In this document: positions 1 through 64,000 of the stretch, piece after piece
Layout of the letters: every line of letters starts with the position of its first letter
Position numbering within the stretch: position 1 is the stretch's first letter
Assembly: GCA_024691085.1 (NCBI GenBank)
Contig: JAILNX010000032.1
Coordinates: forward strand, 1 to 64,000
Direction of reading: 5' to 3'
Source of the DNA: Clostridiales bacterium
Lineage (GTDB): Bacteria > Bacillota > Clostridia > Christensenellales > CAG-138
Length of the DNA stretch: 64,000 nt
The notes under the pieces: generated by a model
What the model was told of the DNA's origin: nothing
Databases searched by the model: none
The model's input: only the letters and a program-made list of their open reading frames with translations
Made by a program: the position numbers and the translations under genes

Positions 1-39
1 ATTTTTTGCACCCGTGCCAGGGGTTCCAGATATCGTGCA

Positions 40-369
40 TTATTCGTTTTGCCGTTCCTTATAGCGGTTACCCCATTCCTGCATGGAATCGAGTATCGGA
101 CGCATGCTCTCGCCGAGCTCGGAGAGGGCGTATTCAACGCGCGGCGGCACCTCGGGATAGACCGTGCGGGTGATTATTCCGTCCGCTTCCATCTGGCGAA
201 GACTGTCGGTCAGCACCTTCTGGCTGATGCTCTCGAGGTTCTTATGAAGCTCGTTGAATCTCCAAGGTCTTCCGAGCAGATTTCTGATGATCAAAAGCTT
301 CCATTTGTTTCCGATGAGAGCGACCGTCGTCGCGACCGGGCAATCCTGCATTTCGGCCTTGGTCTTCAT
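40..369 (-). CDS. HxlR-family winged-helix transcriptional regulator
   Basis: A 109-residue protein made of a single HxlR (MarR-like) winged helix. It has the family's N-terminal Cys-Pro (C10) followed by the T-V-A-L-I-G-N-K-W-K recognition core and the later L-T-D-S-L-R-Q-M-E-A-D-G-I segment. HxlR proteins are dimeric DNA-binding regulators, some sensing thiol-reactive electrophiles through the N-terminal Cys. The start has a strong GGAGGAAC ribosome site upstream and its own promoter. It is transcribed divergently from the macrodomain/sirtuin pair, which makes that pair and itself the likely targets; this is inferred from position only. Confidence 0.9.
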   Translation of the reverse strand: MKTKAEMQDCPVATTVALIGNKWKLLIIRNLLGRPWRFNELHKNLESISQKVLTDSLRQMEADGIITRTVYPEVPPRVEYALSELGESMRPILDSMQEWGNRYKERQNE

Positions 370-407
370 AGTTCCTCCAACACTTTATTTTTTACTGTTA
401 CATTCAT

Positions 408-436
408 ATTTTAATGTGTGAGGCGCAGGCTGTCAA
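408..436 (-). promoter_or_regulatory. Promoter of the HxlR gene
   Basis: On the minus strand a perfect -35 TTGACA (431-436) lies 17 bp from a -10 TAAAAT (408-413). Between this and the divergent promoter at 479 lie short dyads (GTAAGTTAC near 453 and AAGTGCGTACTT near 469) that could be HxlR operators. Confidence 0.6.
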
Positions 437-478
437 TACGGTTACAAAAAGGTAAGTTACGTATAAATAAGTGCGTAC

Positions 479-507
479 TTGCGTCGATGCGCTCTGCAGT
501 TTATAAT
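479..507 (+). promoter_or_regulatory. Promoter of the macrodomain-sirtuin operon
   Basis: TTGCGT (479-484), 17 bp spacer, TATAAT (502-507), leading into a leader of about 20 nt with an AGAAGGGA ribosome site before the ATG at 534. Confidence 0.6.
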
Positions 508-533
508 GAATACTGCAGAAAGAAGGGATTGAA

Positions 534-1304
534 ATGGATCAGAATGAAAAAAGGCTTTGGCTGATAAAATATCTGCTTTCCGAGCGCCCCGAATACGGAA
601 GCATCGTGACCCCAGCGGGCGAAGAAGATCAGAAGCGGCTTTTGAGGAGCCTGTTCAACATAAGGCCGCCGGCGCCCGTTTCAGACGAGTTCCTCATCGT
701 GCAGGACGAGTATCTCAAAGAGACGATACGCGAAAAGGGCGTGTCCGATATAGCGGAGCTGACCCCTGTTGCGAATGGCATTTACCTTTGGCAGGGCGAC
801 ATCACGACGCTCCGTTGTGACGCTATTGTCAACGCGGCAAACTCGGGCATGACGGGCTGCTATCAGCCGTGCCACAACTGCATCGACAACTGCATCCACA
901 CCTACGCGGGCGTGCAGCTTAGAAATGCCAGCGCGGAACTGATGGAAAAGCAGGGCTACGAGGAACCGACCGGGCAGGCAAAGATCACACCCGCATACAA
1001 TCTGCCCTGCAGTTACGTTCTTCACACCGTCGGCCCTATCGTAAACGGCAGGCTTACGGAAAAGCATAAGAAGCTGCTTGCCTCCTGCTACCGCTCGTGT
1101 TTGGAGCTTGCGAAGGCGAACGGCATAAAGAGCCTGGCGTTCTGCTGCATCTCCACGGGAGTTTTCGGGTTCCCGGCGCGGCGCGCTGCGGAGATCGCGG
1201 TGGAGACCGTCAGAGATTATCTTTCTAAAAGCAGTGACATAGAGGTGATTTTCAATGTCTTCAAGGATTCGGATCGTGAAATCTACCGGCAGTTACTCGG
1301 ATAA
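534..1304 (+). CDS. Zinc-type macrodomain protein-ADP-ribose hydrolase
   Basis: A 256-residue protein with an alpha-helical N-terminal extension (about 1-80) and a macrodomain (about 82-256). The ADP-ribose loop shows I-V-N-A-A-N (98-103), followed by the cysteine/histidine-rich stretch 108-122 (C109, C113, H114, C116, C120, H122) typical of the zinc-containing macrodomains linked to class M sirtuins, and the second phosphate loop S-T-G-V-F-G-F-P (207-214). Such enzymes remove ADP-ribose from proteins. Its end overlaps the start of the sirtuin by 50 nt, so the two are translationally coupled and probably act as writer and eraser of the same mark. Function is a family-based call with strong motif support. 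Confidence 0.92.
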   Translation: MDQNEKRLWLIKYLLSERPEYGSIVTPAGEEDQKRLLRSLFNIRPPAPVSDEFLIVQDEYLKETIREKGVSDIAELTPVANGIYLWQGDITTLRCDAIVNAANSGMTGCYQPCHNCIDNCIHTYAGVQLRNASAELMEKQGYEEPTGQAKITPAYNLPCSYVLHTVGPIVNGRLTEKHKKLLASCYRSCLELAKANGIKSLAFCCISTGVFGFPARRAAEIAVETVRDYLSKSSDIEVIFNVFKDSDREIYRQLLG

Positions 1305-2121
1305 TATAGAGCGGCTGAAAAAGGCAATAAATGAAGCCGACGCGATAGTCATCGGCGCCGGCGCGGGGCTTTCGACCTCCGCGGGCTTTACGTACAGCGG
1401 AGAGCGGTTCGAGAAGTATTTCTCGGACTTCGGCAAAAAGTACGGCTTTTCGGATATGTACTCCGGCGGATTCTATCCGTACGCGACGCCCGAGGAGTTC
1501 TGGGCATACTGGTCGAGGTACATACTTGTAAACCGTTACACAGACGCGCCGAAGCCGGTCTATAACAAACTTCTGGAGCTTGTGAAGGACAAGGACTATT
1601 TCGTTATCACAACGAACGTGGATCACTGCTTTCAAAAGGCGGGTTTCGATAAAAAGCGTCTCTTCTACACGCAGGGCGATTACGGGCTCTTCCAGTGCTC
1701 TGTGCCCTGCCACAGCAAAACCTACGACAACGAGGACGATATCCGCGCAATGCACGCGCTTGAAGAGGATATGCGCATCCCAACAGAGCTCATTCCGAAG
1801 TGCCCCGTCTGTAGCAAGCCGATGACGATGAACCTGCGCTCGGATGATAAGTTCGTCGAGGATGAGGGCTGGCATGCTGCGGCTGAACGCTACAACGATT
1901 TCCTTGAAACCCGAAACGGCAAGGTGCTCTTTCTCGAGCTCGGCGTAGGATACAATACGCCGATCATTATCAAGTACCCCTTCTGGGCTATGACGATGAA
2001 GAATCCCGAGGCGACATACGCGTGCGTCAATTACTGCGACGCCTCCTGCCACGAAGAGATAGCGGACCGCTCGATAGTTATCGACGGAGATATCGGAGCC
2101 GTGATAGAGGAACTGCTTTAA
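1255..2121 (+). CDS. Class M sirtuin (SirTM), predicted protein ADP-ribosyltransferase
   Basis: A 288-residue SIR2-fold protein. It shows the NAD-binding G-A-G-A-G-L-S-T-S-A-G (34-44), T-T-N-V-D-H (119-124) and a structural zinc site (C148, C152 and the later C-P-V-C). The histidine of ordinary deacetylase sirtuins (HG) is replaced by Gln (Q140 in T-Q-G-D-Y-G), and N121 is kept. This Asn/Gln arrangement is characteristic of class M sirtuins, which ADP-ribosylate rather than deacetylate. The start is chosen from the good AGAGGTGA ribosome site inside the macrodomain gene. In characterised systems the target is a lipoylated GcvH-like carrier with a dedicated ligase; neither is adjacent here, so the substrate is unknown. 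Confidence 0.92.
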   Translation: MSSRIRIVKSTGSYSDNIERLKKAINEADAIVIGAGAGLSTSAGFTYSGERFEKYFSDFGKKYGFSDMYSGGFYPYATPEEFWAYWSRYILVNRYTDAPKPVYNKLLELVKDKDYFVITTNVDHCFQKAGFDKKRLFYTQGDYGLFQCSVPCHSKTYDNEDDIRAMHALEEDMRIPTELIPKCPVCSKPMTMNLRSDDKFVEDEGWHAAAERYNDFLETRNGKVLFLELGVGYNTPIIIKYPFWAMTMKNPEATYACVNYCDASCHEEIADRSIVIDGDIGAVIEELL

Positions 2122-2134
2122 TGTAATAGAGAGA

Positions 2135-2170
2135 AAAACAGGGTGCATCAGAGTGATGCGTCCTGTTTTT
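2135..2170 (+). terminator. Intrinsic terminator after the sirtuin gene
   Basis: Stem AAAACAGG...CCTGTTTT continued by TGCATCA/TGATGCG with a GAG loop (2151-2153), ending in a T run. It closes the macrodomain-sirtuin operon 13 nt after its stop codon. Confidence 0.85.
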
Positions 2171-2197
2171 CGGTTTACTCTTTTTGGCGGTTGGCTT

Positions 2198-2487
2198 TTA
2201 CAGTGACGCGGTGAATATCTGGGCGATATCCTTTTCAAGGAGAGATGCCCAAGCCTCCTCAAGCCCTTCGTTCTCGACGACGTGATGGCCATCTCGCCTA
2301 TGCGGGATCCGTCGATGCCTACCTCGCGAAGGCGCATCGGAATGCCGACGGACTCGAAGAATTCATAGGTTGCCTTTATCGCCCTTTCCGAGATCTCGAA
2401 ATCATCAAGCGAAGCATCGATTCCGAACACGTTCACTCCGTATTTGACAAAGCGGCCAACGGTCTTTTCGCCGAGGATATGCTTAAT
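2198..2487 (-). pseudogene. Relic of an iron-containing alcohol dehydrogenase (C-terminal end)
   Basis: Read on the minus strand, about 67 codons (2487 to 2287) match the C-terminal helical region of butanol-dehydrogenase-like Fe-ADHs (F-V-K-Y-G-V-N-V-F-G-I-D, then F-F-E-S-V-G-I-P-M-R-L-R-E-V-G-I-D). At about 2284 one base is missing; shifting frame restores the expected H-H-V-V-E-N-E-G-L-E-E-A-W ending and a TAA at 2198-2200. The NAD-binding and metal-binding parts are absent and the flanking DNA shows no further similarity. This is therefore a truncated, frameshifted fossil, not a single sequencing error. It fills most of the 560-nt gap between the sirtuin and GNAT genes. Confidence 0.75.
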
Positions 2488-2616
2488 ATTGTAAAATCGG
2501 CAATACTGGTATTGGATCCGAAGTGCAAGCCGGAGACGCATCTTTTGCAAGAGGGATCCCGCCCGCTCCGCCGTCATAGGCTTCTTTTCCCTTTAATGGC
2601 AAGACGGAATTCTTTG

Positions 2617-2645
2617 TTGATACTTCCAATCGGGAATGGTATAAT
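2617..2645 (+). promoter_or_regulatory. Promoter of the GNAT gene
   Basis: TTGATA (2617-2622), 17 bp, TATAAT (2640-2645), with an ACGGGGAACG ribosome site ahead of the ATG at 2682. Confidence 0.65.
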
Positions 2646-2681
2646 CGATCTGTCAAATCGCGAATAACGGGGAACGTAAAA

Positions 2682-3182
2682 ATGGACGTTTCAAAACTTT
2701 CAGATAACTACTTTGTGCGGTCTTTGAACCGATCGGATATCGGCATGATCCTCTCATTATGCAGAAAGAACGATCTGTACTATCAGTACTGTCCGCCTGT
2801 CTTTTCGGAACATAGCATTCTTCATGATATGGAAGCCTTGCCTCCGCGAAAAAGTCTTTCCGACAAGCATTATGTAGGCTTTTTCAAGGACGGCGCCCTG
2901 ATTGCCGTGATGGATCTCATTGAGGCGTATCCTGATGAGAAAACTGCGTTTATCGGCTTTTTTATGACGGACACGGCTATTCAGAACAAAGGCGTCGGAA
3001 GCGCGTTGATCGAGGAAGTATGTTCCTTCCTTCGAGGAGAAGGCTTTACAAGCGTACGGCTCGGATGGGTGAAAGGGAATCCACAGTCGGAGCATTTTTG
3101 GCATAAATGCGGCTTTACGGAGACCGGAGCTTTATACGAGACAAACGCATATACTGTAATTGTTGCGCAAAGAGCCTTATGA
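2682..3182 (+). CDS. GNAT-family N-acetyltransferase
   Basis: A 166-residue single-domain GNAT. The acetyl-CoA pyrophosphate loop is visible as Q-N-K-G-V-G-S-A (about 104-111, pattern Q/RxxGxG/A), followed by the alpha-helix I-E-E-V-C-S-F-L and the C-terminal N-P-Q-S-E-H-F-W-H-K-C-G-F motif common to the family. Acceptor substrate cannot be told. It is a stand-alone gene with its own promoter, between the Fe-ADH relic and a convergent glycosyltransferase. Confidence 0.85.
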   Translation: MDVSKLSDNYFVRSLNRSDIGMILSLCRKNDLYYQYCPPVFSEHSILHDMEALPPRKSLSDKHYVGFFKDGALIAVMDLIEAYPDEKTAFIGFFMTDTAIQNKGVGSALIEEVCSFLRGEGFTSVRLGWVKGNPQSEHFWHKCGFTETGALYETNAYTVIVAQRAL

Positions 3183-3290
3183 TCCCGGCTGCCGGTCTAT
3201 TTGCGGAAATGTCTTTCGGGAAGTCTATCGCACGTAAAAGTGATCCCATCCGCTCCGTATGTTTGAATGAAAAGAAAGCGCCCGCGCAAT

Positions 3291-3310
3291 AATGCGCAGA
3301 CGCATTTTTA
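3291..3310. terminator. Small hairpin between convergent GNAT and glycosyltransferase genes
   Basis: AATGCG-CAGA-CGCATT followed by TTTT on the plus strand. The minus-strand transcript also carries a GC-rich stretch and a TTTCTTTT tail just beyond, so it may stop both genes. Nothing recognisable is coded between 3183 and 3290. Confidence 0.5.
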
Positions 3311-3330
3311 ATATCCTGTCGGGGCGCCGC

Positions 3331-4728
3331 TCAGCTATTCTCGCGGTGCTTCTTTACCAATGCCGCGTACCTGAGCTTCTTAAACCAGCTGCCGATCGGA
3401 TACGACAGCACGCCGGCCGGGACGCCGACGATCCAGGCATATTTCCAGCCGATGAGAGAGCCGGTAAGCACGGTCAGGGCGGGGGCGATGACCCAGTACA
3501 GCAGCCTGAATCTCGAACAATCCTTGTTAAGCTCCTTGACGATATCGACGCCGTTCGATCTGTGCGGCGCGTTCTCTATGAATTCCGCCGCGCCGGCCGT
3601 GCCGGGGCAGGACCGCAGGTCCTTACTGCATTCCATCGCCGCCTGCGCGTATTCTTCACTGTCGAGTATCTTTCGCACGGCTGCCCGGATACCCGCAGCC
3701 GAATCGTCTTTGAGGATAACGCCGGCGTTCAGCTCCTCGGCCCGCCTTGCAACGGCCTTCTGCTCGCTCGTCTGCGGATAGAGCACCATCGGCGCTGCCA
3801 TATACATGCTCTCCGAAACGCTGTTCATTCCGCAGTGGGTGATGAAGGCGTTCGCCCTTGAAAGCACGTCGAGCTGGTCGACGTAAGGATAGACCTTGAT
3901 ATTATCGGGAAGGACTCCGAGCGAATCACGGTCAAGCGCATTGCCGCAGGAAATGATCACGTCGACGTCCTCGCCTTTAAGGGCTTCGATGCATTTGCCG
4001 TAGAAATCCGGCCTGTCGTTTATTACGGTGCCCATTGAGATGTAGACGAGCGGACGCGCGTTATCTTTTTTCGGCCCGGCTTTCGAAAACACCGAGGGAC
4101 CGACAAATGCGTAATGATCCGTGAAGCTCTCGACGCAGGGCTGGAACCTGCGGGACGTGTAAACGACCGAATCGGTATCGTTGTCGCTCTGGATCAGCGA
4201 CAGGGTATTCTTCACGTGATAGCCGTAGGGCTCGAGCTTCTTAAGCTCTTTGGTAAGCCTCGGAAGGCCGAAGATCATATCCGCGAGCTCCTTCGGGGAG
4301 TTCTTCATGTACTGCGAGGAGATCTGGTTGAAAGCAAAAGTGCTGGTGGATACGACCATCGGTACGTTGTGCTTCCACGCGTTCAGCTTGCCCCAGAAGC
4401 AAACCGAATCGGTGTAGACGACGTCGGGACGGAAGGACTTGAACTCCTTGTCAAGGAACCCGTCCATCGCGAGCGTGAGGCGGATATCCTGCACGGCAAG
4501 CTCCGTGGAGGATACGGCCTTGAGGCCGGCTTCTTCCCGCTCCGATAAGGAGGGGAGGAACCTGTCGCACGAAACGAACTCCGCTCCGGAGGCGGCTATC
4601 TTCTTTTCGAATTCATTGAACGAGTAGAACCTGACAGCGTTGCCGCGCTTGACAAGCTCGGAAGCGACGGGGATCATCGGATTCGTATGCCCGTGAGCGG
4701 GGATGCAGAAAAAGGCGATCTTCTTCAT
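3331..4728 (-). CDS. MGT-type glycosyltransferase (GT1) with C-terminal membrane hairpin
   Basis: A 465-residue GT-B enzyme of the macrolide-glycosyltransferase/UGT type. The N-terminal P-A-H-G-H-T-N-P (about 9-16) and the C-terminal nucleotide-sugar motif T-H-C-G-M-N-S-V-S-E-S-M with a following P-Q-T-S-E-Q are both clear. Unlike soluble MGTs it ends with about 60 residues holding two hydrophobic segments (L-L-Y-W-V-I-A-P-A-L-T-V-L and Y-A-W-I-V-G-V-P-A-G-V-L), implying membrane attachment and perhaps a lipid acceptor. It overlaps the upstream AbrB-like gene by ATGA and is surely co-transcribed. Acceptor and sugar are unknown. Confidence 0.85.
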   Translation of the reverse strand: MKKIAFFCIPAHGHTNPMIPVASELVKRGNAVRFYSFNEFEKKIAASGAEFVSCDRFLPSLSEREEAGLKAVSSTELAVQDIRLTLAMDGFLDKEFKSFRPDVVYTDSVCFWGKLNAWKHNVPMVVSTSTFAFNQISSQYMKNSPKELADMIFGLPRLTKELKKLEPYGYHVKNTLSLIQSDNDTDSVVYTSRRFQPCVESFTDHYAFVGPSVFSKAGPKKDNARPLVYISMGTVINDRPDFYGKCIEALKGEDVDVIISCGNALDRDSLGVLPDNIKVYPYVDQLDVLSRANAFITHCGMNSVSESMYMAAPMVLYPQTSEQKAVARRAEELNAGVILKDDSAAGIRAAVRKILDSEEYAQAAMECSKDLRSCPGTAGAAEFIENAPHRSNGVDIVKELNKDCSRFRLLYWVIAPALTVLTGSLIGWKYAWIVGVPAGVLSYPIGSWFKKLRYAALVKKHRENS

Positions 4729-4943
4729 TTTTCGTCACCTTCCTCATCCTCGAAAACTGCGGAGAATATCCCGGAAACGGCGCCCTTCGGAGGGATGGCC
4801 ATGCCCCTTTGCTCGTCGCCGAGTATCAAAAGGGTATCGCCGGGCTTTATTCCGAAAATCTCACGCGCCTGCTTGGGGATCACGATCTGTCCCTTTTCGC
4901 CGACCGTAGCGGTCCACGCATATCTGCCCTCGGGTTTAGACAT
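4725..4943 (-). CDS. AbrB/MazE/SpoVT-family DNA-binding protein
   Basis: A 72-residue protein whose residues 6-52 form a swapped-hairpin AbrB domain (T-V-G-E-K-G-Q-I-V-I-P-K-Q-A-R-E-I-F-G-I with the following P-G-D-T-L-L-I-L-G-D). It has a GAGGTGA ribosome site and overlaps the glycosyltransferase gene by 4 nt. AbrB-like proteins act as dimeric repressors or as antitoxins; no toxin is adjacent, so a local regulator of the glycosyltransferase is the simplest reading. Confidence 0.88.
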   Translation of the reverse strand: MSKPEGRYAWTATVGEKGQIVIPKQAREIFGIKPGDTLLILGDEQRGMAIPPKGAVSGIFSAVFEDEEGDEK

Positions 4944-4978
4944 ATTGATTCACCTCAAAAGTATGATCTGTATAACAA

Positions 4979-5007
4979 ATCATACCACGGCGACCTCTGC
5001 CTGTCAA
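4979..5007 (-). promoter_or_regulatory. Promoter of the abrB-glycosyltransferase operon
   Basis: On the minus strand, TTGACA (5002-5007), 17 bp, TATGAT (4979-4984). Confidence 0.6.
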
Positions 5008-5053
5008 TAGGGCAGGATAATATAACTTCGGGATGACTGTTATGAAGTCGGCA

Positions 5054-5083
5054 TTGGACAATCAAGACGTTTTCTGCTATAAT
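5054..5083 (+). promoter_or_regulatory. Promoter of the flavodoxin-fold reductase gene
   Basis: TTGGAC (5054-5059), 18 bp, TATAAT (5078-5083). Because transcription would begin near 5090, the ATG at 5140 is favoured over any start at 5083. Confidence 0.6.
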
Positions 5084-5139
5084 TGCCTATTGTAAACCCA
5101 TGCGATCCGGTGAAAAAGCAATATGAAGGGAGATTAATT

Positions 5140-5682
5140 ATGAGCAAAAAGGTGCTTATACTTTCGGGAAGCCCCAGGAAGGGCGGCAATTCAGACCTTC
5201 TCTGCGACGAGTTCATGCGCGGAGCGATAGAGGCAGGGAATGAGGTCGAGAAGATCCGCGTCGCGGAGAAGAAGATCGGCTACTGCAGCGGATGCTACTA
5301 CTGCGTAACGTCGGGCGGCGTGTGTGCGAAGAAGGACGACATGGCCGAGATCCTTCAGAAAATGATCGATGCGGACGTCATCGTGCTTTCAAGCCCCGTT
5401 TATTTCTACTCCATAGACGCTCAGCTAAAAGCTGTCATCGACCGCACGGTCGCCCGCTGGATGGAGGTCAAGAACAAGGAGTTCTACTATATCGTCACCT
5501 GCGCCGACACCGAGAGGCAATCGCAGGAGCGCACGATCGAGTGCTTCCGCGGGTATCTCGACTGCGTCGAGGGGGCGAAGGAGATGGGCGTGATCTACGG
5601 CACGGGCGTCTATGCGCCCGGCGAGATCAGAAACACTCCCGCCTATATAGAGGCGTACGAGATGGGAAGATCGGTTAAATAA
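5140..5682 (+). CDS. NADPH-dependent FMN reductase / flavodoxin-fold oxidoreductase
   Basis: A 180-residue protein beginning right after an AAGGGAGAT ribosome site. The FMN-phosphate loop is S-G-S-P-R-K-G-G-N-S (about 8-17), followed by the C-S-G-C-Y-Y-C segment seen in many clostridial NADPH-dependent FMN reductases of the WrbA/iron-sulfur-flavoprotein-like group, and S-S-P-V-Y-F-Y-S at the isoalloxazine site. The cysteine spacing is not the full four-cysteine ISF cluster motif, so a [4Fe-4S] cluster is not claimed. Likely role: NAD(P)H-dependent reduction of flavin, quinone or another small acceptor. Single-gene unit. Confidence 0.85.
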   Translation: MSKKVLILSGSPRKGGNSDLLCDEFMRGAIEAGNEVEKIRVAEKKIGYCSGCYYCVTSGGVCAKKDDMAEILQKMIDADVIVLSSPVYFYSIDAQLKAVIDRTVARWMEVKNKEFYYIVTCADTERQSQERTIECFRGYLDCVEGAKEMGVIYGTGVYAPGEIRNTPAYIEAYEMGRSVK

Positions 5683-5688
5683 ATTAGC

Positions 5689-5717
5689 AAAGGCTGCACG
5701 GTCGTGCAGCCTTTTTC
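5689..5717. terminator. Bidirectional terminator between convergent genes
   Basis: AAAGGCTGCACG-GT-CGTGCAGCCTTT with a T run on the plus strand and an A run 5' that becomes a U tract for the opposing PepSY transcript. Confidence 0.85.
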
Positions 5718-5759
5718 GATCAACAGGGAGGACGCCCTTGACCGGTTTTTGACGGTTCG

Positions 5760-6509
5760 TCAGACGGCGCCTTCCGCGGGTGCTTCCGCTCCGCCATCAT
5801 GTCCGTGTCCCCCGTGGGAATGCCCGGTCGCTTCGCCGACGGTCTTATCGAGTATCTCGCCGTTTACGGGGTCGATCTTATAGGAATATCTCTGCCCGTC
5901 GTATCTGAAGCTGACCTTGTAGACTACGGTACCGTCTCTGTCGGAGAGCCTTGCTCTGACTCTCTCGACCTGCTCTGATGTGAGTCCTGCGTCCGCGAGG
6001 GCGATCTCCTTCGCCGCGTCCTTGCCTATCGCGTTCTCGGGCTCTGCGGGTTCCTCGGGCCTTTCGTGGGAGCCGTGCCCGTCGTGGGAATGCTCGGTCG
6101 TTTTGCCGACGGTCTTATTGAGTATCTCGCCGCTTACGGGGTCGATCTTATAGGAATATCTCTGTCCGTCATAATTGAAGCTGACTCTGTAGACCAGGTT
6201 CCCGTCTCTGTCGGAGAGCCTTGCTCTGACTCTCTCGACCTGCTCTGATGTGAATCCGCCATCGTTAAGGGCGATCTCTTTCGCCGCGTCCTTGCCTATC
6301 GCGTTCTCGGGCTCAGCCGGCTCCTCGGGTCTTGCGTGAGCGCCGCGTCCGCGGTCTCTCTGCCTGCTCTCGGTGACCGAGGTCTCGGTCTTCGCCGTTC
6401 CGTCGGAGGCATCCGACGCTCTTTCCGCCAGCACCGCGGGAACCGCGGCCATTATGAGCGCCGTGCCCGTCAGTATTGCTGCTATGATCCTTACTCTTTT
6501 CTTCTTCAT
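5760..6509 (-). CDS. Secreted protein with two tandem PepSY domains and His-rich linkers
   Basis: A 249-residue protein starting at the ATG after AAAGGAGTGA. It has an N-terminal signal peptide (K-K-K-R-V-R then a hydrophobic run ending A-V-L-A). Two PepSY domains (about 80-150 and 170-240) are nearly identical, including A-K-E-I-A-L, E-Q-V-E-R-V-R-A-R-L and Y-S-Y-K-I-D-P-V. The unit repeats every 90 residues (270 bp in DNA) and each ends in a histidine/glycine run (H-S-H-D-G-H-G-S-H and H-S-H-G-G-H-G-H) that could bind metal. PepSY domains are extracytoplasmic and often inhibitory or chaperone-like. It is divergent from the two-component system, a common PepSY arrangement. Confidence 0.85.
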   Translation of the reverse strand: MKKKRVRIIAAILTGTALIMAAVPAVLAERASDASDGTAKTETSVTESRQRDRGRGAHARPEEPAEPENAIGKDAAKEIALNDGGFTSEQVERVRARLSDRDGNLVYRVSFNYDGQRYSYKIDPVSGEILNKTVGKTTEHSHDGHGSHERPEEPAEPENAIGKDAAKEIALADAGLTSEQVERVRARLSDRDGTVVYKVSFRYDGQRYSYKIDPVNGEILDKTVGEATGHSHGGHGHDGGAEAPAEGAV

Positions 6510-6673
6510 TTGTATCACTCCTTTGATCGTTTTTTTTCGCGGTCTTTTCCGTTCCGCTGACCGCATTATAGCAGGCTTAATGCGGTCACTTCTCCGAAAA
6601 CGGACGGCGAAACATACGAAATTCATACGTATTATTTCGTGCGTTTTGCGGCAGGCGGGAAGCGCATTTATCG

Positions 6674-6702
6674 TTGCATTCACTTTAAAAAACTGCTAAA
6701 AT
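6674..6702 (+). promoter_or_regulatory. Promoter of the two-component system
   Basis: TTGCAT (6674-6679), 17 bp, TAAAAT (6697-6702), 30 nt before the ATG at 6733. The PepSY gene is read away on the other strand from the same 220-nt gap. Confidence 0.6.
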
Positions 6703-6732
6703 ATCATTTAAGAATTGCTAAGGAGGCGCGCG

Positions 6733-7434
6733 ATGGAAAAGACAGCAAAGACCGTCTATATAGCCGACGACGATGAAAATATCAGGCAGGTGATAAAGAC
6801 CTTCCTTTTAAACGACGGTTACGCCGTGGAGGATTTTCCCACCGGCGACGCGCTTCTTGAGCGCTTTTCGTCCGCTCCGTGCGACCTTGCGATACTCGAC
6901 GTAATGATGCCGGGCAGGGACGGATTCGCCGTGCTGACCGAGCTTCGCAAGACGAGCACCGTTCCCATCATAATGCTCACCGCGCGCGATTCCGAGAACG
7001 ATTTCGCGATGGGACTCGGTCTCGGGAGCGACGATTACATCACGAAGCCATTCTCCGCGATGGCGCTTCTGATGCGCGTGCGGGCGATATTCCGCCGCAT
7101 CGAGTTTGAGAATAAAAAATACCGTCCCGCGGAGGACGGAAAGGTCGGAGCCGGAGACCTGACCCTCGACGAGGCGGGGAGGAGCGTGCTCCTTTCGGGC
7201 GAACCTCTGCCGCTTACGCCCACCGAATACGGCGTGCTGAGGCACCTGATGCTTCACAAGGGAGAGGCAGTCTCCCGCGAGGAGCTTCTGAACCGTGTGT
7301 GGGGTTTCGAGTCGATAGTCGAGACAAGGGCGACCGACGACACCGTTAGGAGGCTTCGCCAGAAGCTTAACGGCAGCGGAGTCGTGATCTCGGCAGTATG
7401 GGGCTACGGCTTCAAGCTGGAGGAGGCGCAATGA
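6733..7434 (+). CDS. OmpR/PhoB-family response regulator
   Basis: A 233-residue regulator. The receiver domain (1-120) has the acidic pair D-D-D near residue 12, phospho-acceptor Asp in L-A-I-L-D-V-M-M-P-G, the conserved Thr in M-L-T-A-R and Lys in Y-I-T-K-P-F. The C-terminal winged helix has L-T-P-T-E-Y-G-V-L-R-H-L and V-W-G-F, ending with a typical V-W-G-Y-G-F-K. The start at 6733 follows AAGGAGGCGC; an upstream ATG at 6715 would place the ribosome site inside the gene and is rejected. Overlaps the kinase gene by ATGA. Confidence 0.95.
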   Translation: MEKTAKTVYIADDDENIRQVIKTFLLNDGYAVEDFPTGDALLERFSSAPCDLAILDVMMPGRDGFAVLTELRKTSTVPIIMLTARDSENDFAMGLGLGSDDYITKPFSAMALLMRVRAIFRRIEFENKKYRPAEDGKVGAGDLTLDEAGRSVLLSGEPLPLTPTEYGVLRHLMLHKGEAVSREELLNRVWGFESIVETRATDDTVRRLRQKLNGSGVVISAVWGYGFKLEEAQ

Positions 7435-8768
7435 AGAAAAGACACCTGAGGACGCGGATACTCGTAACGCTCGTCGGGCTGACCTGCGCTGTGCTTGTCG
7501 CGGTCGCGCTTGCGTTTAATCTTTCGATAAGGGGCTATATCAGATCGCGCGTTTCGGCGCAGCTTTCTTCCGTATCCGAAAGCATTTCCGACGAGCGGCA
7601 CGATCCTAAGGGCGGCAAGAGCTTTGACGTCAGGCCCGACAGGATCACGGGAGTCAGGGGCAACGCGGCGATATTCACGGGGAACGGCGAGCTGATCGAC
7701 GTTCTGCACGGCGACGAGACGGCCGCCCGCCAGATAGCAGCCCTGTGCGCGAACGGCTCCGTACGGATGGGAGTTAAGTACACGACCGTCAAAACGGAAA
7801 GCGGCGCCTTTGCCGTTTCAATGGAGCCGGATCCCGTGCAGGCCGGCGCGTACATCGTTTCGTATGTGGACGTGACATCCCTGACCGCGCTGACCGCGAG
7901 GGTGAATATCGTACTGATAATAGTGATACTTGCCGCGATACTCGTATCGATACTCCTAAGCCGTCATTTCGCAAGATCGCTCGCGGAACCCGTGCAGAGC
8001 CTTTCGGACTTCGCGCGTGATATAGGCGGGGGAGACCTCTCGCCGAGGGAGCTCGACTTTAAGGAGGTCGAGTTTTCGAGACTCGCGGATTCCATGAATC
8101 ACATGGCGCGCGAGCTTGACGAGTCGAAGCGCAGACAGGAGACCTTTTTCCAGAACGTATCGCACGAGCTGCGTACGCCGCTTACGTCCATACGAGGCAA
8201 CGCAGAGGGCATTGCGTACGGCGTGATGGATCCGAAAGCCGCCGCAGGCGTGATACTATCCGAATCCGACAGGCTTGCCGCTATGGTCGACGAGATACTC
8301 TATCTCTCGCGCATGGACAGGGGCGCTGCCGATACTTCGGCTGAACCCATAGACCTCAGGGAGCTTCTTTCGCTCTGCGTATCCGAACATCGGACGGAGG
8401 CCGAAAAGCGGGGGATAGGCTTCGAATTCGATTTCGACGAAGAGCCGGTGATATTCCCGATCAAGGAGACCGACGGCGAAAAGCTGTTCGGGAACATAAT
8501 CGCGAACGCCGCGCGCTACGCGAAAAGCCGTATCAATGTCTCCTGCCGCGAGGCTGAAGGCCGCGTGTGCGTGATAATAAGGGACGACGGGAACGGTATC
8601 TCCGAAAACGATCTTCCCCGCGTGTTCGAGCGGTTCTATAAGGGCGAGGGAGGAAAGCACGGGATAGGTCTCGCGATAGCGAAGTCCGTCGCGGAGGCGT
8701 ATCACGGAAGCCTCGAGGCTGAAAACGATAACGGCGCGGTGTTCACCGCGGTATTCAATAAGAACTGA
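7431..8768 (+). CDS. Membrane sensor histidine kinase
   Basis: A 445-residue kinase. It has TM1 near 10-32, an extracytoplasmic sensor of about 115 residues, TM2 near 155-180 (I-V-L-I-I-V-I-L-A-A-I-L-V), a HAMP domain, a HisKA H-box F-F-Q-N-V-S-H-E-L-R-T-P-L-T-S-I-R-G, and HATPase_c motifs N-I-I-A-N-A-A-R-Y, D-D-G-N-G-I and G-I-G-L-A-I-A. The HATPase N-box reads NAARYA where many have NAxKYS, still functional-looking. It pairs with the regulator just upstream. The stimulus is unknown; the nearby PepSY protein and beta-helix lipoprotein suggest an envelope or metal-related signal (inference). Confidence 0.95.
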   Translation: MKKRHLRTRILVTLVGLTCAVLVAVALAFNLSIRGYIRSRVSAQLSSVSESISDERHDPKGGKSFDVRPDRITGVRGNAAIFTGNGELIDVLHGDETAARQIAALCANGSVRMGVKYTTVKTESGAFAVSMEPDPVQAGAYIVSYVDVTSLTALTARVNIVLIIVILAAILVSILLSRHFARSLAEPVQSLSDFARDIGGGDLSPRELDFKEVEFSRLADSMNHMARELDESKRRQETFFQNVSHELRTPLTSIRGNAEGIAYGVMDPKAAAGVILSESDRLAAMVDEILYLSRMDRGAADTSAEPIDLRELLSLCVSEHRTEAEKRGIGFEFDFDEEPVIFPIKETDGEKLFGNIIANAARYAKSRINVSCREAEGRVCVIIRDDGNGISENDLPRVFERFYKGEGGKHGIGLAIAKSVAEAYHGSLEAENDNGAVFTAVFNKN

Positions 8769-8785
8769 TTCGTTAGTGATGATCG

Positions 8786-8811
8786 GGCTGCCGGAAAACC
8801 GGCGGCCTTTT
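8786..8811 (+). terminator. Terminator of the two-component operon
   Basis: GGCTGCCGG-AAAA-CCGGCGGCC (one G-U-type pair) followed by TTTT. Confidence 0.75.
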
Positions 8812-8909
8812 CGTGTGTTCTGCGTATTTTTCGCAACGGCTTTTCGGAGATTGGGACCTTTCGGCTTGTTATAATAACGCCGGAAAACAAAACCGAGGAG
8901 GTGTTCAAT

Positions 8910-10190
8910 ATGAAACTCAGAAAAACAGCTTTCTTCCCCGCGATACTCGCGCTTTTACTCATGTGCTCAATGCTCCTGTTCGCCGCCTGCGGCTCCGCCG
9001 CGGAAACCGGGAGCACCGGAGTATCGGCTCTCGCCGCCGCGTTTTCCGGCAGCGGATCGACTTCTTATCAGACGACGGCTTCATCCGCATCGTCCGAACT
9101 GTCGCAAGACGACCTGTTCTCGAAAAGAGATCTTTCGGGGACCTATGACTCCGACGAGGCGGTTCTGATCACGCTCTCCGGAGATTCCGCTTCCGCAAGT
9201 TCCTCCGCGGTAAGCGTCTCCGGCTCCGTCGTTACGATAACCGAGGCGGGCACCTACGTTTTAAGCGGCACGCTGGACGACGGGTACGTGGTCGTGAACG
9301 TCTCCAAGGAGGATAAGGTGCAGCTCGTTCTGAACGGAGTCACCATCAACTCCGACACGTTCGCGCCGATCTATATCGTCCAGGCGGATAAGGTGTTCGT
9401 AACCCTTTCGGAGGGGACCGAGAACGTGCTCTCGAACGGAGGATCGTTCGAGATGATCGACGACAACAACGTTGACGCGGTGATCTTCTCCAAGGACGAC
9501 CTTACTCTGAACGGCGAAGGCAGTCTTACGGTCACGTCCCCGGCGGGACACGGCATTGTGTGCAAGGACGACCTTGTGATCACCGGCGGGACGTACTCTA
9601 TCACCGCAACGAAGCACGGGATCGAGGCGAACGACAGCCTTGCGGTCTCGGACGGCAGCTTCACGATCAAGGCCGGCAAGGACGGCGTACACGTAGAAAA
9701 TGACGACGACGATACTCTCGGCAGCGCTTATCTTGAGAACGGGAGCTTCTCGATCGTATGCGGCGACGACGGCATACACGCCAACACGCTTATCGTTATC
9801 GACGGCGGGACGTACTCTATCACCGCCGCGGAGGGCGTCGAGGCGACCTGCGTAAGGATCAACGACGGCGACGTCACGATCTCGGCGTCCGACGACGGCA
9901 TCAACGCCGCGAGAAAGTCCTCGGCGTACACCCCGACCGTTGAGATCAACGGGGGCAGCATCACGATCTCGATGGGCACAGGCGACACCGACGGCATCGA
10001 CTCGAACGGGAACATCGTGATGAACGGCGGCACCGTGAACGTGACCGGTAAATCCGGCTTCGACTATGACGGCACGGCCGAATATAACGGCGGCACGATC
10101 ATAGTAAACGGTCAAAAGCTCAGCTATATCCCCAATCAGATGATGGGAGGCATGGACGGCATGCAGGGAGGCCGCGGCGGACGCAGATAA
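8910..10190 (+). CDS. Carbohydrate-binding-domain (Cthe_2159-like) beta-helix lipoprotein
   Basis: A 426-residue secreted lipoprotein (signal segment then L-F-A-A-C-G, lipid-attachment Cys about 27). The body (about 110-400) is a right-handed beta-helix with regular turns such as D-L-V-I-T-G-G-T-Y-S-I-T, G-I-E-A-N-D-S-L and D-D-G-I-H-A-N-T, the pattern of the Cthe_2159/DUF4353 carbohydrate-binding family, whose founding member binds acidic polysaccharide and calcium. A Ser/Ala-rich linker follows the Cys, and the C-terminus is Gly/Met/Arg-rich (M-M-G-G-M-D-G-M-Q-G-G). The start at 8910 follows AGGAGGTG; the GTG at 8901 overlaps that site. Likely a cell-surface glycan-binding protein; enzymatic activity is not evident. 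Confidence 0.85.
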   Translation: MKLRKTAFFPAILALLLMCSMLLFAACGSAAETGSTGVSALAAAFSGSGSTSYQTTASSASSELSQDDLFSKRDLSGTYDSDEAVLITLSGDSASASSSAVSVSGSVVTITEAGTYVLSGTLDDGYVVVNVSKEDKVQLVLNGVTINSDTFAPIYIVQADKVFVTLSEGTENVLSNGGSFEMIDDNNVDAVIFSKDDLTLNGEGSLTVTSPAGHGIVCKDDLVITGGTYSITATKHGIEANDSLAVSDGSFTIKAGKDGVHVENDDDDTLGSAYLENGSFSIVCGDDGIHANTLIVIDGGTYSITAAEGVEATCVRINDGDVTISASDDGINAARKSSAYTPTVEINGGSITISMGTGDTDGIDSNGNIVMNGGTVNVTGKSGFDYDGTAEYNGGTIIVNGQKLSYIPNQMMGGMDGMQGGRGGRR

Positions 10191-10196
10191 GATCAT

Positions 10197-10237
10197 AAAA
10201 AAAGATCCGGCCCGGAGCGATCGCTCCGGGCCGGATC
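10197..10237 (-). terminator. Strong terminator with a perfect 34-bp palindrome
   Basis: A perfect inverted repeat at 10204-10237 (each arm starts GATCCGGCCCGGAGCG) is followed, on the minus strand, by seven U residues (A run 10197-10203). It therefore ends the DUF4349 gene; the plus-strand side lacks a T run but the hairpin may also stop the lipoprotein transcript. Confidence 0.85.
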
Positions 10238-10253
10238 CGTTATTCACTTATGA

Positions 10254-11228
10254 TCATTCCTTTTTCTCTTCTGCGGCCTTCGCCTCAAGAAGAGCCTTTC
10301 TCTTTTTCCTCCTGCGCTTGACGGAACCCACGATGATAAGCACAATCACGAGGGGAGGACATACGACGAGAAGCAGTACGACGACGATGTGGGGGAGATT
10401 GCCTATGAACCACGCGGCGAAATCGCGAAAGCCCTCGCCGACGTCCTCAAGGCTCTCGCGGAACCTTCTCGAGGTCTCCTCACCGAAGCTTTCCTCGGTA
10501 ACGGCGGTCTCGCGCTCGACCTCGGTAAGATTGATCGAAACCGTGCTGAACGCGATCTGGCTGTCATAGCTCCTTAAGCGAGCCTCGTAGGATTCGATCT
10601 CATAGCGGACGTTTGTAAGGCGGTCCTGGAGCATTATTATCTCCTCAAGGTTTTCCGCCCTCGACAGGAGCTCGAGGAGCGTGTCGTACTCGGTCCTCAG
10701 CGATTTGAGCCTGGCCTCGACGTCGACGTAGTTTTCGGTCACGTCGGAGACGGTCTCGCTGCGGGAGGTGACGTTGCCGAGTCCGTCAGCAGCGGCAAGG
10801 AACTCGTCGAGCTTCTCCGCGGGGATGCGGAAGACCATCTCCGCGCCGCGAAGATAGGGGGTCGAGCTCTTGTAGCTGCGGTAATAGTTCGTGTTTCTGA
10901 CGACGTTCGACTGAATGTATCCGCCGAGAGCGGCGGCCTTTTCGTTGATCGACTTTACGAAGTTGTCGAAATCGAGCGTCTCGATATTAAGGGAGGCGTT
11001 CCTGATTATCTTTCTGTTAATAAGCGGATCGGTCGCGATCGGCGCGGAAGGCGAGTCTGAGCCGTTCATCGGATCCTTGTACGCGGAGTCAGTCCTGCCT
11101 TCGTTAGCGGAGTATTCGGGACTTGAGGGATAATAGTTTCTGGCCTGCTCCGAAGACTTGGCGCAGCCCGAAAGGAGCATAAGCACAGAGAGCATAAGCG
11201 CGGCAATTATAAGAACGGATCGTTTCAT
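10254..11228 (-). CDS. DUF4349-domain lipoprotein
   Basis: A 324-residue protein starting at 11228 after AAGGAGGAAAAA. It has a lipoprotein signal (L-M-L-L-S-G-C-A-K, Cys about 22), the DUF4349 region (about 75-280) beginning K-I-I-R-N-A-S-L-N-I-E-T, a central coiled coil (R-L-K-S-L-R-T-E-Y-D-T-L-L-E-L-L-S-R-A-E-N-L-E-E-I), then a C-terminal transmembrane helix (I-V-V-V-L-L-L-V-V-C-P-P-L-V-I-V-L-I-I-V) and a lysine-rich cytoplasmic tail. The family is common in Bacillota and Actinomycetota and has no settled function. Monocistronic by its terminator. Confidence 0.88.
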   Translation of the reverse strand: MKRSVLIIAALMLSVLMLLSGCAKSSEQARNYYPSSPEYSANEGRTDSAYKDPMNGSDSPSAPIATDPLINRKIIRNASLNIETLDFDNFVKSINEKAAALGGYIQSNVVRNTNYYRSYKSSTPYLRGAEMVFRIPAEKLDEFLAAADGLGNVTSRSETVSDVTENYVDVEARLKSLRTEYDTLLELLSRAENLEEIIMLQDRLTNVRYEIESYEARLRSYDSQIAFSTVSINLTEVERETAVTEESFGEETSRRFRESLEDVGEGFRDFAAWFIGNLPHIVVVLLLVVCPPLVIVLIIVGSVKRRRKKRKALLEAKAAEEKKE

Positions 11229-11297
11229 GTTTTTTCCTCCTTGAAGTTTCTGATTATATAACGCGCGTAACGTGCGTTCGGTTCCCATTTTTTCTGA

Positions 11298-13034
11298 TTA
11301 TTTCAGAAGATTTGTGAGCCGTCCGTCCATATCGGCCATAAGCCTGTCGAGCCTTGAAACGGCGTCCTCCTCGGTCTTGCCCGCTGCGCCGATATAGAGT
11401 TTCAGCTTCGGCTCGGTGCCGCTCGGCCTTACGACTGCCCAGGCGCCTTCGGGAAGCATATAGCGAAGCGCGTTCGATTTGGGAAGCCCGGTGGGGGAGA
11501 CGGCGCCCGTCGTCATGTCGAGCACGGTCTGCTCGTTATGGTTTTCGTAAACGAGCACGGGTTCGCCGCCGATGGTTCTGACGGGATCGGCGATGATCGC
11601 GCGCATTGCACCCGCGATCTTCTCGATGCCCTCCTTACCGGAGAGGGAGTAGTTCTTGACCTTCTCCATCGAGAAGCCGAATTCGCGGTAGACTTCCGTC
11701 ATTACGTCGTAGAGCGTTCTGCCGTCCTGCATATAGTACGCCGCGGCGTCGCAGACGAGCATCGAAGCGCATATGGCGTCCTTGTCCCTCGCGAAGCCTC
11801 CGGCAAGTGCGCCGTAGCTTTCCTCGAAGCCGAACAGGAACTCGTATTCGCCTGTCACGGCGCAGTGCTCGATCCATTCGGAAATGAAGCGGAATCCGGT
11901 GAGGACGTCCTTTATCGTCACTCCAAACTTTTTGCAGATGGCGTCGGCGAGCGTGGTCGACACGAAGGACTTGACAACGAGCCCGTTCGCGGGGAGCCTG
12001 CCCTGCTCCTTGAGGGAGGAGAGGATGTAATACGTCAGGAGCGCGCCCGTCTGGTTGCCGGTCAGGAGCTTGAAATCGCCGTCCGGCTGACGCACGGCTA
12101 CGCCGAGGCGGTCGGAATCGGGATCGGTGGCGAACATGAGGTTCGCGCCGACCTTGTCGGCAAGCTGCCTCGCAAGCGTGAACGCGTTCTTATCCTCGGG
12201 ATTGGGCGCCTTTACGGTCGGGAAGTCGCCGTTCGGCTCGGCCTGCTCGGGCACGACGTTAAGGTTCGTAACGCCAACGCGCTTCAATATCTCCGTCACG
12301 GGGACGCGTCCGCTGCCGTGGAGCGGAGAGTAGACAGCGCTCAAAAGATGCCCGTTTTTCTTGAGATTTTCGGGGTGCAAAAGGAGGCTCATCGTGCATT
12401 TATAATACTCCTCGTCGACCTCCTTGCCGATTATCGTAAGCAGACCGGAGGAGAGTGCGAGGGAGAACTCCATCGGCTTCACGTCAAAATAATCGAACTT
12501 TCTGATGTTCTCGAGTATCCTGTTCGCCCTGTCGGGAGCGCACTGCCCGCCGTCCGCCCAATAGACCTTATAGCCGTTGTACTCGGGGGGATTGTGGCTC
12601 GCGGTTATGACGACGCCCGCGATGCAGCCAAGATGCCTGACGGTAAACGAGAGCTGCGGAACGGAGTGGAGCGTGGAGTAAAGATAGACCTTTATGCCGC
12701 AAGCGCAGAGGGTTAGCGCCGTCTCCTGGGCGAATATGTCGGAGCGGTTCCTTGAATCGTAGGCTATGGCGACGCCGCGTTTCGCGCCTTCCTCGCCCTC
12801 GGTATCGAGTATCATCTGAGCGAGGCCTCTCGACGCGCGCCTTACGACGTACGCGTTCATGCGGTTGGTTCCCGCGCCGATAATGCCGCGCAGCCCCGCT
12901 GTGCCGAACTCAAGCTCCGTATAGAAGCTCTCCTCGCGGGACTTGTCGTCCGCGAGCTTCATCATATCCTCCATAAGGAAAGGATCGCATTCCGCATTTT
13001 TAAGCCAGCGATCGTACTCTTTTTTCCAATCCAT
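11298..13034 (-). CDS. pgcA: Phospho-sugar mutase (alpha-phosphoglucomutase/phosphomannomutase)
   Basis: A 578-residue alpha-D-phosphohexomutase. The catalytic serine loop is T-A-S-H-N-P-P-E-Y-N-G (about 145-155), the metal loop D-P-D-S-D-R-L-G (about 304-311), the sugar-binding loop G-F-E-E-S-Y-G (about 405-411) and the phosphate-binding loop R-P-S-G-T-E-P-K (about 541-548). Length and the N-terminal F-G-T-A-G-L-R-G match the PgcA-type enzymes of Bacillota that interconvert glucose-6-P and glucose-1-P for cell-wall glycolipid and exopolysaccharide precursors. GGAGGTATC ribosome site and its own promoter. Confidence 0.93.
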   Translation of the reverse strand: MDWKKEYDRWLKNAECDPFLMEDMMKLADDKSREESFYTELEFGTAGLRGIIGAGTNRMNAYVVRRASRGLAQMILDTEGEEGAKRGVAIAYDSRNRSDIFAQETALTLCACGIKVYLYSTLHSVPQLSFTVRHLGCIAGVVITASHNPPEYNGYKVYWADGGQCAPDRANRILENIRKFDYFDVKPMEFSLALSSGLLTIIGKEVDEEYYKCTMSLLLHPENLKKNGHLLSAVYSPLHGSGRVPVTEILKRVGVTNLNVVPEQAEPNGDFPTVKAPNPEDKNAFTLARQLADKVGANLMFATDPDSDRLGVAVRQPDGDFKLLTGNQTGALLTYYILSSLKEQGRLPANGLVVKSFVSTTLADAICKKFGVTIKDVLTGFRFISEWIEHCAVTGEYEFLFGFEESYGALAGGFARDKDAICASMLVCDAAAYYMQDGRTLYDVMTEVYREFGFSMEKVKNYSLSGKEGIEKIAGAMRAIIADPVRTIGGEPVLVYENHNEQTVLDMTTGAVSPTGLPKSNALRYMLPEGAWAVVRPSGTEPKLKLYIGAAGKTEEDAVSRLDRLMADMDGRLTNLLK

Positions 13035-13068
13035 TCAGATACCTCCGTGAAATACACTTATCTTTATT

Positions 13069-13097
13069 ATTATATACAACTTTGATAAAAAAGTAAA
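13069..13097 (-). promoter_or_regulatory. Promoter of the phosphohexomutase gene
   Basis: On the minus strand, TTTACT (13092-13097), 17 bp, TATAAT (13069-13074). Confidence 0.55.
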
Positions 13098-13142
13098 TGG
13101 CGGGTTTTGACGATCTGCGCGCGGTGACAGGGGACGAATGAC

Positions 13143-13170
13143 AAAAAAGGGCCCTGCGATCGCAAAGCCC
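13143..13170 (-). terminator. Terminator of asnS
   Basis: On the minus strand GGGCTTTGCG...CGCAGGGCCC forms a hairpin followed by six U residues, 23 nt after the asnS stop codon. Confidence 0.8.
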
Positions 13171-13192
13171 GTTCGAATACTGCTTTTAACAA

Positions 13193-14575
<1,383 letters not shown>

Positions 14576-14606
14576 ATACAGCACCTCTGAAAAAATGTTA
14601 AGAGTA

Positions 14607-14635
14607 ATTATAACACATTATATCCGTTTTATCAA
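14607..14635 (-). promoter_or_regulatory. Promoter of asnS
   Basis: On the minus strand, TTGATA (14630-14635), 17 bp, TATAAT (14607-14612). Confidence 0.6.
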
Positions 14636-14657
14636 CATCGGAAAGGATAATATAAAA

Positions 14658-15380
14658 TCAGCCGCCGGTCCTTACGGCGTTCTTCACGGCGTCCCATGCG
14701 TCCGCGCGCGTGACCGCCTCGGATGCAAGGCGAAAATCGCCGACTCTTTCCGGCGTATGGGCGTCGCTGCCTATGACGAGTGAGCATCCGGAATCCTTTA
14801 TAAGGCGTATCTCGTCGTCTGAAAGCGTAACGCGCGACGAATTGACCTCGAGCATTATCCCGAGCTCGCGGCAGCATCTCGCCATGTAGGGGATATCGAC
14901 TTTCACGTACAGATTGGGATGGGAGATGATATCCGCCCGGCAGGCCTCGGCGGCGGCAAGTATCCCCTCGGCGTTCCTGTGCGGATCGTTCTTTATCCCA
15001 AGGAGGCTCTCGCCCCAGATCCCGATGGCGTGACGGTTGAAGGGCGCCACGCTCTTGTGATAGCCGAGAATGATGACGTCATAAGCGCCGCGGTCCTCGG
15101 GACAGTCGGATCTCCCGAAGCCCGTCACGTTGAGCTCAAGCCCCAAAAGCACGTTTATCCTTCCCGAAAACTCCCTTCTTAAAGAGAGCATCTCGGCGTT
15201 GAAACGGCTCAGCTTTTTGCCCCTGACGCCAAAAGTAAAATGCCCCGGCCCGTGCTCCGAAACCGCGACCGTTTCAAGCCCGCGGTCTATTGCCGCAAGC
15301 ACGTTTTCGCGAGGGGAGCCCTTGCCGTGGCTGTAGTTGGTGTGGGTGTGGTAATCGGCGATGATCTTATGATCAGACAT
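14658..15380 (-). CDS. PHP-domain phosphoesterase
   Basis: A 240-residue PHP-fold metallohydrolase. Metal ligands are seen in D-Y-H-T-H-T (9-14), S-E-H-G-P-G-H (41-47), the internal E in L-G-L-E-L-N, S-H-P-N (about 157-160) and G-S-D-A-H (about 205-209). These fit the HisK/YcdX-like PHP phosphatase group; the substrate could be histidinol phosphate or another small phosphoester, and no his genes are nearby. Its start lies 1 nt after the stop of the RpiR-type regulator gene, so the two are co-transcribed. Confidence 0.85.
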   Translation of the reverse strand: MSDHKIIADYHTHTNYSHGKGSPRENVLAAIDRGLETVAVSEHGPGHFTFGVRGKKLSRFNAEMLSLRREFSGRINVLLGLELNVTGFGRSDCPEDRGAYDVIILGYHKSVAPFNRHAIGIWGESLLGIKNDPHRNAEGILAAAEACRADIISHPNLYVKVDIPYMARCCRELGIMLEVNSSRVTLSDDEIRLIKDSGCSLVIGSDAHTPERVGDFRLASEAVTRADAWDAVKNAVRTGG

Positions 15381-15381
15381 C

Positions 15382-16209
15382 TCAATCGAGGCTTGACACA
15401 GTCCCGAGGAAATGCTCCTTGGAATCGAAGCCCTTCTTCCTTTCGATTAGTATCAGGAACGACTCGAGCAGGGCGCAGATGGACGTGCCCGTCTCGTAGC
15501 CGCACGCGCGGTAAAGCTCATCCTGGCGGGAGGTGCAGATGAAATGATCGGCATACGCCTCGCCGTGAGAATTGATGAGGTTGGTGATAAGCACAGTTTC
15601 GCAGCCGCTTTCCCTCGCGATCTTCAGACTGTCGAGCGTCGACTGGGTCTTGCCCGTTCGGGTGATCGCGAACACGAGGTCGTCTGCTCCGAGTCGGGAG
15701 GCGTAATTGCGCATGATCGCTTTTTTATCGATCACGACCGAGTCGACGCCTATGCGGCAAAGTCCCTCGGAAACGTTCTCCGCAAGCTGAGCGCAGCTGC
15801 CTATTGCGAACCATACTACTCGCCTGCAATTAAAGACCTTGTCGGCGAGATGAGACACAGCGGAAAGATCGAGCACCTTAAGCGTAGATTCGACCGCGCG
15901 CATATGCCCGATCATGAGCTTTCTCATAAGCTCCTCATCGGAATCGGCAGGCGAGATAGGGAGTACCGCGTCGCTTTTTACGGACGACGTTCCGCTCGCG
16001 AGGGCAACACGGAAATCCATGAAGCCGGAATAGCCCAGCTTCCTTGCAAGCCTTGTTACCGAAGGAACGCTAACACCCGCGCAGCGCGCGATCTCGTTGA
16101 TGACCATATGAGCGGCGGAGTCGGGATCGGCCAATATGAAATCGGCGACCTTCTTTTCGGCCGGCGGAAGCGTTGAGTAAACAGAACTTAGTTTCATCCT
16201 TGCAGGCAT
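15382..16209 (-). CDS. MurR/RpiR-family transcriptional regulator
   Basis: A 275-residue regulator with an N-terminal HTH_6 domain (about 1-75; N-E-I-A-R-C-A-G-V-S-V-P-S-V-T-R-L-A-R-K-L is the helix-turn-helix, G-Y-S-G-F-M-D-F-R the family signature) and a SIS sugar-phosphate-binding domain (about 120-255; I-G-S-C-A-Q-L and F-A-I-T-R-T-G-K-T). The ATG at 16209 follows GGGGGGAAA. Members sense phosphosugars. It heads a two-gene unit with the PHP phosphatase, and may also act on the divergent gene at 16461. Confidence 0.9.
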   Translation of the reverse strand: MPARMKLSSVYSTLPPAEKKVADFILADPDSAAHMVINEIARCAGVSVPSVTRLARKLGYSGFMDFRVALASGTSSVKSDAVLPISPADSDEELMRKLMIGHMRAVESTLKVLDLSAVSHLADKVFNCRRVVWFAIGSCAQLAENVSEGLCRIGVDSVVIDKKAIMRNYASRLGADDLVFAITRTGKTQSTLDSLKIARESGCETVLITNLINSHGEAYADHFICTSRQDELYRACGYETGTSICALLESFLILIERKKGFDSKEHFLGTVSSLD

Positions 16210-16460
16210 ATGTATTTCCCCCCATCTATGCCGGTGCATGTATGTTGTGATCCGTTCGGATGGTTAATTCTATCATGAGAAAAGCCAATAAGCAATATGA
16301 TTTTATTAAAAAACACTGTATTTTAAAGAATTTTTCAGCATTTTTCACAAAAAAACGGAGAAAAGACGCTCTCAAAACAAGGAAAAATGACCGTGCAGCA
16401 GATGATACATATTGAGAGGCTTTCGGGAATAATTGTGAATTGCGGAGAACGACCGCGCAA

Positions 16461-17489
16461 ATGATCGGAAGGAGAAGGAAAAAGTCGGTGCTTACGTCAT
16501 TGATACTCACGTCGGGATGCGGCTGTTCGGTCGAAAGAGGAGGGAACTTTTACGGCGTATCGGATCCCGTCCCGCTGATACTCCCCGCCTTAGAAAACGA
16601 AACGGTCTTCATTACCGCGTGGGGAAGGAAGGACTCGAGAGCGGGCTTTATTCCTGTTCCGAGGCTTATTAGTATCGTTATTGAAAACGGAATGGCGGTC
16701 AGCTCCGACGTGCCCGTCATCAACTGGGGCGACGTTATCGAGGCGGAAGCGGAGCCGCTGTTTATTAGGGAGAGCCCAAAGACGGGGCCGGGCATACTGG
16801 ACACTGCGGAGATATCGTTCGGCGAAGGGCGGGTAAGGGCTGAGCTGTTCTACGACAACGGACTGAATATCGCCTATTCGCGCGACGGCGCGAGACCTGT
16901 TTCCGTTGCGCTCGGCGAGGGCGAAAGCGGAAGTCTCCGCCCGCTTGACGTGGGCAGCGCGAGATACCTGACGGTAAAGGCCGTCACCCGTGACGGACAG
17001 CGGCTCATAATACTTGACCGTGACGCCGTAACGGCGCTCGACGCGCGCGGGAACGAGGCTTTCGTGGCGGACGGCTACCCGACGGTGATCGAGCGGCTCC
17101 GCTCCGTGCGCTGCCTCGAGAGGAGGACGCGGTTTTCGTTTGAAAAGGGCGGCTTTGCAGCTATGCCCGCCGAGCTCGGTTTCTTCCGCCGCGGGGAGCA
17201 TATCCCCGAGAGCGACGCAGAGAGAGCCGTTTCGATCGCCGAGGAGCTCATTTTAGGCTATGAGGACAGGTGGCGTGAGCTCCTTGCGCCGGAGCTCGCG
17301 GACGCTCTTCAAGGTGACACGCTTAAGAACTTTCTCGGGGAATACGACTCCGTGAGAGCTCATCCTGTGGAGGAACGGGAGGGGAGGGTGACGGTCGGAC
17401 TTTTCGAAAAAACGGACTCCGTTATGACTCCGAGGAAGTTTCTGTTCGTGTTCGAAGGAGGCCTTTTGTCGGACGTTGAAGAACTGTAA
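16461..17489 (+). CDS. Unknown exported protein, possible lipoprotein
   Basis: About 342 residues, not recognised. The N-terminus has five basic residues (R-R-R-K-K) then a short hydrophobic stretch V-L-T-S-L-I-L-T-S-G-C-G-C. This resembles a lipoprotein signal, but the position -3 residue before the first Cys is Thr, so processing is uncertain. The rest alternates beta-rich segments (V-P-L-I-L-P-A-L-E-N-E-T-V-F-I-T-A-W-G) with a helical C-terminal third. Start choice is weak: ATG 16461 has only a distant GGAG, and a GTG at 16488 or TTG at 16440 are alternatives. It lies alone between the divergent RpiR gene and the polyamine locus, and its 3' flank carries one of the GTTTAG operators. Confidence 0.55.
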   Translation: MIGRRRKKSVLTSLILTSGCGCSVERGGNFYGVSDPVPLILPALENETVFITAWGRKDSRAGFIPVPRLISIVIENGMAVSSDVPVINWGDVIEAEAEPLFIRESPKTGPGILDTAEISFGEGRVRAELFYDNGLNIAYSRDGARPVSVALGEGESGSLRPLDVGSARYLTVKAVTRDGQRLIILDRDAVTALDARGNEAFVADGYPTVIERLRSVRCLERRTRFSFEKGGFAAMPAELGFFRRGEHIPESDAERAVSIAEELILGYEDRWRELLAPELADALQGDTLKNFLGEYDSVRAHPVEEREGRVTVGLFEKTDSVMTPRKFLFVFEGGLLSDVEEL

Positions 17490-17504
17490 AATCCGTAAAG
17501 CCGT

Positions 17505-17526
17505 TTCTAAACCCCGTGTTTAGTAA
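17505..17526. promoter_or_regulatory. Distal palindromic operator (GTTTAG-type)
   Basis: TTCTAAAC-CCCGT-GTTTAGTAA, an 8-5-8 inverted repeat. It has the same half-sites and the same 5-nt spacing as the site at 17753-17773 by the polyamine promoter, about 250 bp away. It is probably bound by the XRE-cupin regulator. The rest of 17490-17811 holds no gene. Confidence 0.5.
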
Positions 17527-17703
17527 TGCTTACCCGAAGCGATCGGGAAAAGCGCCGCGGAAGGACGGGCACAATAACCAAAAACCTTTATAAATCAAGA
17601 AAAAACAAGCATATTCATTAGCGTTCGCCGGCATACGCCGCGGACGCGTTCCGCTTATATGCCGTTTTTGACGAAAAAAGATTATATATAATGCTGAATA
17701 ATG

Positions 17704-17732
17704 TTGACAAAACATGCGTAAAGTGGTTTAAT
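17704..17732 (+). promoter_or_regulatory. Promoter of the XRE-potABCD operon
   Basis: Perfect -35 TTGACA (17704-17709), 17 bp, -10 TTTAAT (17727-17732). Operator-like repeats begin 8 bp downstream and would cover the transcription start. Confidence 0.7.
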
Positions 17733-17740
17733 CCAATGAG

Positions 17741-17773
17741 AAAGTTTAGCGGTTCTAAACTTTCGGTTTAGAA
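17741..17773. promoter_or_regulatory. Overlapping palindromic operators at the polyamine promoter
   Basis: AAAGTTTAG-CGGTT-CTAAACTTT (17741-17763) overlaps TTCTAAAC-TTTCG-GTTTAGAA (17753-17773); three GTTTAG half-sites in alternating orientation. The location over the start of transcription suggests autorepression by the XRE-cupin protein encoded immediately downstream. Confidence 0.65.
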
Positions 17774-17811
17774 TCATTTACAGGCACATTCCGCTTTATG
17801 GAGGCGATAGC

Positions 17812-18354
17812 TTGATCGATTTGGGTGACAGGATAAAACGGCGCAGGCAGAAGCTCGGTCTTACTCAGGAGGAGCTTGCGGCGAGGACGGAGCTTTCGAA
17901 GGGCTTTATCAGCCAGCTCGAACGCAACCTCACGTCGCCGTCGATAGCCACGCTGATGGACATACTCGAGGTACTCGGCGTCGACATCTCCGATTTCTTT
18001 GCTAAGGACGAGGACGAGAAGGTCGTCTTTACGCCGGACGATATGTTCGAGAAGACCGAAGAAGAGGTCAACTCCACGATCCTCTGGCTTGTTCCGAACG
18101 CGCAGAAGAACGCGATCGAGCCTATCATGGTCACCATCCGCGCGGGCGGATCGACCTATCCCGACGACCCGCACGACGGCGAGGAGTTCGGCTACGTGCT
18201 CTCGGGCAGCGTCACGCTGGTGCTTGGGCTTCGCCGGTTTAAGCTCCACAAGGGCGACAGCTTCTGCTTCAAGCCGACGGAGGAGCACTACCTTATGAAC
18301 AACGCTCAGCGCGAGGCGAGAGTTATCTGGGTCTCGACGCCTCCGTCTTTCTGA
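17812..18354 (+). CDS. XRE-family regulator with C-terminal cupin sensor (polyamine operon regulator)
   Basis: A 180-residue protein with an XRE helix-turn-helix (about 4-60: L-G-L-T-Q-E-E-L-A, S-K-G-F-I-S-Q-L-E-R) and a cupin_2 domain (about 105-180: H-D-G-E-E-F-G-Y-V-L-S-G, H-K-G-D-S-F-C-F). It starts with TTG, 5 nt after GGAGGCG. The architecture is that of PuuR-type regulators, which sense a small ligand in the cupin. Being first in the potABCD operon and next to GTTTAG palindromes, it most likely represses its own operon until a polyamine-related signal changes. Confidence 0.9.
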   Translation: MIDLGDRIKRRRQKLGLTQEELAARTELSKGFISQLERNLTSPSIATLMDILEVLGVDISDFFAKDEDEKVVFTPDDMFEKTEEEVNSTILWLVPNAQKNAIEPIMVTIRAGGSTYPDDPHDGEEFGYVLSGSVTLVLGLRRFKLHKGDSFCFKPTEEHYLMNNAQREARVIWVSTPPSF

Positions 18355-18379
18355 TAAGACGACATAACGGGGGACAGCT

Positions 18380-19486
18380 ATGGAAAACAAAAAGCTTATC
18401 GAGTTAAAACATATTACAAAGGAATACGACGGCGACCTCGCCCTTGACGATATCAATCTTTACATAAGAGACGGCGAGTTCCTTACCCTGCTCGGGCCTT
18501 CGGGCTGCGGCAAGACAACGCTTCTGCGCACCATCGCGGGATTCATCACGCCGACCTCGGGCGAAGTCTTTATCGACGGCGTCAACATGAAGGGCATCCC
18601 TCCATATAAGAGGCAGGTCAACACCGTATTCCAGAAATACGCGCTCTTTCCTCATCTCAACGTCTTCGACAACGTAGCCTTCGGTCTCAACATCAAGAAG
18701 GTCCCGAAGGACGAGATCAAAAGGCGCGTCACCGAGATGCTCGAGCTCGTCAATCTTGCCGGCTACGAAAAGCGCTGGATCGAGCAGCTTTCGGGCGGCC
18801 AGCAGCAGCGAGTCGCCATTGCCCGCGCGCTCGTGAACGAGCCGGAGGTCCTGCTTCTGGACGAGCCTCTCGGCGCGCTCGACTTAAAGCTCAGGAAGGG
18901 CATGCAGATCGAGCTCAAGCGAATGCAGCAGAGGCTCGGCATCACGTTCATCTACGTCACGCACGACCAGGAGGAAGCCCTCACGATGAGCGATACCATC
19001 GTCGTTATGAACAAGGGCGTCATCCAGCAGATCGGCAGTCCGATCGACGTTTACAACGAGCCGAAGAACCGCTTTGTCGCGAGGTTCATAGGCGAGAGCA
19101 ATATCTTTGAAGGCACGATGGTGAGGGATCTTCTCGTCAACTTCCACGGCATCGATTACGAGTGCGTGGACAAGGGCTTCGGCGAGAACGTGCCGGTCGA
19201 TATCGTCATCCGTCCCGAGGACGTCGATATCGTGAAGCCGGACGAGGCGCCGCTTAACGGCGTCATCACGAACGTCATATTCATGGGCGTTCACTATGAG
19301 TTCACCGTCGACTGCGGCGGCAGCATCTGGAAGGTGCATTCGACCGATTTCGTTCCCGTCGGGGACACGGTCGGGCTCCAGATACTCCCCGACGCGATAC
19401 ATATCATGCATCCCGAACCCAAGGCGGACATCGACGTTACTTCGGACGCGGAGCCTTTACCAGCCGAAGCGGAGGGCAACGAGTAA
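18380..19486 (+). CDS. potA: Spermidine/putrescine ABC transporter ATP-binding protein
   Basis: A 368-residue ATPase with Walker [10 protein letters not shown] (38-46), Q-loop V-F-Q-K-Y-A-L-F-P, signature L-S-G-G-Q-Q-Q-R (about 133-140), Walker B L-L-L-D-E-P and switch H (T-H-D-Q). The C-terminal TOBE_2 domain (about 275-350) begins around V-I-R-P-E-D-V-D-I. This is the standard length and layout for PotA. Second gene of the operon, 25 nt after the regulator; the stop codon abuts the potB ATG. Confidence 0.95.
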
Positions 19487-20308
19487 ATGAAAAGAACGCG
19501 TATCGCATATCCCTATATTTTTGTATGGATGCCGATATTCATCGTGGCGCCTCTGATCTTCGTCGCGTACTACACCTTCTTTGACAAGGGGCATTTCACG
19601 ACTGAGTATATCACCCAGGTGTTCTCCGAGCGAACGTATCTTCCCACGTTCTGGAACTCCCTGTGGATCGCGCTCGTCACGACGGCCGTATGCCTGCTTA
19701 TAGGCTACCCGGTAAGCTATCTTCTCGCCAATATGAAGAAGAACACCGCCGCGCTCGTGTCGATGCTCTTCATACTGCCGATGTGGATGAATATGCTCCT
19801 GAGGACGCTCGCGTGGAGGATACTGTTGAACGACGGCGGGATCATCGCGACGGTGCTGTCCTGGATCGGGCTCGGTAATGTGCAGCTTCTCTACACTCCC
19901 GGAGCGGTCGTCGTCGCAACGATCTATGACTTCCTCCCGTTCATGATACTCCCGATCTACACAGTGCTTTCAAAGCTCGACAAGTCGCAGATCGAGGCGG
20001 CGAGGGATCTCGGCGCGAACAGCGTGCAGACTTTTATGAAGGTCGTGCTCCCGCTTTCGATGCCGGGCGTCATATCCGGAATCACGATGGTCTTCGTTCC
20101 CGCGATGAGCACCTTCGCGGTCTCGGGAATCCTCGGCGGAAAGTCCGTGCTCATGCTCGGCCAGATCATCGAGGAGAAGTTTAAAAGAGGCACGTTCGGC
20201 ATCGGCTCCACGCTGTCACTGGTGCTCCTCATACTGGTGCTCATTTCCATGGCGATAATGCGCCGGGTCGATAAGGACAACGCAGCGGAGGGAGGGACCC
20301 TCTGGTGA
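19487..20308 (+). CDS. potB: Spermidine/putrescine ABC transporter permease B
   Basis: A 273-residue inner-membrane permease with six predicted helices. The cytoplasmic EAA loop, which contacts the ATPase, is E-A-A-R-D-L-G-A-N-S-V-Q-T-F-M-K-V-V-L-P. It starts directly after the potA stop and overlaps potC by 4 nt. With PotC it forms the polyamine channel. Confidence 0.94.
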   Translation: MKRTRIAYPYIFVWMPIFIVAPLIFVAYYTFFDKGHFTTEYITQVFSERTYLPTFWNSLWIALVTTAVCLLIGYPVSYLLANMKKNTAALVSMLFILPMWMNMLLRTLAWRILLNDGGIIATVLSWIGLGNVQLLYTPGAVVVATIYDFLPFMILPIYTVLSKLDKSQIEAARDLGANSVQTFMKVVLPLSMPGVISGITMVFVPAMSTFAVSGILGGKSVLMLGQIIEEKFKRGTFGIGSTLSLVLLILVLISMAIMRRVDKDNAAEGGTLW

Positions 20309-21126
20309 AAAAGATCGGCAAATTTTTAAGGGGAGCTTACCTCGGCATAGTCCTGTTCTTCATGTATATGCCGATCCTCATCATGATGACGATGGCGTTC
20401 ACCGACTCGAAATCCGCCTCCCGCTGGAACGGCTTCTCGCTCGGGGCGTTCAGAGAGCTTTTCGAGGACAGCGACGTTAAAGACGCTCTGATCGTCACGG
20501 TCATCGTCGCGGTCGTTTCCGCGATCTGTTCCACCGTGATCGGCACGGCTACCGCGATCGGTCTTCACTCCATGAAGAAACGGTCGAGATCCGTCGTAGA
20601 GACCATCACGCAGATCCCGATGACCAACCCGGATCTCGTCACCGGTATCTCGATGATGCTGCTCTTCTCGACCATCGGCATAAGCCAGCAGCACGGCATC
20701 CTGCGCCTTATCATCGCACATATCACGTTCAACCTTCCTTACGTGATATTCTCCGTAATGCCGAAGCTCCGCCAGTCGAGCGATATGCTCTACGAGGCGG
20801 CGATGGATCTCGGCTGCAGGCCGATACAGGCGCTCTGGAAGGTAGTCATTCCGGACATAATGCCCGGCATCGTCTCCGGCGCGCTGCTCGCGTTCACGCT
20901 CAGTCTTGACGATTTCGTCATCAGTTATTTCACGGGCGGCTCCGCGAACAACCTCTCCATGCTGATCTATTCAAGGACGAAGCGCGGAGTGGGCACGGAG
21001 TTTTGCGCGCTCTCGCTCATAATGTTCGCCGTCGTCGGCATACTCCTTCTCGTTATCAATCTCCGCTCCATAAAGCAGGAGAAGGAAGCCGCGGCGCAGA
21101 ACAAAAAAGTAATGAGGAAATCCTGA
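20305..21126 (+). CDS. potC: Spermidine/putrescine ABC transporter permease C
   Basis: A 273-residue permease starting with GTG inside the end of potB (GTGA overlap). It has six predicted helices and the EAA loop E-A-A-M-D-L-G-C-R-P-I-Q-A-L-W-K-V-V-I-P. The C-terminal tail is lysine/glutamate-rich. It acts with PotB as the membrane channel. Confidence 0.94.
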   Translation: MKKIGKFLRGAYLGIVLFFMYMPILIMMTMAFTDSKSASRWNGFSLGAFRELFEDSDVKDALIVTVIVAVVSAICSTVIGTATAIGLHSMKKRSRSVVETITQIPMTNPDLVTGISMMLLFSTIGISQQHGILRLIIAHITFNLPYVIFSVMPKLRQSSDMLYEAAMDLGCRPIQALWKVVIPDIMPGIVSGALLAFTLSLDDFVISYFTGGSANNLSMLIYSRTKRGVGTEFCALSLIMFAVVGILLLVINLRSIKQEKEAAAQNKKVMRKS

Positions 21127-21156
21127 TCAAGTTTAATAACCGAAAGGAAGAATAAT

Positions 21157-22209
21157 ATGAAAAAGTACATTTCCGCGATCCTTGCAGCATTGTTCGTCGT
21201 AACGATGCTTCCCCTTGCGCTCGTCGGCTGCGCCAACGAGAAGACCCTCAATATCCTTAACTGGGGCGACTACCTCGATAAGGACGTAAAGAACGAGTTC
21301 AAGAAGCGTACGGGCATCACAATCAAGGAGACCAACGTAACGAGCAACGAGGATATGCTCATAAAGCTCGAGCAGGAGGACTGCCCCTTCGACCTCTGCA
21401 CGCCCTCCGATTACGCCATCGAGAGGCTCATTAAGGGCGGCTGGCTTGCCGAAATCAACTACGACAACATTCCCAACATCGTCAATATCGACGAGTATTA
21501 CAGGAATCTTCCCTTCGATCCCGATAACAAGTATTCTGTTCCGTATACCTGGGGTGTTTTAGGCGTCCTTTACAATAAGACCATGGTCGACGAGGCAGAC
21601 CTCGGCTCCTGGGATATCCTCTGGAATGAGAAGTATTCCGGACAGATCTTCATGTATGACAGCATCCGCGATACCATGGCCGTCGCACTCGGCTACTGCG
21701 GATACTCCATCAACTCCACCGATCCCGACGAGCTCAAGGCCGCTGCGGACGCTCTCATCGCTCAGAGACCCCTCGTCAAGGCATGGTGCACCGATGATAT
21801 CAAGGACAACATGATCGACGGTACCGGAGCTCTCGCGGTCGTCTATTCCGGCGACGCCGTATGGTGCACGGAGCCCGAGGAGGGCAACACCGACCTCGAC
21901 TTCTTCTGCCCGGAGGGATCCAACCTCTACTTCGACAGCATGGTAATCCCCAAGAACTCCAAGAAAAAGGATATGGCAGAGCAGTTCATCAACTTCCTGC
22001 TCGAGCCTGAAATTGCCGCCAGGAACACCGAGTACATCGGCTATTCCACCCCGAACAAGGAGGTCATCCCCCTGCTTGGCGAGGATTGGGAAAACAACCA
22101 CATCTTCAATATCCCTCATGAGGAGCTTGCGACGCTTGAGATCTTCCGCGATCTCGGTGATGATATAAAGCTCTATGAGGCAGAGTGGGACAGGGTCAAC
22201 ATCCACTGA
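21157..22209 (+). CDS. potD: Spermidine/putrescine-binding lipoprotein
   Basis: A 350-residue solute-binding protein with a lipoprotein signal (A-L-V-G-C-A, Cys about 25). It opens I-L-N-W-G-D-Y-L, a PotD/PotF hallmark, and retains acidic and aromatic residues of the ligand pocket such as D-L-C-T-P-S-D-Y and Y-T-W-G-V-L-G-V. Last gene of the operon, 30 nt after potC with an AAAGGAAG ribosome site. It delivers polyamines to PotBC. Confidence 0.94.
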   Translation: MKKYISAILAALFVVTMLPLALVGCANEKTLNILNWGDYLDKDVKNEFKKRTGITIKETNVTSNEDMLIKLEQEDCPFDLCTPSDYAIERLIKGGWLAEINYDNIPNIVNIDEYYRNLPFDPDNKYSVPYTWGVLGVLYNKTMVDEADLGSWDILWNEKYSGQIFMYDSIRDTMAVALGYCGYSINSTDPDELKAAADALIAQRPLVKAWCTDDIKDNMIDGTGALAVVYSGDAVWCTEPEEGNTDLDFFCPEGSNLYFDSMVIPKNSKKKDMAEQFINFLLEPEIAARNTEYIGYSTPNKEVIPLLGEDWENNHIFNIPHEELATLEIFRDLGDDIKLYEAEWDRVNIH

Positions 22210-22231
22210 AAAGCTGATTATAAAAAACATG

Positions 22232-22270
22232 CGGTCCCGGGAACGGAGTATTCCGTTTTCGGGACCGTTT
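22232..22270 (+). terminator. Terminator of the pot operon
   Basis: Outer stem CGGTCCCG (22232-22239) / CGGGACCG (22260-22267) with an inner ACGGA/TCCGT-type pairing, followed by TTT. The T run is short and merges into the next promoter. Confidence 0.7.
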
Positions 22271-22297
22271 GCATATCCGCCTTTTCTGTGCTATAAT
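22269..22297 (+). promoter_or_regulatory. Promoter of the ddl-murF-patatin operon
   Basis: TTGCAT (22269-22274), 17 bp, TATAAT (22292-22297). Confidence 0.7.
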
Positions 22298-22335
22298 TAT
22301 AATGGTTGAATATGGAGAAAGGAATCTTGATCACG

Positions 22336-23382
22336 ATGATGAAGATCGCTGTTTTATGCGGCGGCATAAGCCCCGAAAGGGACGTATCGCTCTCGACCGG
22401 CGCGCAGGTCGCCATGGCTTTGAGAAAGAAGGGCAATCCGGTCGCTCTTATAGACTCCGCGAAGGATTATCCCGATGATTATGAACATCTTTTCACGACC
22501 GAAACGGGCGAGAAAGGGTCCGGCATAGGCGAATCCGCGCCGGACATCTCCCTTCTCGCAAAGCGCGGAGGATACTTCGGAAAGAACGTCGTTAACATTA
22601 TAAGGAGCGCCTCGATCGTCTTCAACGCCATGCACGGCGCGGCGGGCGAGGACGGTACACTGCAGGCCGTTCTCGATCTGATGGGCATCAGGTACACCGG
22701 CTCCGGCTCAAAGGGGTGCGCCATGAGTATGGACAAGACGGTCACGAAACGCCTGCTCGCGCCCGTGAAGAACGTCAGGATGCCGCGCGGCATCCACGTT
22801 ATGCGCGAGGAATACGAAAAGGATCCCGAGAAAGTCGTTAAGGACACGCTCTCGGAGGTCGGACTTCCCCTTGTTGTAAAGCCCGCGTGCGGCGGATCCT
22901 CCGTCGGAGTATCGATCGTTACCGATGCGAAGGGCCTTAAGGATGCCTTCGAGCTTTCGCTCTCCTATGAGCCGAAGGCAGTTGTCGAGGAGTTCGTCGA
23001 CGGGCGTGAGTTTTCGTGCGGCGTCCTCGGCGATATGGCGCTGCCGCCCATCGAGATAAAGCCCAAATCCGGCTTCTACGACTACCGCAACAAGTATCAG
23101 CAGGGGCTGACCGAGGAGATCTGTCCGGCGGACATCACAAAAGCCGCTTCCGATGAAATGAAGCTGGCCGCGCTCACCGTTCACCGTGAGCTGGGGCTTT
23201 CCGCCTACTCCAGAACGGATTTCAGAATGACGGCTGAGGGCGTCATCTATGCGCTTGAAGCGAACACGCTCCCCGGAATGACGGCGATGAGCCTTATCCC
23301 TCAGGAGGCGGCCGCCGTCGGGATTGGCTTCGGCGAACTTTGCGAAAAGATAATCGCGGAAAGTCTTAAAAAATATGATTGA
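22336..23382 (+). CDS. ddl: D-alanine--D-alanine ligase
   Basis: An ATP-grasp ligase of about 348 residues making D-Ala-D-Ala for peptidoglycan. It has C-G-G-I-S-P-E-R-D-V-S at the N-terminus, the A-M-H-G-A-A-G-E-D-G-T loop, the ATP-grasp lysine in L-P-L-V-V-K-P and G-G-S-S-V-G-V, and the C-terminal metal site E-A-N-T-L-P-G-M-T. Transcription probably starts near 22304, so a TTG at 22306 is unlikely; the adjacent ATGs at 22336 and 22339 follow GGAGAAAGGA, and the exact one is uncertain. It overlaps murF by 8 nt. Confidence 0.93.
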   Translation: MMKIAVLCGGISPERDVSLSTGAQVAMALRKKGNPVALIDSAKDYPDDYEHLFTTETGEKGSGIGESAPDISLLAKRGGYFGKNVVNIIRSASIVFNAMHGAAGEDGTLQAVLDLMGIRYTGSGSKGCAMSMDKTVTKRLLAPVKNVRMPRGIHVMREEYEKDPEKVVKDTLSEVGLPLVVKPACGGSSVGVSIVTDAKGLKDAFELSLSYEPKAVVEEFVDGREFSCGVLGDMALPPIEIKPKSGFYDYRNKYQQGLTEEICPADITKAASDEMKLAALTVHRELGLSAYSRTDFRMTAEGVIYALEANTLPGMTAMSLIPQEAAAVGIGFGELCEKIIAESLKKYD

Positions 23383-24733
23383 GCTTGAACTTAACGAAAT
23401 ACTGAAGGCGACGGGCGGTTATGCGAAAGTCGTACTGCCCGATACGAAAGTCAAAAGCATAATTACCGACAGCCGCAAGGCTGAGGACGGCGCGGTGTTC
23501 GTTGCGCTCAAGGGCGAGCGCGTGGACGGTCACAGCTTTATAAACGGTATTATTGGCCGCATCCTTGCCGCCGTCGTCGAAAACGAGGTCGATTCGGAAG
23601 TTCCTCAGATCGTCGTTCCTTCGACCTACGGCGCGATCCGCGATATCGGCGCGTACATAAGGGAAAAGAGCGGCGTTACCGTGATAGGCGTCACCGGCTC
23701 GGTCGGAAAAACGAGCGTCAAGGAGCTGACCGCCGCCGTCGTCTCGCAAAGGTTCAATACGCTTAAGACCGAGAAGAATCACAATAACGAGCTCGGGCTG
23801 CCTATGACGCTCTTCCGGCTCACGGAGGATGATGAAGCCGCAGTGCTTGAAATGGGCATAAGCTATTTCGGAGAGATGACACGGCTCTCCCGCATTGCAA
23901 GACCGGATATCGCGATTTTCACCAATATTGAGAACGTCCATACCGAGAATCTTATTGACCGTGACGGAGTGCTTCAGGCAAAGACCGAGCTCGTTGCGAA
24001 TATGCACGATACGCGCGGCGGGGTTCTGATACTGAACGGCGAGGATGACAAGCTTCGCGGCTATCAGGTGCCTGATAACCGCCGAGCCGTCTATTACGGC
24101 TTTGATAAAAATTTTTTCGCATATGCGGACAACATAGTCCCTCACGGGATCGAGAGCACGGATTTCACGCTTCATCTCGGCGAAGAATCGATACGCGTCG
24201 AGCTTCCCGCATCGGGAATGCATATGGTCCTCAACGCGCTTGCAGCCGCCGCGGCGGGGCATGAGATGGGGCTGACGATTTCCGAAATAAAGCGCGGACT
24301 CGAGAGCTTCGTTCAGGTCGAAGGCCGCATGACGAAGATAGACTTTAACGGAGCGACGATCATCAACGACTGCTATAACGCAAGCCCCACATCCATGGCT
24401 GCAAGTCTGACTGTTCTTAAAGAAGCTTCGGGCCGAAAGCTCGCCCTGCTTGGCGATATGCTCGAGCTCGGGGAGAGAACGGAGGAGCTTCACAGGGGGA
24501 TCGGCGCGTTGTGCGCGGAGCTTAAGCTCGACGTTCTCGTCACGGTCGGGGAGCTCGCCGGCAATATCGCGTCGGAAGCGAGGAAGAACGGCCTTGAAAA
24601 CGTGTGCGCCGTAACGAAGGAAGAGGCGGCAAAAGTATTAAAGAGTGAACTCAAGCCCGGAGACACGCTCCTCGTTAAGGCGTCGAGGGGCATGGCGCTC
24701 GAAACCGTAATAAAAGCCATTACAGAGGATTGA
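23375..24733 (+). CDS. murF: UDP-N-acetylmuramoyl-tripeptide--D-alanyl-D-alanine ligase
   Basis: A 452-residue Mur ligase that adds D-Ala-D-Ala to the UDP-MurNAc-tripeptide. It has an N-terminal domain with S-I-I-T-D-S-R-K, an ATP loop G-V-T-G-S-V-G-K-T-S-V-K-E (about 107-119), E-K-N-H-N-N-E-L-G-L-P, and the C-terminal domain with D-C-Y-N-A-S-P-T-S-M and L-G-D-M-L-E-L-G. It overlaps ddl, its functional partner. Confidence 0.95.
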   Translation: MIELELNEILKATGGYAKVVLPDTKVKSIITDSRKAEDGAVFVALKGERVDGHSFINGIIGRILAAVVENEVDSEVPQIVVPSTYGAIRDIGAYIREKSGVTVIGVTGSVGKTSVKELTAAVVSQRFNTLKTEKNHNNELGLPMTLFRLTEDDEAAVLEMGISYFGEMTRLSRIARPDIAIFTNIENVHTENLIDRDGVLQAKTELVANMHDTRGGVLILNGEDDKLRGYQVPDNRRAVYYGFDKNFFAYADNIVPHGIESTDFTLHLGEESIRVELPASGMHMVLNALAAAAAGHEMGLTISEIKRGLESFVQVEGRMTKIDFNGATIINDCYNASPTSMAASLTVLKEASGRKLALLGDMLELGERTEELHRGIGALCAELKLDVLVTVGELAGNIASEARKNGLENVCAVTKEEAAKVLKSELKPGDTLLVKASRGMALETVIKAITED

Positions 24734-24736
24734 TCG

Positions 24737-25873
24737 ATGGAAAAGAAGTTTGATCCCGGAAGAACATACGCCATCGCGCTCGGCGGAGGCGGAGCCAAGG
24801 GCGGCTACGAGGTCGGCGCGATAAAGGCTCTCATGGAGGAGGGCCTTGTCTATAACGCCGTCAGCGGCACTTCGGTAGGCGCGCTGAACGGAGCCCTTTT
24901 AGCCATGCGCGACGTAGAGAGAGCTGAGGATCTTTGGCGCAATATCAAGTATTCGCAGGTCATGGACGTCGACGACGACGAGATGAGCCGCGTATTCGAC
25001 AAGGACGTTACCGCGCATGAGCTTCGCCCGCTCTTAAGGCGCGCGATCAATATCGTGAGGGGGGGCGGCTTCGACGTGACGCCGCTTCGGAACCTTCTTA
25101 AACAGTACGTGGATCCCAAAAAGATCAAAAACTCCGACGTGGATTTCGTTGCCGTGACCTATTCGATCACCGACAAGAAGGAGGTCGTCGCGGACGTGCG
25201 CTCGCTTCCCGAGGACGATATCTGCGATATGCTCCTCGCGAGCGCGTATTTTCCCGCATTCAAGAACGAACCTCTCGTAGGCGGGAAACGGTTCACCGAC
25301 GGCGGCGTGTCCGACGTGCTGCCGATAACCCCGCTCATCGACCGCGGGTACAGGAACATAATCGCGATCAAACTGACCGGCGGACTCGGCAGGGAGCGCT
25401 ACATAAGGCCGCGGAAGGATCTCGATCTTTCTTATATCTGCCCGAAGCGCAGGCTGGGGAATACCCTTAACTTCTCGACCGAGCAGTCGGCTTATAACCT
25501 TTCGCTCGGCTATTATGACGCCAAGCGTATGATCTGGGGCTTAACCGGCGACTATTATTATCTCGAGCGCACCATTTCGGAAAGACAGGCTTACAGGGAG
25601 CTTATGGATCTTATCGCCGTCGAAACGAGAGCCGAGAACGATACGGTGTCGCTGAGAGCCGTTCATGAAAGCATTATCCCGAGGCTCGCCAAGGAACACG
25701 GCGCTGACGGCGACTATTATGACGTCCTCATAAAATACCTTGAGCATACGGGCGAGGTCTTCAAGATCCCCGAGTTCCGCATAATCAAGGACACCGTCCT
25801 GCTTTCGGAGGTCAAGGGAGAGCTCAAAAAACGCGGCGTCGCGACAATCACGCCGAAGGCTTTCAAGTCATAA
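24737..25873 (+). CDS. Patatin-like phospholipase
   Basis: A 378-residue protein. The patatin domain (about 10-215) has the oxyanion hole G-G-G-G-A-K-G-G-Y-E-V-G (15-26), nucleophile elbow G-T-S-V-G-A-L-N-G (Ser about 45) and the catalytic Asp in T-D-G-G-V-S-D-V-L-P. The remainder is helical with no recognised domain. No signal peptide, so it is a cytoplasmic acyl hydrolase acting on membrane lipids. It follows murF by 3 nt and is co-transcribed with the cell-wall genes; the link is positional only. Confidence 0.9.
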   Translation: MEKKFDPGRTYAIALGGGGAKGGYEVGAIKALMEEGLVYNAVSGTSVGALNGALLAMRDVERAEDLWRNIKYSQVMDVDDDEMSRVFDKDVTAHELRPLLRRAINIVRGGGFDVTPLRNLLKQYVDPKKIKNSDVDFVAVTYSITDKKEVVADVRSLPEDDICDMLLASAYFPAFKNEPLVGGKRFTDGGVSDVLPITPLIDRGYRNIIAIKLTGGLGRERYIRPRKDLDLSYICPKRRLGNTLNFSTEQSAYNLSLGYYDAKRMIWGLTGDYYYLERTISERQAYRELMDLIAVETRAENDTVSLRAVHESIIPRLAKEHGADGDYYDVLIKYLEHTGEVFKIPEFRIIKDTVLLSEVKGELKKRGVATITPKAFKS

Positions 25874-25886
25874 ACCCGAATAAACG

Positions 25887-25925
25887 ACGGGGAAGAGGTT
25901 CATTCCGAATCCCCGTTTTCTTTTT
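25887..25925 (+). terminator. Terminator of the ddl-murF-patatin operon
   Basis: ACGGGGA (25887-25893) / TCCCCGT (25910-25916) then TTTCTTTTT. It overlaps the last codons of the convergent amidase gene. Confidence 0.7.
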
Positions 25926-26664
25926 GGGCAAGGTAGTTCGCTATACCCTCCGCGACGCCCCGAGCAAGCAGCCGCTGATAGTCCCCGGTAATGAGCTTCG
26001 CTTCGTCGTCGGCGTTCGAAAGGAACCCGCACTCGACGAGTATGCTCGGCACCGTCGGCACCCTCAGCACGAAGAGATCCTCGGGATTTGCCGCCCTCGG
26101 CGGCCGGCCTACCGACTCGCAAAGGCTTATGATAACGCAGTCGGCGAGCGCTTTTCCCTCGGTCGAACCCTTCATATAGAACACCATCGGCCCCGATACA
26201 GTCCTGTCGCGGAACTTGTTCATGTGTATGCTGACGACGAGATCGACGTTTTCAAGCTGCATGATCTCCTTCCTGCGCGACATATCCTCGGCTTTAGTCT
26301 TTCCGATGGCTTCGCCGTCCGTTCTCGTCATGACGACGTAAAAGCCGAGCTTCGTAAGCTCCTCCGCAAGCAGCTCCGATACTTTCAGATTCAATTCCGC
26401 TTCGACCGCGCCGGTCACCGTGCCGACTGCGCCGCCGTCAAAGCCGCCGTGCCCGGCGTCGATCACTATCGCGATCGCTGATGCGGGTATGCTTATATCC
26501 GGCGAAGCCGTTTTTTCTGCGCCGAAACCGTGAGGATCCGTCATCGCGGCGATATCCTTCGAGCCCGTAAGACCTATCCACGCAAGGCTGACCGCCCCCG
26601 CGAGCACGAGAAGCGAGAGCGCGAGATCGGTAAGCCTTTTGAAATCGATCCTTTTTTTTCGCAT
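25900..26664 (-). CDS. cwlD: N-acetylmuramoyl-L-alanine amidase (CwlD-type)
   Basis: A 254-residue protein with one N-terminal membrane anchor (about 12-32) and an Amidase_3 domain (about 65-245). Zinc ligands and catalytic residues lie in V-I-D-A-G-H-G-G-F-D-G-G (His), E-A-E-L-N-L (Glu), V-S-I-H-M-N (His) and I-L-V-E-C-G-F-L-S-N (Glu). Size and single-domain layout match CwlD, which cleaves the peptide from muramic acid during spore-cortex muramic-lactam formation; a vegetative amidase cannot be excluded. Start chosen at 26664 after AAAGGACGG. Confidence 0.85.
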   Translation of the reverse strand: MRKKRIDFKRLTDLALSLLVLAGAVSLAWIGLTGSKDIAAMTDPHGFGAEKTASPDISIPASAIAIVIDAGHGGFDGGAVGTVTGAVEAELNLKVSELLAEELTKLGFYVVMTRTDGEAIGKTKAEDMSRRKEIMQLENVDLVVSIHMNKFRDRTVSGPMVFYMKGSTEGKALADCVIISLCESVGRPPRAANPEDLFVLRVPTVPSILVECGFLSNADDEAKLITGDYQRLLARGVAEGIANYLAQKENGDSE

Positions 26665-26724
26665 AATGAAAGCCGTCCTTTCACTAATCCATACGGCGCG
26701 GCCTTTCATGTTATGCGCGAAAAC

Positions 26725-26761
26725 AAAAAAAGACGCCGTTTCGTTAAAAACGGCGTCTTTG
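26725..26761 (-). terminator. Terminator of the MarR-ABC exporter operon
   Basis: AAAGACGCCGTTT/AAACGGCGTCTTT stem with a U run on the minus strand (A run at 26725-26731). Confidence 0.85.
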
Positions 26762-26770
26762 CATTTAGCC

Positions 26771-28714
26771 TTAGCTCAGTTCGAACGCTCCGGTATAGAG
26801 CTTGTAATATCTGCCCTTCTGGGCGATCAGCTCCCTGTGGTCGCCTCGCTCGATTATCTTGCCATGCTCGAGCACCATGATCGCGTTGGAGTTCCTTACC
26901 GTGGAGAGGCGGTGGGCTATTACGAAAACGGTCCTGCCGTTCATAAGCTCATCCATGCCCTTTTCGATCAAGGCCTCGGTCCTCGTATCGATGGAGCTCG
27001 TTGCCTCGTCGAGTATCAGGACGGGCGGATCGGCGACCGCGGCTCTCGCTATCGCAAGCAGCTGTCTCTGTCCCTGGGAGAGATTCTCGCCGTCGTCGAC
27101 GATCATCGTATCGTAACCCTGCGGCAGATGCATTATGAACGAATGCGCGTTCGCGAGCTTCGCCGCGCGGACGATCTCCTCCTCGGTCGCGTCCTTGCGC
27201 CCATAACGGATGTTCTCGCGCACGGTTCCCGTGAACAGATGCGTGTCCTGCAGGACCATAGCCAGGCTTCGTCTTAAGGAATCCTTCTCGATCTCGCGGA
27301 TATTGAAGCCGTCGTAGGTGATCTCGCCCTCCTGAATGTCGTAGAAGCGGTTTATCAGGTTGGTGATGGTCGTCTTGCCCGCGCCGGTCGAGCCGACAAA
27401 GGCGATCTTCTGACCGGGCTTCGCGTAGAGGCTTATGTCGTCGAGAACGACCTTCTCGCCGTCGTACGAGAACGTCACGTTGTTGAAGCAGACGTGACCG
27501 CGCACCCTCGTAAGGGTTCCGTCAGGCGACTTCCACGCCCAGATGTCGGTGCGTTCGGAGCATTCGTAAAGCTCGCCGTCCCTGATGCCTGCGTTGACGA
27601 GCTTCACCGTCCCCTCGTTGGGCTCGGGCTCCTCGTCGATCAGCGCGAATATCCTCTCGGCTCCCGCGAGAGCGGACAGTATCGAGTTGAACTGCTGGCT
27701 CATCATCGTGATCGGGCGGGAGAAGTTGCGCGTGTACTGCAGGAAGCTGACGAGCGCGCCGGCTGAGAGGGTAACCAGAGCGGGATAATTTCCGTTCAGC
27801 CCCGCGACGACCATCAGCGTTCCCAGAAGGGCGGTGATCGCGTACTGGATGTAGCTCAAGTTGCCCATTATCGGCATCAGTATGCTCGCCCAGGTGTTCG
27901 CGCCTGCCTCCGCGCGCCTCAAGTTGTCGTTCAGCACAGCGAAGTTCGAGTCGATCTTCTCCTCACGGCAAAAGACCTTAACGACCTTCGAGCCCTCGGA
28001 CATCTCTTCGATATAGCCGTTCGCGACGCCGAGCGCGGCCTGACGCTTCTTGTAGAACGCGCCGCTCTTCTTGCCCAGATTCTTTACGACGAGTATCATC
28101 AGAACGAGCATGACGACGGTCACGACCGTCAGAGCGGGACTCAGAACGATCATCATTATGAACACGCCGCTGACGCGGAACAGGCTGTCGATAAGGTTCG
28201 GAATGCTCTGTCCGAGCATTTCACGCATCGCGTCTGTGTCGTTCGTGTAGCGGCTCATGATCTCGCCGTGCGTGCGCGAATCGAAGTATTTGATCGGCAG
28301 CTTCTGCATCTTCGCAAACATTTCCTTGCGGATATCGAGAAGCACGCCGGTGGATACGTTGATCATCAGCCTTGCGTTGACGTACACGCAGATGATGCCT
28401 GCGATATAGACGATCGCCATCTTCAGTATCTGTCCGCCAAAGGCGTTCCAGCGTTCAGGCGTAGCGCCTTCCTTCAGCATCGGGCTGATGTAATCGTCTA
28501 CGAGCGGGCGAAGCAGCGCCGTGCCCGCGACGTTCGCAAGGGCGGCGACTATTATGCAGACCACGACGACCGCAAGTATTGCCTTGTAGCGCTTGAAATA
28601 GCCTAAAAGACGCAGGAACGTGCCTTTTGCGTTCTTCGGCTTCGCGAACCTGTTGCGGTTGTTTGCGCCGGGACCGCGGGCGACTCTCTCGGAAGATTTG
28701 GGTGCGTTGCTCAT
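26771..28714 (-). CDS. ABC exporter half-transporter with canonical ATPase site
   Basis: A 647-residue type IV ABC exporter subunit with an N-terminal Gly/Lys/Arg-rich tail, six membrane helices (about 45-360) and a nucleotide-binding domain (about 400-640). Walker A is G-S-T-G-A-G-K-T-T, signature N-L-S-Q-G-Q-R-Q-L, Walker B V-L-I-L-D-E-A-T-S-S with the catalytic Glu, and H-loop I-A-H-R. It overlaps its partner's end by ATGA. Together they form a heterodimeric multidrug/lipid-type exporter of the BmrCD/TM287-288 kind. Confidence 0.93.
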   Translation of the reverse strand: MSNAPKSSERVARGPGANNRNRFAKPKNAKGTFLRLLGYFKRYKAILAVVVVCIIVAALANVAGTALLRPLVDDYISPMLKEGATPERWNAFGGQILKMAIVYIAGIICVYVNARLMINVSTGVLLDIRKEMFAKMQKLPIKYFDSRTHGEIMSRYTNDTDAMREMLGQSIPNLIDSLFRVSGVFIMMIVLSPALTVVTVVMLVLMILVVKNLGKKSGAFYKKRQAALGVANGYIEEMSEGSKVVKVFCREEKIDSNFAVLNDNLRRAEAGANTWASILMPIMGNLSYIQYAITALLGTLMVVAGLNGNYPALVTLSAGALVSFLQYTRNFSRPITMMSQQFNSILSALAGAERIFALIDEEPEPNEGTVKLVNAGIRDGELYECSERTDIWAWKSPDGTLTRVRGHVCFNNVTFSYDGEKVVLDDISLYAKPGQKIAFVGSTGAGKTTITNLINRFYDIQEGEITYDGFNIREIEKDSLRRSLAMVLQDTHLFTGTVRENIRYGRKDATEEEIVRAAKLANAHSFIMHLPQGYDTMIVDDGENLSQGQRQLLAIARAAVADPPVLILDEATSSIDTRTEALIEKGMDELMNGRTVFVIAHRLSTVRNSNAIMVLEHGKIIERGDHRELIAQKGRYYKLYTGAFELS

Positions 28715-30450
28715 GCTTCGTCGCCTCCCTTCATCTGGGATTCATAGACTTCTCTGTAGATCTCGTTGGTCTCAAGCAGCCTCTTGGGAGTGTCGAAAGC
28801 GACGAGCTTACCGTCGTCAAGGACCATGACGCGGTCGGCGTCCATGACGGACGCGATGCGCTGGGCGATTATGAACGTCGTAGTCCCTTTAAGCTCCGTG
28901 CGCAGAGCCTTCCTTATCGAGGCGTCGGTCGCGGTGTCGCAGGCGCTCGTGGAGTCGTCGAGTATGACGACCTTCGGGTCCTTAAGAAGCGCGCGCGCTA
29001 TGCAAAGACGCTGCTTCTGACCGCCTGATACGTTTACGCCGCCTTGACCGAGATCCGACTTGTAGCCGTTCGGGAAGCTCATTATGAAGTCGTGCGCGCA
29101 TGCGGCGCGGCAGGCGGCTTCGATCTGCTCCCCGGTCGCGTCCTCGTTGCCCCAGCGGAGGTTATCCTCGATCGTACCGGAGAACAAAAGATTCGTCTGC
29201 AGAACCATTGCGACCTTGTCGCGAAGGGCGTGGAGCTTGTATTCACATACGTCGTGTCCGCCCACTCGGACGCTTCCCGAAAGCACCTCGTAGAGCCTCG
29301 GTATAAGCTGGACGAGCGTCGTCTTAGACGAGCCCGTGCCGCCGATTATTCCTATCGTCTCACCGGCGTTGACCTTAAAGCTCACGTTTGTCAGGGTGAG
29401 ATTGTCGGGGTTTTTGCTGTAAGAAAAGCTTACGTTCTCGAACTCGACGCTGCCGTCGGCAACGCTTAATTCGGGGTCCGCGTCGTCGTCGCTTATATCG
29501 ATCTTCTCGTCGAGTATCTCAACGATACGCTTCTGCGAAGCCCTCGTAATGATGAAGCTGATGAACACCATCGAGAGCATCATAACGCTCGAGAGGATCT
29601 GACCGATATAGGCAAGGAAGCCCGTAAGATCGCCTATGCCCATATCGCCGGCGACGATGAGCTTTCCGCCGAAGAAGCAGACGGCGATGATCGCGCCGTA
29701 GAAAATGAGCTGCGAAAGCGGGTTGTTCCAGATGACGATGCGTTCCGCGGCGAGCTGCGCTTTTCTTAAAGCGGTGGCGGAATCCTCGAAGCTGACCGTC
29801 TCGTCCTCGCCCTTAACGAAGGCCTTGACCACGCGGATCGCGATCAGATTCTCCTGGACGCGGGCGTTCATGAGATCCATCTTCGTCAGCATCTTTTCGA
29901 ACATCGGGTGCGCCTTGATCATGATGATCAGAAGTATCGCGGCGAGCAGCGGTATCGCGACGGCAAAGACGATCGCGAGCTTTGCGTTCACGGCGATGGC
30001 GAAGAAGAACGCGGTGATCATTATGATGAAGTTGCGAACCGTCATTCTAATCAGGATCGTAAAGAGATTCTGGATGTTCGTTACGTCCGTCGTGAGCCTC
30101 GTAACGATGCTAGCGCTCGAAAACTTATCGGTGTTCGCAAAGGAAAAATCCTGCACCTTGCGGAACAGCATATTTCTGAGGTTCGCCGCGAAGCCTGTTC
30201 CGGCGACGGCGGCGAGACGGGCGCACAGCGCTCCCGCGAGAAGCGCGAAGATCGCCATGAGGATCATGAGACCGCCGTAGGTCAGTATCACGCTCATGTT
30301 CGGGTCGGGTACCTCGATGCCCTGCTTTATGAGCTTCGTCATCAGATAGGGGATGAGTATCTCGAGAACGCCTTCGACTATTATCATGAGAGAAGCGCCC
30401 ACGGAATGCTTTCCGTACCCCTTGATGGCGGGAAACAGTTTCCTTATCAT
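28711..30450 (-). CDS. ABC exporter half-transporter with degenerate ATPase site
   Basis: A 579-residue partner subunit with six membrane helices and a nucleotide-binding domain. Walker A is G-G-T-G-S-S-K-T-T and the signature N-V-S-G-G-Q-K-Q-R. The Walker B carboxylate is Asp not Glu (V-I-L-D-D-S-T-S-A) and the H-loop His is Gln (I-I-A-Q-R). With the partner's altered signature (LSQGQ) this makes one non-hydrolytic site, the usual asymmetry in heterodimeric exporters. It starts 2 nt after the stop of the MarR gene. Confidence 0.93.
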   Translation of the reverse strand: MIRKLFPAIKGYGKHSVGASLMIIVEGVLEILIPYLMTKLIKQGIEVPDPNMSVILTYGGLMILMAIFALLAGALCARLAAVAGTGFAANLRNMLFRKVQDFSFANTDKFSSASIVTRLTTDVTNIQNLFTILIRMTVRNFIIMITAFFFAIAVNAKLAIVFAVAIPLLAAILLIIMIKAHPMFEKMLTKMDLMNARVQENLIAIRVVKAFVKGEDETVSFEDSATALRKAQLAAERIVIWNNPLSQLIFYGAIIAVCFFGGKLIVAGDMGIGDLTGFLAYIGQILSSVMMLSMVFISFIITRASQKRIVEILDEKIDISDDDADPELSVADGSVEFENVSFSYSKNPDNLTLTNVSFKVNAGETIGIIGGTGSSKTTLVQLIPRLYEVLSGSVRVGGHDVCEYKLHALRDKVAMVLQTNLLFSGTIEDNLRWGNEDATGEQIEAACRAACAHDFIMSFPNGYKSDLGQGGVNVSGGQKQRLCIARALLKDPKVVILDDSTSACDTATDASIRKALRTELKGTTTFIIAQRIASVMDADRVMVLDDGKLVAFDTPKRLLETNEIYREVYESQMKGGDEA

Positions 30451-30452
30451 CC

Positions 30453-30941
30453 TTACTCCTTTCCGCCGTCTTCCGAGCAGAGGAGCTTCGAGAGCTCCAT
30501 ATTGTTCATACTGCCTGTGTCGGCAGATTCGAGATTGCCTATTATCCTCGAAAGAAGATCATAGGTTAGTATCTGTTCCTCTTCGGAAAAACCCGAAAGC
30601 ATCTCGCTCTCAAGCTCGTCGAACACCTTACGGCAGTTCTTTGCGGCGTTTAGGCCGACTTCCGTGATGTGCAGGCTGTTGGCGCGAAGATTTCCCTTGC
30701 ACACGTCGCGCGAAACGTAATTCGAAGCCTCCATGCGCTTTAAGCTCTGCGCGACGGAAGCGGGGGAGACCTGCATCTCCTCTGCGACCTCTGCCTGCGT
30801 GCAGCCGTCGTTCTTCTCGATAAACTCGATCATCCGCATCTGAGAGGGGGGTATAAGCCCCTTTTCCTGCGAGCGCAGATGATAGCGCATCAGAAGATCG
30901 ATGCGGCGAAGCCTGCCGCCTATGCGGCGCGCCTTATCCAT
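30453..30941 (-). CDS. MarR-family transcriptional regulator
   Basis: A 162-residue winged-helix regulator with Q-A-E-V-A-E-E-M-Q-V-S-P-A-S-V-A-Q-S-L-K-R-M-E as the recognition helix region and the wing Y-V-S-R-D-V-C-K-G-N-L-R-A-N-S-L. It is first in the operon ahead of the ABC exporter pair and is preceded by GTTAAC-rich dyads, so it probably represses the exporter until an inducer binds. Confidence 0.92.
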   Translation of the reverse strand: MDKARRIGGRLRRIDLLMRYHLRSQEKGLIPPSQMRMIEFIEKNDGCTQAEVAEEMQVSPASVAQSLKRMEASNYVSRDVCKGNLRANSLHITEVGLNAAKNCRKVFDELESEMLSGFSEEEQILTYDLLSRIIGNLESADTGSMNNMELSKLLCSEDGGKE

Positions 30942-30960
30942 CCGATCAACACTTCCTTTC

Positions 30961-30996
30961 GTTAACCGTTTAACTGTTAACTGATTAATTATTAAG
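30961..30996. promoter_or_regulatory. Putative MarR operator array
   Basis: Between the promoter and the MarR start codon lie repeated TTAAC/GTTAA blocks (two GTTAAC at 30961 and 30976 flanking a GTTTAAC, then TTAATTATTAA), forming overlapping AT-rich dyads of the size MarR proteins bind. Confidence 0.5.
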
Positions 30997-31004
30997 CGAT
31001 TTAT

Positions 31005-31033
31005 ATTTTAGTACCGAGTTATGCCGTTGTCAA
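31005..31033 (-). promoter_or_regulatory. Promoter of the MarR-ABC operon
   Basis: On the minus strand, perfect TTGACA (31028-31033), 17 bp, TAAAAT (31005-31010). Confidence 0.7.
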
Positions 31034-31081
31034 CAGCGCCTGTGTGCGACAAATAAATATATAATAAGAAACCCCTCAGCC

Positions 31082-31110
31082 TTGACAAGGAGGGGGAAAA
31101 AGAATTAATA
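31082..31110 (+). promoter_or_regulatory. Promoter of the nucleotidase-like gene
   Basis: Perfect TTGACA (31082-31087), 17 bp, TTAATA (31105-31110; TAATAT one base later is equally possible). Confidence 0.6.
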
Positions 31111-31136
31111 TAGTAGCCGAAGGAGATACTTGAACA

Positions 31137-31742
31137 ATGAAGATTGGAATAGACGTCGACGGCGTACTTGCCGATCTAGGCAGATTTTTAAAAGAAGAAG
31201 GCGAGCCGTTTTTCAAGAAGAAATACGGGCTCGACGTCGTTGACCCCGACAGATGTCACGCCGAGGAGATGTTCGGATGCACCGTCAGACAGAGAAAGAA
31301 CTTCTGGCGGCACTGCGGCTGGCATTATATCGCGGGCGAAGCGCCGATAAAGGGCTGCTCCGAGGTGATAAACAAGCTCGTTGACGGGGGAAACAGGATC
31401 TATATCGTGACCTGCAGGGCGCTTACCGCAAAGCACGGGCCTTTCCCCGCGTTTTTAAGGAAGGTTCTCCGCGGCTGGCTTAAGAAAAACGGCATAAAGT
31501 ACGACGACATTATCTACTGCCCCGAGGACGATCCCGCGGGCAGAAAGCTGGAGGCATGCGTAAACAGCGGGATCGACGTTCTTATCGACGATAACCCGGA
31601 TAATCTGCTTGCGGTCAAGGACAGCGTGCTCGCCGTCTGTTTCGATTCGCCGTGGAACGCGCACTTGGACGACGGGAAGATCGTCAGAGTAAAGGGCTGG
31701 GAAGGTATCGACAGCTTCTTTCGGAATATGACGGGATATTGA
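31137..31742 (+). CDS. 5'-nucleotidase-like HAD hydrolase
   Basis: A 201-residue HAD-fold protein. Motif I is D-V-D-G-V-L-A-D (6-13), with a small helical cap, motif II at I-V-T-C-R (Thr), and motif III/IV I-D-V-L-I-D-D-N-P-D-N. This pattern matches the deoxy-5'-nucleotidase / YqfW-type nucleotidase group, which dephosphorylates nucleotides or related small phosphates. Ribosome site AAGGAG upstream. Probably co-transcribed with the zinc-ribbon gene 62 nt downstream, although that gene has its own strong ribosome site. Confidence 0.8.
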   Translation: MKIGIDVDGVLADLGRFLKEEGEPFFKKKYGLDVVDPDRCHAEEMFGCTVRQRKNFWRHCGWHYIAGEAPIKGCSEVINKLVDGGNRIYIVTCRALTAKHGPFPAFLRKVLRGWLKKNGIKYDDIIYCPEDDPAGRKLEACVNSGIDVLIDDNPDNLLAVKDSVLAVCFDSPWNAHLDDGKIVRVKGWEGIDSFFRNMTGY

Positions 31743-31804
31743 CTTTTTCGCCCGTTGGTTATACAATTGATCTGATCCGAACAACTTAAGGAGGGTTTTG
31801 AAAA

Positions 31805-32209
31805 ATGGCAAACAAATACCGTGTCAAATGTCCCGGCTGCGGCGAAGTGATGGATATCCTAGCTTCCGGCACCTGCCCCAAATGCGGCGTGATGCTCGAC
31901 GTCAATCAGCCCGGCATGCTCAAGATCTACCGCATGGGCAACTTCGTGGGCTCCGCCGTCGGTTACGGCATCTACATAAACGATCAGCCCTGCGGCCACG
32001 TCGGCGACAGGCAGACCGTCATGATCCCGCTGCCCTACGGCACCTATAAGCTTCATATGACCGCCGGAATGACGAGAAAGTGCAATGACCTCACGTTCAC
32101 CGTTTCTCCCGAGGACAGGCTCATCTGCGTCAAGGTCCACCTCAAGATGGGCTTCATTCAGAACACTCTCGTCCCCGAGCGCGTCGATCCGAGCACGATG
32201 CCAGAATAA
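31805..32209 (+). CDS. Small protein with N-terminal zinc ribbon
   Basis: A 134-residue protein. A rubredoxin-knuckle zinc ribbon (C-P-G-C at 9-12 and C-P-K-C at 24-27) is followed by a beta-rich domain (about 38-125: I-Y-I-N-D-Q-P-C-G-H-V-G-D-R-Q-T-V, P-Y-G-T-Y-K-L-H-M-T) resembling the small all-beta folds of DUF2846-type proteins. Function unknown. AAGGAGGGTTTTG ribosome site; followed by a hairpin terminator. Confidence 0.75.
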   Translation: MANKYRVKCPGCGEVMDILASGTCPKCGVMLDVNQPGMLKIYRMGNFVGSAVGYGIYINDQPCGHVGDRQTVMIPLPYGTYKLHMTAGMTRKCNDLTFTVSPEDRLICVKVHLKMGFIQNTLVPERVDPSTMPE

Positions 32210-32230
32210 TTGAAACACATCGCAAATAAT

Positions 32231-32260
32231 CAGCCGGAAGGTCGATCCTTCCGGCTGTTT
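32231..32260. terminator. Hairpin between convergent zinc-ribbon and YgjV genes
   Basis: CAGCCGGAAGG-TCGAT-CCTTCCGGCTG, perfect 11-bp stem, with TTT after it on the plus strand and a U-rich flank on the minus strand. Confidence 0.75.
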
Positions 32261-32263
32261 CAT

Positions 32264-32833
32264 TCAGTTCTGTTCGTCCGGCTTTTCGCTTTCGTCCGTG
32301 TCGGGAGCGCTTTTCTTTCCGTTCCTTATGACTGAGATCAGCGTCAGTACGCAGACGACCGCGTCAGCGATCCCGCCGACGAAGTTTTTAAGGAAAAAGT
32401 TGAATACGCAGAACGCGAACACGTTGATGATGAACGCGATCTTCAGCGCGCGATCGTTGTCCCGGAAGCGGAACATTGCGACGGAATACTCGAGATTCGC
32501 GGCGATAGGCAGCCAGTCGAGCCAGCCGAGCGCGTTATGGCTTAATATGATCCCGACGACGCCGAGCAGAACGCCGAGAGCGACGAGTATCCATTCGATG
32601 ACCTTGTGCTTAAGGTTCTTTATCGCGGCAACATTGCGAAGGATCGCGACAACGTTCTGCGCGACGCCGCTGTATCCCTTAAGAACGAAGGAGGCCGCGC
32701 CGTAAAAGACCTGGCTTATGATCTGGATCGCGAGTATCTGATCACGCTTCTTCCGGGTGCCGCTTATCGAGTCGGTCACGCACGCGCACAGACTGCAGAC
32801 GTTGCCTATGATTATTTCCCTTAATCCATCCAA
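32264..32833 (-). CDS. YgjV-family membrane protein
   Basis: A 189-residue integral membrane protein of the Imp-YgjV family, with about five hydrophobic segments. Conserved features include the first segment I-I-I-G-N-V-C-S-L, the Q-I-I-S-Q-V-F-Y-G-A-A-S-F start of helix two, and W-L-D-W-L-P-I-A-A-N. The start is TTG (32833), preceded by AAGGAA; an in-frame ATG is not available. Family function is unknown. Not obviously co-transcribed with the aro genes 30 nt upstream, though read-through is possible. Confidence 0.8.
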   Translation of the reverse strand: MDGLREIIIGNVCSLCACVTDSISGTRKKRDQILAIQIISQVFYGAASFVLKGYSGVAQNVVAILRNVAAIKNLKHKVIEWILVALGVLLGVVGIILSHNALGWLDWLPIAANLEYSVAMFRFRDNDRALKIAFIINVFAFCVFNFFLKNFVGGIADAVVCVLTLISVIRNGKKSAPDTDESEKPDEQN

Positions 32834-32863
32834 ATTATATGGAGTTCCTTCCGTTTGGGCGTA

Positions 32864-33628
32864 TTATTTTACGGTATTGTTATAGAATTCGGCTATCGTC
32901 TCCGCGGCGGACGGATCGTCCGGATCGACGGTGAGATCCGCGATCGTCAGGTATTTTTCGTGGCGTTCCCCGTACTGGGCGAGTATCCTTCGGTCGATCT
33001 CCTCCTGCGTTTTTCCGCGAAGGAGCGGACGGTTCACGATGTTCTGCCCGAGAAGCTTTTCGGGCTTCCTGTCAAGGAACACCGTGACGCCGGAATGCTT
33101 TATTACGGACTCGTTATCGAAGAAGAAAGGCGTACCTCCGCCGAGGGCGACGATCGTCCCGCCCTTTAGCGCGACGGCGAGAAGGACTCCCGACTCGATC
33201 TCGCGGAAGCGTTCTTCGCCGTACTCGTCGAAGATCTCGTCGATGGTCTTTCCGACGCTCCGCATGATTATCTTGTCCGTATCGGCGAGCGGCAGGGATA
33301 GGAGCTCCTTAAGCTTCTTTCCCATGCGCGTTTTTCCGCAGTCGGGCATGCCGGTAAGATAGAGGTTGAGCCCCTTTTTCTGGATCCGTTTCGACTCGTC
33401 GATGAGGAGCCGCATAAGCCTTTCCGCGCCGTCAGCGTACACATCGGGAACGTATTCGAGCCTTGAAGAGAGGACATCGGCCTCACGCGCGGGATCCGTC
33501 ACGGACAGACCCTTCGCGCGCTTTACGCGGCCGATCCTCTCGGCGGTATCCATACGCTCGGCAAAGAGGCGCATCATCTCGCGGTCGACGCCGTCGAGCT
33601 TTTCCCTTAATTCACGAAGATCGTCCAT
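32864..33628 (-). CDS. Chorismate mutase - shikimate kinase fusion
   Basis: A 254-residue bifunctional enzyme. Residues 1-85 are an AroQ-type chorismate mutase (L-R-E-K-L-D-G-V-D-R-E-M-M-R-L-F-A-E-R-M, then R-I-G-R-V-K-R). Residues about 90-254 are a shikimate kinase with Walker A G-M-P-D-C-G-K-T-R-M-G, D-T-D (shikimate) and G-G-G-T-P. It thus phosphorylates shikimate and converts chorismate to prephenate. Start at 33628 after AAGGAA. Third gene of the aroA-aroC operon, 5 nt after aroC. Confidence 0.9.
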   Translation of the reverse strand: MDDLRELREKLDGVDREMMRLFAERMDTAERIGRVKRAKGLSVTDPAREADVLSSRLEYVPDVYADGAERLMRLLIDESKRIQKKGLNLYLTGMPDCGKTRMGKKLKELLSLPLADTDKIIMRSVGKTIDEIFDEYGEERFREIESGVLLAVALKGGTIVALGGGTPFFFDNESVIKHSGVTVFLDRKPEKLLGQNIVNRPLLRGKTQEEIDRRILAQYGERHEKYLTIADLTVDPDDPSAAETIAEFYNNTVK

Positions 33629-33633
33629 GTTCG

Positions 33634-34677
33634 TCAGTTCCTTTTGAAGTCGAGTAAAAGATCGTAAAGCCCGAGGCAGACCGCAGCTTCGACGGCGACC
33701 GCGCCGCGCGGCAGTATCGCCGTGTCGTGCCGCCCCTTTATCTCGAAAGGTACGGGCTTTTCGTTTATAAGATCGTATCCCGTCTGCATAAGCGCGACCG
33801 ACGGTACCGGCCTGAACCAAACGCTTACGAGCATCGGCATGCCGTTTGCCATGCCGCCGTTTATGCCGCATGAGCGGTTAGTGACCGTAAGACCGCCGTC
33901 CGTGAACTGATCGTTCATCCCGCTCCCGTATTCCTTAATATCTCCGAAGCTCAAGCCGCGAAGCCCGGGGATCATGAAAAGATACCTTGAAAGCGTGCTC
34001 TCGATACCGCCGAAGAGCGGCTCGCCGAGTCCGACGGGAAGTCCGAGCGCCGCGCATTCGAGACCGCAGGCGAGGGTATCGCCCTTCTCGCGCGTCTCGG
34101 TTATCAGCCGTTCCATCGCTTCTTTCTTTTCCGAGGAAACGAGCGGGAAGAACGGATCGAGCTTCGGCGCTTTAGTCATTACGGGGTCGAACGGCTCGTC
34201 ATGCACGGAACCGATAAAACTTATATGTGAAAACACGGTTATGCCTTTTTTTTCAAGGAGCTGACGGCAGACGCTACCGGCAAAAGTCAAGGGGAGCGTC
34301 ATCCTGCCGGAATACCTGCCTCCGCCGGAGATGTCCTCTTTACCGCCCGACTTGACAAACGCGGCGAGATCCGCGTGCGAAGGACGGGCGACGGGGGAGT
34401 ACGCGGAGCGGTCATAGGCCTTGTTCGGAAATACGGCGCGCAAAGGCTCTCCCGTAAGGACTCCGCCGTCAAGTCCGGATTCCACTGTAAATACGTCCGA
34501 TTCACGGCGGGGCGAGGCGTAGCCGTAATTACCCGCGCGGCGCCTTTCCAGATCGAAACGGACGGCGTCCATATCGATCCCGACGCCGGACGGCAGACCT
34601 TCTATCACGCATCCGACGAAGGGTGCGTGCGAGGCGCCGAAGAGCGTCAGTTTAACGTTGTTTCCAATCGAGTCCAT
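33634..34677 (-). CDS. aroC: Chorismate synthase
   Basis: A 347-residue FMN-dependent enzyme that makes chorismate from EPSP. It shows the N-terminal L-F-G-A-S-H-A (usually GESHG; here A-S-H-A), R-R-x-A-G with E-S-D-V-F-T-V-E-S-G-L, and the C-terminal R-H-D-T-A-I-L-P-R-G-A-V. The N-terminal Glu-Ser-His-Gly motif is altered to Ala-Ser-His-Ala, but His is kept. The start at 34677 is preferred (AAAGGATCG upstream). It overlaps aroA by 26 nt. Confidence 0.9.
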   Translation of the reverse strand: MDSIGNNVKLTLFGASHAPFVGCVIEGLPSGVGIDMDAVRFDLERRRAGNYGYASPRRESDVFTVESGLDGGVLTGEPLRAVFPNKAYDRSAYSPVARPSHADLAAFVKSGGKEDISGGGRYSGRMTLPLTFAGSVCRQLLEKKGITVFSHISFIGSVHDEPFDPVMTKAPKLDPFFPLVSSEKKEAMERLITETREKGDTLACGLECAALGLPVGLGEPLFGGIESTLSRYLFMIPGLRGLSFGDIKEYGSGMNDQFTDGGLTVTNRSCGINGGMANGMPMLVSVWFRPVPSVALMQTGYDLINEKPVPFEIKGRHDTAILPRGAVAVEAAVCLGLYDLLLDFKRN

Positions 34678-35785
34678 AACCGATCCTTTCAAGATCATTC
34701 CAAAACCGCGGAGCGGATTTATTCACGCATTCGGCGCCGTCGACCGTGACGGGCTTGTCCGATATCATCGACATTACGGCGGCCGCAAACGCGAGCCGGT
34801 GATCCCCGAGGGAGGAACATTCCCCGCCATTAAGCCGCCCGGAGCCGTGGATCATGACCGCGTCGGAAAGAACCTCCGCGCTTCCGCCGAGATCGCGTAT
34901 CAGCTTAACGACGCTCGATTCGCGGTCGGATTCCTTCGTGCGGAGCCGTCTCGTGCCGCGTATCACGGTATCGCCCCTTTTTCCGCAGGCGCAGGCCGCG
35001 AGCACGGGCAGAAGGTCGGGACAGTCGGTGATATCGCATTCTGCCATGTCGGCGAGCTTCATAAGATCCTTGTCCGGCTGGAGGGTATCGTCTGACGAGC
35101 CGATGATCTCGACGTCTCCGCCGAGAACGTTCATCGCCTCGAATACGGCCGCGTACGAGCGGTCGCCGGTAACTGGGATCTTATCCGGCGCGGCGTACTT
35201 TGACGGATGCGTCACGCAGCCCGCTTCCGTCTCGTCGATCCTGCCGCCGAAGAGCCTGACGAGATCGAGCGTCATATCGGCATATGGTTTTGAAACGAGA
35301 CCGTTCAAGACCGTTATCTCGCAGTCGTGCGGGAGAAGGGGGAGGGCGATCAGAAGCCCCGACAGAAACTGGCTCGAGCGGGAGCAGTCGATCGCGTACC
35401 TTTCTTCGTCAAGCTTTTTTTCAATTACGAATCCGCGATCCGTATACGAAGCGTTAACCGAAAAACAGCTTTCAAACTCGGCTATCCCGCGTTCGATCAC
35501 GCGCGCCTCGCCTTCGATCTCAGCCCTTCCTTCAAGAAGCAGAACGGGCGTCAGCATACGCATGAGCGCTGCGGATCCGCCGACGTAATGCCTTGAGGAG
35601 CCGACCGCGCTTAAGGCGCACAAGATATCCGACGAAAGCTCCTGGCCGGGGAAGCCCTCGACTGCGCGCGCGGGATCTTCGCCCGAGAGCGCGAGAAGGA
35701 GCGCGGCGCGTATCGCCTCGGATTTCGAGGGCGGAAGAATCACCGCGCCGTGAGGGCGTATCCCGTTTTTCAGCTCAACTATCAT
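34652..35785 (-). CDS. aroA: Divergent 3-phosphoshikimate 1-carboxyvinyltransferase (EPSP synthase)
   Basis: At 377 residues it is about 50 shorter than usual. It retains P-P-S-K-S (19-23, shikimate-phosphate site), S-S-Q-F-L-S-G (about 137), D-C-P-D-L-L-P-V-L-A, R-L-R-T-K-E-S-D-R and G-D-H-R-L-A-F. The phosphoenolpyruvate loop, normally GNAGT or ESGST before Arg, reads G-G-S-A-A-L-M-R, so the small Gly-x-Thr pattern is lost, and the segment before it is abbreviated. Together with aroC and the mutase-kinase it supplies chorismate. ATG at 35785 lies very close to the predicted transcription start and lacks a well-spaced ribosome site. Confidence 0.85.
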   Translation of the reverse strand: MIVELKNGIRPHGAVILPPSKSEAIRAALLLALSGEDPARAVEGFPGQELSSDILCALSAVGSSRHYVGGSAALMRMLTPVLLLEGRAEIEGEARVIERGIAEFESCFSVNASYTDRGFVIEKKLDEERYAIDCSRSSQFLSGLLIALPLLPHDCEITVLNGLVSKPYADMTLDLVRLFGGRIDETEAGCVTHPSKYAAPDKIPVTGDRSYAAVFEAMNVLGGDVEIIGSSDDTLQPDKDLMKLADMAECDITDCPDLLPVLAACACGKRGDTVIRGTRRLRTKESDRESSVVKLIRDLGGSAEVLSDAVMIHGSGRLNGGECSSLGDHRLAFAAAVMSMISDKPVTVDGAECVNKSAPRFWNDLERIGYGLDWKQR

Positions 35786-35791
35786 GCCTTT

Positions 35792-35820
35792 AGTATATCA
35801 CGCCCGATACTTGAAATCAA
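35792..35820 (-). promoter_or_regulatory. Promoter of the aroA operon
   Basis: On the minus strand TTGATT (35815-35820), 17 bp, TATACT (35792-35797). The predicted start falls at about 35785, the aroA ATG itself. Its -35 overlaps the -35 of the divergent flavodiiron gene by two bases. Confidence 0.5.
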
Positions 35821-35839
35821 ACCCGATAAATGATATACT
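35811..35839 (+). promoter_or_regulatory. Promoter of the flavodiiron fusion gene
   Basis: TTGAAA (35811-35816), 17 bp, TATACT (35834-35839), then AAAGGAGGC ribosome site before ATG 35869. Confidence 0.65.
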
Positions 35840-35868
35840 GAATCGATAAGAATCAAAGGAGGCAAAGT

Positions 35869-37848
35869 ATGTACTGCACAAGAAAAGTAACCGACGACAT
35901 CATCTGGGTAGGCGGCAACGACCGCAGACTCTCCGTGTTCGAGGGAGTTTATAAATGCCCGACAGGCGTTTCCTACAATTCATATCTTATCAAGGATGAA
36001 AAGACCGCTTTAATGGATACGGTCGACAGCTCCGTCGCGGCGGTATTCTTCGAGAACGTCGATCACGAGCTCGGCGGAAGGCTCCTCGATTACGTAGTCG
36101 TTCAGCACATGGAGCCCGATCATTCCGCGACTCTCGGCGAGCTTATAATGAGGCATCCCGAGGCGAAGATCGTCGCGAACCAGAAGCTCTCCGTGATGAT
36201 AAAGCAGTATTTCGACTTTGACCTCGACTCCCGGCTCGTCCTCGTCAAGGAGGGCGACGTGCTCGAGCTCGGCCGCCACTCGCTCACGTTCGTAATGGCG
36301 CCTATGGTGCACTGGCCCGAGGTCATGGTGACGTTCGATACCGCGACCGGCGTGCTCTTTACCGCCGACGCCTTCGGAACTTTCGGCGCTCTCGACGGCG
36401 CGCTCTTTGCGGACGAGGTCGATTTCATGCGCGACTATCTCGACGAGGCGAGAAGGTATTATACCAATATCGTGGGCAAATACGGCACGCAGGTCTCGGC
36501 GCTCCTCAAAAAGGCGGCGGGCCTCAAGATCAATATGCTGCTGCCGCTTCACGGCTTCGTATGGAGGACGGGCATCGGCGACATACTTGAAAAGTACATC
36601 AAGTGGGCGACCTACGAGCCCGAGGAGAAGGCCGTCATGATCGCGTACGCCTCCGTTTACGGCAATACCAAAAACGCGGCGGAGATACTTGCCTGCCGCC
36701 TCCGCGACCTCGGCGTAAAGACATATATGTACGACGTTTCCGTAACGAGCTCGGACTATATCATCGCCGCGGCGTTCAAGGTAAGTCACCTCGTGTTCGC
36801 TTCGACGACCTACAACGCCGGCATATTCGTAAAGATGGAGGAGCTCCTTCACGATCTTGCCGCGCATAATATCCAGAACCGCACCGTCGCCTTTATCGAG
36901 AACGGCACATGGGCGGCGACGAGCGGCAAGCTCATGCGCGAGATAATCGCGGGATGCAGGAACATGAATATCCTCGAGAGCACCGTTTCGCTCAAGTCCT
37001 CGGTCAAGCCTGAGAAGCGCAGGGAAACGGAAGCCCTTGCCGAGGTCATCGCGGCGGGATTTGTAAAGCCCGTGTTCCGCCAGTCTGAGGAAGTCGCCGC
37101 GGCTGTAGAGCCCGTTGCCTTCAACAAGCTCTCGTACGGTCTGTTCGTTCTGACCGCACGCGACGGCAACAAGCTGAACGGCTGCATTATCAACACAGCG
37201 CAGATGCTGACCGACAGCCCCAAGCGTATAACCATAGCCGTCAACAAGCAGAACTTCACCCACGACATGATCATGAAGACGGGCGAGTTCAACGTATCCG
37301 TCCTCACCGAGAGCGTCACGATGAACACCTTCGAGCGTTTCGGATTCGCGTCGGGCAGGGATACCGAAAAGTTCATTGATTTTGCGGATTTCGAGATCTC
37401 GGCAAACGGCATTCCCTACGTCACGAAGCACACCAACGCGTTCTTCTCGGCGAAGGTCGTCTCCTCTTCCGACAACGGCACGCACACCCTGTTCATCGCC
37501 GAGGTGACGGAGGCGGCCGTTCTTTCCGACGAGCCGAGCGTGACCTACGCATATTACTTCGCTCATATCAAGCCCAAAAAAAACAAGCCCGCCGTACAGA
37601 AAGCCGGCTGGGTCTGCAAGACCTGCGGCTACGTCTATGAGGGCGAGACGCTTCCCGAGGGATACGAGTGCCCCATCTGCAAGCACGGAGCGGAGGACTT
37701 TGAATTCGTTGAGCCCGAGGCGAAGCCGACAGGCCACAAGTGGGTCTGCGAGATATGCGGATTCGAGTACGAGGGCGATTCACTTCCCGCCGACTTCGTC
37801 TGTCCGCTCTGCAAGCACGGCGCGGAGGATTTCAAACAGCTCTATTGA
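35869..37848 (+). CDS. Flavodiiron protein fused to flavin reductase and two rubredoxins
   Basis: A 659-residue four-module O2/NO-scavenging enzyme. Residues 1-250 form the metallo-beta-lactamase diiron domain (H-M-E-P-D-H at 80-85, V-H-W-P-E-V, T-A-D-A-F-G, L-H-G-F). Residues 255-395 are a flavodoxin domain (A-Y-A-S-V-Y-G-N-T-K-N-A binds FMN). Residues about 415-560 are a flavin-reductase-like split-barrel domain. Then follow two rubredoxins (about 579-615 and 624-659), each with two C-x2-C knuckles (C-K-T-C-G/C-P-I-C-K and C-E-I-C-G/C-P-L-C-K). Electrons would pass from NAD(P)H through flavin and rubredoxin to the diiron site. Own promoter and terminator. The two rubredoxins are similar enough to suggest internal duplication. 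Confidence 0.95.
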   Translation: MYCTRKVTDDIIWVGGNDRRLSVFEGVYKCPTGVSYNSYLIKDEKTALMDTVDSSVAAVFFENVDHELGGRLLDYVVVQHMEPDHSATLGELIMRHPEAKIVANQKLSVMIKQYFDFDLDSRLVLVKEGDVLELGRHSLTFVMAPMVHWPEVMVTFDTATGVLFTADAFGTFGALDGALFADEVDFMRDYLDEARRYYTNIVGKYGTQVSALLKKAAGLKINMLLPLHGFVWRTGIGDILEKYIKWATYEPEEKAVMIAYASVYGNTKNAAEILACRLRDLGVKTYMYDVSVTSSDYIIAAAFKVSHLVFASTTYNAGIFVKMEELLHDLAAHNIQNRTVAFIENGTWAATSGKLMREIIAGCRNMNILESTVSLKSSVKPEKRRETEALAEVIAAGFVKPVFRQSEEVAAAVEPVAFNKLSYGLFVLTARDGNKLNGCIINTAQMLTDSPKRITIAVNKQNFTHDMIMKTGEFNVSVLTESVTMNTFERFGFASGRDTEKFIDFADFEISANGIPYVTKHTNAFFSAKVVSSSDNGTHTLFIAEVTEAAVLSDEPSVTYAYYFAHIKPKKNKPAVQKAGWVCKTCGYVYEGETLPEGYECPICKHGAEDFEFVEPEAKPTGHKWVCEICGFEYEGDSLPADFVCPLCKHGAEDFKQLY

Positions 37849-37860
37849 CCAAAACAAATA

Positions 37861-37892
37861 AAGCGGTGAGCAGGGTTGCTCGCCGCTTTTTG
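37861..37892 (+). terminator. Terminator of the flavodiiron gene
   Basis: AAGCGGTGAGCA-GGGT-TGCTCGCCGCTT followed by TTT. Confidence 0.8.
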
Positions 37893-37897
37893 TTGAC

Positions 37898-40048
37898 TTA
37901 CAGAAGATTAAGCTTCGCTCGGAACGATATCGTCCTCGGAGTCGCGATACTGTCGAATTTTATGACGTGCGCCGAGTTCTCCGAGTCCGTCCCGATAACG
38001 GTCCCCTCGCCGAGTATGGGATGGCTCACCCTCTGACCGACTGCGAGGCTCACGGGATCGTCGCCCGAAGAGAGCAGCCTGTTCGACTGCGCGATATGCC
38101 CGCGTACGGCCTTGATCAGGGAATCATTCGGCTTCTTGGTGTATTCGAGGAGCTCCTCGTCGATATCGAGCAGGAATCTTGACGGATAGCGCGGCGTGCC
38201 GTCGTGGTTCACGCCCTCGGCCTCAGAAAGGAACAGCCGCTTCTGCGCTCTCGTCATAGCGACGAATGCGAGCCTTCGCTCTTCCTCCATGCCGTGGAGC
38301 GTGCGCACCTTGCGCGATGGGAATATGCCGTCGTTCATGCCGCAAAGGAAGACGTACGGAAACTCAAGGCCCTTTGCCGCATGCACGGTCATGAGCTTCA
38401 CCTTGTCGCCCGATTCCATCGCGTCGCTGTTCGTGAACAGCGCGATATGCGAAAGGTAGTGCTCGAGCGTCGCTTCCTCGCCGCAGGAGGTCTCGTACTC
38501 ATAAACGGACTGCTTGAGCTCCGCCAGATCGTCCAACCGCTCCTGACTGCCCTCGGTGCGAAGCATCTCCTCGTAACCCGACTTGTCGAGGATATCGGAC
38601 AGAAGCTCCGAGACGGGACGTCCGGACTGCCCGGAGGAGAAACGCTCGATCAGCGCGATATAATCCGTCGCGCCCGTGCCCTTGAAGCGTGGATCGTCCG
38701 CAAGCTCCTTAAGCGCGCCAAAGAGGCTGATCCCGCGCTTTGCCGCGTGATCCTCAAGTATTTTCATACGGCTCACGCCGATATTGCGCTTCGGCCTGTT
38801 GACCGTGCGTCTGAACGCGAGATCGTCACCGTATGCCGTCATGCGAAGATACGAGAGCGCGTCCTTGATCTCCGTCCTGTCGAAGAACTGAGCGCCGCTG
38901 TAGATGACGTAGGGCAGTTTTTTCTTAATAAACGTCTCTTCGATCGTCCTCGTGACGTAGTGCGCGCGGTAGAGTACGGTAATGTCTTTTAACGGAACGC
39001 CTGCGGCCGAAAGCTCTTCGATCCTTTCGGCGATCCATTTGGCCTCGTCCGCGGACGAACGGGCGTGGTGGCAGAGCACGCTCTCGCCGTGGGGGAGCAT
39101 GGGGACGAGATCCTTCTTTATACGGTTTTCGTTCTTCGAAATAAGGGAGTTCGCGGCAGCGAGTATCTCGGGAGTCGAACGGTAGTTTTCGTTCATCATC
39201 ACGGTCTTCGTGCCGTAAAAGCGCTTGTCGAAGTCAAGGAGGAAGCTTATGTTCGCCCCACGCCAGGTATAGATCGTCTGGTCGGGATCGCCTACCACGA
39301 AGAGGTTTTTGTGATAGCCGCAGAGCACCTCCATCAGCCTAAACTGGATGTCGTCGATGTCCTGGAACTCGTCTATCATTATGTACTCAAGACGCTTCTG
39401 CCACTTGAGCCTAATATCCTCGTGGTTCTCGAAGATATAGAGCGTGAAGTTCAGAAGATCGTTGTAGTCGAGTCCGAAGCATTTCTTCTGCTGATAGAGG
39501 TAGCCGTAGAAAATGATGTCGCGCGTCTCGGACGCCTGCATGTATTTTTCGAAAAGCGTCGCGAGATCCATGCGGATAATATCGAGATAATAGCGAGGCC
39601 TGTTCTTGAGCTTTTCGATCTCGATCATATCCCTCGCGTTCGAGAATGTCATATTGCGGAGCGTAAGCCCGCGCTCCTCGTAGATGATCCTCAGCATCGA
39701 GTCGATATCGGAATTGTCGAGCACGAGAAAGCTCTTGGGATAGGATACCGCGAAGCTCTCCTCCTTAAGCACCTCCACGCAGAAGCCGTGGAACGTGTTG
39801 ACGATACCCGTATCGCTGTCGCCGGTAAGCAGATGGATGCGCTGGCGCATCTCATTAGCGGCCTTGTTGGTAAATGTCACGCAGAGTATGTTCCCCGGCA
39901 GAATGCCCATATCGTTCACGAGATAGGCGAATCTGTGGGAAAGGGCGCGCGTTTTGCCCGAGCCAGCGCCCGCGATGACGCGCACAAAACCCTCGGTCGT
40001 CGTAACGGCGGCCGTCTGCGCGGCGTTGAGTTTATCGGTCGTTTCCAT
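37898..40048 (-). CDS. pcrA: UvrD/PcrA-type ATP-dependent 3'-5' DNA helicase
   Basis: A 716-residue superfamily 1A helicase. Motif Ia/I A-G-A-G-S-G-K-T-R-A (about 27-36), motif II D-E-F-Q-D-I-D, motif III G-D-P-D-Q-T-I-Y-T-W-R-G-A, motif IV E-N-Y-R-S-T, motif V V-H-A-A-K-G-L-E and motif VI V-A-M-T-R-A are all present. The C-terminus carries the Tudor-like RNA-polymerase-binding domain of PcrA (V-S-H-P-I-L-G-E-G-T-V). Functions in nucleotide-excision repair and replication-conflict resolution. It overlaps the 3' end of msrA by 17 nt. Confidence 0.93.
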   Translation of the reverse strand: METTDKLNAAQTAAVTTTEGFVRVIAGAGSGKTRALSHRFAYLVNDMGILPGNILCVTFTNKAANEMRQRIHLLTGDSDTGIVNTFHGFCVEVLKEESFAVSYPKSFLVLDNSDIDSMLRIIYEERGLTLRNMTFSNARDMIEIEKLKNRPRYYLDIIRMDLATLFEKYMQASETRDIIFYGYLYQQKKCFGLDYNDLLNFTLYIFENHEDIRLKWQKRLEYIMIDEFQDIDDIQFRLMEVLCGYHKNLFVVGDPDQTIYTWRGANISFLLDFDKRFYGTKTVMMNENYRSTPEILAAANSLISKNENRIKKDLVPMLPHGESVLCHHARSSADEAKWIAERIEELSAAGVPLKDITVLYRAHYVTRTIEETFIKKKLPYVIYSGAQFFDRTEIKDALSYLRMTAYGDDLAFRRTVNRPKRNIGVSRMKILEDHAAKRGISLFGALKELADDPRFKGTGATDYIALIERFSSGQSGRPVSELLSDILDKSGYEEMLRTEGSQERLDDLAELKQSVYEYETSCGEEATLEHYLSHIALFTNSDAMESGDKVKLMTVHAAKGLEFPYVFLCGMNDGIFPSRKVRTLHGMEEERRLAFVAMTRAQKRLFLSEAEGVNHDGTPRYPSRFLLDIDEELLEYTKKPNDSLIKAVRGHIAQSNRLLSSGDDPVSLAVGQRVSHPILGEGTVIGTDSENSAHVIKFDSIATPRTISFRAKLNLL

Positions 40049-40535
40049 TCTTCTTGAGATTCAGAAGCCACGGAGCTATGTGGCAGTAGCCCGTCGGGTT
40101 CTTCACAAGGTATTTCTGGTGGTATTCCTCTGCGGTATAGAAGTTCTCAAGCGGCTTCACCTCGACGGCGAGCGGCTTTCCGATCTCATCCTCGACCTTT
40201 TTGACCGAGGCGTTTATCGCGGGTAGAAGGGAGACGTCGTCATAATAGATGCCGGTACGGTACTGCACGCCCTCGTCCTCGCCCTGCTTGTTCACAGAGG
40301 TCGGATCGATTATCATGAAGTAGTATTCGAGTATCTTTTCGGGAGCGATAACGCTCTCGTCGAAATCGACGCGCACGGTCTCCGCGTGTCCGGAATTCGC
40401 GCAGACGTCCTTATAGGTCGGGTTTTCGGTCGGGCCGTTGGCGTAGCCGGTTTCCGTTTTCACAACTCCGTCAAACTGGTCGAAAAATCTCTGCGCGCCC
40501 CAGAAACAGCCGCCTGCAAGATAAAGGGTCTTCAT
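40032..40535 (-). CDS. msrA: Peptide methionine-S-sulfoxide reductase
   Basis: A 167-residue MsrA with the catalytic G-G-C-F-W-G (Cys10) near the N-terminus, T-G-Y-A-N-G, Y-K-D-V-C-A-N-S-G-H-A-E and D-P-T-S-V-N-K-Q-G-E-D. Cys10 is the nucleophile; the other Cys (within K-D-V-C) is in the position often seen in bacterial enzymes. Reduces methionine-S-sulfoxide in oxidised proteins. First gene of an operon with pcrA, and divergent from the MATE gene through a shared promoter. Confidence 0.95.
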   Translation of the reverse strand: MKTLYLAGGCFWGAQRFFDQFDGVVKTETGYANGPTENPTYKDVCANSGHAETVRVDFDESVIAPEKILEYYFMIIDPTSVNKQGEDEGVQYRTGIYYDDVSLLPAINASVKKVEDEIGKPLAVEVKPLENFYTAEEYHQKYLVKNPTGYCHIAPWLLNLKKNGNDR

Positions 40536-40567
40536 TGTATGCTCCGTTCTTTTTTTATTGTGAGTTC

Positions 40568-40596
40568 ATTATACATTTTTTCGCTCTCTATTGCAA
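40568..40596 (-). promoter_or_regulatory. msrA promoter (shares its -35 with the MATE promoter)
   Basis: On the minus strand TTGCAA (40591-40596), 17 bp, TATAAT (40568-40573). TTGCAA is self-complementary. Confidence 0.65.
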
Positions 40597-40619
40597 TAAA
40601 GGAAGCGCTTTGATATAAT
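40591..40619 (+). promoter_or_regulatory. MATE promoter (shares its -35 with the msrA promoter)
   Basis: TTGCAA (40591-40596), 17 bp, TATAAT (40614-40619). The same hexamer is the -35 of the leftward promoter. Confidence 0.65.
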
Positions 40620-40651
40620 TATTTTAAATACGGCGGACAGAAAGCGGTCAT

Positions 40652-42058
40652 ATGTCAGAAAAAAGGTTCATTAGATTTTCGCTCCTTCCCGCGGTGATCG
40701 CGCTCGCGTGGCCCACCATGCTCGAGCAGCTCATGCAGACGGCGGTGCAGTACATCGACACCGCTATGGTCGGCGCTCTCGGCACTGAGGCGACCGCGGC
40801 GGTGGGCTCCACAACAACGGTAAACTGGCTTATCGGCTCCACGATCTCGGCTTTCGGGGTCGGTTTTCTTGCGTTTATCGCGCGGGCTCTCGGCGCGGGC
40901 GAGAACGACAGGGCGAGGCGCGCGTCAGCGCAGAGCGTGCTCTTTACGGTCGTTATCGGCGTGTTCGTAACCGCCGTGACGCTTTCGCTCTCTGGACTCA
41001 TTCCCGGCTGGATGCAGGTCGATCCCGCGATAAGAAAGACCGCCTCTGCATATTTCTTTGTACTGTATCTTCCGATGCTCCCGCGCACGGCGACGATCGT
41101 TTTCGGAACGGTCTTAAGGTCCGCAGGCGATTCGAAAACGCCGATGTTTGTGGGGCTCGGGATAAACGTACTTAACGTTATCCTGAACTTCCTGTTCATC
41201 TACGAGCCGAGGTTCGTAACTGTCTTCGGCCGGGAGGTATTCCTTTGGGGTTTGGGATGGGGAGTCGTCGGAGCCGCGGCCGCAAGCGCGGTCAGCTTCA
41301 CGCTCGGCGGCGTCGCGATAACGGTCACGCTCTTTAAGCACAAAAAGGTCTCGCCCGCTGGGATATCCCTTAAACCGGACAAGAGCATCATCTCTCCGGT
41401 CATGCGCGTCGCGTTCCCGAATATGCTTCAAAGGTTCGGGACAAGCTTCGGCTACGTCGCTTTCGCAGCGATGATCAATTCCCTTGGCGGAATGCCGACG
41501 GCGGCCCATACGATCGCAAACACGGTCGAGTCGGCGTTCTACATCCCCGGATACGGAATGATGACCGCCGCGGCGACGCTTACGGGTAACGCGATAGGCG
41601 CGAACGACAGGCAGGAAGTGAAGGATCTCGCGAGGGTAATCACGCTCGTCGAGGTCGTGCTGATGGTCGTATCGGGCGCGCTCCTGTTCGTATTCGCTCC
41701 TTCTATGGCGCGGCTTTTCAGCAAGGACGCCGCGGTCATCGCGCTCGCGGCGACGGTACTCCGCATGGTCGCCTGCTCGGAACCCTTCTTCGGAGTCGGC
41801 ATAGTCGTCGAGGGCATGCTTGAGGGAGCGGGGCAGACGGTCGCTCCGTTCATATTCAATATCATCGGAATGTGGGGCATAAGGATACTCGGCACGTTCA
41901 TCTGCTTAAAGCTCTTCGGGCTGGGACTTGAGGCCGCGTGGGCGTGCATGATCGCGCATAACCTCGTACTGTTCGCGATGTTCGTTATCTATTACGCCCG
42001 CGGGAAATGGAATCCGATCGGGAAAGGAGAAAAAACAACAGTTGCAGGCGAAGTATAA
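40652..42058 (+). CDS. MATE-family efflux transporter
   Basis: A 468-residue protein with 12 predicted membrane helices in two MatE repeats (about 15-175 and 240-400). Repeat starts such as A-L-A-W-P-T-M-L-E-Q-L-M-Q-T and V-A-F-P-N-M-L-Q-R-F-G-T and the V-D-x-A-M-V-G-type segment (I-D-T-A-M-V-G-A-L-G) place it in the DinF/NorM-like bacterial group. It would export cationic drugs or metabolites using Na+ or H+. Its end overlaps the next HAD gene by 17 nt. Confidence 0.92.
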   Translation: MSEKRFIRFSLLPAVIALAWPTMLEQLMQTAVQYIDTAMVGALGTEATAAVGSTTTVNWLIGSTISAFGVGFLAFIARALGAGENDRARRASAQSVLFTVVIGVFVTAVTLSLSGLIPGWMQVDPAIRKTASAYFFVLYLPMLPRTATIVFGTVLRSAGDSKTPMFVGLGINVLNVILNFLFIYEPRFVTVFGREVFLWGLGWGVVGAAAASAVSFTLGGVAITVTLFKHKKVSPAGISLKPDKSIISPVMRVAFPNMLQRFGTSFGYVAFAAMINSLGGMPTAAHTIANTVESAFYIPGYGMMTAAATLTGNAIGANDRQEVKDLARVITLVEVVLMVVSGALLFVFAPSMARLFSKDAAVIALAATVLRMVACSEPFFGVGIVVEGMLEGAGQTVAPFIFNIIGMWGIRILGTFICLKLFGLGLEAAWACMIAHNLVLFAMFVIYYARGKWNPIGKGEKTTVAGEV

Positions 42059-42776
42059 AAACTACGTTTTCGACCTGTACGGAACGCTTTTCGACGTTTG
42101 GACCGATGAGACGGATCCCTCTTTCCGGGAGGCCGTTTCGAAGTTCTATTCCGGAAACGGTGCAGAGTACGGGCCCGATGAGTTTATCAATGAGTATCTG
42201 CGCCTGTGCGGTGAGGCGCAGTCCGCCGATCCCGATCCGTATTTCGAACTGGAGCTTCGGGACGTGTTCGGAAAGCTCTACTCGCTTAAAGGCGTTGACG
42301 CAGACGCGCGTCTTGTCGCCGAGACCGCCGTTTATTTCAGAAAGGCGTCGACCAAAAAACTGGAGCTCTACCCGTGGGTCAGACCGGTTTTCGGCATGAT
42401 CAAAAGGGCGGGGGGAAGGATATTCCTCTTAAGCAACGCGCAGGCGTGCTTCACGATGCCCGAGCTTGCGGAAAAAGGGATCGCGGGCGATTTCGACGGG
42501 ATAGTGATATCGTCGGACGTGTCCGCGAAAAAACCGTCGCCGAAAATCATGCTGGCGCTTCTTGACCGCTTTGAGCTTAACGCTGAAGATTGCCTGATGA
42601 CAGGCAACGATCAGCACACGGACGTTGCGATCGCCCGCTCGTTCTCGATGGATTCGTTCTATATTAAGACCGCGACGTCGGGCGAATACGATCCGCTTTT
42701 AAAGGCGGATATCGAGCTCCTCAACGAAGACTATACGAAAATACCCGGACTGATCGGATTGAAAGACTATGTATGA
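42042..42776 (+). CDS. HAD-family hydrolase
   Basis: A 244-residue haloacid-dehalogenase-type phosphatase. Motif I is F-D-L-Y-G-T-L-F-D (Asp about 10), motif II L-L-S-N-A (Ser), the catalytic Lys in S-A-K-K-P-S-P, and motif IV T-G-N-D. It has a C1-type helical cap, like YjjG-type nucleotidases or 2-haloacid dehalogenases. TTG start at 42042 after AAAGGAG; overlaps the MATE gene upstream and the next HAD gene by 8 nt. The second Asp of motif I is Tyr (D-L-Y), as in many dehalogenase-like members. Confidence 0.85.
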   Translation: MQAKYKNYVFDLYGTLFDVWTDETDPSFREAVSKFYSGNGAEYGPDEFINEYLRLCGEAQSADPDPYFELELRDVFGKLYSLKGVDADARLVAETAVYFRKASTKKLELYPWVRPVFGMIKRAGGRIFLLSNAQACFTMPELAEKGIAGDFDGIVISSDVSAKKPSPKIMLALLDRFELNAEDCLMTGNDQHTDVAIARSFSMDSFYIKTATSGEYDPLLKADIELLNEDYTKIPGLIGLKDYV

Positions 42777-43437
42777 ATATGTTTTCTTTGACCTTGACGG
42801 AACGCTTGTCGATTCGTCGGAGGGCATAACCAAAAGCGTCGAGTACGCGCTGAACAAGTACGGCATTATACCCGCATCTCTCAGCGAGCTGACGGTCTTT
42901 ATCGGCCCGCCGCTCGTCGATTCGTTCATGCGCTTTTACGGCTTCGACGAAGCTAAAGCCGTCGAGGCGTGCAGGTTTTACCGCGAAAGATACAGGGTGA
43001 AGGGCGTTTACGAAAACCGCGTGTACGGCGGGATACCGGAACTGCTCGCGATCCTTAAGGAACGGGGAAAGAAGATCGTTCTTGCCACGTCCAAGCCCGA
43101 GATATTCGCGAATATCGTGCTTGAGGATATGGGGCTCAAACCCTATTTCGATTTCGTTGCGGGAGCCGACCTCGACGACGCCGACAGAGAAGGGAAGAAC
43201 TACCGCACGAATAAGGAGGACGTCATCGCGTACGCCGTCGACTCCCTCGGCATCGCGGATAAAAAAACCGTGCTCATGGTCGGCGACCGCAAGCACGATA
43301 TTACAGGCGCGAAGCTGAACGGCATAGACTCCTGTGGAGTGCTGTTCGGGTTCGGTTCAAGGGAGGAGTTTATTAAAGCCGGCGCCGACTATATCGTCGA
43401 AACGCCGGCGGAAATTGCCGATATCATATTGGATTGA
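42769..43437 (+). CDS. HAD hydrolase, phosphoglycolate-phosphatase-like
   Basis: A 222-residue C1-capped HAD with full motif I F-D-L-D-G-T-L-V-D (7-15), motif II L-A-T-S-K-P and motif IV M-V-G-D-R-K-H-D. This is the Gph/PpaX type; candidate substrates are phosphoglycolate or pyrophosphate. Last in a MATE-HAD-HAD operon of overlapping genes. It ends one base before the convergent acyltransferase stop, with no obvious hairpin between them. Confidence 0.87.
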   Translation: MYEYVFFDLDGTLVDSSEGITKSVEYALNKYGIIPASLSELTVFIGPPLVDSFMRFYGFDEAKAVEACRFYRERYRVKGVYENRVYGGIPELLAILKERGKKIVLATSKPEIFANIVLEDMGLKPYFDFVAGADLDDADREGKNYRTNKEDVIAYAVDSLGIADKKTVLMVGDRKHDITGAKLNGIDSCGVLFGFGSREEFIKAGADYIVETPAEIADIILD

Positions 43438-44301
43438 TCACCACGAGCCCTTGTAGCCGACGCCGTAGGTATCGGTATAGTAATCGATCCTCTTGGAGTC
43501 GTTATAGATCGGCTCGTAGATATTCTCGCCCGGCTTGAATCCCGCAAGGCGGCAAATCTCCGCATGACATCTTTCGATGAGGTCGGTCTCACGCTCGGGC
43601 AGAGGAAGCTCCCCGTTCGGATAGATCGGCTCGCCTATATGCAGGGTGAACAATGCGATTTGATGAAAAAGCTTTTTTCTTATCGCGCCGGGCTCGCGGT
43701 AGGTGAACGCCAAGGGAACGATCGCTTTGTTGAACCGGCAGGCAAGATGCGCCGCGCCGCGCTTGAAGGGGCGTATCGGACGGTAGTATTCCCACATGCT
43801 CCCCTCGGGATAGATGTGAAGCCAGCCGCCATCGTCGAGATAATTGTGAAGCGCTTTTATGTAAGCCGCGGTCGCGCGGATATCGCCTTCGGGGATCGGT
43901 ATGCCGCCGACATGCCTTATCAGCCAGCCGTTCTCGCCCGAGATGTTCTTATCCCACGACAGTATGCGCGTGCGGATGGGTTTTACCGCGTTCATGATGC
44001 AGATGTAATCCCACATATGTACGTGATTGCAGCAGGAGATGACGCCTTTTTTTATTTCGTCACGGTGCTTTTTAAGGTTTTCTTTTCCTTCGACTCTGAG
44101 ACCCATCCGGATGTAGGAGAGCGGGAAAACCACGGTGTAAAGAAGCGCGCGTACGAAGGAATAATTGAAACGGTACTTCTTCGAACCGTCGATATAGGGA
44201 TAGTTCTTGTCGTAGACCGTACCGTTGTCCTTCTTGACCGTAAGATAGTGTTTCGAGGTATCGACCGTATAGGGGTACTTGTTTGTTCTGGGATCGAACA
44301 T
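43438..44301 (-). CDS. 1-acyl-sn-glycerol-3-phosphate acyltransferase-like (PlsC family)
   Basis: A 287-residue acyltransferase. The N-terminal 65 residues precede a hydrophobic segment (F-V-R-A-L-L-Y-T-V-V-F-P-L-S-Y-I). The NHx4D catalytic motif is N-H-V-H-M-W-D and the acceptor motif Y-P-E-G-S-M-W-E. It would acylate lysophosphatidic acid or a related glycerolipid. The extended N-terminus is not typical of minimal PlsC. Divergent from the acyl-ACP thioesterase, another fatty-acid-related gene. Confidence 0.88.
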   Translation of the reverse strand: MFDPRTNKYPYTVDTSKHYLTVKKDNGTVYDKNYPYIDGSKKYRFNYSFVRALLYTVVFPLSYIRMGLRVEGKENLKKHRDEIKKGVISCCNHVHMWDYICIMNAVKPIRTRILSWDKNISGENGWLIRHVGGIPIPEGDIRATAAYIKALHNYLDDGGWLHIYPEGSMWEYYRPIRPFKRGAAHLACRFNKAIVPLAFTYREPGAIRKKLFHQIALFTLHIGEPIYPNGELPLPERETDLIERCHAEICRLAGFKPGENIYEPIYNDSKRIDYYTDTYGVGYKGSW

Positions 44302-44312
44302 CGGCTTGCTCC

Positions 44313-44341
44313 TTGATTTTTTATCCGAAGAATTGTATCAT
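44313..44341 (+). promoter_or_regulatory. Possible promoter of the thioesterase gene
   Basis: TTGATT (44313-44318), 17 bp, TATCAT (44336-44341). Confidence 0.4.
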
Positions 44342-44384
44342 AATATTCAAAACATTACAACAACCGCAAAAACGGAGGATCATC

Positions 44385-45101
44385 ATGCTTGAAAAAAAGA
44401 TCCGCATCAGCAGCTTTGACGTGTATCCGAACAGCGTTCTGAAGCCCTCGGCGCTCATGCGCTATATGCAGCAGATCGCGCGCGAGGACTGCGACCGTAT
44501 GGGCGCGACCTATACTTTCATGCGCAGTCTGAACACGGTATTTGTCCTCACAAGGCTCGCCATAGAGTTCTACAGGCCCGTGATGGACGGGGAAGAGCTT
44601 ATACTCAAAACCTATAACAACACGATCACGGGCATCATTTTCGACCGTGAATACGAGCTTCTTTCGGGCGGCGTCAAGGTCGCCCGCGCAACGACGCTGT
44701 GGACGCTGGTGAGGTTCGATACGAGATCCATCGTAAGGCCGAAGGACTTCCCCGTGCAGTTTGAGGCGGTCAACGTCGATTTAAAGCCCATCGACATCCC
44801 CAGACGCATCGACGAAGAGGGCAGCGTTCCCGCAGGAATGCATACGGTGAAAACGTCCGAGCTGGACGAGAACAATCATCTGAACAACTGCGTCTACGCG
44901 GACATCGCGCTCGACGCGATCGACGAATTCGACGGACTCGGCTCGTGGCCCGAGAGCATCAAAATGATATTCAGGCACGAGGCGCGCCGCGGCGACGGGC
45001 TTGAGCTGTCGGTATCGCGGACGGAAGAAGCCCATATGGTATTCGCAAAGAACCTGTCATCCGGCGCCGCCTGCTTCGAAGCCGAAATAAAACTCGGATG
45101 A
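44385..45101 (+). CDS. Acyl-ACP thioesterase
   Basis: A 238-residue tandem hot-dog protein of the bacterial FatA/FatB-like acyl-ACP thioesterase family. The N-terminal domain has Y-M-Q-Q-I-A-R-E-D-C and W-T-L-V-R-F-D, and the C-terminal domain has E-L-D-E-N-N-H-L-N-N-C-V-Y-A-D, containing the catalytic Asn-His pair. It releases free fatty acids from acyl carrier protein. Start at the ATG after CGGAGGATC. Confidence 0.88.
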   Translation: MLEKKIRISSFDVYPNSVLKPSALMRYMQQIAREDCDRMGATYTFMRSLNTVFVLTRLAIEFYRPVMDGEELILKTYNNTITGIIFDREYELLSGGVKVARATTLWTLVRFDTRSIVRPKDFPVQFEAVNVDLKPIDIPRRIDEEGSVPAGMHTVKTSELDENNHLNNCVYADIALDAIDEFDGLGSWPESIKMIFRHEARRGDGLELSVSRTEEAHMVFAKNLSSGAACFEAEIKLG

Positions 45102-45121
45102 GCGTCTGCCTTGTGCGGCGT

Positions 45122-45613
45122 TCACTCCCGTGCGGTTATGAGCGTGAGATTTTCGGGTAGACCGAAGATCTCTTTTTTTATGAAAAGAGGATAAAAGTAT
45201 TCGTCCTTGAGACGCGAAAACCCGAGCCACTCGAAGTAGTGCGTGTGACGGCCCTCGTGAAGAGTGAAACGCTCGCCTCTGCCGATGAGGTCCGTACGGG
45301 AAACGTCTATGAGAAAGTACAGGCAGAGCTCATGATAATCGAGCTTATCCACGTCTTCGTTGAAAAAAGACTGGCATAACCACAGCGGACGGACGATCGA
45401 GGCTTCGACTGAAAGCTCCTCACTGACCTCGCGGAGTACGGCTTCCTCGGCCGTCTCGCCGAGCTTAACACGACCGCCGGGAAGATAATAGTAGGGCGAA
45501 CGCTCGTCCCTCATCGCGAGGATCTTTCCGTCCGAGAGGATCACGGCGCACACCCTGTAATTGAACTTATTGCCGCCCGATATATAGCTTATGTCCGTTC
45601 CATGCGGTTCCAT
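45122..45613 (-). CDS. NUDIX hydrolase
   Basis: A 163-residue NUDIX protein with the box G-R-V-K-L-G-E-T-A-E-E-A-V-L-R-E-V-S-E-E-L (pattern Gx5Ex7REUxEExGU, about 43-65). It hydrolyses a nucleoside diphosphate linked to some moiety. Starts 1 nt beyond the radical SAM stop codon with GAGGAATAAG as ribosome site, so it is the last gene of the zinc-ribbon/radical SAM operon. Whether it has a role with the radical SAM enzyme is unknown. Confidence 0.9.
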   Translation of the reverse strand: MEPHGTDISYISGGNKFNYRVCAVILSDGKILAMRDERSPYYYLPGGRVKLGETAEEAVLREVSEELSVEASIVRPLWLCQSFFNEDVDKLDYHELCLYFLIDVSRTDLIGRGERFTLHEGRHTHYFEWLGFSRLKDEYFYPLFIKKEIFGLPENLTLITARE

Positions 45614-45614
45614 C

Positions 45615-46643
45615 TTATTCCTCATGCCTTGCACAGAGTCTGTTTTCGTAAAGATTCCCGGTCGTAAAATAGTTGTATGAGCGGCAGCCGCCGGCGCACA
45701 CGCCGCCGAAGGGACAGCCGCTGCATGAGCCCGTCAGCATCGATTCGTCGAATCCGCGGTTGTATTTGAAAGCATCGGGATCCGTCCATATTTCCTTGAG
45801 GCTCTTCTCCCGGAGATTGCCTTCAATGAAGAAATCGTCGTACATGGATTCGCAGCCGCGGACGTTGCCCACGCTGTCGATGCCGATGGCGTCAAGTCCC
45901 GCGCCGCAGCCGCCGAACACGGCTCCGCGTGCGCCGCGCACACGCCCCTCTTCACGCGTAAAATAGCCTATATTGTCCGCAATGCCGACGTAGAAAGGAG
46001 CCTCGTCGGCGACGCTGTCGACGAAGCTTATGACGTCCTTCGCGGAGAACCTGACGTCTACGCTGTTGCTGCCGGCGTTCCCCATGGGGGAGCAGGCCTG
46101 TATCTGCCAAGCGAATATGGGATAGCTTTTAAGCGTTTCGTAAAACTCATTTAGATGCGGCGCGTTGTCGGCGCGGAGGGCGGAGATCACGGAAACGGGT
46201 ATGCCCGCCCCGGTCAGCGCTTCGATCGCGCTGAACGCGCGCTTATAGCTGCCCGCCTGGCGGAAGGCGTCGTGCACTCGCTCCGGCCCGTCTAAAGAGA
46301 CGGCGACCGATTCGATATTGAGCCTTTTCAGCGCGGAGATTATCCCGTCGGTCATGCGGAAGCCGTTGGTTATGATGCAGGTCTTTATCCCGCGCGACGT
46401 GAGCGAATAAACTATCCTCTCCCAGTCGGGGCGTATGAAAACCTCGCCGCCTATCATGGATACGCGGCGGCAGCCGAGCTCCTTCAGCTGACGGGCGACG
46501 TCGTCGCATTCGTCCGCAGTAAGCTCATTTTCGCGCGCCGCGCCGCCGCAGGAGCCGCAGTATAAGCACTTAAAGCAGCACGCGAGGGTGATCTCCCACA
46601 CGCACGAGCGGAGCTTGAAGGGAAAGTCTTCGTACTCGGTCAT
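45615..46643 (-). CDS. Radical SAM/SPASM peptide- or protein-modifying enzyme
   Basis: A 342-residue enzyme. The radical SAM cluster motif is C-C-F-K-C-L-Y-C (Cx3Cx2C, about 21-28), followed by the G-G-E motif (M-I-G-G-E-V-F). The C-terminal third is a SPASM-type domain: G-C-G-A-G-L-D-A-I-G-I-D-S-V-G-N-V-R-G-C, then C-S-G-C-P-F-G-G-V-C-A-G-G-C and a final C-A-R-H, enough cysteines for auxiliary [4Fe-4S] clusters. Relatives include sulfatase-maturating and RiPP-maturating enzymes. It overlaps the VYAGPE-repeat gene by ATGA, which makes that protein the obvious candidate substrate. No canonical leader-binding RRE domain is visible at the N-terminus. Confidence 0.9.
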   Translation of the reverse strand: MTEYEDFPFKLRSCVWEITLACCFKCLYCGSCGGAARENELTADECDDVARQLKELGCRRVSMIGGEVFIRPDWERIVYSLTSRGIKTCIITNGFRMTDGIISALKRLNIESVAVSLDGPERVHDAFRQAGSYKRAFSAIEALTGAGIPVSVISALRADNAPHLNEFYETLKSYPIFAWQIQACSPMGNAGSNSVDVRFSAKDVISFVDSVADEAPFYVGIADNIGYFTREEGRVRGARGAVFGGCGAGLDAIGIDSVGNVRGCESMYDDFFIEGNLREKSLKEIWTDPDAFKYNRGFDESMLTGSCSGCPFGGVCAGGCRSYNYFTTGNLYENRLCARHEE

Positions 46644-47212
46644 ATCTTTTTCGTAAGCGGCGCCCCGCACTCGGGGCAGAACTTGTAGCTTTCCTTAACG
46701 ATCGCTCCGCATTTTTCGCACCTCGGAACGTATGCGCCCGCTCCCTGGCCGTTAATGCCGGAGAAGTACTCCGGTCCTGCGTAGACCGCCATGAACGGGG
46801 GAACGGCGGGGGCGTCATCGGGAAGATCGCTTCGGCGCTCAAAGTATTCGGGCCCTGCGTAGACCTCGATCATCTCGGGTTCCTTCTTCGGGAATTCGGG
46901 TCCGGCGTAGACCTTCTCCGCGCGCGGCCGTCCCTTGCGGTCGATAATGCGCGGCGCGGCATAGACCGCCTGCACGGGAGGCTCATTATGGCCTTTAATG
47001 TACCCGCGGCCGGCGTTTTCGCCATCATTTGACCTTTCACGGGGTCTCCTGCCCATGAACTCCGGCCCGGCGTAGACGGGCTTTTCAAGCGTCTGACCGG
47101 GCGGGGGAGCTGGGGGAGGCTCGGGGAAGTCCGCTTCAGGCTCGCCGAAGTTTTCTATCCTTTTATCGCTTTCGTTTTCCGCTTTTGTCCACGGATATTT
47201 TTTCCTGTCCAT
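46640..47212 (-). CDS. VYAGPE[FY]-repeat protein with C-terminal zinc ribbon
   Basis: A 190-residue protein (start at 47212 after GGAGGAGA), not recognised as a named family. The first 160 residues are Pro/Gly/Arg/Glu-rich and look disordered. They carry V-Y-A-G-P-E-F at 46-52, a variant V-Y-A-A-P-R at 83-88, and V-Y-A-G-P-E-F/Y at 101-107, 117-123 and 143-149, the last two followed by Phe. A zinc ribbon closes the protein (C165-x2-C168 and C179-x2-C182). Spacing of the motifs is irregular (16-37 residues). Its stop overlaps the radical SAM/SPASM start. Repeated short motifs next to a SPASM enzyme suggest a multi-site modified substrate; a scaffold or adaptor role is the alternative. Confidence 0.75.
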   Translation of the reverse strand: MDRKKYPWTKAENESDKRIENFGEPEADFPEPPPAPPPGQTLEKPVYAGPEFMGRRPRERSNDGENAGRGYIKGHNEPPVQAVYAAPRIIDRKGRPRAEKVYAGPEFPKKEPEMIEVYAGPEYFERRSDLPDDAPAVPPFMAVYAGPEYFSGINGQGAGAYVPRCEKCGAIVKESYKFCPECGAPLTKKI

Positions 47213-47223
47213 ATTCTCCTCCG

Positions 47224-47877
47224 TCAGCATTCCTTTATGTCGATAAGAACCCAACCCGCGCCCGCGGGAGCGACCAGCGCCGCGCCGCAGTAACGGCAGA
47301 CCTTTTCGCCGACCGCAGGGACCGGCGCGGAACAGTTGGGGCATTTTAACACTTCGATCTTCTCTGCGAAATCAGCGCTGCTCGCGGCGATGTATTTGAG
47401 CGCAAGCCGCGTCTGATGCGGTCTTCCGTCAACGCCGTCATACTTTGCCGACGCCTGATAGGTTATCAGCCTGTCGCGTCCGGAACGGTCGTAAGCCGAG
47501 AGAGCGATCCTGTGAACCAAAACTCCTCCGAGGACTCCCTCGGGAAGCTTTAGATCGGAAAGAAGCGACGCCGACGCGCCGTCGCCGAATAGCATCTCGC
47601 CCTTGACGGCACTTTCGTAAAACAGCTTCGCGTCGCGGATGACGCGGTCCATGATAACCGCGCGGTTGTATTCGGGGAAGTCCTTTAATATCTGCGGGAG
47701 CAGAAGACTGTCCATCGCGTTTAAGGATTTCGGCGTCTCCTCTTCGCGTATCCCGGCGTCCTTTATGTCGTCGATCAGCCCCTCGGCACGGTTGAAAAGC
47801 CTCGCCAGGCGGGAGACGACGTATCCGAGTATGCCGGCGCCGACAAGGGCGATGATCAGGATCACGTACCAGTGCAT
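47224..47877 (-). CDS. Membrane-anchored protein with C-terminal zinc ribbon
   Basis: A 217-residue protein. A single N-terminal membrane helix (about 4-24) is followed by a helical/beta middle domain (about 55-165; I-L-K-D-F-P-E-Y-N-R-A-V-I-M-D-R-V resembles the Tim44-like/inner-membrane small domains of clostridial zinc-ribbon proteins) and a zinc ribbon (C-P-N-C about 181-184, C-R-Y-C about 196-199). First gene of the operon with the VYAGPE-repeat, radical SAM and NUDIX genes; 11 nt separates it from the next start. Function unknown. Confidence 0.8.
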   Translation of the reverse strand: MHWYVILIIALVGAGILGYVVSRLARLFNRAEGLIDDIKDAGIREEETPKSLNAMDSLLLPQILKDFPEYNRAVIMDRVIRDAKLFYESAVKGEMLFGDGASASLLSDLKLPEGVLGGVLVHRIALSAYDRSGRDRLITYQASAKYDGVDGRPHQTRLALKYIAASSADFAEKIEVLKCPNCSAPVPAVGEKVCRYCGAALVAPAGAGWVLIDIKEC

Positions 47878-47906
47878 ACATTTCCTCCCGAATATATTTC
47901 GATATG

Positions 47907-47935
47907 ATTATATCAAATATAAAGCGAAACGGCAA
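47907..47935 (-). promoter_or_regulatory. Promoter of the zinc-ribbon/radical SAM operon
   Basis: On the minus strand TTGCCG (47930-47935), 17 bp, TATAAT (47907-47912); GGGAGGAAATG ribosome site follows. Confidence 0.55.
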
Positions 47936-48014
47936 GCGCAATTATTGAGCGGAAAGAGGCGTGTGAAACGGAAATCCCAGGCAAATTTTATGCCCCTTTG
48001 AGGCCTGTTTCAGC

Positions 48015-48043
48015 TTGACAGAATGAACGTTTTATTATATAAT
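48015..48043 (+). promoter_or_regulatory. Consensus promoter of the lysine fermentation operon
   Basis: Exact TTGACA (48015-48020), 17 bp, exact TATAAT (48038-48043). The predicted start is about 48048-48051, immediately at the 5' edge of the riboswitch. Confidence 0.8.
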
Positions 48044-48255
48044 CGATAGGTAGAGGCGCAGAGACTCAGGTAGCGCACGCGGCATGCCGCGGAGCACTCG
48101 ATCCGTGCGTGAATGGGGTCTTTGCCGAAGGTGCGTTTCTTTCCGCGAAGGGCGCGCCTGGGCGTACGGCCGAGCGCCGTGCGACTGTCATTGATACACG
48201 TCAATGGAGCGCTATTTAACGGCCTTTCGCGGCCGTTAAACGAGCGCCTTTTTTT
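48044..48255 (+). ncRNA. Lysine riboswitch, predicted lysine-ON, with expression platform
   Basis: L-box aptamer: conserved GAGGCGC (48053-48059) with AGGTAGCGC after it, a CGCGGC/GCCGCG hairpin, a GCAC/GTGC hairpin, the signature TGCCGAAG (48123-48130), helix AGGTGCG/CGCGCCT, helix CGTACGGC/GCCGTGCG, and the 3' core ACTGTCATTGA...TCAATGGAGCGC (48184-48212). P1 would pair AGGTA (48048-48052, perhaps extended by upstream bases) with TATTT (48213-48217). These 3' bases are also the 5' side of the terminator TTTAACGGCC (48215-48224)/GGCCGTTAAA (48231-48240); its base GCGCT (48209-48213)/AGCGC (48243-48247) consumes the aptamer core, and T7 follows at 48249-48255. Aptamer and terminator are mutually exclusive, with no separate antiterminator seen, so lysine should allow read-through. 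The aptamer class is secure; the direction of control is inferred from pairing. Confidence 0.88.
48207..48255 (+). terminator. Riboswitch-controlled terminator
   Basis: 10-bp stem TTTAACGGCC/GGCCGTTAAA plus a 5-bp base GCGCT/AGCGC that brings the hairpin next to the seven T residues. Without the base, 8 nt separate the upper stem from the T run, which would make termination poor. Confidence 0.8.
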
Positions 48256-48286
48256 CACAGAAAATTAAAGCACGGAGGAAATACTC

Positions 48287-48691
48287 ATGGAAAAGATCAC
48301 ATCCACGATCCGTCTCCGCATGAGCGCGCAGGACGCTCATTACGGCGGAAACCTTGTTGACGGCGCGCACATGCTCGCGCTCTTCGGCGACGTTGCCACG
48401 GAGCTTCTTATCAAGCTCGACGGCGACGAGGGACTTTTCAAGGCTTATGATATGGTCGAGTTCATCGCTCCCGTCTTCGCGGGCGACTATATCGAGGCGT
48501 ACGGCGAGATCACTCACATCGGCAATACCTCCCGCAAGATGGTCTTCGAGGCGAGGAAGGTCATCGCTCCCCGTCCCGACATCAACGATTCCGCCTGCGA
48601 CGTTCTCGCCGAGCCGATCGTTGTCTGCCGCGCGTCCGGCACCTGCGTCGTTCCGAAGGATAAGAAACGCGGCAATTACGAGAATCTTTGA
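48287..48691 (+). CDS. kal: 3-aminobutyryl-CoA ammonia-lyase
   Basis: A 134-residue hot-dog-fold protein matching Kal, which deaminates 3-aminobutyryl-CoA to crotonyl-CoA, a late step of lysine fermentation. Visible family segments are [25 protein letters not shown] and [14 protein letters not shown]. It has a CACGGAGGAAAT ribosome site and is first after the riboswitch. The order kal-kce-kdd is the same as in known lysine fermenters. Confidence 0.93.
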
Positions 48692-48707
48692 TTGAGAGAG
48701 GAAGACC

Positions 48708-49535
48708 ATGGAAAAACTCATAATCACCGCCGCTATCTGCGGAGCCGAGGTCACCAAGGCTCACAATCCCGCCGTTCCCTATACGGTCGAGGAAATGGTA
48801 AACGAGGCGCGCAGCGCATATAATGCAGGCGCGGCCATAATCCACGTTCATGTCCGTCACGACGACGGTACCCCCACTCAGGACCGCGAGCGCTTCCGCG
48901 TCGTAATGGACGCGATCAGGCGCGAGCTTCCCGACGTTATCATGATCCCCTCGACTGGCGGCGCAACGGGCATGAGCCCCGAGGAGCGTCTCCAGCCCAC
49001 CGAGCTCTTCCCCGAGATGGCGACGCTCGACTGCGGCACCTGCAACTTCGGCGACGAGATCTTCGACAACACCATGCCCAATATGCGCGTTTTCGGCAAG
49101 CGCATGATCGAAAAAGGCATCAAGCCCGAGTACGAGTGCTTTGAGATGGGCCATATCGACACGATCCTCGACATGGCGAGGAAGGGCGAGGTCCCCGGCG
49201 ATCCCATGCAGTTCAACTTCGTTCTCGGCGTAAAGGGCTGCACTCCCGCGACCGTTCAGAACCTTGTCTGGATGGTAAACGCCATTCCCGCGAACGCCAC
49301 CTGGACTTCCACGGGCGTAGGCCGCGCGGCGTTCCAGCTTGCCGCTCCGACCATCGTAATGGGCGGCAACGTGCGCGTAGGCTTTGAGGACAACATCTAT
49401 CTCTCCCGCGGCATCAAGGCGGCGTCGAACGGCGAGCTCGTCGAAAAGGTCGTAAGGCTTTCCCGCGAGCTCGGGCGCGAGATCGCGTCCCCCGAAGAGG
49501 CAAGGCGCATCCTGAGCCTCAAACCCATTAAGTGA
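48708..49535 (+). CDS. kce: 3-keto-5-aminohexanoate cleavage enzyme
   Basis: A 275-residue BKACE-family TIM barrel that condenses 3-oxo-5-aminohexanoate with acetyl-CoA, giving acetoacetate and 3-aminobutyryl-CoA. The zinc-site H-V-H-V-R (about 46-50) with D-D-G-T-P-T is clear, and the family start L-I-I-T-A-A-I-C-G-A-E-V-T-K. It follows kal by 16 nt. Confidence 0.95.
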   Translation: MEKLIITAAICGAEVTKAHNPAVPYTVEEMVNEARSAYNAGAAIIHVHVRHDDGTPTQDRERFRVVMDAIRRELPDVIMIPSTGGATGMSPEERLQPTELFPEMATLDCGTCNFGDEIFDNTMPNMRVFGKRMIEKGIKPEYECFEMGHIDTILDMARKGEVPGDPMQFNFVLGVKGCTPATVQNLVWMVNAIPANATWTSTGVGRAAFQLAAPTIVMGGNVRVGFEDNIYLSRGIKAASNGELVEKVVRLSRELGREIASPEEARRILSLKPIK

Positions 49536-49572
49536 TTATCAATTAAGAAATATAAACGGAGGTTACAAAATT

Positions 49573-50613
49573 ATGGCACTCAAAGGCAACAAATACGGCA
49601 CTCACAGGGTCATCGAGCCCCACGGCGTTCTTACCCAGGCTGCTTGGAAGATCGATAACGACATGACCAAGCATTATTCCAACGAGATCATCTGCGACGT
49701 TATCTCCCTTAATATCGACTCCGCTTCCTTCACCCAGATCGAGGAAGCCTGCGAAGGCGACGAGAAGAGGATCGGTGAAATGATAATGGGCATCGTTGCC
49801 GAGCGCGGCAAGCAGCAGAACCCCGTAACCGGTTCCGGCGGTATGTTCATCGGCAAGGTCGCCTATATCGGCGAAGATCTTAAGGACCGCGACCTCAAGG
49901 TCGGCGACAAGATCGCGTCCCTCGTATCCCTGTCCCTTACTCCTTTGAAGATCGACAAGATCCTTGCCATCCATAAGGATATCGACCGCGTTGACATCGT
50001 CGGTCAGGCCGTGCTCTTCGAGAGCGGCATCTATGCCAAGCTCCCCGACGACATGAGCGAGACCCTCGCCCTTGCGGCTCTTGACGTAGCCGGCGCTCCC
50101 GCCCAGGCCCGCAAGCTTCCCAAGGAGGGCGACAGCGTTCTCATTCTCGGCGCTAACGGCAAATCCGGCGTTCTCTGCGGCTATGAGGCCATGAAGAAGG
50201 TCGGACCCACCGGCAACGTCGTCGGCGTTGTAAGGAACCCGAAGCAGGTCCCCGCTCTTATGGAGCTCGGCGTTTACAACAAGGTCGTCGTCGCCTCCGC
50301 GACGGAGCCCATCGCCGTCCTCGACGCTGCTCTTGAGGCCAACGGCGGCAAGGAGTACGATATCTCCATCTGCTGCGTCAACGTTGAGTCCTGCGAGATG
50401 AGCGCGATCCTCCCCGTTCGCGACGACGGTATCGTTTACTTCTTCTCCATGGCTACCTCCTTCACCAAGGCGGCTCTCGGCGCCGAGGGCATCGGCAAGG
50501 ACGTCACCATGATCATCGGCAACGGCTACACCAAGGATCATGCCGAGATCACGCTGAACGTGCTCCGCGAGAACGAGAAGCTCAGGAAGCTCTTTGACGA
50601 GAAATACTGCTGA
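49573..50613 (+). CDS. kdd: L-erythro-3,5-diaminohexanoate dehydrogenase
   Basis: A 346-residue NAD(P)-dependent enzyme oxidising 3,5-diaminohexanoate to 5-amino-3-oxohexanoate. It opens with G-N-K-Y-G-T-H-R-V-I-E-P and has a Rossmann fold with G-A-N-G-K-S-G (about 192-198). It follows kce by 37 nt with a GGAGGTTAC ribosome site. Full length for the family. Confidence 0.95.
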   Translation: MALKGNKYGTHRVIEPHGVLTQAAWKIDNDMTKHYSNEIICDVISLNIDSASFTQIEEACEGDEKRIGEMIMGIVAERGKQQNPVTGSGGMFIGKVAYIGEDLKDRDLKVGDKIASLVSLSLTPLKIDKILAIHKDIDRVDIVGQAVLFESGIYAKLPDDMSETLALAALDVAGAPAQARKLPKEGDSVLILGANGKSGVLCGYEAMKKVGPTGNVVGVVRNPKQVPALMELGVYNKVVVASATEPIAVLDAALEANGGKEYDISICCVNVESCEMSAILPVRDDGIVYFFSMATSFTKAALGAEGIGKDVTMIIGNGYTKDHAEITLNVLRENEKLRKLFDEKYC

Positions 50614-50677
50614 TTTCATTCATGCCGCTGCCCCTGACCGGGCAGCGGCGTTTTGAAACGAAAGGGGTATTCTGACG

Positions 50678-51271
50678 ATGAAAAGACTTGCGTCCGCGAT
50701 GCTTATCCTGCTTGCCGCGGTAATGTGCGTTTCGTGCGGGAATAAGAATAAAAAAGGCCCCACCGACGTCGATTACGGCGAGGTCAGGTACGTCCTTTAC
50801 GACGACGGTTCGCGCATGAGCTTCGAATATCTCGACTGCTTCAAACGGACGGAGATGGAGGAGAAGAACTTCATCACCTACACCGCCGACAGGAAGGGCG
50901 TTCTGACCTATCAGATCTACGATCCGACGGCAAAGGAGGACAGCCTTGACAAGCCGAAGTACGGCTATGCCGACATCAGCGCCTTTACCGACGAGCAGGC
51001 TGAAAGCTATATGCGCGTCGCGCTCGGGATGACCGATATACAGAACGCGGAATATACGATCGACAGCTTTACGATCGATCGCATGGACGAGGAGATACGC
51101 CTCTATATGGAGGCGACAGCCGTTTACGGATCGACGGGGGAGATACAGAAGCTCTGGATGGTCAGGATCATCACGTCAAACGACGAGGTCTACACCCTTC
51201 AGGCGTTCGCTCCCGCAAGCATCGTCACGAAATACGGTCCCGCTTTCAGGAACATATCTTTCAACGAATAA
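50678..51271 (+). CDS. Unknown lipoprotein inserted in the lysine fermentation operon
   Basis: A 197-residue predicted lipoprotein (K-R-L-A-S-A-M-L-I-L-L-A-A-V-M-C-V-S-C-G; Cys20 is the likely acylated residue, the box V-S-C being short of one residue from consensus A/G-C). The mature part is acidic, about 170 residues, with alternating beta strands and a helix (T-D-E-Q-A-E-S-Y-M-R-V-A-L), resembling small PsbP/Mog1-like lipoproteins, though I make no family claim. It lies between kdd (64 nt gap) and kamA (22 nt gap), on the same strand, with AAAGGGG as ribosome site. All other genes of the operon encode cytoplasmic enzymes. Confidence 0.75.
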   Translation: MKRLASAMLILLAAVMCVSCGNKNKKGPTDVDYGEVRYVLYDDGSRMSFEYLDCFKRTEMEEKNFITYTADRKGVLTYQIYDPTAKEDSLDKPKYGYADISAFTDEQAESYMRVALGMTDIQNAEYTIDSFTIDRMDEEIRLYMEATAVYGSTGEIQKLWMVRIITSNDEVYTLQAFAPASIVTKYGPAFRNISFNE

Positions 51272-51293
51272 TCAACAGAAAGGGCAAATCACT

Positions 51294-52574
51294 ATGATCA
51301 CGATCAATAAGAGCCGCGCCTACGGGCTGTTCAAGGACGTTCCCGACGAGCTTTGGAACGATTGGCAGTGGCAGGTCGCGAACCGCGTTGAGACGCTGGA
51401 AGACCTTAAAAAATTCATTAAGCTCACTCCCGAGGAGGAGGACGGCGTCAAGAAGTGCCTCGGGACGCTTCGTATGGCGATCACTCCTTACTACCTCTCG
51501 CTCATCGATCCCGACGATCCGTTCGATCCCGTAAGGCGTCAGGCGATCCCCACCGCGCTCGAGCTCTTCAAGGCGCCCGAGGATCAGCTCGATCCCCTGC
51601 ATGAGGACACGGACTCGCCCGTTCCCGGACTTACCCACAGGTATCCCGACCGCGTGCTCTTCCTCGTGACCGACCAGTGCTCCATGTACTGCCGTCACTG
51701 CACGAGGCGCCGCTTTGCAGGCCAGCACGACACGGCGGTTCCCGACTGCCAGATCGAGGGCTGCCTGGACTATATCAGAAAGCACCCCGAGGTGCGCGAC
51801 GTACTGCTCTCCGGCGGCGACGCGCTCATGATCCCCGACGAGAAGCTCGAGTACATCATCTCCGAGCTCAGGAAGATACCCCACGTCGAGATCGTGCGTA
51901 TCGGTTCCCGTACGCCCGTCGTCTGCCCGCAGAGGATCACGCCCGCTCTCTGCAATATGCTCAAGAAGTATCATCCCATCTGGCTGAATACACATTTCAA
52001 CCACCCGAAAGAGATCACCGAGGAGTCAAAGCGCGCCTGCGCTATGCTCGCCGACGCCGGTATTCCTCTCGGTAACCAGACGGTCCTCCTTCACGGAGTG
52101 AACGACTGCGTACACGTAATGAAGAAACTCGTCCAGGCGCTTGTCTATATCAGGGTCCGCCCGTATTATATCTACGTCTGCGACCTGTCGATGGGTCTCA
52201 CCCACTTCCGCACCCCCGTTTCGAAGGGCATCGAGATCATTGAAGGTCTCCGCGGCCATACCTCCGGTTATGCCGTTCCCACCTTCGTCGTCGACGCTCC
52301 CGGCGGCGGCGGCAAGACGCCCGTTATGCCCAATTACGTCATCAGCCAGACCCCGAGGAAGGTCATTCTCAGGAACTTCGAAGGCGTCATAACCACCTAT
52401 ACCGAACCCGAAAATTATCATGAGGACTGCCATTGCGAGGAATGCCGCAAGGCGAGGGGCGAGAAGTTCGAGCCCGTTGGCGTAGCAGGCCTTGAGCAGG
52501 GACGTAAGGACGGAAGCATCTCACTTGAGCCCAAGGGTCTTGCAAGGCTCGAAAGGGGAAGGAAGCATGACTGA
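51294..52574 (+). CDS. kamA: L-lysine 2,3-aminomutase
   Basis: A 426-residue radical SAM, PLP-dependent enzyme converting L-lysine to L-beta-lysine. The cluster motif is C129-S-M-Y-C133-R-H-C136, then T-R-R-R. Other signatures are L-L-S-G-G-D-A-L-M, H-F-N-H-P-K-E-I-T, D-A-P-G-G-G-G-K (PLP lysine) and the C-terminal zinc-binding C-x-C-x2-C (C-H-C-E-E-C). It overlaps kamD by ATGA-type coupling. Confidence 0.96.
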   Translation: MITINKSRAYGLFKDVPDELWNDWQWQVANRVETLEDLKKFIKLTPEEEDGVKKCLGTLRMAITPYYLSLIDPDDPFDPVRRQAIPTALELFKAPEDQLDPLHEDTDSPVPGLTHRYPDRVLFLVTDQCSMYCRHCTRRRFAGQHDTAVPDCQIEGCLDYIRKHPEVRDVLLSGGDALMIPDEKLEYIISELRKIPHVEIVRIGSRTPVVCPQRITPALCNMLKKYHPIWLNTHFNHPKEITEESKRACAMLADAGIPLGNQTVLLHGVNDCVHVMKKLVQALVYIRVRPYYIYVCDLSMGLTHFRTPVSKGIEIIEGLRGHTSGYAVPTFVVDAPGGGGKTPVMPNYVISQTPRKVILRNFEGVITTYTEPENYHEDCHCEECRKARGEKFEPVGVAGLEQGRKDGSISLEPKGLARLERGRKHD

Positions 52575-54120
52575 AAAGCTCAGGCTGAATCAGGAAAACG
52601 TAAATAAGGCCCGCGAATCGGCACACAGGATCGCCGTCGATACGCAGAACTTTATAGATCTGCACACGACGGTCACCGTCGAGCGCACCGTCTGCCGTCT
52701 TCTCGGCATCGACGGAGTGAACGCGCTCGACGTACCGCTTCCCAACGTGGTCGTCGACCATATGAGCGAAAAAGGTCTCCTCGGCATCGGCGCGGCGTAT
52801 CTCATCGGCCAGGCGATGCTCGATACCGGCAAGACTCCGCAGGAGATCGCGGAGGCCATAGACGAGGGCGCGATCGATCTTTCGAACCTGCCTCCCAGGT
52901 CGATCGAGGAGATCCGCGGCGTCATTATGCCGGTCGCCGAAGCGACGGCCGAAAGGGTAAGAAAGAACGTCGCGAAAAGGAACGAGTATCTTTCCGAATA
53001 CGGCGACAAGACCGATCCTTATCTTTACGTCATCGTCGCAACGGGCAATATCTATGAGGATATCACCCAGGCGAAGGCCGCGGCAAAGCAGGGCGCGGAC
53101 ATTATCGCGGTCATAAGGACCACGGGACAGAGCCTCCTCGACTACGTTCCCTACGGCGCGACCACCGAGGGCTTCGGCGGCACCTACGCCACGCAGGAGA
53201 ATTTCCGTCTTATGCGCGCCGCGCTCGACGAGGTCGGTGAGGAACAGCATCGCTACATCAGGCTCTGCAACTACTGCTCCGGTCTCTGCATGCCCGAGAT
53301 CGCCGCGATGGGCGCTCTTGAGAGGCTCGACGTCATGCTGAACGACGCCCTTTACGGCATCCTCTTCCGCGACATCAACCCCCAGCGCACCATCATCGAC
53401 CAGTACATGAGCCGCGTCATCAACTCCTTCGCGGGCGTCATAATCAACACCGGCGAGGACAACTACCTTACCACCGCCGACGCAGTCGAAGAGGCGCACA
53501 CGGTTCTCGCTTCCCAGTTCCTTAACGAGCAGTTCGCTCTTGAGGCGGGTCTTCCCGAGGAGCAGCAGGGCCTCGGCCATGCGTTCGAGATCAATCCCGA
53601 CGTCGAGAACGGCTTCCTTTACGAGCTCGCGCAGGCGCAGATGGCAAGGCAGATATTCCCGAAGGCTCCGCTTAAATACATGCCCCCGACCAAATTCATG
53701 ACGGGCAACATCTTCCGCGGACACGTGCAGGACGCGCTGTTCAATATCGTGACCATTCTCACGGGGCAGAGGCTGCATCTTCTCGGCATGCTGACCGAGG
53801 CTATCCATACCCCGTTCATGAGCGACCGCGCGCTGTCGATCGAGAACGCGCAGTACATCTTCCGCACGATGCACGACCTCGGCGACGATATCACCTTCCG
53901 CGAGGGCGGCATCATGGAAACGAGGGCGAACGAAGTCCTTCAGAAGGCGACGGACCTTCTCGGCGAGATCGAGAAGATGGGACTCTTCACCACCCTCGAA
54001 AAGGGCATCTTCGCAGACATAAAGCGTTCGCGCGACGGCGGCAAGGGCTTGAACGGCGTCACAAGAAAGGACGCGGTCTACTTCAATCCCTTCATCGAGC
54101 TTATGAAGAGGGAGGCGTAA
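52567..54120 (+). CDS. kamD: Lysine 5,6-aminomutase alpha subunit
   Basis: A 517-residue large TIM-barrel subunit of the adenosylcobalamin- and PLP-dependent enzyme that moves the terminal amino group of beta-lysine to C5. Start at 52567 follows GGGGAAGGAAG and overlaps the last codons of kamA; the upstream in-frame ATG at 52492 is inside kamA. Characteristic segments include Y-G-A-T-T-E-G-F-G-G-T-Y-A-T-Q-E-N and L-C-N-Y-C-S-G-L-C-M-P-E. It pairs with KamE, 3 nt downstream. Confidence 0.95.
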   Translation: MTEKLRLNQENVNKARESAHRIAVDTQNFIDLHTTVTVERTVCRLLGIDGVNALDVPLPNVVVDHMSEKGLLGIGAAYLIGQAMLDTGKTPQEIAEAIDEGAIDLSNLPPRSIEEIRGVIMPVAEATAERVRKNVAKRNEYLSEYGDKTDPYLYVIVATGNIYEDITQAKAAAKQGADIIAVIRTTGQSLLDYVPYGATTEGFGGTYATQENFRLMRAALDEVGEEQHRYIRLCNYCSGLCMPEIAAMGALERLDVMLNDALYGILFRDINPQRTIIDQYMSRVINSFAGVIINTGEDNYLTTADAVEEAHTVLASQFLNEQFALEAGLPEEQQGLGHAFEINPDVENGFLYELAQAQMARQIFPKAPLKYMPPTKFMTGNIFRGHVQDALFNIVTILTGQRLHLLGMLTEAIHTPFMSDRALSIENAQYIFRTMHDLGDDITFREGGIMETRANEVLQKATDLLGEIEKMGLFTTLEKGIFADIKRSRDGGKGLNGVTRKDAVYFNPFIELMKREA

Positions 54121-54123
54121 GGT

Positions 54124-54912
54124 ATGTCAAGCGGATTATACAACACGCATAAGGCGGACTTCGATACCCATTTCGATCCCACCCGCGTAAAGGCTTACGG
54201 CGATACCATGAACGACGGCAAGGTGCAGTTTTCCTTCACCCTGCCCGTTAAGAATGACGAGCGCGGCGTTGAGGCCGCAAGGCAGCTCGTCCGCAAGATG
54301 GGCGTCGACGAGCCGAACGTCGCCTGCGCGAAGACTCTTGATAAGGAGTTCACCTTCTTCGTCGTATACGGCTCCGTCTCCCATTCCGTCGACTATGAGA
54401 ACATCCACGTCCTCACCGTCGAGGAGGAGACCATGAGCATGGAGGAGACCAACGAATACATCAAGAAGCATTTCGGCAGAAAGCTCATATTCGTCGGCGC
54501 TTCCACCGGCACCGACGCGCATACCGTCGGCATCGATGCCATCATGAACCGCAAGGGCTTCGCGGGACATTACGGATTGGAGCGCTACGAGATGATCGAG
54601 GCGTACAACTGGGGGGCGCAGATACCGAACGAGGAATTCGTAAAGCGCGCGCTCGAGGTCAACGCCGACGTGCTGCTCGTATCGCAGACCGTCACCCAGA
54701 AGGATATCCATATCCAGAACCTCACCGAGCTCGTCGAGTATCTCGAGGCGGAGGGTCTCCGCGACCGCTTTATACTCTGCTGCGGCGGCGCGCGCATCAC
54801 GCACGAGCTTGCGAAGGAGCTCGGCTACGACGCCGGCTTCGGCGCGGGCAAGTATGCCGACGACGTTGCGACCTTCGCCGTTACCGAGATGGTCAAGCGC
54901 GGAATGAAGTGA
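54124..54912 (+). CDS. kamE: Lysine 5,6-aminomutase beta subunit
   Basis: A 262-residue B12-binding subunit. The base-off cobalamin motif DxHxxG is D131-A-H133-T-V-G136, and K144 (N-R-K-G) matches the lysine that forms the PLP aldimine in the family. C-terminal Rossmann-like B12 domain with L-L-V-S-Q-T-V-T-Q-K and C-G-G-A-R-I-T. With KamD it completes the activation of lysine to 3,5-diaminohexanoate. Last gene of the operon. The accessory kamB/kamC-like genes and a lysine permease found next to it in some fermenters are not in this window. Confidence 0.96.
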   Translation: MSSGLYNTHKADFDTHFDPTRVKAYGDTMNDGKVQFSFTLPVKNDERGVEAARQLVRKMGVDEPNVACAKTLDKEFTFFVVYGSVSHSVDYENIHVLTVEEETMSMEETNEYIKKHFGRKLIFVGASTGTDAHTVGIDAIMNRKGFAGHYGLERYEMIEAYNWGAQIPNEEFVKRALEVNADVLLVSQTVTQKDIHIQNLTELVEYLEAEGLRDRFILCCGGARITHELAKELGYDAGFGAGKYADDVATFAVTEMVKRGMK

Positions 54913-54923
54913 TCAACCTTATA

Positions 54924-54957
54924 AGGGCTCCGAAAAAGTTTTTCGGAGCTCTTTTTA
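54924..54957 (+). terminator. Terminator of the lysine fermentation operon
   Basis: AGGGCTCCGAAAAA / TTTTTCGGAGCTCT stem (one G-U pair) followed by TTTT. Confidence 0.8.
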
Positions 54958-54965
54958 TTTGCCTG

Positions 54966-54994
54966 TTGCATTTTGCGAACAAACGTGTTAAAAT
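54966..54994 (+). promoter_or_regulatory. Promoter and LexA-like site of the Y-family polymerase gene
   Basis: TTGCAT (54966-54971), 17 bp, TAAAAT (54989-54994). In the spacer CGAAC-AAAC-GTGTT (54976-54989) matches the Gram-positive SOS box CGAAC-N4-GTTCG at the left arm and partly at the right. The ATG at 55001 is 7 nt after the -10, so the message is probably leaderless. Confidence 0.55.
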
Positions 54995-55000
54995 ACAAAT

Positions 55001-56554
55001 ATGGAACAAACGAGCGAAAAGACCTATATCTGCATCGATCTCAAATCCTTCTACGCCTCGGTAGAGTGCGCGGACAGGGGCCTTGACGCGCTTAAAACCA
55101 ATCTCGTCGTGGCGGATCTTACCCGCACGGAAAAGACCATCTGCCTCGCCGTGACGCCGTCCCTTAAGGCATACGGGATTTCCGGCCGGGCAAGGCTTTT
55201 CGAGGTCATCCAGAGGGTGAGGGAGATAAACTGCGAAAGGCGCATGGCGAACCGCGGCAGGCGTTTCACCGGCAAATCGTCGAACGACGACGAGCTCAAG
55301 GCCGATCCCTCGCTCGAACTCGACTACATCGTCGCGCGGCCGAGGATGGCGCGATACGTCGAGGTGTCGACGGCGATCTATAACGTCTATCTGAGGTACA
55401 TTTCGCCGGAGGACATTCACGTCTATTCGATCGACGAGGTGTTTATCGACGCGACGAGCTATATCAATACTTACAGGCTCACCGCAAGGGAGCTTGCGAT
55501 GGCCTTGATAGGCGACGTGCTGAAGGAGACGGGCATCACGGCGACGGTCGGCATCGGCACGAATCTGTATCTCGCGAAGATCGCCATGGACATCGACGCG
55601 AAGCATATGCCGCCCGATGAGAACGGCGTAAGGATATCGGAACTCAATGAGATGACCTATCGCGAGCGGCTTTGGGATCACCGCCCGATAACGGATTTCT
55701 GGCGGATCGGCCCCGGTATCGCATCGAGACTCGAGAAATACGGCATGCACACCATGGGCGATATCGCGCTCTGTTCGGTCGGGAAGGGCTGCGTGACGGA
55801 GGATTTCCTCTATAAGCTATTCGGCATCAACGCGGAGCTCATAATCGACCACGCGTGGGGGTACGAGCCCTGCACAATGCAGGATATCAAGGCGTACCGT
55901 CCGCGGGCGCACTCGGTCAGCATGGGGCAGGTGCTCATGGAGCCGTACGACTTCAAAAAGGCGGAGCTGGTCGTGCGCGAGATGGCGGATAATCTTGCGA
56001 TGGATCTGTTCACGAAGGGGCTCGTTACCGACAAGATCGACCTCGCGATAGGATATGACATCGAAAACATAAAGGATCCGGAGCGAAGGCGCATGTTCAA
56101 GGGTACGGTCAGCGTCGATCACTACGGACGCGAAAAGCCGAAGTCCGCGCACGGCTCCGTAAACATCAAAAATAGCTCGTCCTGCCGGATAATCGCCGAC
56201 GCGGCGACGGCGCTCTTCGAACGCATAACGGACAGGACGCTGCTTATAAGAAGGATCAACATCGCGGCGCTGCACGCTTCTTTGCCCGAATTAGAGAGCG
56301 AGGAGTCGCTGCAGCTCGACCTGTTCTCGGATCCCGAGGATAAGCTTAATGCCGCCGGAGCGGAAAAGAAGGCGATCGAAGCCGATATGCGCCGTCAGGA
56401 AGCGGTCATGAGGATACGCGACAAGTTCGGTAAGAACGCGATCCTTCGCGGGATGAACTACGAGGAGGGCGCGACCGCACGCATGCGGAACGCCCAGATA
56501 GGCGGACACAGATCCGGCGACGGAGAGAAAGCGGAGGACGAGAAGCATGAATGA
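55001..56554 (+). CDS. Y-family (UmuC/UvrX-like) DNA polymerase
   Basis: A 517-residue translesion polymerase. Catalytic acidic residues appear in I-C-I-D-L-K-S-F-Y-A-S-V-E-C-A (6-20) and V-Y-S-I-D-E-V-F-I-D (about 142-151). The fingers/thumb follow, with a helix-hairpin-helix I-G-P-G-I-A-S-R-L-E and an extended little-finger domain carrying S-S-C-R-I-I-A-D-A-A. Length and the R-M-A-x-Y-V-E-V-S region place it in the group paired with YolD proteins (YqjW/UvrX type). No ribosome site precedes the ATG. Overlaps the YolD-like gene by 8 nt. Confidence 0.93.
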   Translation: MEQTSEKTYICIDLKSFYASVECADRGLDALKTNLVVADLTRTEKTICLAVTPSLKAYGISGRARLFEVIQRVREINCERRMANRGRRFTGKSSNDDELKADPSLELDYIVARPRMARYVEVSTAIYNVYLRYISPEDIHVYSIDEVFIDATSYINTYRLTARELAMALIGDVLKETGITATVGIGTNLYLAKIAMDIDAKHMPPDENGVRISELNEMTYRERLWDHRPITDFWRIGPGIASRLEKYGMHTMGDIALCSVGKGCVTEDFLYKLFGINAELIIDHAWGYEPCTMQDIKAYRPRAHSVSMGQVLMEPYDFKKAELVVREMADNLAMDLFTKGLVTDKIDLAIGYDIENIKDPERRRMFKGTVSVDHYGREKPKSAHGSVNIKNSSSCRIIADAATALFERITDRTLLIRRINIAALHASLPELESEESLQLDLFSDPEDKLNAAGAEKKAIEADMRRQEAVMRIRDKFGKNAILRGMNYEEGATARMRNAQIGGHRSGDGEKAEDEKHE

Positions 56555-56981
56555 ACGGTACAGAAGCATACTGGATCTTCCGCATCACGTCGCGGATGGC
56601 AGGAAGCATATGTCGTTGGGCGACCGCGCGGCGCAGTTCGCTCCCTTTGCGGCGCTGACAGGATATGACGACGCGGTGCGCGAGACCGCGCGCCTGACCG
56701 ATTCACGCCCAGAGCTCATGGAGGACGAGAAAAGGGAGATAGATTCATATCTTAAGATCCTGAAAATCGGCATCTCGGCAAGGCCGAGAGCGGGGATCAC
56801 CTACTTCGTACCCGACGGGAAAAAGGAGGGCGGGAAGCTTGTCGATATTATCGCTCCCGCCGTTAAAATAAAGGAAGACGAAGGCGTTATCGTTTTCGAA
56901 AACGGCGCCTCCGTCAGATTTTCCAATATAGTTTCCATACTCCCCGCGGTGGAGGACGGGTTCGAGTTCGAGCTCTATTAA
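56547..56981 (+). CDS. YolD-like family protein
   Basis: A 144-residue protein with the YolD segment P-H-H-V-A-D-G-R-K-H-M-S-L-G-D-R-A-A-Q and F-A-P-F-A-A-L-T-G-Y-D near the N-terminus, then a small beta domain (V-I-V-F-E-N-G-A-S-V-R-F-S-N-I). YolD proteins are habitually encoded with Y-family polymerases and are thought to act as UmuD-like partners. It overlaps the polymerase gene and its last codon overlaps the convergent small gene by 4 nt. Confidence 0.87.
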   Translation: MNERYRSILDLPHHVADGRKHMSLGDRAAQFAPFAALTGYDDAVRETARLTDSRPELMEDEKREIDSYLKILKIGISARPRAGITYFVPDGKKEGGKLVDIIAPAVKIKEDEGVIVFENGASVRFSNIVSILPAVEDGFEFELY

Positions 56982-57328
56982 TAGAGAAGCACGTCCGCGG
57001 CCTCCAAAAGCTTTGCTCCGCGCTGACAGGCGGGGCAGGTGCACCACACGGCTCCGTCGGCTTTAGCGGCCAAAGCGCCATTCAGCATCTTTTCGACGTT
57101 CTCTGCGCCGAAATGCTCTTTCGCGAAGTCACTCGAGAAGAAGCCTATCGTATCGTCGATAGTGCAGACGTCTTCCTTGAGCTCGGAAATAAGCCTTTCC
57201 GCGGCTTCGCGCTCGCGTTCCGTGCCGACGGCGTCAAGCCAGTTTCTTCCGGCTTCCTTAAGCTCGGCGCAGCAGGGGGGATTGCCGATAAGCTCCTCAC
57301 AGATATTCATCAGTTCTTTTTTGTCCAT
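56978..57328 (-). CDS. Small cysteine-bearing protein, divergent from htpG
   Basis: A 116-residue helical protein with cysteines in two clusters: N-P-P-C-C-A-E-L near residue 18 and V-W-C-T-C-P-A-C-Q near 98-102. Two copies of a helical segment with Glu/Lys-Ala (G-R-N-W-L-D-A-V-G-T; K-A-D-G-A-V-W) flank the middle. I recall similar small proteins in clostridial genomes, often mislabelled molecular chaperone Hsp90 because they lie next to htpG; the sequence has no GHKL ATPase motif. The cysteine arrangement could bind a metal. Function unknown. Confidence 0.7.
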   Translation of the reverse strand: MDKKELMNICEELIGNPPCCAELKEAGRNWLDAVGTEREREAAERLISELKEDVCTIDDTIGFFSSDFAKEHFGAENVEKMLNGALAAKADGAVWCTCPACQRGAKLLEAADVLLY

Positions 57329-57413
57329 ATTAAGCCTCCTAATAAGAATCTAAAGCAAAGTATAGCACCTCCTGCCCCAAATGTACACAATAAAATATAT
57401 TGACTCTTTCGTG

Positions 57414-57441
57414 TTGAATCGGTTAAAAACAGTGATAATAT
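57414..57441 (+). promoter_or_regulatory. Candidate promoter of htpG
   Basis: TTGAAT (57414-57419), 16 bp, TAATAT (57436-57441), about 30 nt before the ATG. No CIRCE inverted repeat or CtsR heptamer is visible upstream. Confidence 0.45.
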
Positions 57442-57470
57442 ATACGAGGACTAAAACCAAGGAGGTCATT

Positions 57471-59381
57471 ATGGCTAAGAAACAGTTTAAGACAGAGTCA
57501 AAGAAGCTGCTCGATATGATGATCAATTCCATATACACCCACAAGGAAATATTCCTTCGCGAGCTCATATCGAATGCATCAGACGCGATCGATAAGCTCT
57601 ATTTCCGCTCGCTTACCGACACGACCGTCTCCCTTGTAAGAGGAGATTACGAGATAAGGATCATCGCCGACAAGGCCGCACGCACTCTTGAGATAAGGGA
57701 CAACGGCTGCGGCATGGCGAAGGAAGAGCTGGAAAGTAACCTCGGCACCATCGCGAGGAGCGGCTCGTTCGATTTCAAGAACGGGGACGAACCCAAAGAA
57801 AACGCCGACAAGATCGATATCATAGGCCAGTTCGGCGTAGGCTTCTATTCCGCGTTCATGGTCAGCGAAAAGATCACGGTAACAAGCCGTGCATACGGCT
57901 CGGAAGAGGCATATAAGTGGGAGTCCGAGGGTGTCGACGGCTATTTAGTCGAGAAGGCGGAGAAGGAAGGCTTCGGCACGAGCGTGCTTCTGAAGCTCCG
58001 TCCCGATACCGACGACGAAAAATACTCCGAGTTCCTTGACGAATACAGGATCAAGGACCTTGTCAGGAAGTACTCCGATTACATCAGGTATCCGATCCGC
58101 ATGATGGTCGCAAAGACCCGCCGCAAGGATGGCTCGTCCGACGATAATCCCGAGTACGAGGAGTATCTCGAGGACGAAACGCTGAACCGCATGATCCCCA
58201 TCTGGAAGAAGGAAAAGAGCGAGGTCACGGACGAGGAGTACAACAATTTCTACAAGGAAAAGTTCCGTGATTACGAGGATCCCGTCAAGGTAATAAGGCA
58301 GAAGACCGAGGGCGTTTCCGATTACATCGCGCTCCTGTTCATCCCGGCGCGCGCGCCTTACGGCTATTACACCCGCGATTTCGAAAAAGGGCTTCAGCTC
58401 TATTCGAGCGGCGTGCTCATCATGGATAAGTGCAAGGAGCTTTTGCCGGACTACTTCAGCTTCGTCAAGGGACTCGTCGACAGCGCCGATCTTTCGCTCA
58501 ACATCTCCCGCGAGATGCTTCAGCACGACCGTCAGCTGAAGATAATCGCAAAGGCGCTCGAGAAGAAGATCAAGGACGAGCTTCAGAAGATGCTTGAGAA
58601 CGAGCGCGACAAGTATAAGGAGTTCTTCCGCGAGTTCGGCACGCAGATAAAATACGGCGTCTACGCGGACTTCGGCGTTCACAAGGAAACGCTTAAGGAT
58701 CTTATGATCTTTTCGACCTCGATGGGCGACGAGCCGACTACGCTCAAGGAATACGTCTCCCGCATGAAGGACGATCAGAAGAAGATCTACTTTGCCGTCG
58801 GCGACAGCCGCGAACAGGCAGAGCTCCTTCCGCAGGTCGAGGCGGTCACCGCGAAGGGTTATGAGGTGCTCTATCTCACCGAGGACGTCGACGAGTTCGC
58901 GTTCATGATGCTTCACGACTACGACGGCAAGGAGTTCCTGAATGTTTCCTCCGACGAGCTCGATCTCGGGACAGACGAGGAGAAGGAGAGCTTAAAAGCC
59001 GAGAACGAAGCCGCGAAAGAGATGCTCGGCTTCATGAAGGACGCGATCGGCGACGATATTTCCGCCGTAAGGTTCACCAATTCCTTAAAGGATCATCCCG
59101 CCTGCCTGTCGTCCGAGGGCGCCCTTTCGGCGTCGATGGAGAAGACGCTCGGCAAGATGCCGGGGCAGGAGAACGCGGGTATTAAGGCGGAGAAGGTGCT
59201 CGAGATCAATTCCGCGCACCCCATCGCTGACAAGCTCAGGAAGCTCTACGATTCCGACCGAGAGAAGCTGAATAAATACGCCAAGATCCTCTACGCGAAC
59301 GCGCGCCTCATCAGCGGACTTGCCATTCAGAATCCGTCCGAGATAGGCGAGCTCGTGACGAGCCTCATGATCGACGAATAA
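57471..59381 (+). CDS. htpG: Molecular chaperone HtpG (Hsp90)
   Basis: A 636-residue GHKL ATPase chaperone starting at the ATG after AAGGAGGTC. N-terminal signatures are F-L-R-E-L-I-S-N-A-S-D-A-I-D-K-L (about 28-43), D-N-G-C-G-M and G-Q-F-G-V-G-F-Y-S-A-F-M-V. Middle domain with N-I-S-R-E-M-L-Q (about 340) and a C-terminal dimerisation region ending at the usual place for bacterial Hsp90. It assists folding of client proteins under stress. Confidence 0.96.
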   Translation: MAKKQFKTESKKLLDMMINSIYTHKEIFLRELISNASDAIDKLYFRSLTDTTVSLVRGDYEIRIIADKAARTLEIRDNGCGMAKEELESNLGTIARSGSFDFKNGDEPKENADKIDIIGQFGVGFYSAFMVSEKITVTSRAYGSEEAYKWESEGVDGYLVEKAEKEGFGTSVLLKLRPDTDDEKYSEFLDEYRIKDLVRKYSDYIRYPIRMMVAKTRRKDGSSDDNPEYEEYLEDETLNRMIPIWKKEKSEVTDEEYNNFYKEKFRDYEDPVKVIRQKTEGVSDYIALLFIPARAPYGYYTRDFEKGLQLYSSGVLIMDKCKELLPDYFSFVKGLVDSADLSLNISREMLQHDRQLKIIAKALEKKIKDELQKMLENERDKYKEFFREFGTQIKYGVYADFGVHKETLKDLMIFSTSMGDEPTTLKEYVSRMKDDQKKIYFAVGDSREQAELLPQVEAVTAKGYEVLYLTEDVDEFAFMMLHDYDGKEFLNVSSDELDLGTDEEKESLKAENEAAKEMLGFMKDAIGDDISAVRFTNSLKDHPACLSSEGALSASMEKTLGKMPGQENAGIKAEKVLEINSAHPIADKLRKLYDSDREKLNKYAKILYANARLISGLAIQNPSEIGELVTSLMIDE

Positions 59382-59400
59382 GGTCAAACGCATAATAAAT

Positions 59401-59426
59401 AAGGCTGCCCAAAGGCAGCCTTTTTT
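59401..59426. terminator. Terminator after htpG, probably bidirectional
   Basis: AAGGCTGCC-CAAA-GGCAGCCTT followed by TTTT; minus strand also U-rich after the stem. Confidence 0.8.
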
Positions 59427-59437
59427 AATGTGGATCT

Positions 59438-59749
59438 TTACTTTACGAGCTTCTCGGCAAGCGCGGAAACGAAGGGGAGATGCGTGACATTTCCGATCAG
59501 ATTAAGCACACCGAAGAATATCATGATCGCCCAAACGACGTAGGCGAGGGCGTAGTACAAAAAGAATGTCAACAGCCCGAGTATTATCGCCGCAGCCATA
59601 CCCATGACCGCCTCCCACATGAACTGCTTGTTTTCACGCGTAAGGGAACGGTCGATGATGAGCGCCAATACAGCGAGGATCGGCAGAATGAAGCATACGC
59701 CGTACGCCACGTTGGATTTCATTCCGAATATCTTGTGATTGCTGAACAT
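59438..59749 (-). CDS. Small membrane protein, DUF4870/Tic20-like
   Basis: A 103-residue integral membrane protein with three hydrophobic segments (about 16-33, 46-66, 70-90). The conserved layout, a first helix F-I-L-P-I-L-A-V-L-A-L, then R-E-N-K-Q-F-M-W-E-A-V and a later V-V-W-A-I-M-I-F-F-G-V-L, fits small DUF4870-type proteins. Function unknown. Between htpG and the alpha-galactosidase gene (22 nt after it), it could be the end of the sugar operon. Confidence 0.75.
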   Translation of the reverse strand: MFSNHKIFGMKSNVAYGVCFILPILAVLALIIDRSLTRENKQFMWEAVMGMAAAIILGLLTFFLYYALAYVVWAIMIFFGVLNLIGNVTHLPFVSALAEKLVK

Positions 59750-59771
59750 TTTTTATCGCCCCTTCTTTTGA

Positions 59772-61400
59772 TTACTTGAAACTGATCGTTTTTTCCGTGC
59801 TGCCGGAAGTATAGGTTACGGTTATGGTCTTTCCGCTGACGGCTACTCCGGTGACGGCGGCGCTCCTCAGCGCGTTAAGCTTCCTGTAATTCGAAAGCGC
59901 GATCCCGTCATAATCTCCGATATTGTCGGAGGTCATGAACACGCCGCCGAACAGGGCGTTGATGCTCGCAAGCTGAAGCTTTTTTGCCTTCGACATATGT
60001 ATGTTCTTCTCTCGGAGGAAGAACACGTCGGGATCCGACATGAACGCCCTGCCGTTAAGCTGACGGCGGAAGACGGTGTTTCGCATCGCCTGGCGCGTTG
60101 AGACTCTTTCGCGATGAAGGATACGCATCCAGGGCTTGTCGTCCCAGTCGAGCGAAACGTCACAGCTGATGCGGCAGTATTCAACAAGACCGAATGCGGG
60201 CATGAGCGGCACTCCGCAGCCGAGGATGGGATGGCTTCCGCACACGCGGCGCAGAAGCTTCATCGCGCGGATCATTCGCGCGGCTCGGGTCTCGCTTGAG
60301 GAACCGAAGGGAGCCGCGCCGTATAGGAAGTCGAGCTTTACAAGGTCGAAGCCCCATTCGTCGAAGACGCGTTTGAAGGAGGACTCGATGTAGGAGACGA
60401 CCTCGGGCTTGTCGATATCGAGGGAGTAGAAGCCGCCCCAGTTGGAGCCGCAGCACCAGGGCTCGCCGTCGACCGTATAGAACCAGTCGGGATGCTCGGC
60501 GTAGAGCTTCGAATCCTTTTCGGCTACGAACGGAGCAAGCCAGATACCTGCCTTATAGCCCTTCTGGTGAATGGCGTCGGAGACGGCCTTCATGCCGTTC
60601 GGGAACTTTTCGGCGTCGCATTCGAGCCAGTCGCCGACGTGCGTTTCCCAGCCGTCGTCGATCTGGAAAAGTTCGCCGCCGCGCATGACCTTGCCGCAGC
60701 CGTTAAGATCCGTCATTATGCTTTCTTCGCTGATGTTCTGATAGCGGTTGTACCAGCTGGAATACCCGGTCAGCGGAACGCTCGTGATGGGGGATACGCC
60801 CATCTCACGGAACCAGGCGTCGAATACGGCGTCCTCGGTACCCTCGGCTATAAACAGTCTGAACGCGTCGAACTCGCCGTCCACTTCAAGGCCTTCGCAG
60901 TCGCGGCGGATCGAAAGCGTCTGCTCGTCCGCGTAATACCTGAACATGGTATAGCCGCATTTCTCGTCGAGCGAGGCGAAGAGCAGGAACCTGTCGCCTG
61001 TGCGGAAATAGCAGTAGGATTCGCCGTGCAGAACGCCCTTCCGGTTGGGGTAATCGACGAAATGATAATCGCCGTACCTGTCGAGCGCGAACTTGTCGAC
61101 TATCATTTGAGGAACGCTGTTGAGGCCCTTGATACGATCCTTCTTCGTGTACTCGGGACAGTATGTCCATGTCTGATAGCCGTTCATGAATATGAACGCG
61201 TCGTCCATATCGGACAGGCGTACCCTCGCGGAGACCGATTCGACGGTACCGTGAAGACCGCGCTTTAAGTGCAGGACCGCGGACGAGCCGTCTCCGCCGG
61301 GGAGCGGACGCCACACGAAATCGAATGCGTCGTCGCGTGACGCCTGCGCGCCCTGAGCGTTAACGGTGATATTTGTTTTAATTCTTTCGGGTTTATTCAT
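59772..61400 (-). CDS. Alpha-galactosidase-like glycoside hydrolase (GH36 clan)
   Basis: A 542-residue cytoplasmic enzyme with an N-terminal beta-sandwich (about 1-210) and a TIM barrel (about 215-470). The nucleophile Asp lies in L-V-K-L-D-F-L-Y-G (Lys-x-Asp motif of GH36), the acid/base Asp in C-R-I-S-C-D-V-S-L-D-W, and the family D-D-G-W and G-I-W-L-A-P-F are clear. No signal peptide. Would release alpha-linked galactose from oligosaccharides imported by the transporter just upstream, with which it overlaps by 8 nt. It is shorter than typical 700-residue GH36 enzymes. Confidence 0.88.
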   Translation of the reverse strand: MNKPERIKTNITVNAQGAQASRDDAFDFVWRPLPGGDGSSAVLHLKRGLHGTVESVSARVRLSDMDDAFIFMNGYQTWTYCPEYTKKDRIKGLNSVPQMIVDKFALDRYGDYHFVDYPNRKGVLHGESYCYFRTGDRFLLFASLDEKCGYTMFRYYADEQTLSIRRDCEGLEVDGEFDAFRLFIAEGTEDAVFDAWFREMGVSPITSVPLTGYSSWYNRYQNISEESIMTDLNGCGKVMRGGELFQIDDGWETHVGDWLECDAEKFPNGMKAVSDAIHQKGYKAGIWLAPFVAEKDSKLYAEHPDWFYTVDGEPWCCGSNWGGFYSLDIDKPEVVSYIESSFKRVFDEWGFDLVKLDFLYGAAPFGSSSETRAARMIRAMKLLRRVCGSHPILGCGVPLMPAFGLVEYCRISCDVSLDWDDKPWMRILHRERVSTRQAMRNTVFRRQLNGRAFMSDPDVFFLREKNIHMSKAKKLQLASINALFGGVFMTSDNIGDYDGIALSNYRKLNALRSAAVTGVAVSGKTITVTYTSGSTEKTISFK

Positions 61401-62826
61401 TTTCGGGTTTGTTCTCGGAAGCCTTGTGAGCCTCTTCTATGGTGTTCATGACCTTCTTCTCATTATAGAGAGCAAGGATGACCGCGCCGAGGGTGCAGAA
61501 CGCGACGGCGACAATGGCGACCCATCTCAAGCCGTAAACGGAGGGGGTGATGTCGTTGCTGGTAAGATCCTGAGTGGTGCCGAGGATCGCGAGCGAGGTG
61601 AACACGAGCATCGCGACCGACTGGCCCATCTTCATCGCGAAGGTGCGCGCAGCAAAGAACATGCCCTCGCGCTTCTCGCCGGTGCGGATGGAATCCTCTT
61701 CAGCGACGTCAGCGACGATGGACTGCGGGATGATGCCGAGAAGAGCCATCGGGAACGCCGAGATGACGACGATCAGTATGCCGGGGAGTATACCCTTAAG
61801 TGCGGGAATAACGCCGATGAGGGCGGTAACTACGTAAGCAAGAGCGAGGCCGAGGAAGCCGAATATAACGAGCTTCTTCTTACCGAACTTCGCGACAAGC
61901 TTCGAGACGATGGGGTAGAAGCAGGCGGAGAGCACGGTCATGCCGCCGAGGAAGTACATCGCCCACGCCTCGTCAAGCTCCATAGAGACCTTGACGAAGA
62001 AGGGAAGACCCGTTTGGAAGAGCGTCAAAGCGATGAAGTAAGCGATATCGGAAGCGGAGAACTTCAGGAACTCCTTGTTCTTGAAGGTTTTTGCAAGGCT
62101 CTTGAAGGTGTTGGACTTCGAGGGTTCTGCGTCGACGAACTCCTTCTCGTTGAGCTTGAAGGTCGGAATGAGCATGCAGATGAGCGCGATCACGGCGAGC
62201 ACTATGAAGCAGATGCGGTAGCTCCAGGGGAAGTCGCCGCCGATGAGCCCGCGGATGGGACCGGCGAATACGAAGGGCAGGTACGCGATCATGGTTCCGA
62301 AGAAGAACGTGAGCGAGATCGCGGTCGAGATATACATGCGGTCCTCCTGCGTCTTTCCGAACTCGGAGATGAGCGCGTTATAAGGAGTGCAGTACATCGT
62401 CATGAAGAAGTAGAAGAGGATCAGGAAACCGAGGACCCAGATCACGTTGATCGAGCTGATCGCCCTAACGGGAGCGCAGAACACGAGGACAGCAACGACC
62501 GCGAATGGAACGGCTGCGATGCGCATGAAGGGTATGCGGCGCCCCTTGGGGTTCTTGCTTCTGTCGGACAGCGACGCGATAAGGGGATCGGTCACGGCGT
62601 CGAAGATACGGCAGATGAACGCGATCAGACCGAGGATCGTAAGCACGCCGAGAATGATCAGACCGGGCTTAAGATACTGTACGGCGTTATTGTTGACGAT
62701 ATCGTCCTTCGTGGGAAGGTAGAACGTCACAAGCCATGCGTTTATGATACCGCCGAGTATCGACCAGCCGAGCTGACCGACCGCGAATATCCGCATTTCC
62801 TTCTTGGTAAGTCGTCTTGTTTTCAT
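61393..62826 (-). CDS. GPH-family sugar:cation symporter
   Basis: A 477-residue transporter with 12 predicted helices, of the glycoside-pentoside-hexuronide (MelB/XynB-type) family. Marker segments are F-D-A-V-T-D-P-L-I-A-S-L-S-D-R-S and C-T-P-Y-N-A-L-I-S-E. It imports oligosaccharides, most likely galactosides or glucuronides judging by neighbours. It overlaps the alpha-galactosidase by 8 nt and lies 9 nt after the glycosidase upstream. Confidence 0.92.
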   Translation of the reverse strand: MKTRRLTKKEMRIFAVGQLGWSILGGIINAWLVTFYLPTKDDIVNNNAVQYLKPGLIILGVLTILGLIAFICRIFDAVTDPLIASLSDRSKNPKGRRIPFMRIAAVPFAVVAVLVFCAPVRAISSINVIWVLGFLILFYFFMTMYCTPYNALISEFGKTQEDRMYISTAISLTFFFGTMIAYLPFVFAGPIRGLIGGDFPWSYRICFIVLAVIALICMLIPTFKLNEKEFVDAEPSKSNTFKSLAKTFKNKEFLKFSASDIAYFIALTLFQTGLPFFVKVSMELDEAWAMYFLGGMTVLSACFYPIVSKLVAKFGKKKLVIFGFLGLALAYVVTALIGVIPALKGILPGILIVVISAFPMALLGIIPQSIVADVAEEDSIRTGEKREGMFFAARTFAMKMGQSVAMLVFTSLAILGTTQDLTSNDITPSVYGLRWVAIVAVAFCTLGAVILALYNEKKVMNTIEEAHKASENKPENE

Positions 62827-62835
62827 AATGCCTCC

Positions 62836-64000
62836 TTAATTAATTGTATAATCAATGATTATAGGTTCGGTTTGATCGGTCGATACGGTGAGCCTTGCCG
62901 AGCCTTTCTTCCCGACAGTCCTTACGTACGTTCCGCACATGCCGCCCTCTGCGGTGACCACGGAGGGTCCGACGAGTTCGGCTTCGCCCTCGAGCGTGAG
63001 CTTCACGGGAAGCTGAGCGTACGGCGCGACCGCGCCGTTTTCGTCAAGCACGCGTATACGGACGGCGGCCATATCGTAGGTATCGCCCTCTGTTAGCTCG
63101 CGTGAGGAGGGGAGAACGTCAAGATGAAGGAGCCTTGAGGGCTTCTTCGTAACGGAAGCCACGACATTGCCGTCCTTCTTCGCGTCGAAGCGCCAGCTCG
63201 TGACCGCACCGCCCCAGTTGCCTATGTATTTTCCGTAAAGCCTTACGCCGTCCTCGTAGGTGAGACCGTATTTGACCATGCACCAGCCCATCTTGAGCTT
63301 GTATTTCAAAGGCAGGTTCGCCATGCCGTATTTTCCCGCGGCAATGAGGCTGTCGTGCAGGAGCTTTTCTTTTCTTCCCGAATAGCCCTCCTGAGTCTTA
63401 AGAAGCTCGCCCACGGTATCGGTGACCTTCATCGGGGGATGGGGAAGACCGTTAGAAGTAGCTTTGAAGGAGGTAACGAAGTTGTCGTTCTTATAAAGCT
63501 CGACCTCGTCCGCGTTGGTGAAAAGCCACACGTCGCCGATGTTGCCCGCGGCGTAATCGCCGATATCCATGTTTGATCCGACCTCGAGATAAGGCTCGTC
63601 GCCCTGACTTCTGTAAAGCGCCGCGGCGAGCTTGGGATTTCTGAACGAATCGAGCACGCCGTGATAGCATATGCGGTCGCCGGAGCCGAAATCCTTATGC
63701 GTCGCGTAGTCGAACATGCACCAGCCGAAGCAGCCCGCGTGCTCGCCGTCGGCGTAAGCGGCGCCCAGAACTCTGGCGTGGCGGAGCGCCTGCTCCTGCC
63801 GCTTTTCGGCGTGGTCGAAGGACTTCGTCGGGAACATATGCCCGTTGTGCTCGGAGATGAGGAAGCTCGCCTGCATATCGGTCGTAACGTCCTTTTTCTT
63901 CTTGCATCCCGGAGTTTTCCCGTCGTGCGAGAAGTCGTTGAAGGCATATACGTCCTCAAGAAGATGACTCTTTTCAAGATACCGCACGCCGCTCGTCTGA
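62836..64000 (-). CDS. GH2-family glycoside hydrolase, C-terminal part (cut by window end)
   Basis: The 388 visible C-terminal codons read open through the edge at 64000; the 5' part lies outside. The visible part opens within the catalytic barrel. The nucleophile Glu is in F-L-I-S-E-H-N-G-H-M, with H-A-G-C-F-G-W-C-M-F-D-Y after it, then beta-sandwich domains ending in a bacterial-Ig-like DUF4982-type region. This is the arrangement of beta-galactosidase/beta-glucuronidase GH2 enzymes from gut anaerobes. It is first of the visible operon with the GPH symporter and GH36. The ATG/GTG at 63987 is not its true start. Confidence 0.85.
   Translation of the reverse strand, partial: QTSGVRYLEKSHLLEDVYAFNDFSHDGKTPGCKKKKDVTTDMQASFLISEHNGHMFPTKSFDHAEKRQEQALRHARVLGAAYADGEHAGCFGWCMFDYATHKDFGSGDRICYHGVLDSFRNPKLAAALYRSQGDEPYLEVGSNMDIGDYAAGNIGDVWLFTNADEVELYKNDNFVTSFKATSNGLPHPPMKVTDTVGELLKTQEGYSGRKEKLLHDSLIAAGKYGMANLPLKYKLKMGWCMVKYGLTYEDGVRLYGKYIGNWGGAVTSWRFDAKKDGNVVASVTKKPSRLLHLDVLPSSRELTEGDTYDMAAVRIRVLDENGAVAPYAQLPVKLTLEGEAELVGPSVVTAEGGMCGTYVRTVGKKGSARLTVSTDQTEPIIIDYTIN

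Follow-up and report, generated by a model that had tools for sequence, protein, structure and literature searches.

What does a predicted lysine-sensing RNA do in front of genes that ferment lysine, and in which direction would it act? The question is raised by a 64,000-nucleotide stretch of contig JAILNX010000032.1 (assembly GCA_024691085.1; hereafter the window), for which an original prediction had proposed that lysine binding switches on a lysine-fermentation operon. That proposal agrees with the anatomy of the leader, with 99 further L-boxes from the same family and with 21 further kal aptamers, and the element is very probably a transcriptional lysine ON riboswitch.

The aptamer and the operon behind it

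The Rfam lysine riboswitch model (RF00168) matched the leader over its full length (model 1-182; 48043-48222, + strand) with 87.7 bits and an E-value of 1.3e-21, against a gathering score of 30. This bears out the L-box originally seen by eye; it is the sole RF00168 match within the window and likewise across the 1.98-Mb, 94%-complete genome. The list of lysine-pocket residues, along with the role of A126/A127, was taken from the available text of PMC3764141, and the T. maritima numbering was carried over by a mapping of our own, anchored on the conserved GAGG.GC and AGUA motifs in the Rfam consensus. All the listed residues G48053-G48056, G48058, C48059, G48124-A48128, U48186, G48187, G48209 and C48212 are present in the window, and positions G9-G12, G77-A81, U140, G141, G163 and C166 are kept in 62/62 kal family aptamers, the window's included. 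The element is a predicted lysine riboswitch, with lysine as its presumed ligand.

The genes follow in the order kal-kce-kdd-ORF-kamA-kamD-kamE (Table 1). The catabolic assignment made originally was upheld, with kal, kce, kdd, kamA, kamD and kamE all scoring above their NCBIfam equivalog cut-offs. Protein-family searches gave no match for the ORF at 50678-51271, relatives of which occur at 9/11 congeneric loci with 45-76% identity and at L080 with 32%.

Table 1. Features of the lysine-fermentation locus (window coordinates)
Feature	Position	Strand	Evidence or remark
Sigma-70 promoter, TTGACA-17-TATAAT	48015..48043	+	12/12 consensus matches
Lysine riboswitch aptamer, five-helix L-box	48043..48222	+	RF00168, model 1-182
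P1 5' strand, AGGTAG	48048..48053	+	cmscan structure line; first 1-3 nt probably 5' of transcript start
P2 internal loop 5' side, A-GGUA	48068..48072	+	kal-subclass mark; Rfam consensus AugAGUA
P4 terminal loop region (L4)	48168..48177	+	A126-equivalent position 48172 is G
P1 3' strand, CTATTT (predicted switching strand)	48212..48217	+	common to aptamer P1 and terminator 5' arm
Intrinsic terminator hairpin	48209..48247	+	fold -23.3 kcal/mol; overlaps P1 3' strand and J5/1
Terminator U7 tract	48249..48255	+	sequence
RBS, GGAGGA	48274..48279	+	sequence; outside aptamer and terminator stems
kal, 3-aminobutyryl-CoA ammonia lyase	48287..48691	+	NF052388, 197.1 bits (cut-off 160)
kce, 3-keto-5-aminohexanoate cleavage enzyme	48708..49535	+	NF052387, 411.7 bits (cut-off 382)
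kdd, 3,5-diaminohexanoate dehydrogenase	49573..50613	+	NF052381, 263.3 bits (cut-off 200)
ORF within operon, function unassigned	50678..51271	+	lipoprotein-like N terminus (by eye)
kamA, lysine 2,3-aminomutase	51294..52574	+	TIGR03820, 623.5 bits (cut-off 525.4)
kamD, lysine 5,6-aminomutase alpha subunit	52567..54120	+	NF052384, 919.1 bits (cut-off 600)
kamE, lysine 5,6-aminomutase beta subunit	54124..54912	+	NF052385, 400.4 bits (cut-off 280)
Operon terminator, stem and T run	54923..54956	+	fold -19.4 kcal/mol, z -5.6

The kind of element is already known, since both ON lysine riboswitches and catabolic kal/kce L-boxes are in print (PMC2258182 and PMC5584792, in the text available); the original prediction, too, pointed to comparative-genomics suggestions of catabolic LYS elements in a few bacteria. 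Both papers credit Rodionov 2003 with first reporting such catabolic elements, and section 13 of PMC5584792 describes L-boxes on kal/kce genes and states positive regulation. In Clostridium sticklandii, Fusobacterium nucleatum and two Thermoanaerobacter species the L-box likewise precedes acetate-type lysine degradation genes. In Thermoanaerobacter the gene for a sigma-54 activator comes ahead of kal and kce, a layout repeated at locus L161, where an amino acid permease lies in between. The available main text of PMC5584792 uses neither "terminator" nor "antiterminator" and presents no expression platform, whereas the window locus has one. Compared by description with those systems, the window L-box comes from an uncultured relative of Christensenella, stands at the head of kal-kce-kdd-kamA-kamD-kamE, has its P1 fused to the promoter and belongs to a separate aptamer subclass.

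A terminator that reuses the P1 strand

The terminator stem consists of 48209-48213 paired with 48243-48247 and 48215-48224 paired with 48231-48240, closing a loop at 48225-48230. C48212, U48213 and U48215-48217 of the P1 3' strand are paired within it. The hairpin and U7 tract had been placed at these same positions originally, and the extended fold (48206-48249, -24.4 kcal/mol, z -4.24) was equalled by 0/200 shuffles. A simple terminator scan reported no hit for this terminator, whose stem has an internal loop. The overlap with P1 also stood, the 3' strand itself being 48212-48217 in place of 48213-48217, a difference of 1 nt. Since the terminator reuses that strand, P1 closure and termination are mutually exclusive, and it is from this exclusion that the ON logic follows.

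In an OFF-type platform the terminator is compatible with P1, and ligand binding releases a separate antiterminator. Here P1 and the terminator exclude each other through their shared strand, the ON-type arrangement, and the leader sequence leaves no stretch between them for a distinct antiterminator, as originally claimed. Both features argue against an OFF switch in which lysine promotes termination via an unseen antiterminator, even if riboswitches controlling transcription are mostly of the OFF type (PMC2258182, available text). Such a switch would moreover have the substrate repress its own catabolic operon, which makes little sense. Control at the level of translation was considered as well and rejected because the RBS lies beyond all the switching helices.

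Energy folding of the leader was compatible with competition between P1 and terminator and went against P1 in stability. In free folding the pair probability of P1 was 0.13-0.30 at transcript end 48218 and fell to 0.00 once the terminator was complete, as expected for competing structures. It never exceeded 0.30 without ligand in ViennaRNA, which takes account of neither tertiary contacts nor ligand and pairs the GAGGCGC core wrongly, and enforcing P1 cost the leader 9.9 kcal/mol in stability (-87.9 kcal/mol, against -97.8 kcal/mol when folded freely). Any switching would therefore have to come from kinetics, from tertiary contacts and from the energy of the ligand.

Under the ON reading, RNA polymerase would start near 48050 and make the L-box aptamer. 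If lysine were bound as the P1 3' strand emerged, P1 would close and hold that strand. The terminator could then not build its lower half; what remained would be an upper hairpin of 6-8 bp, some 11 nt away from the U tract, and transcription would continue into kal-kce-kdd-kamA-kamD-kamE. In the absence of lysine, the same strand would join the preceding J5/1 bases as the terminator 5' arm, and transcription would stop at the U7 tract. Lysine would presumably have to bind before the terminator 3' arm emerges; with P1 weak and the full terminator more stable, the choice would have to be kinetic. In this account the aptamer, its overlap with the terminator, the operon, the conservation and the covariation are read from sequence, and the ligand, the start site and the direction and size of the response are predictions.

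A weak point raised originally was that the predicted start leaves a P1 of about 5 bp. The start suggested by the promoter (approximately 48049-48051) does limit P1 to 4-6 pairs, two of them G-U, and the spacing is conserved: the -10 box ends 4-6 nt 5' of P1 in 12/12 L-boxes of the genus, where the -35 box is 6-of-6. To judge from these sequences, a short P1 fused to the promoter is a trait of the genus. With the predicted start falling within the P1 5' strand, an alternative is that the promoter has drifted, trimming P1 to 4-6 pairs and leaving a plain attenuator whose aptamer no longer switches, and the first two P1 positions are indeed unpaired in some congeners (L070, for example, has 4/6 pairs). 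A dead switch would drift, however, while the tight spacing is kept in all 12 L-boxes and the aptamer core is invariant, so this explanation is very unlikely.

Expression platforms across the family

The comparison set comprised 100 family L-boxes (the window's and 99 further), 62 before kal and 38 before other genes. To these were added 21 further kal aptamers, eight from six genomes of other families and 13 from named records that may or may not share the window's family, giving 83 kal aptamers overall. By a fixed rule a terminator was found in 60/62 family kal L-boxes, and all 60 reuse at least two of the six P1 3' bases, 55 of them reusing 5-6. Among the 38 non-kal L-boxes 27 have a terminator, which touches P1 in 5/27 and leaves it free in 22/27; the latter begin 11-78 nt past the aptamer and are compatible with P1. 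The contrast in reuse of P1 (60/60 versus 5/27) gives a Fisher p of 4e-16, uncorrected for relatedness. Non-kal L-boxes share the five-helix aptamer and core residues with the window and differ in terminator placement and P2 loop motif, and ten genomes carry both kinds. These comparisons support the view that platform type matches gene function across the family. Terminators overlapping P1 in every kal case and leaving it free in most non-kal cases speak further against the OFF reading of the window, which is extremely improbable.

Among all 83 kal aptamers the terminator is anchored in P1 in 80, the rule finding no such terminator at L119, L225 and L229. Covariation is seen at the variable P1 3' positions 5 and 6, where the terminator pair is kept in 76/80 and 78/80, by several pair types, and P1 pairing in 65/80 and 45/80, respectively.

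Antiterminators were sought at the 24 non-kal loci of the family whose terminator starts past the aptamer, and a duplex test was positive in 0/24 at p <=0.05. In nascent folds the aptamer 3' end pairs with the terminator 5' half (at least 4 pairs) in 22/24, beating shuffles (p <=0.03) in just 8/24. Given these results, OFF logic in the non-kal controls is argued from gene function and from the compatibility of their terminators with P1.

Relatives also showed tandem L-boxes and a repeat of the aptamer 3' end. There, a possible relay pairing between the first terminator 3' arm and the copied strand had at least 4 pairs in 18/19 nascent folds, but sequestering the first copy let the second terminator win in 16/19. 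A 13-of-18 self-match in the window falls on its terminator 3' arm and is no such copy.

A subclass of lysine aptamers

The kal L-boxes appear from their sequences to be a distinct subclass of lysine riboswitch aptamer, a point absent from the original prediction. The P2 internal loop has GGUA in 83/83 kal L-boxes and in 0/78 others, 66/78 of which have AGUA. The first P5 pair is U-A in kal aptamers in place of C-G, and the A126-equivalent adenine of L4 is kept in 3/62 kal family aptamers against 38/38 others. In the window this position is G, so the L4-P2 contact (A126/A127 with A23-G69 and U24-G68) would not form in its usual way; the P2 side is 1-2 nt shorter, depending on the alignment, and A26 is replaced by G. 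The available text of PMC3764141 calls the L4-P2 triple fully conserved and places A162 in the pocket floor. As the contact lies outside the Rfam definition, its loss marks a variant aptamer rather than a non-member, and another contact may replace it.

Such differences could point to an effector other than lysine, for example beta-lysine or another pathway intermediate, with the element still acting as an ON switch; the A162 equivalent is U in 25/62 kal family aptamers. The window keeps A162 (48208), the remaining pocket residues given in the text of PMC3764141 are retained and most of the subclass changes sit in peripheral elements, so that lysine is the favoured ligand and a different one is unlikely. 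A broader, tentative proposal is that fermentation-activating L-boxes form a separate subclass in which remodelling of the P2 internal loop, L4 and the first P5 pair accompanied the P1-reusing terminator, and that their set point, kinetics or even effector differs from those of biosynthesis and transport L-boxes.

A search of the open-access literature found nothing describing a kal aptamer subclass or single-aptamer double terminators, and within that reach the subclass is new. The logic itself has precedents. According to the available text of PMC2258182, ON-type adenine riboswitches and some glycine and lysine ones hold part of a terminator stem in the ligand-closed structure; the adenine and glycine aptamers differ from the window's, and the lysine switches that bury pieces of terminator stems are given one sentence, without sequences. 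A covariation model of lysine riboswitch and platform (PMC13273304, as far as its text was available) also has covarying bases common to both, with a larger share of the aptamer involved than B. subtilis lysC shows, but is one general RF00168 model, not tied to catabolic genes or an aptamer subclass.

Catabolic lysine ON riboswitches have been proposed by comparative genomics, and the portions of the literature examined showed no platform for them. This locus and its relatives provide a testable set, with a clear platform, genomes that also hold matched L-boxes of the opposite design, and a subclass that GGUA alone tells from ordinary L-boxes; annotators could use this motif to spot lysine-fermentation control in sequence data. 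Were the subclass to differ in affinity or in how fast it folds, this would illustrate how an aptamer's peripheral contacts are retuned when the regulatory sign flips. Since ten genomes hold both kinds of L-box, one cell could read lysine by a pair of sensors that respond in opposite directions and at different thresholds.

The window L-box and its operon

A covariance-model search with the lysine riboswitch model RF00168, the check suggested with the original prediction, bears out the L-box aptamer: it returned a single, full-length match in the window, and no further match in the 1.98-Mb genome. Downstream of the L-box on the same strand lie kal, kce, kdd, an unknown ORF, kamA, kamD and kamE. 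All six enzymes score above their NCBIfam equivalog cut-offs, as expected of the complete lysine-fermentation operon that had been proposed. Among named records, the window kal is closest to those of Christensenella sp. UBA3857 (100%) and of a sheep-omasum Clostridia MAG (99%), which suggests that the DNA comes from an uncultured bacterium of this group. The ORF between kdd and kamA, which is lipoprotein-like and fast-evolving, recurs at nine of 11 congeneric loci with 45-76% identity, against at least 92% for the operon enzymes there; it has no Pfam or NCBIfam match. Beyond the operon lies a DNA polymerase IV/UmuC-like gene, whose matches to Y-family models fall under the curated NCBIfam cut-offs.

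Features of the window locus and of related leaders
Feature	Position	Details
RF00168 match	48043-48222 (+)	87.7 bits
P1	48048-48053 with 48212-48217	pairs G-C, A-U, U-A, G-U, G-U, A-U
Terminator	48209-48247	U7 at 48249-48255
Hairpin as folded	48206-48249	-24.4 kcal/mol; shuffle mean -12.7, z -4.24
Upper hairpin by itself	48219-48238	-10.2 kcal/mol
ORF between kdd and kamA	50678-51271	
Operon terminator, strong	~54923-54956	
DNA polymerase IV/UmuC-like gene	55001-56554	operon strand
Leaders with copied aptamer 3' end	between aptamer and kal	L102, L104, L117, L100, L101, L118, L122, L087, L114, L110, L076, L169, L170, L171, L175, L182
Tandem L-boxes	L164 (about 601-1045) and L165 (reverse strand)	directly ahead of kdd
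L161 locus, genome G355	865-2325, 2717-4093	

The reuse of the P1 3' strand by the terminator is confirmed, five of its six bases sitting in the terminator stem. With P1 holding these bases only the upper hairpin would be left, ending about 11 nt short of the U tract; closing of the aptamer thus excludes termination, and vice versa. In agreement with the claim that there is no distinct antiterminator, nothing lies between P1 and the terminator to invert this logic. In free folds without ligand, the P1 pair probability is 0.13-0.30 with the RNA end at 48218, 0.00-0.23 at intermediate lengths and 0.00 at ends of 48248 and beyond, whilst enforcing P1 in the full leader costs 9.9 kcal/mol in the proposed comparison of constrained with free folding. 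Since P1 is both improbable and costly, the decision must fall before synthesis of the terminator is finished, and lysine would supply the stability which P1 lacks during that synthesis.

Terminator placement and promoter spacing

An RF00168 search of 103 family genomes gave 100 matches in 79 of them, and the window L-box and the 99 others were all examined. Sixty-two lie directly ahead of kal and 38 ahead of other genes; the latter form gene clusters of 15, 9, 6 and 6 (representatives match an NhaC-type antiporter, a family-3 solute-binding protein, a LysA-type decarboxylase and an aspartokinase), with two left unassigned. Both kinds are present in ten genomes. One common rule identified a terminator at 60 of the 62 kal loci and 27 of the 38 others. 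The first terminator reuses at least two of the six P1 3' bases at 60/60 kal loci versus 5/27 others, and five or six bases in 55 of the 60. If the most stable terminator is taken in its place, the figures are 55/60 versus 3/27, the five kal exceptions being loci where a second, downstream terminator is the most stable. The kal loci missed by the common rule are L109, where a P1-anchored rule recovers a P1-overlapping hairpin, and L119, where neither rule finds one.

The P1-anchored rule was also applied to 21 added kal aptamers, eight from six other-family genomes (two tandem pairs among them) and 13 from named records that may or may not belong to the window's family. It finds a terminator for 80 of the 83 kal aptamers and none in L119, L225 and L229; because it searches near P1 only, the common-rule figures are the unbiased ones. 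At the variable P1 3' positions 5 and 6 the terminator pair is kept in 76/80 and 78/80 (as A-U, U-A, G-C, C-G or G-U) and the P1 pair in 65/80 and 45/80; positions 1-2 are almost invariant in these 80, and so uninformative either way on pairing. The exclusivity of P1 and terminator and the contrast between kal and other loci both favour the original reading, and the window L-box is, from sequence, well supported as an ON lysine riboswitch heading a complete operon for lysine fermentation.

The window promoter is of the sigma-70 type, with 12/12 consensus matches, and ends 4 nt ahead of P1. The short P1, regarded at the outset as the weak point, proves to be a conserved trait, shared by all 12 L-boxes found in the genus; another genome of this genus gave no RF00168 match. 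In each of the 12 a TTGACA box with 6/6 matches and a -10 box (11 perfect TATAAT, one TAAAAT) end 4-6 nt ahead of P1, and the transcript start is therefore predicted to lie within P1. Among the remaining 50 kal loci, a -10 box was found by rule in 46, 7-36 nt ahead of P1.

A variant aptamer

The window aptamer is a variant L-box aptamer, and the kal aptamers as a whole make up a subclass of their own. Column-by-column comparison shows a core common to kal aptamers (AGAGG-GC, GCCGA, CTGTC, G-GCT), with differences elsewhere. The P2 internal loop reads GGUA in place of AGUA in 83/83 kal aptamers versus 0/78 others (all 38 family non-kal L-boxes and 40 more non-kal ones chosen from kal-bearing phylum genomes); five of the 83 carry an AGTA nearby as well, and the 78 have AGUA in 66 cases and neither motif in 12. 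The first P5 pair is U-A in kal aptamers (99 and 94%) and C-G in the others (79 and 82%), and the L4 adenine at the position of 48172 is mostly lost, being kept in 3/62 kal family aptamers versus 38/38 others. A tree of the 161 aptamers without the discriminating columns, built on few columns and with weak support, still needs just three label changes against a shuffled mean of 54 (0/500 as low).

In T. maritima, two L4 residues, A126 and A127, dock on P2 at U24-G68 and A23-G69, respectively. According to PMC3764141 the A127-A23-G69 triple is fully conserved and the L4-P2 contact crucial for attenuation; PMC3494683 lists the docking as well. Judged by our residue mapping, this contact is altered on both sides in kal aptamers, where substitute loop motifs may take its place. 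The pocket-floor residue A162 is replaced by U in 25/62 kal family aptamers but kept in the window. Lysine most probably remains the ligand, though the affinity for it may differ.

Duplicated leaders, precedents and distribution

Several kal leaders repeat the aptamer 3' end (J5/1 and the P1 3' strand) after the first terminator, and this copy leads into another terminator-like hairpin. In L175 the copy is identical over its 18 nt, and none scoring at least 13/18 was found at the 38 non-kal family loci. In 18/19 candidate leaders, folding pairs the 3' arm of the first terminator with the copied strand while the second terminator is still unfinished, and such a pairing could put both terminators under a single aptamer; against such coupling, the second terminator prevails in fuller folds of 16/19. 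Elsewhere, the loci L164 and L165 each have a tandem of two complete GGUA-type L-boxes ahead of the kdd gene of a lysine-fermentation cluster, and every one of these L-boxes has a P1-overlapping terminator. The cluster of L164 is ordered kdd, unknown ORF, MutS-like gene, kamD, kamE, kal, kce, kamA, and this locus has an additional third, truncated aptamer 3' end that carries a hairpin. Double lysine riboswitches have been published before, 14 of them in PMC9481103.

ON logic through buried terminator pieces has been described for certain lysine riboswitches and credited to Rodionov 2003 (PMC2258182), and L-boxes ahead of kal/kce genes in four species are called positively regulated, with no platforms given in the relevant part of PMC5584792; the kind is therefore already known. 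A covariation model of lysine aptamer and platform with shared bases is also in print (PMC13273304). Searches of an open-access library turned up no account of the aptamer subclass, of the promoter-fused P1 or of the family-wide platform contrast.

Among 398 genomes sampled from the phylum, 78 have kal over cut-off, the window's genome counted. With that genome excluded, 79 kal-matching genomes (77 over the kal cut-off, two below) were searched for RF00168 under strict filters; L-boxes are present in 40, and six have one on the kal strand no more than 7 kb upstream of the gene. At L161 a kal L-box is followed by a sigma-54 activator gene, an amino acid permease gene, kal and kce, a layout resembling Thermoanaerobacter, where a sigma-54 activator gene precedes kal and kce. 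Among named kal loci, nhmmer found an L-box in at least 18/80 (five already in our set), a lower bound because nhmmer missed L164, which Rfam found. Since only six of the 79 have an L-box upstream of kal, L-box control of this gene seems limited to certain lineages, and in the 73 genomes outside the family that lack an L-box in this 7-kb stretch, other regulation of kal must be common.
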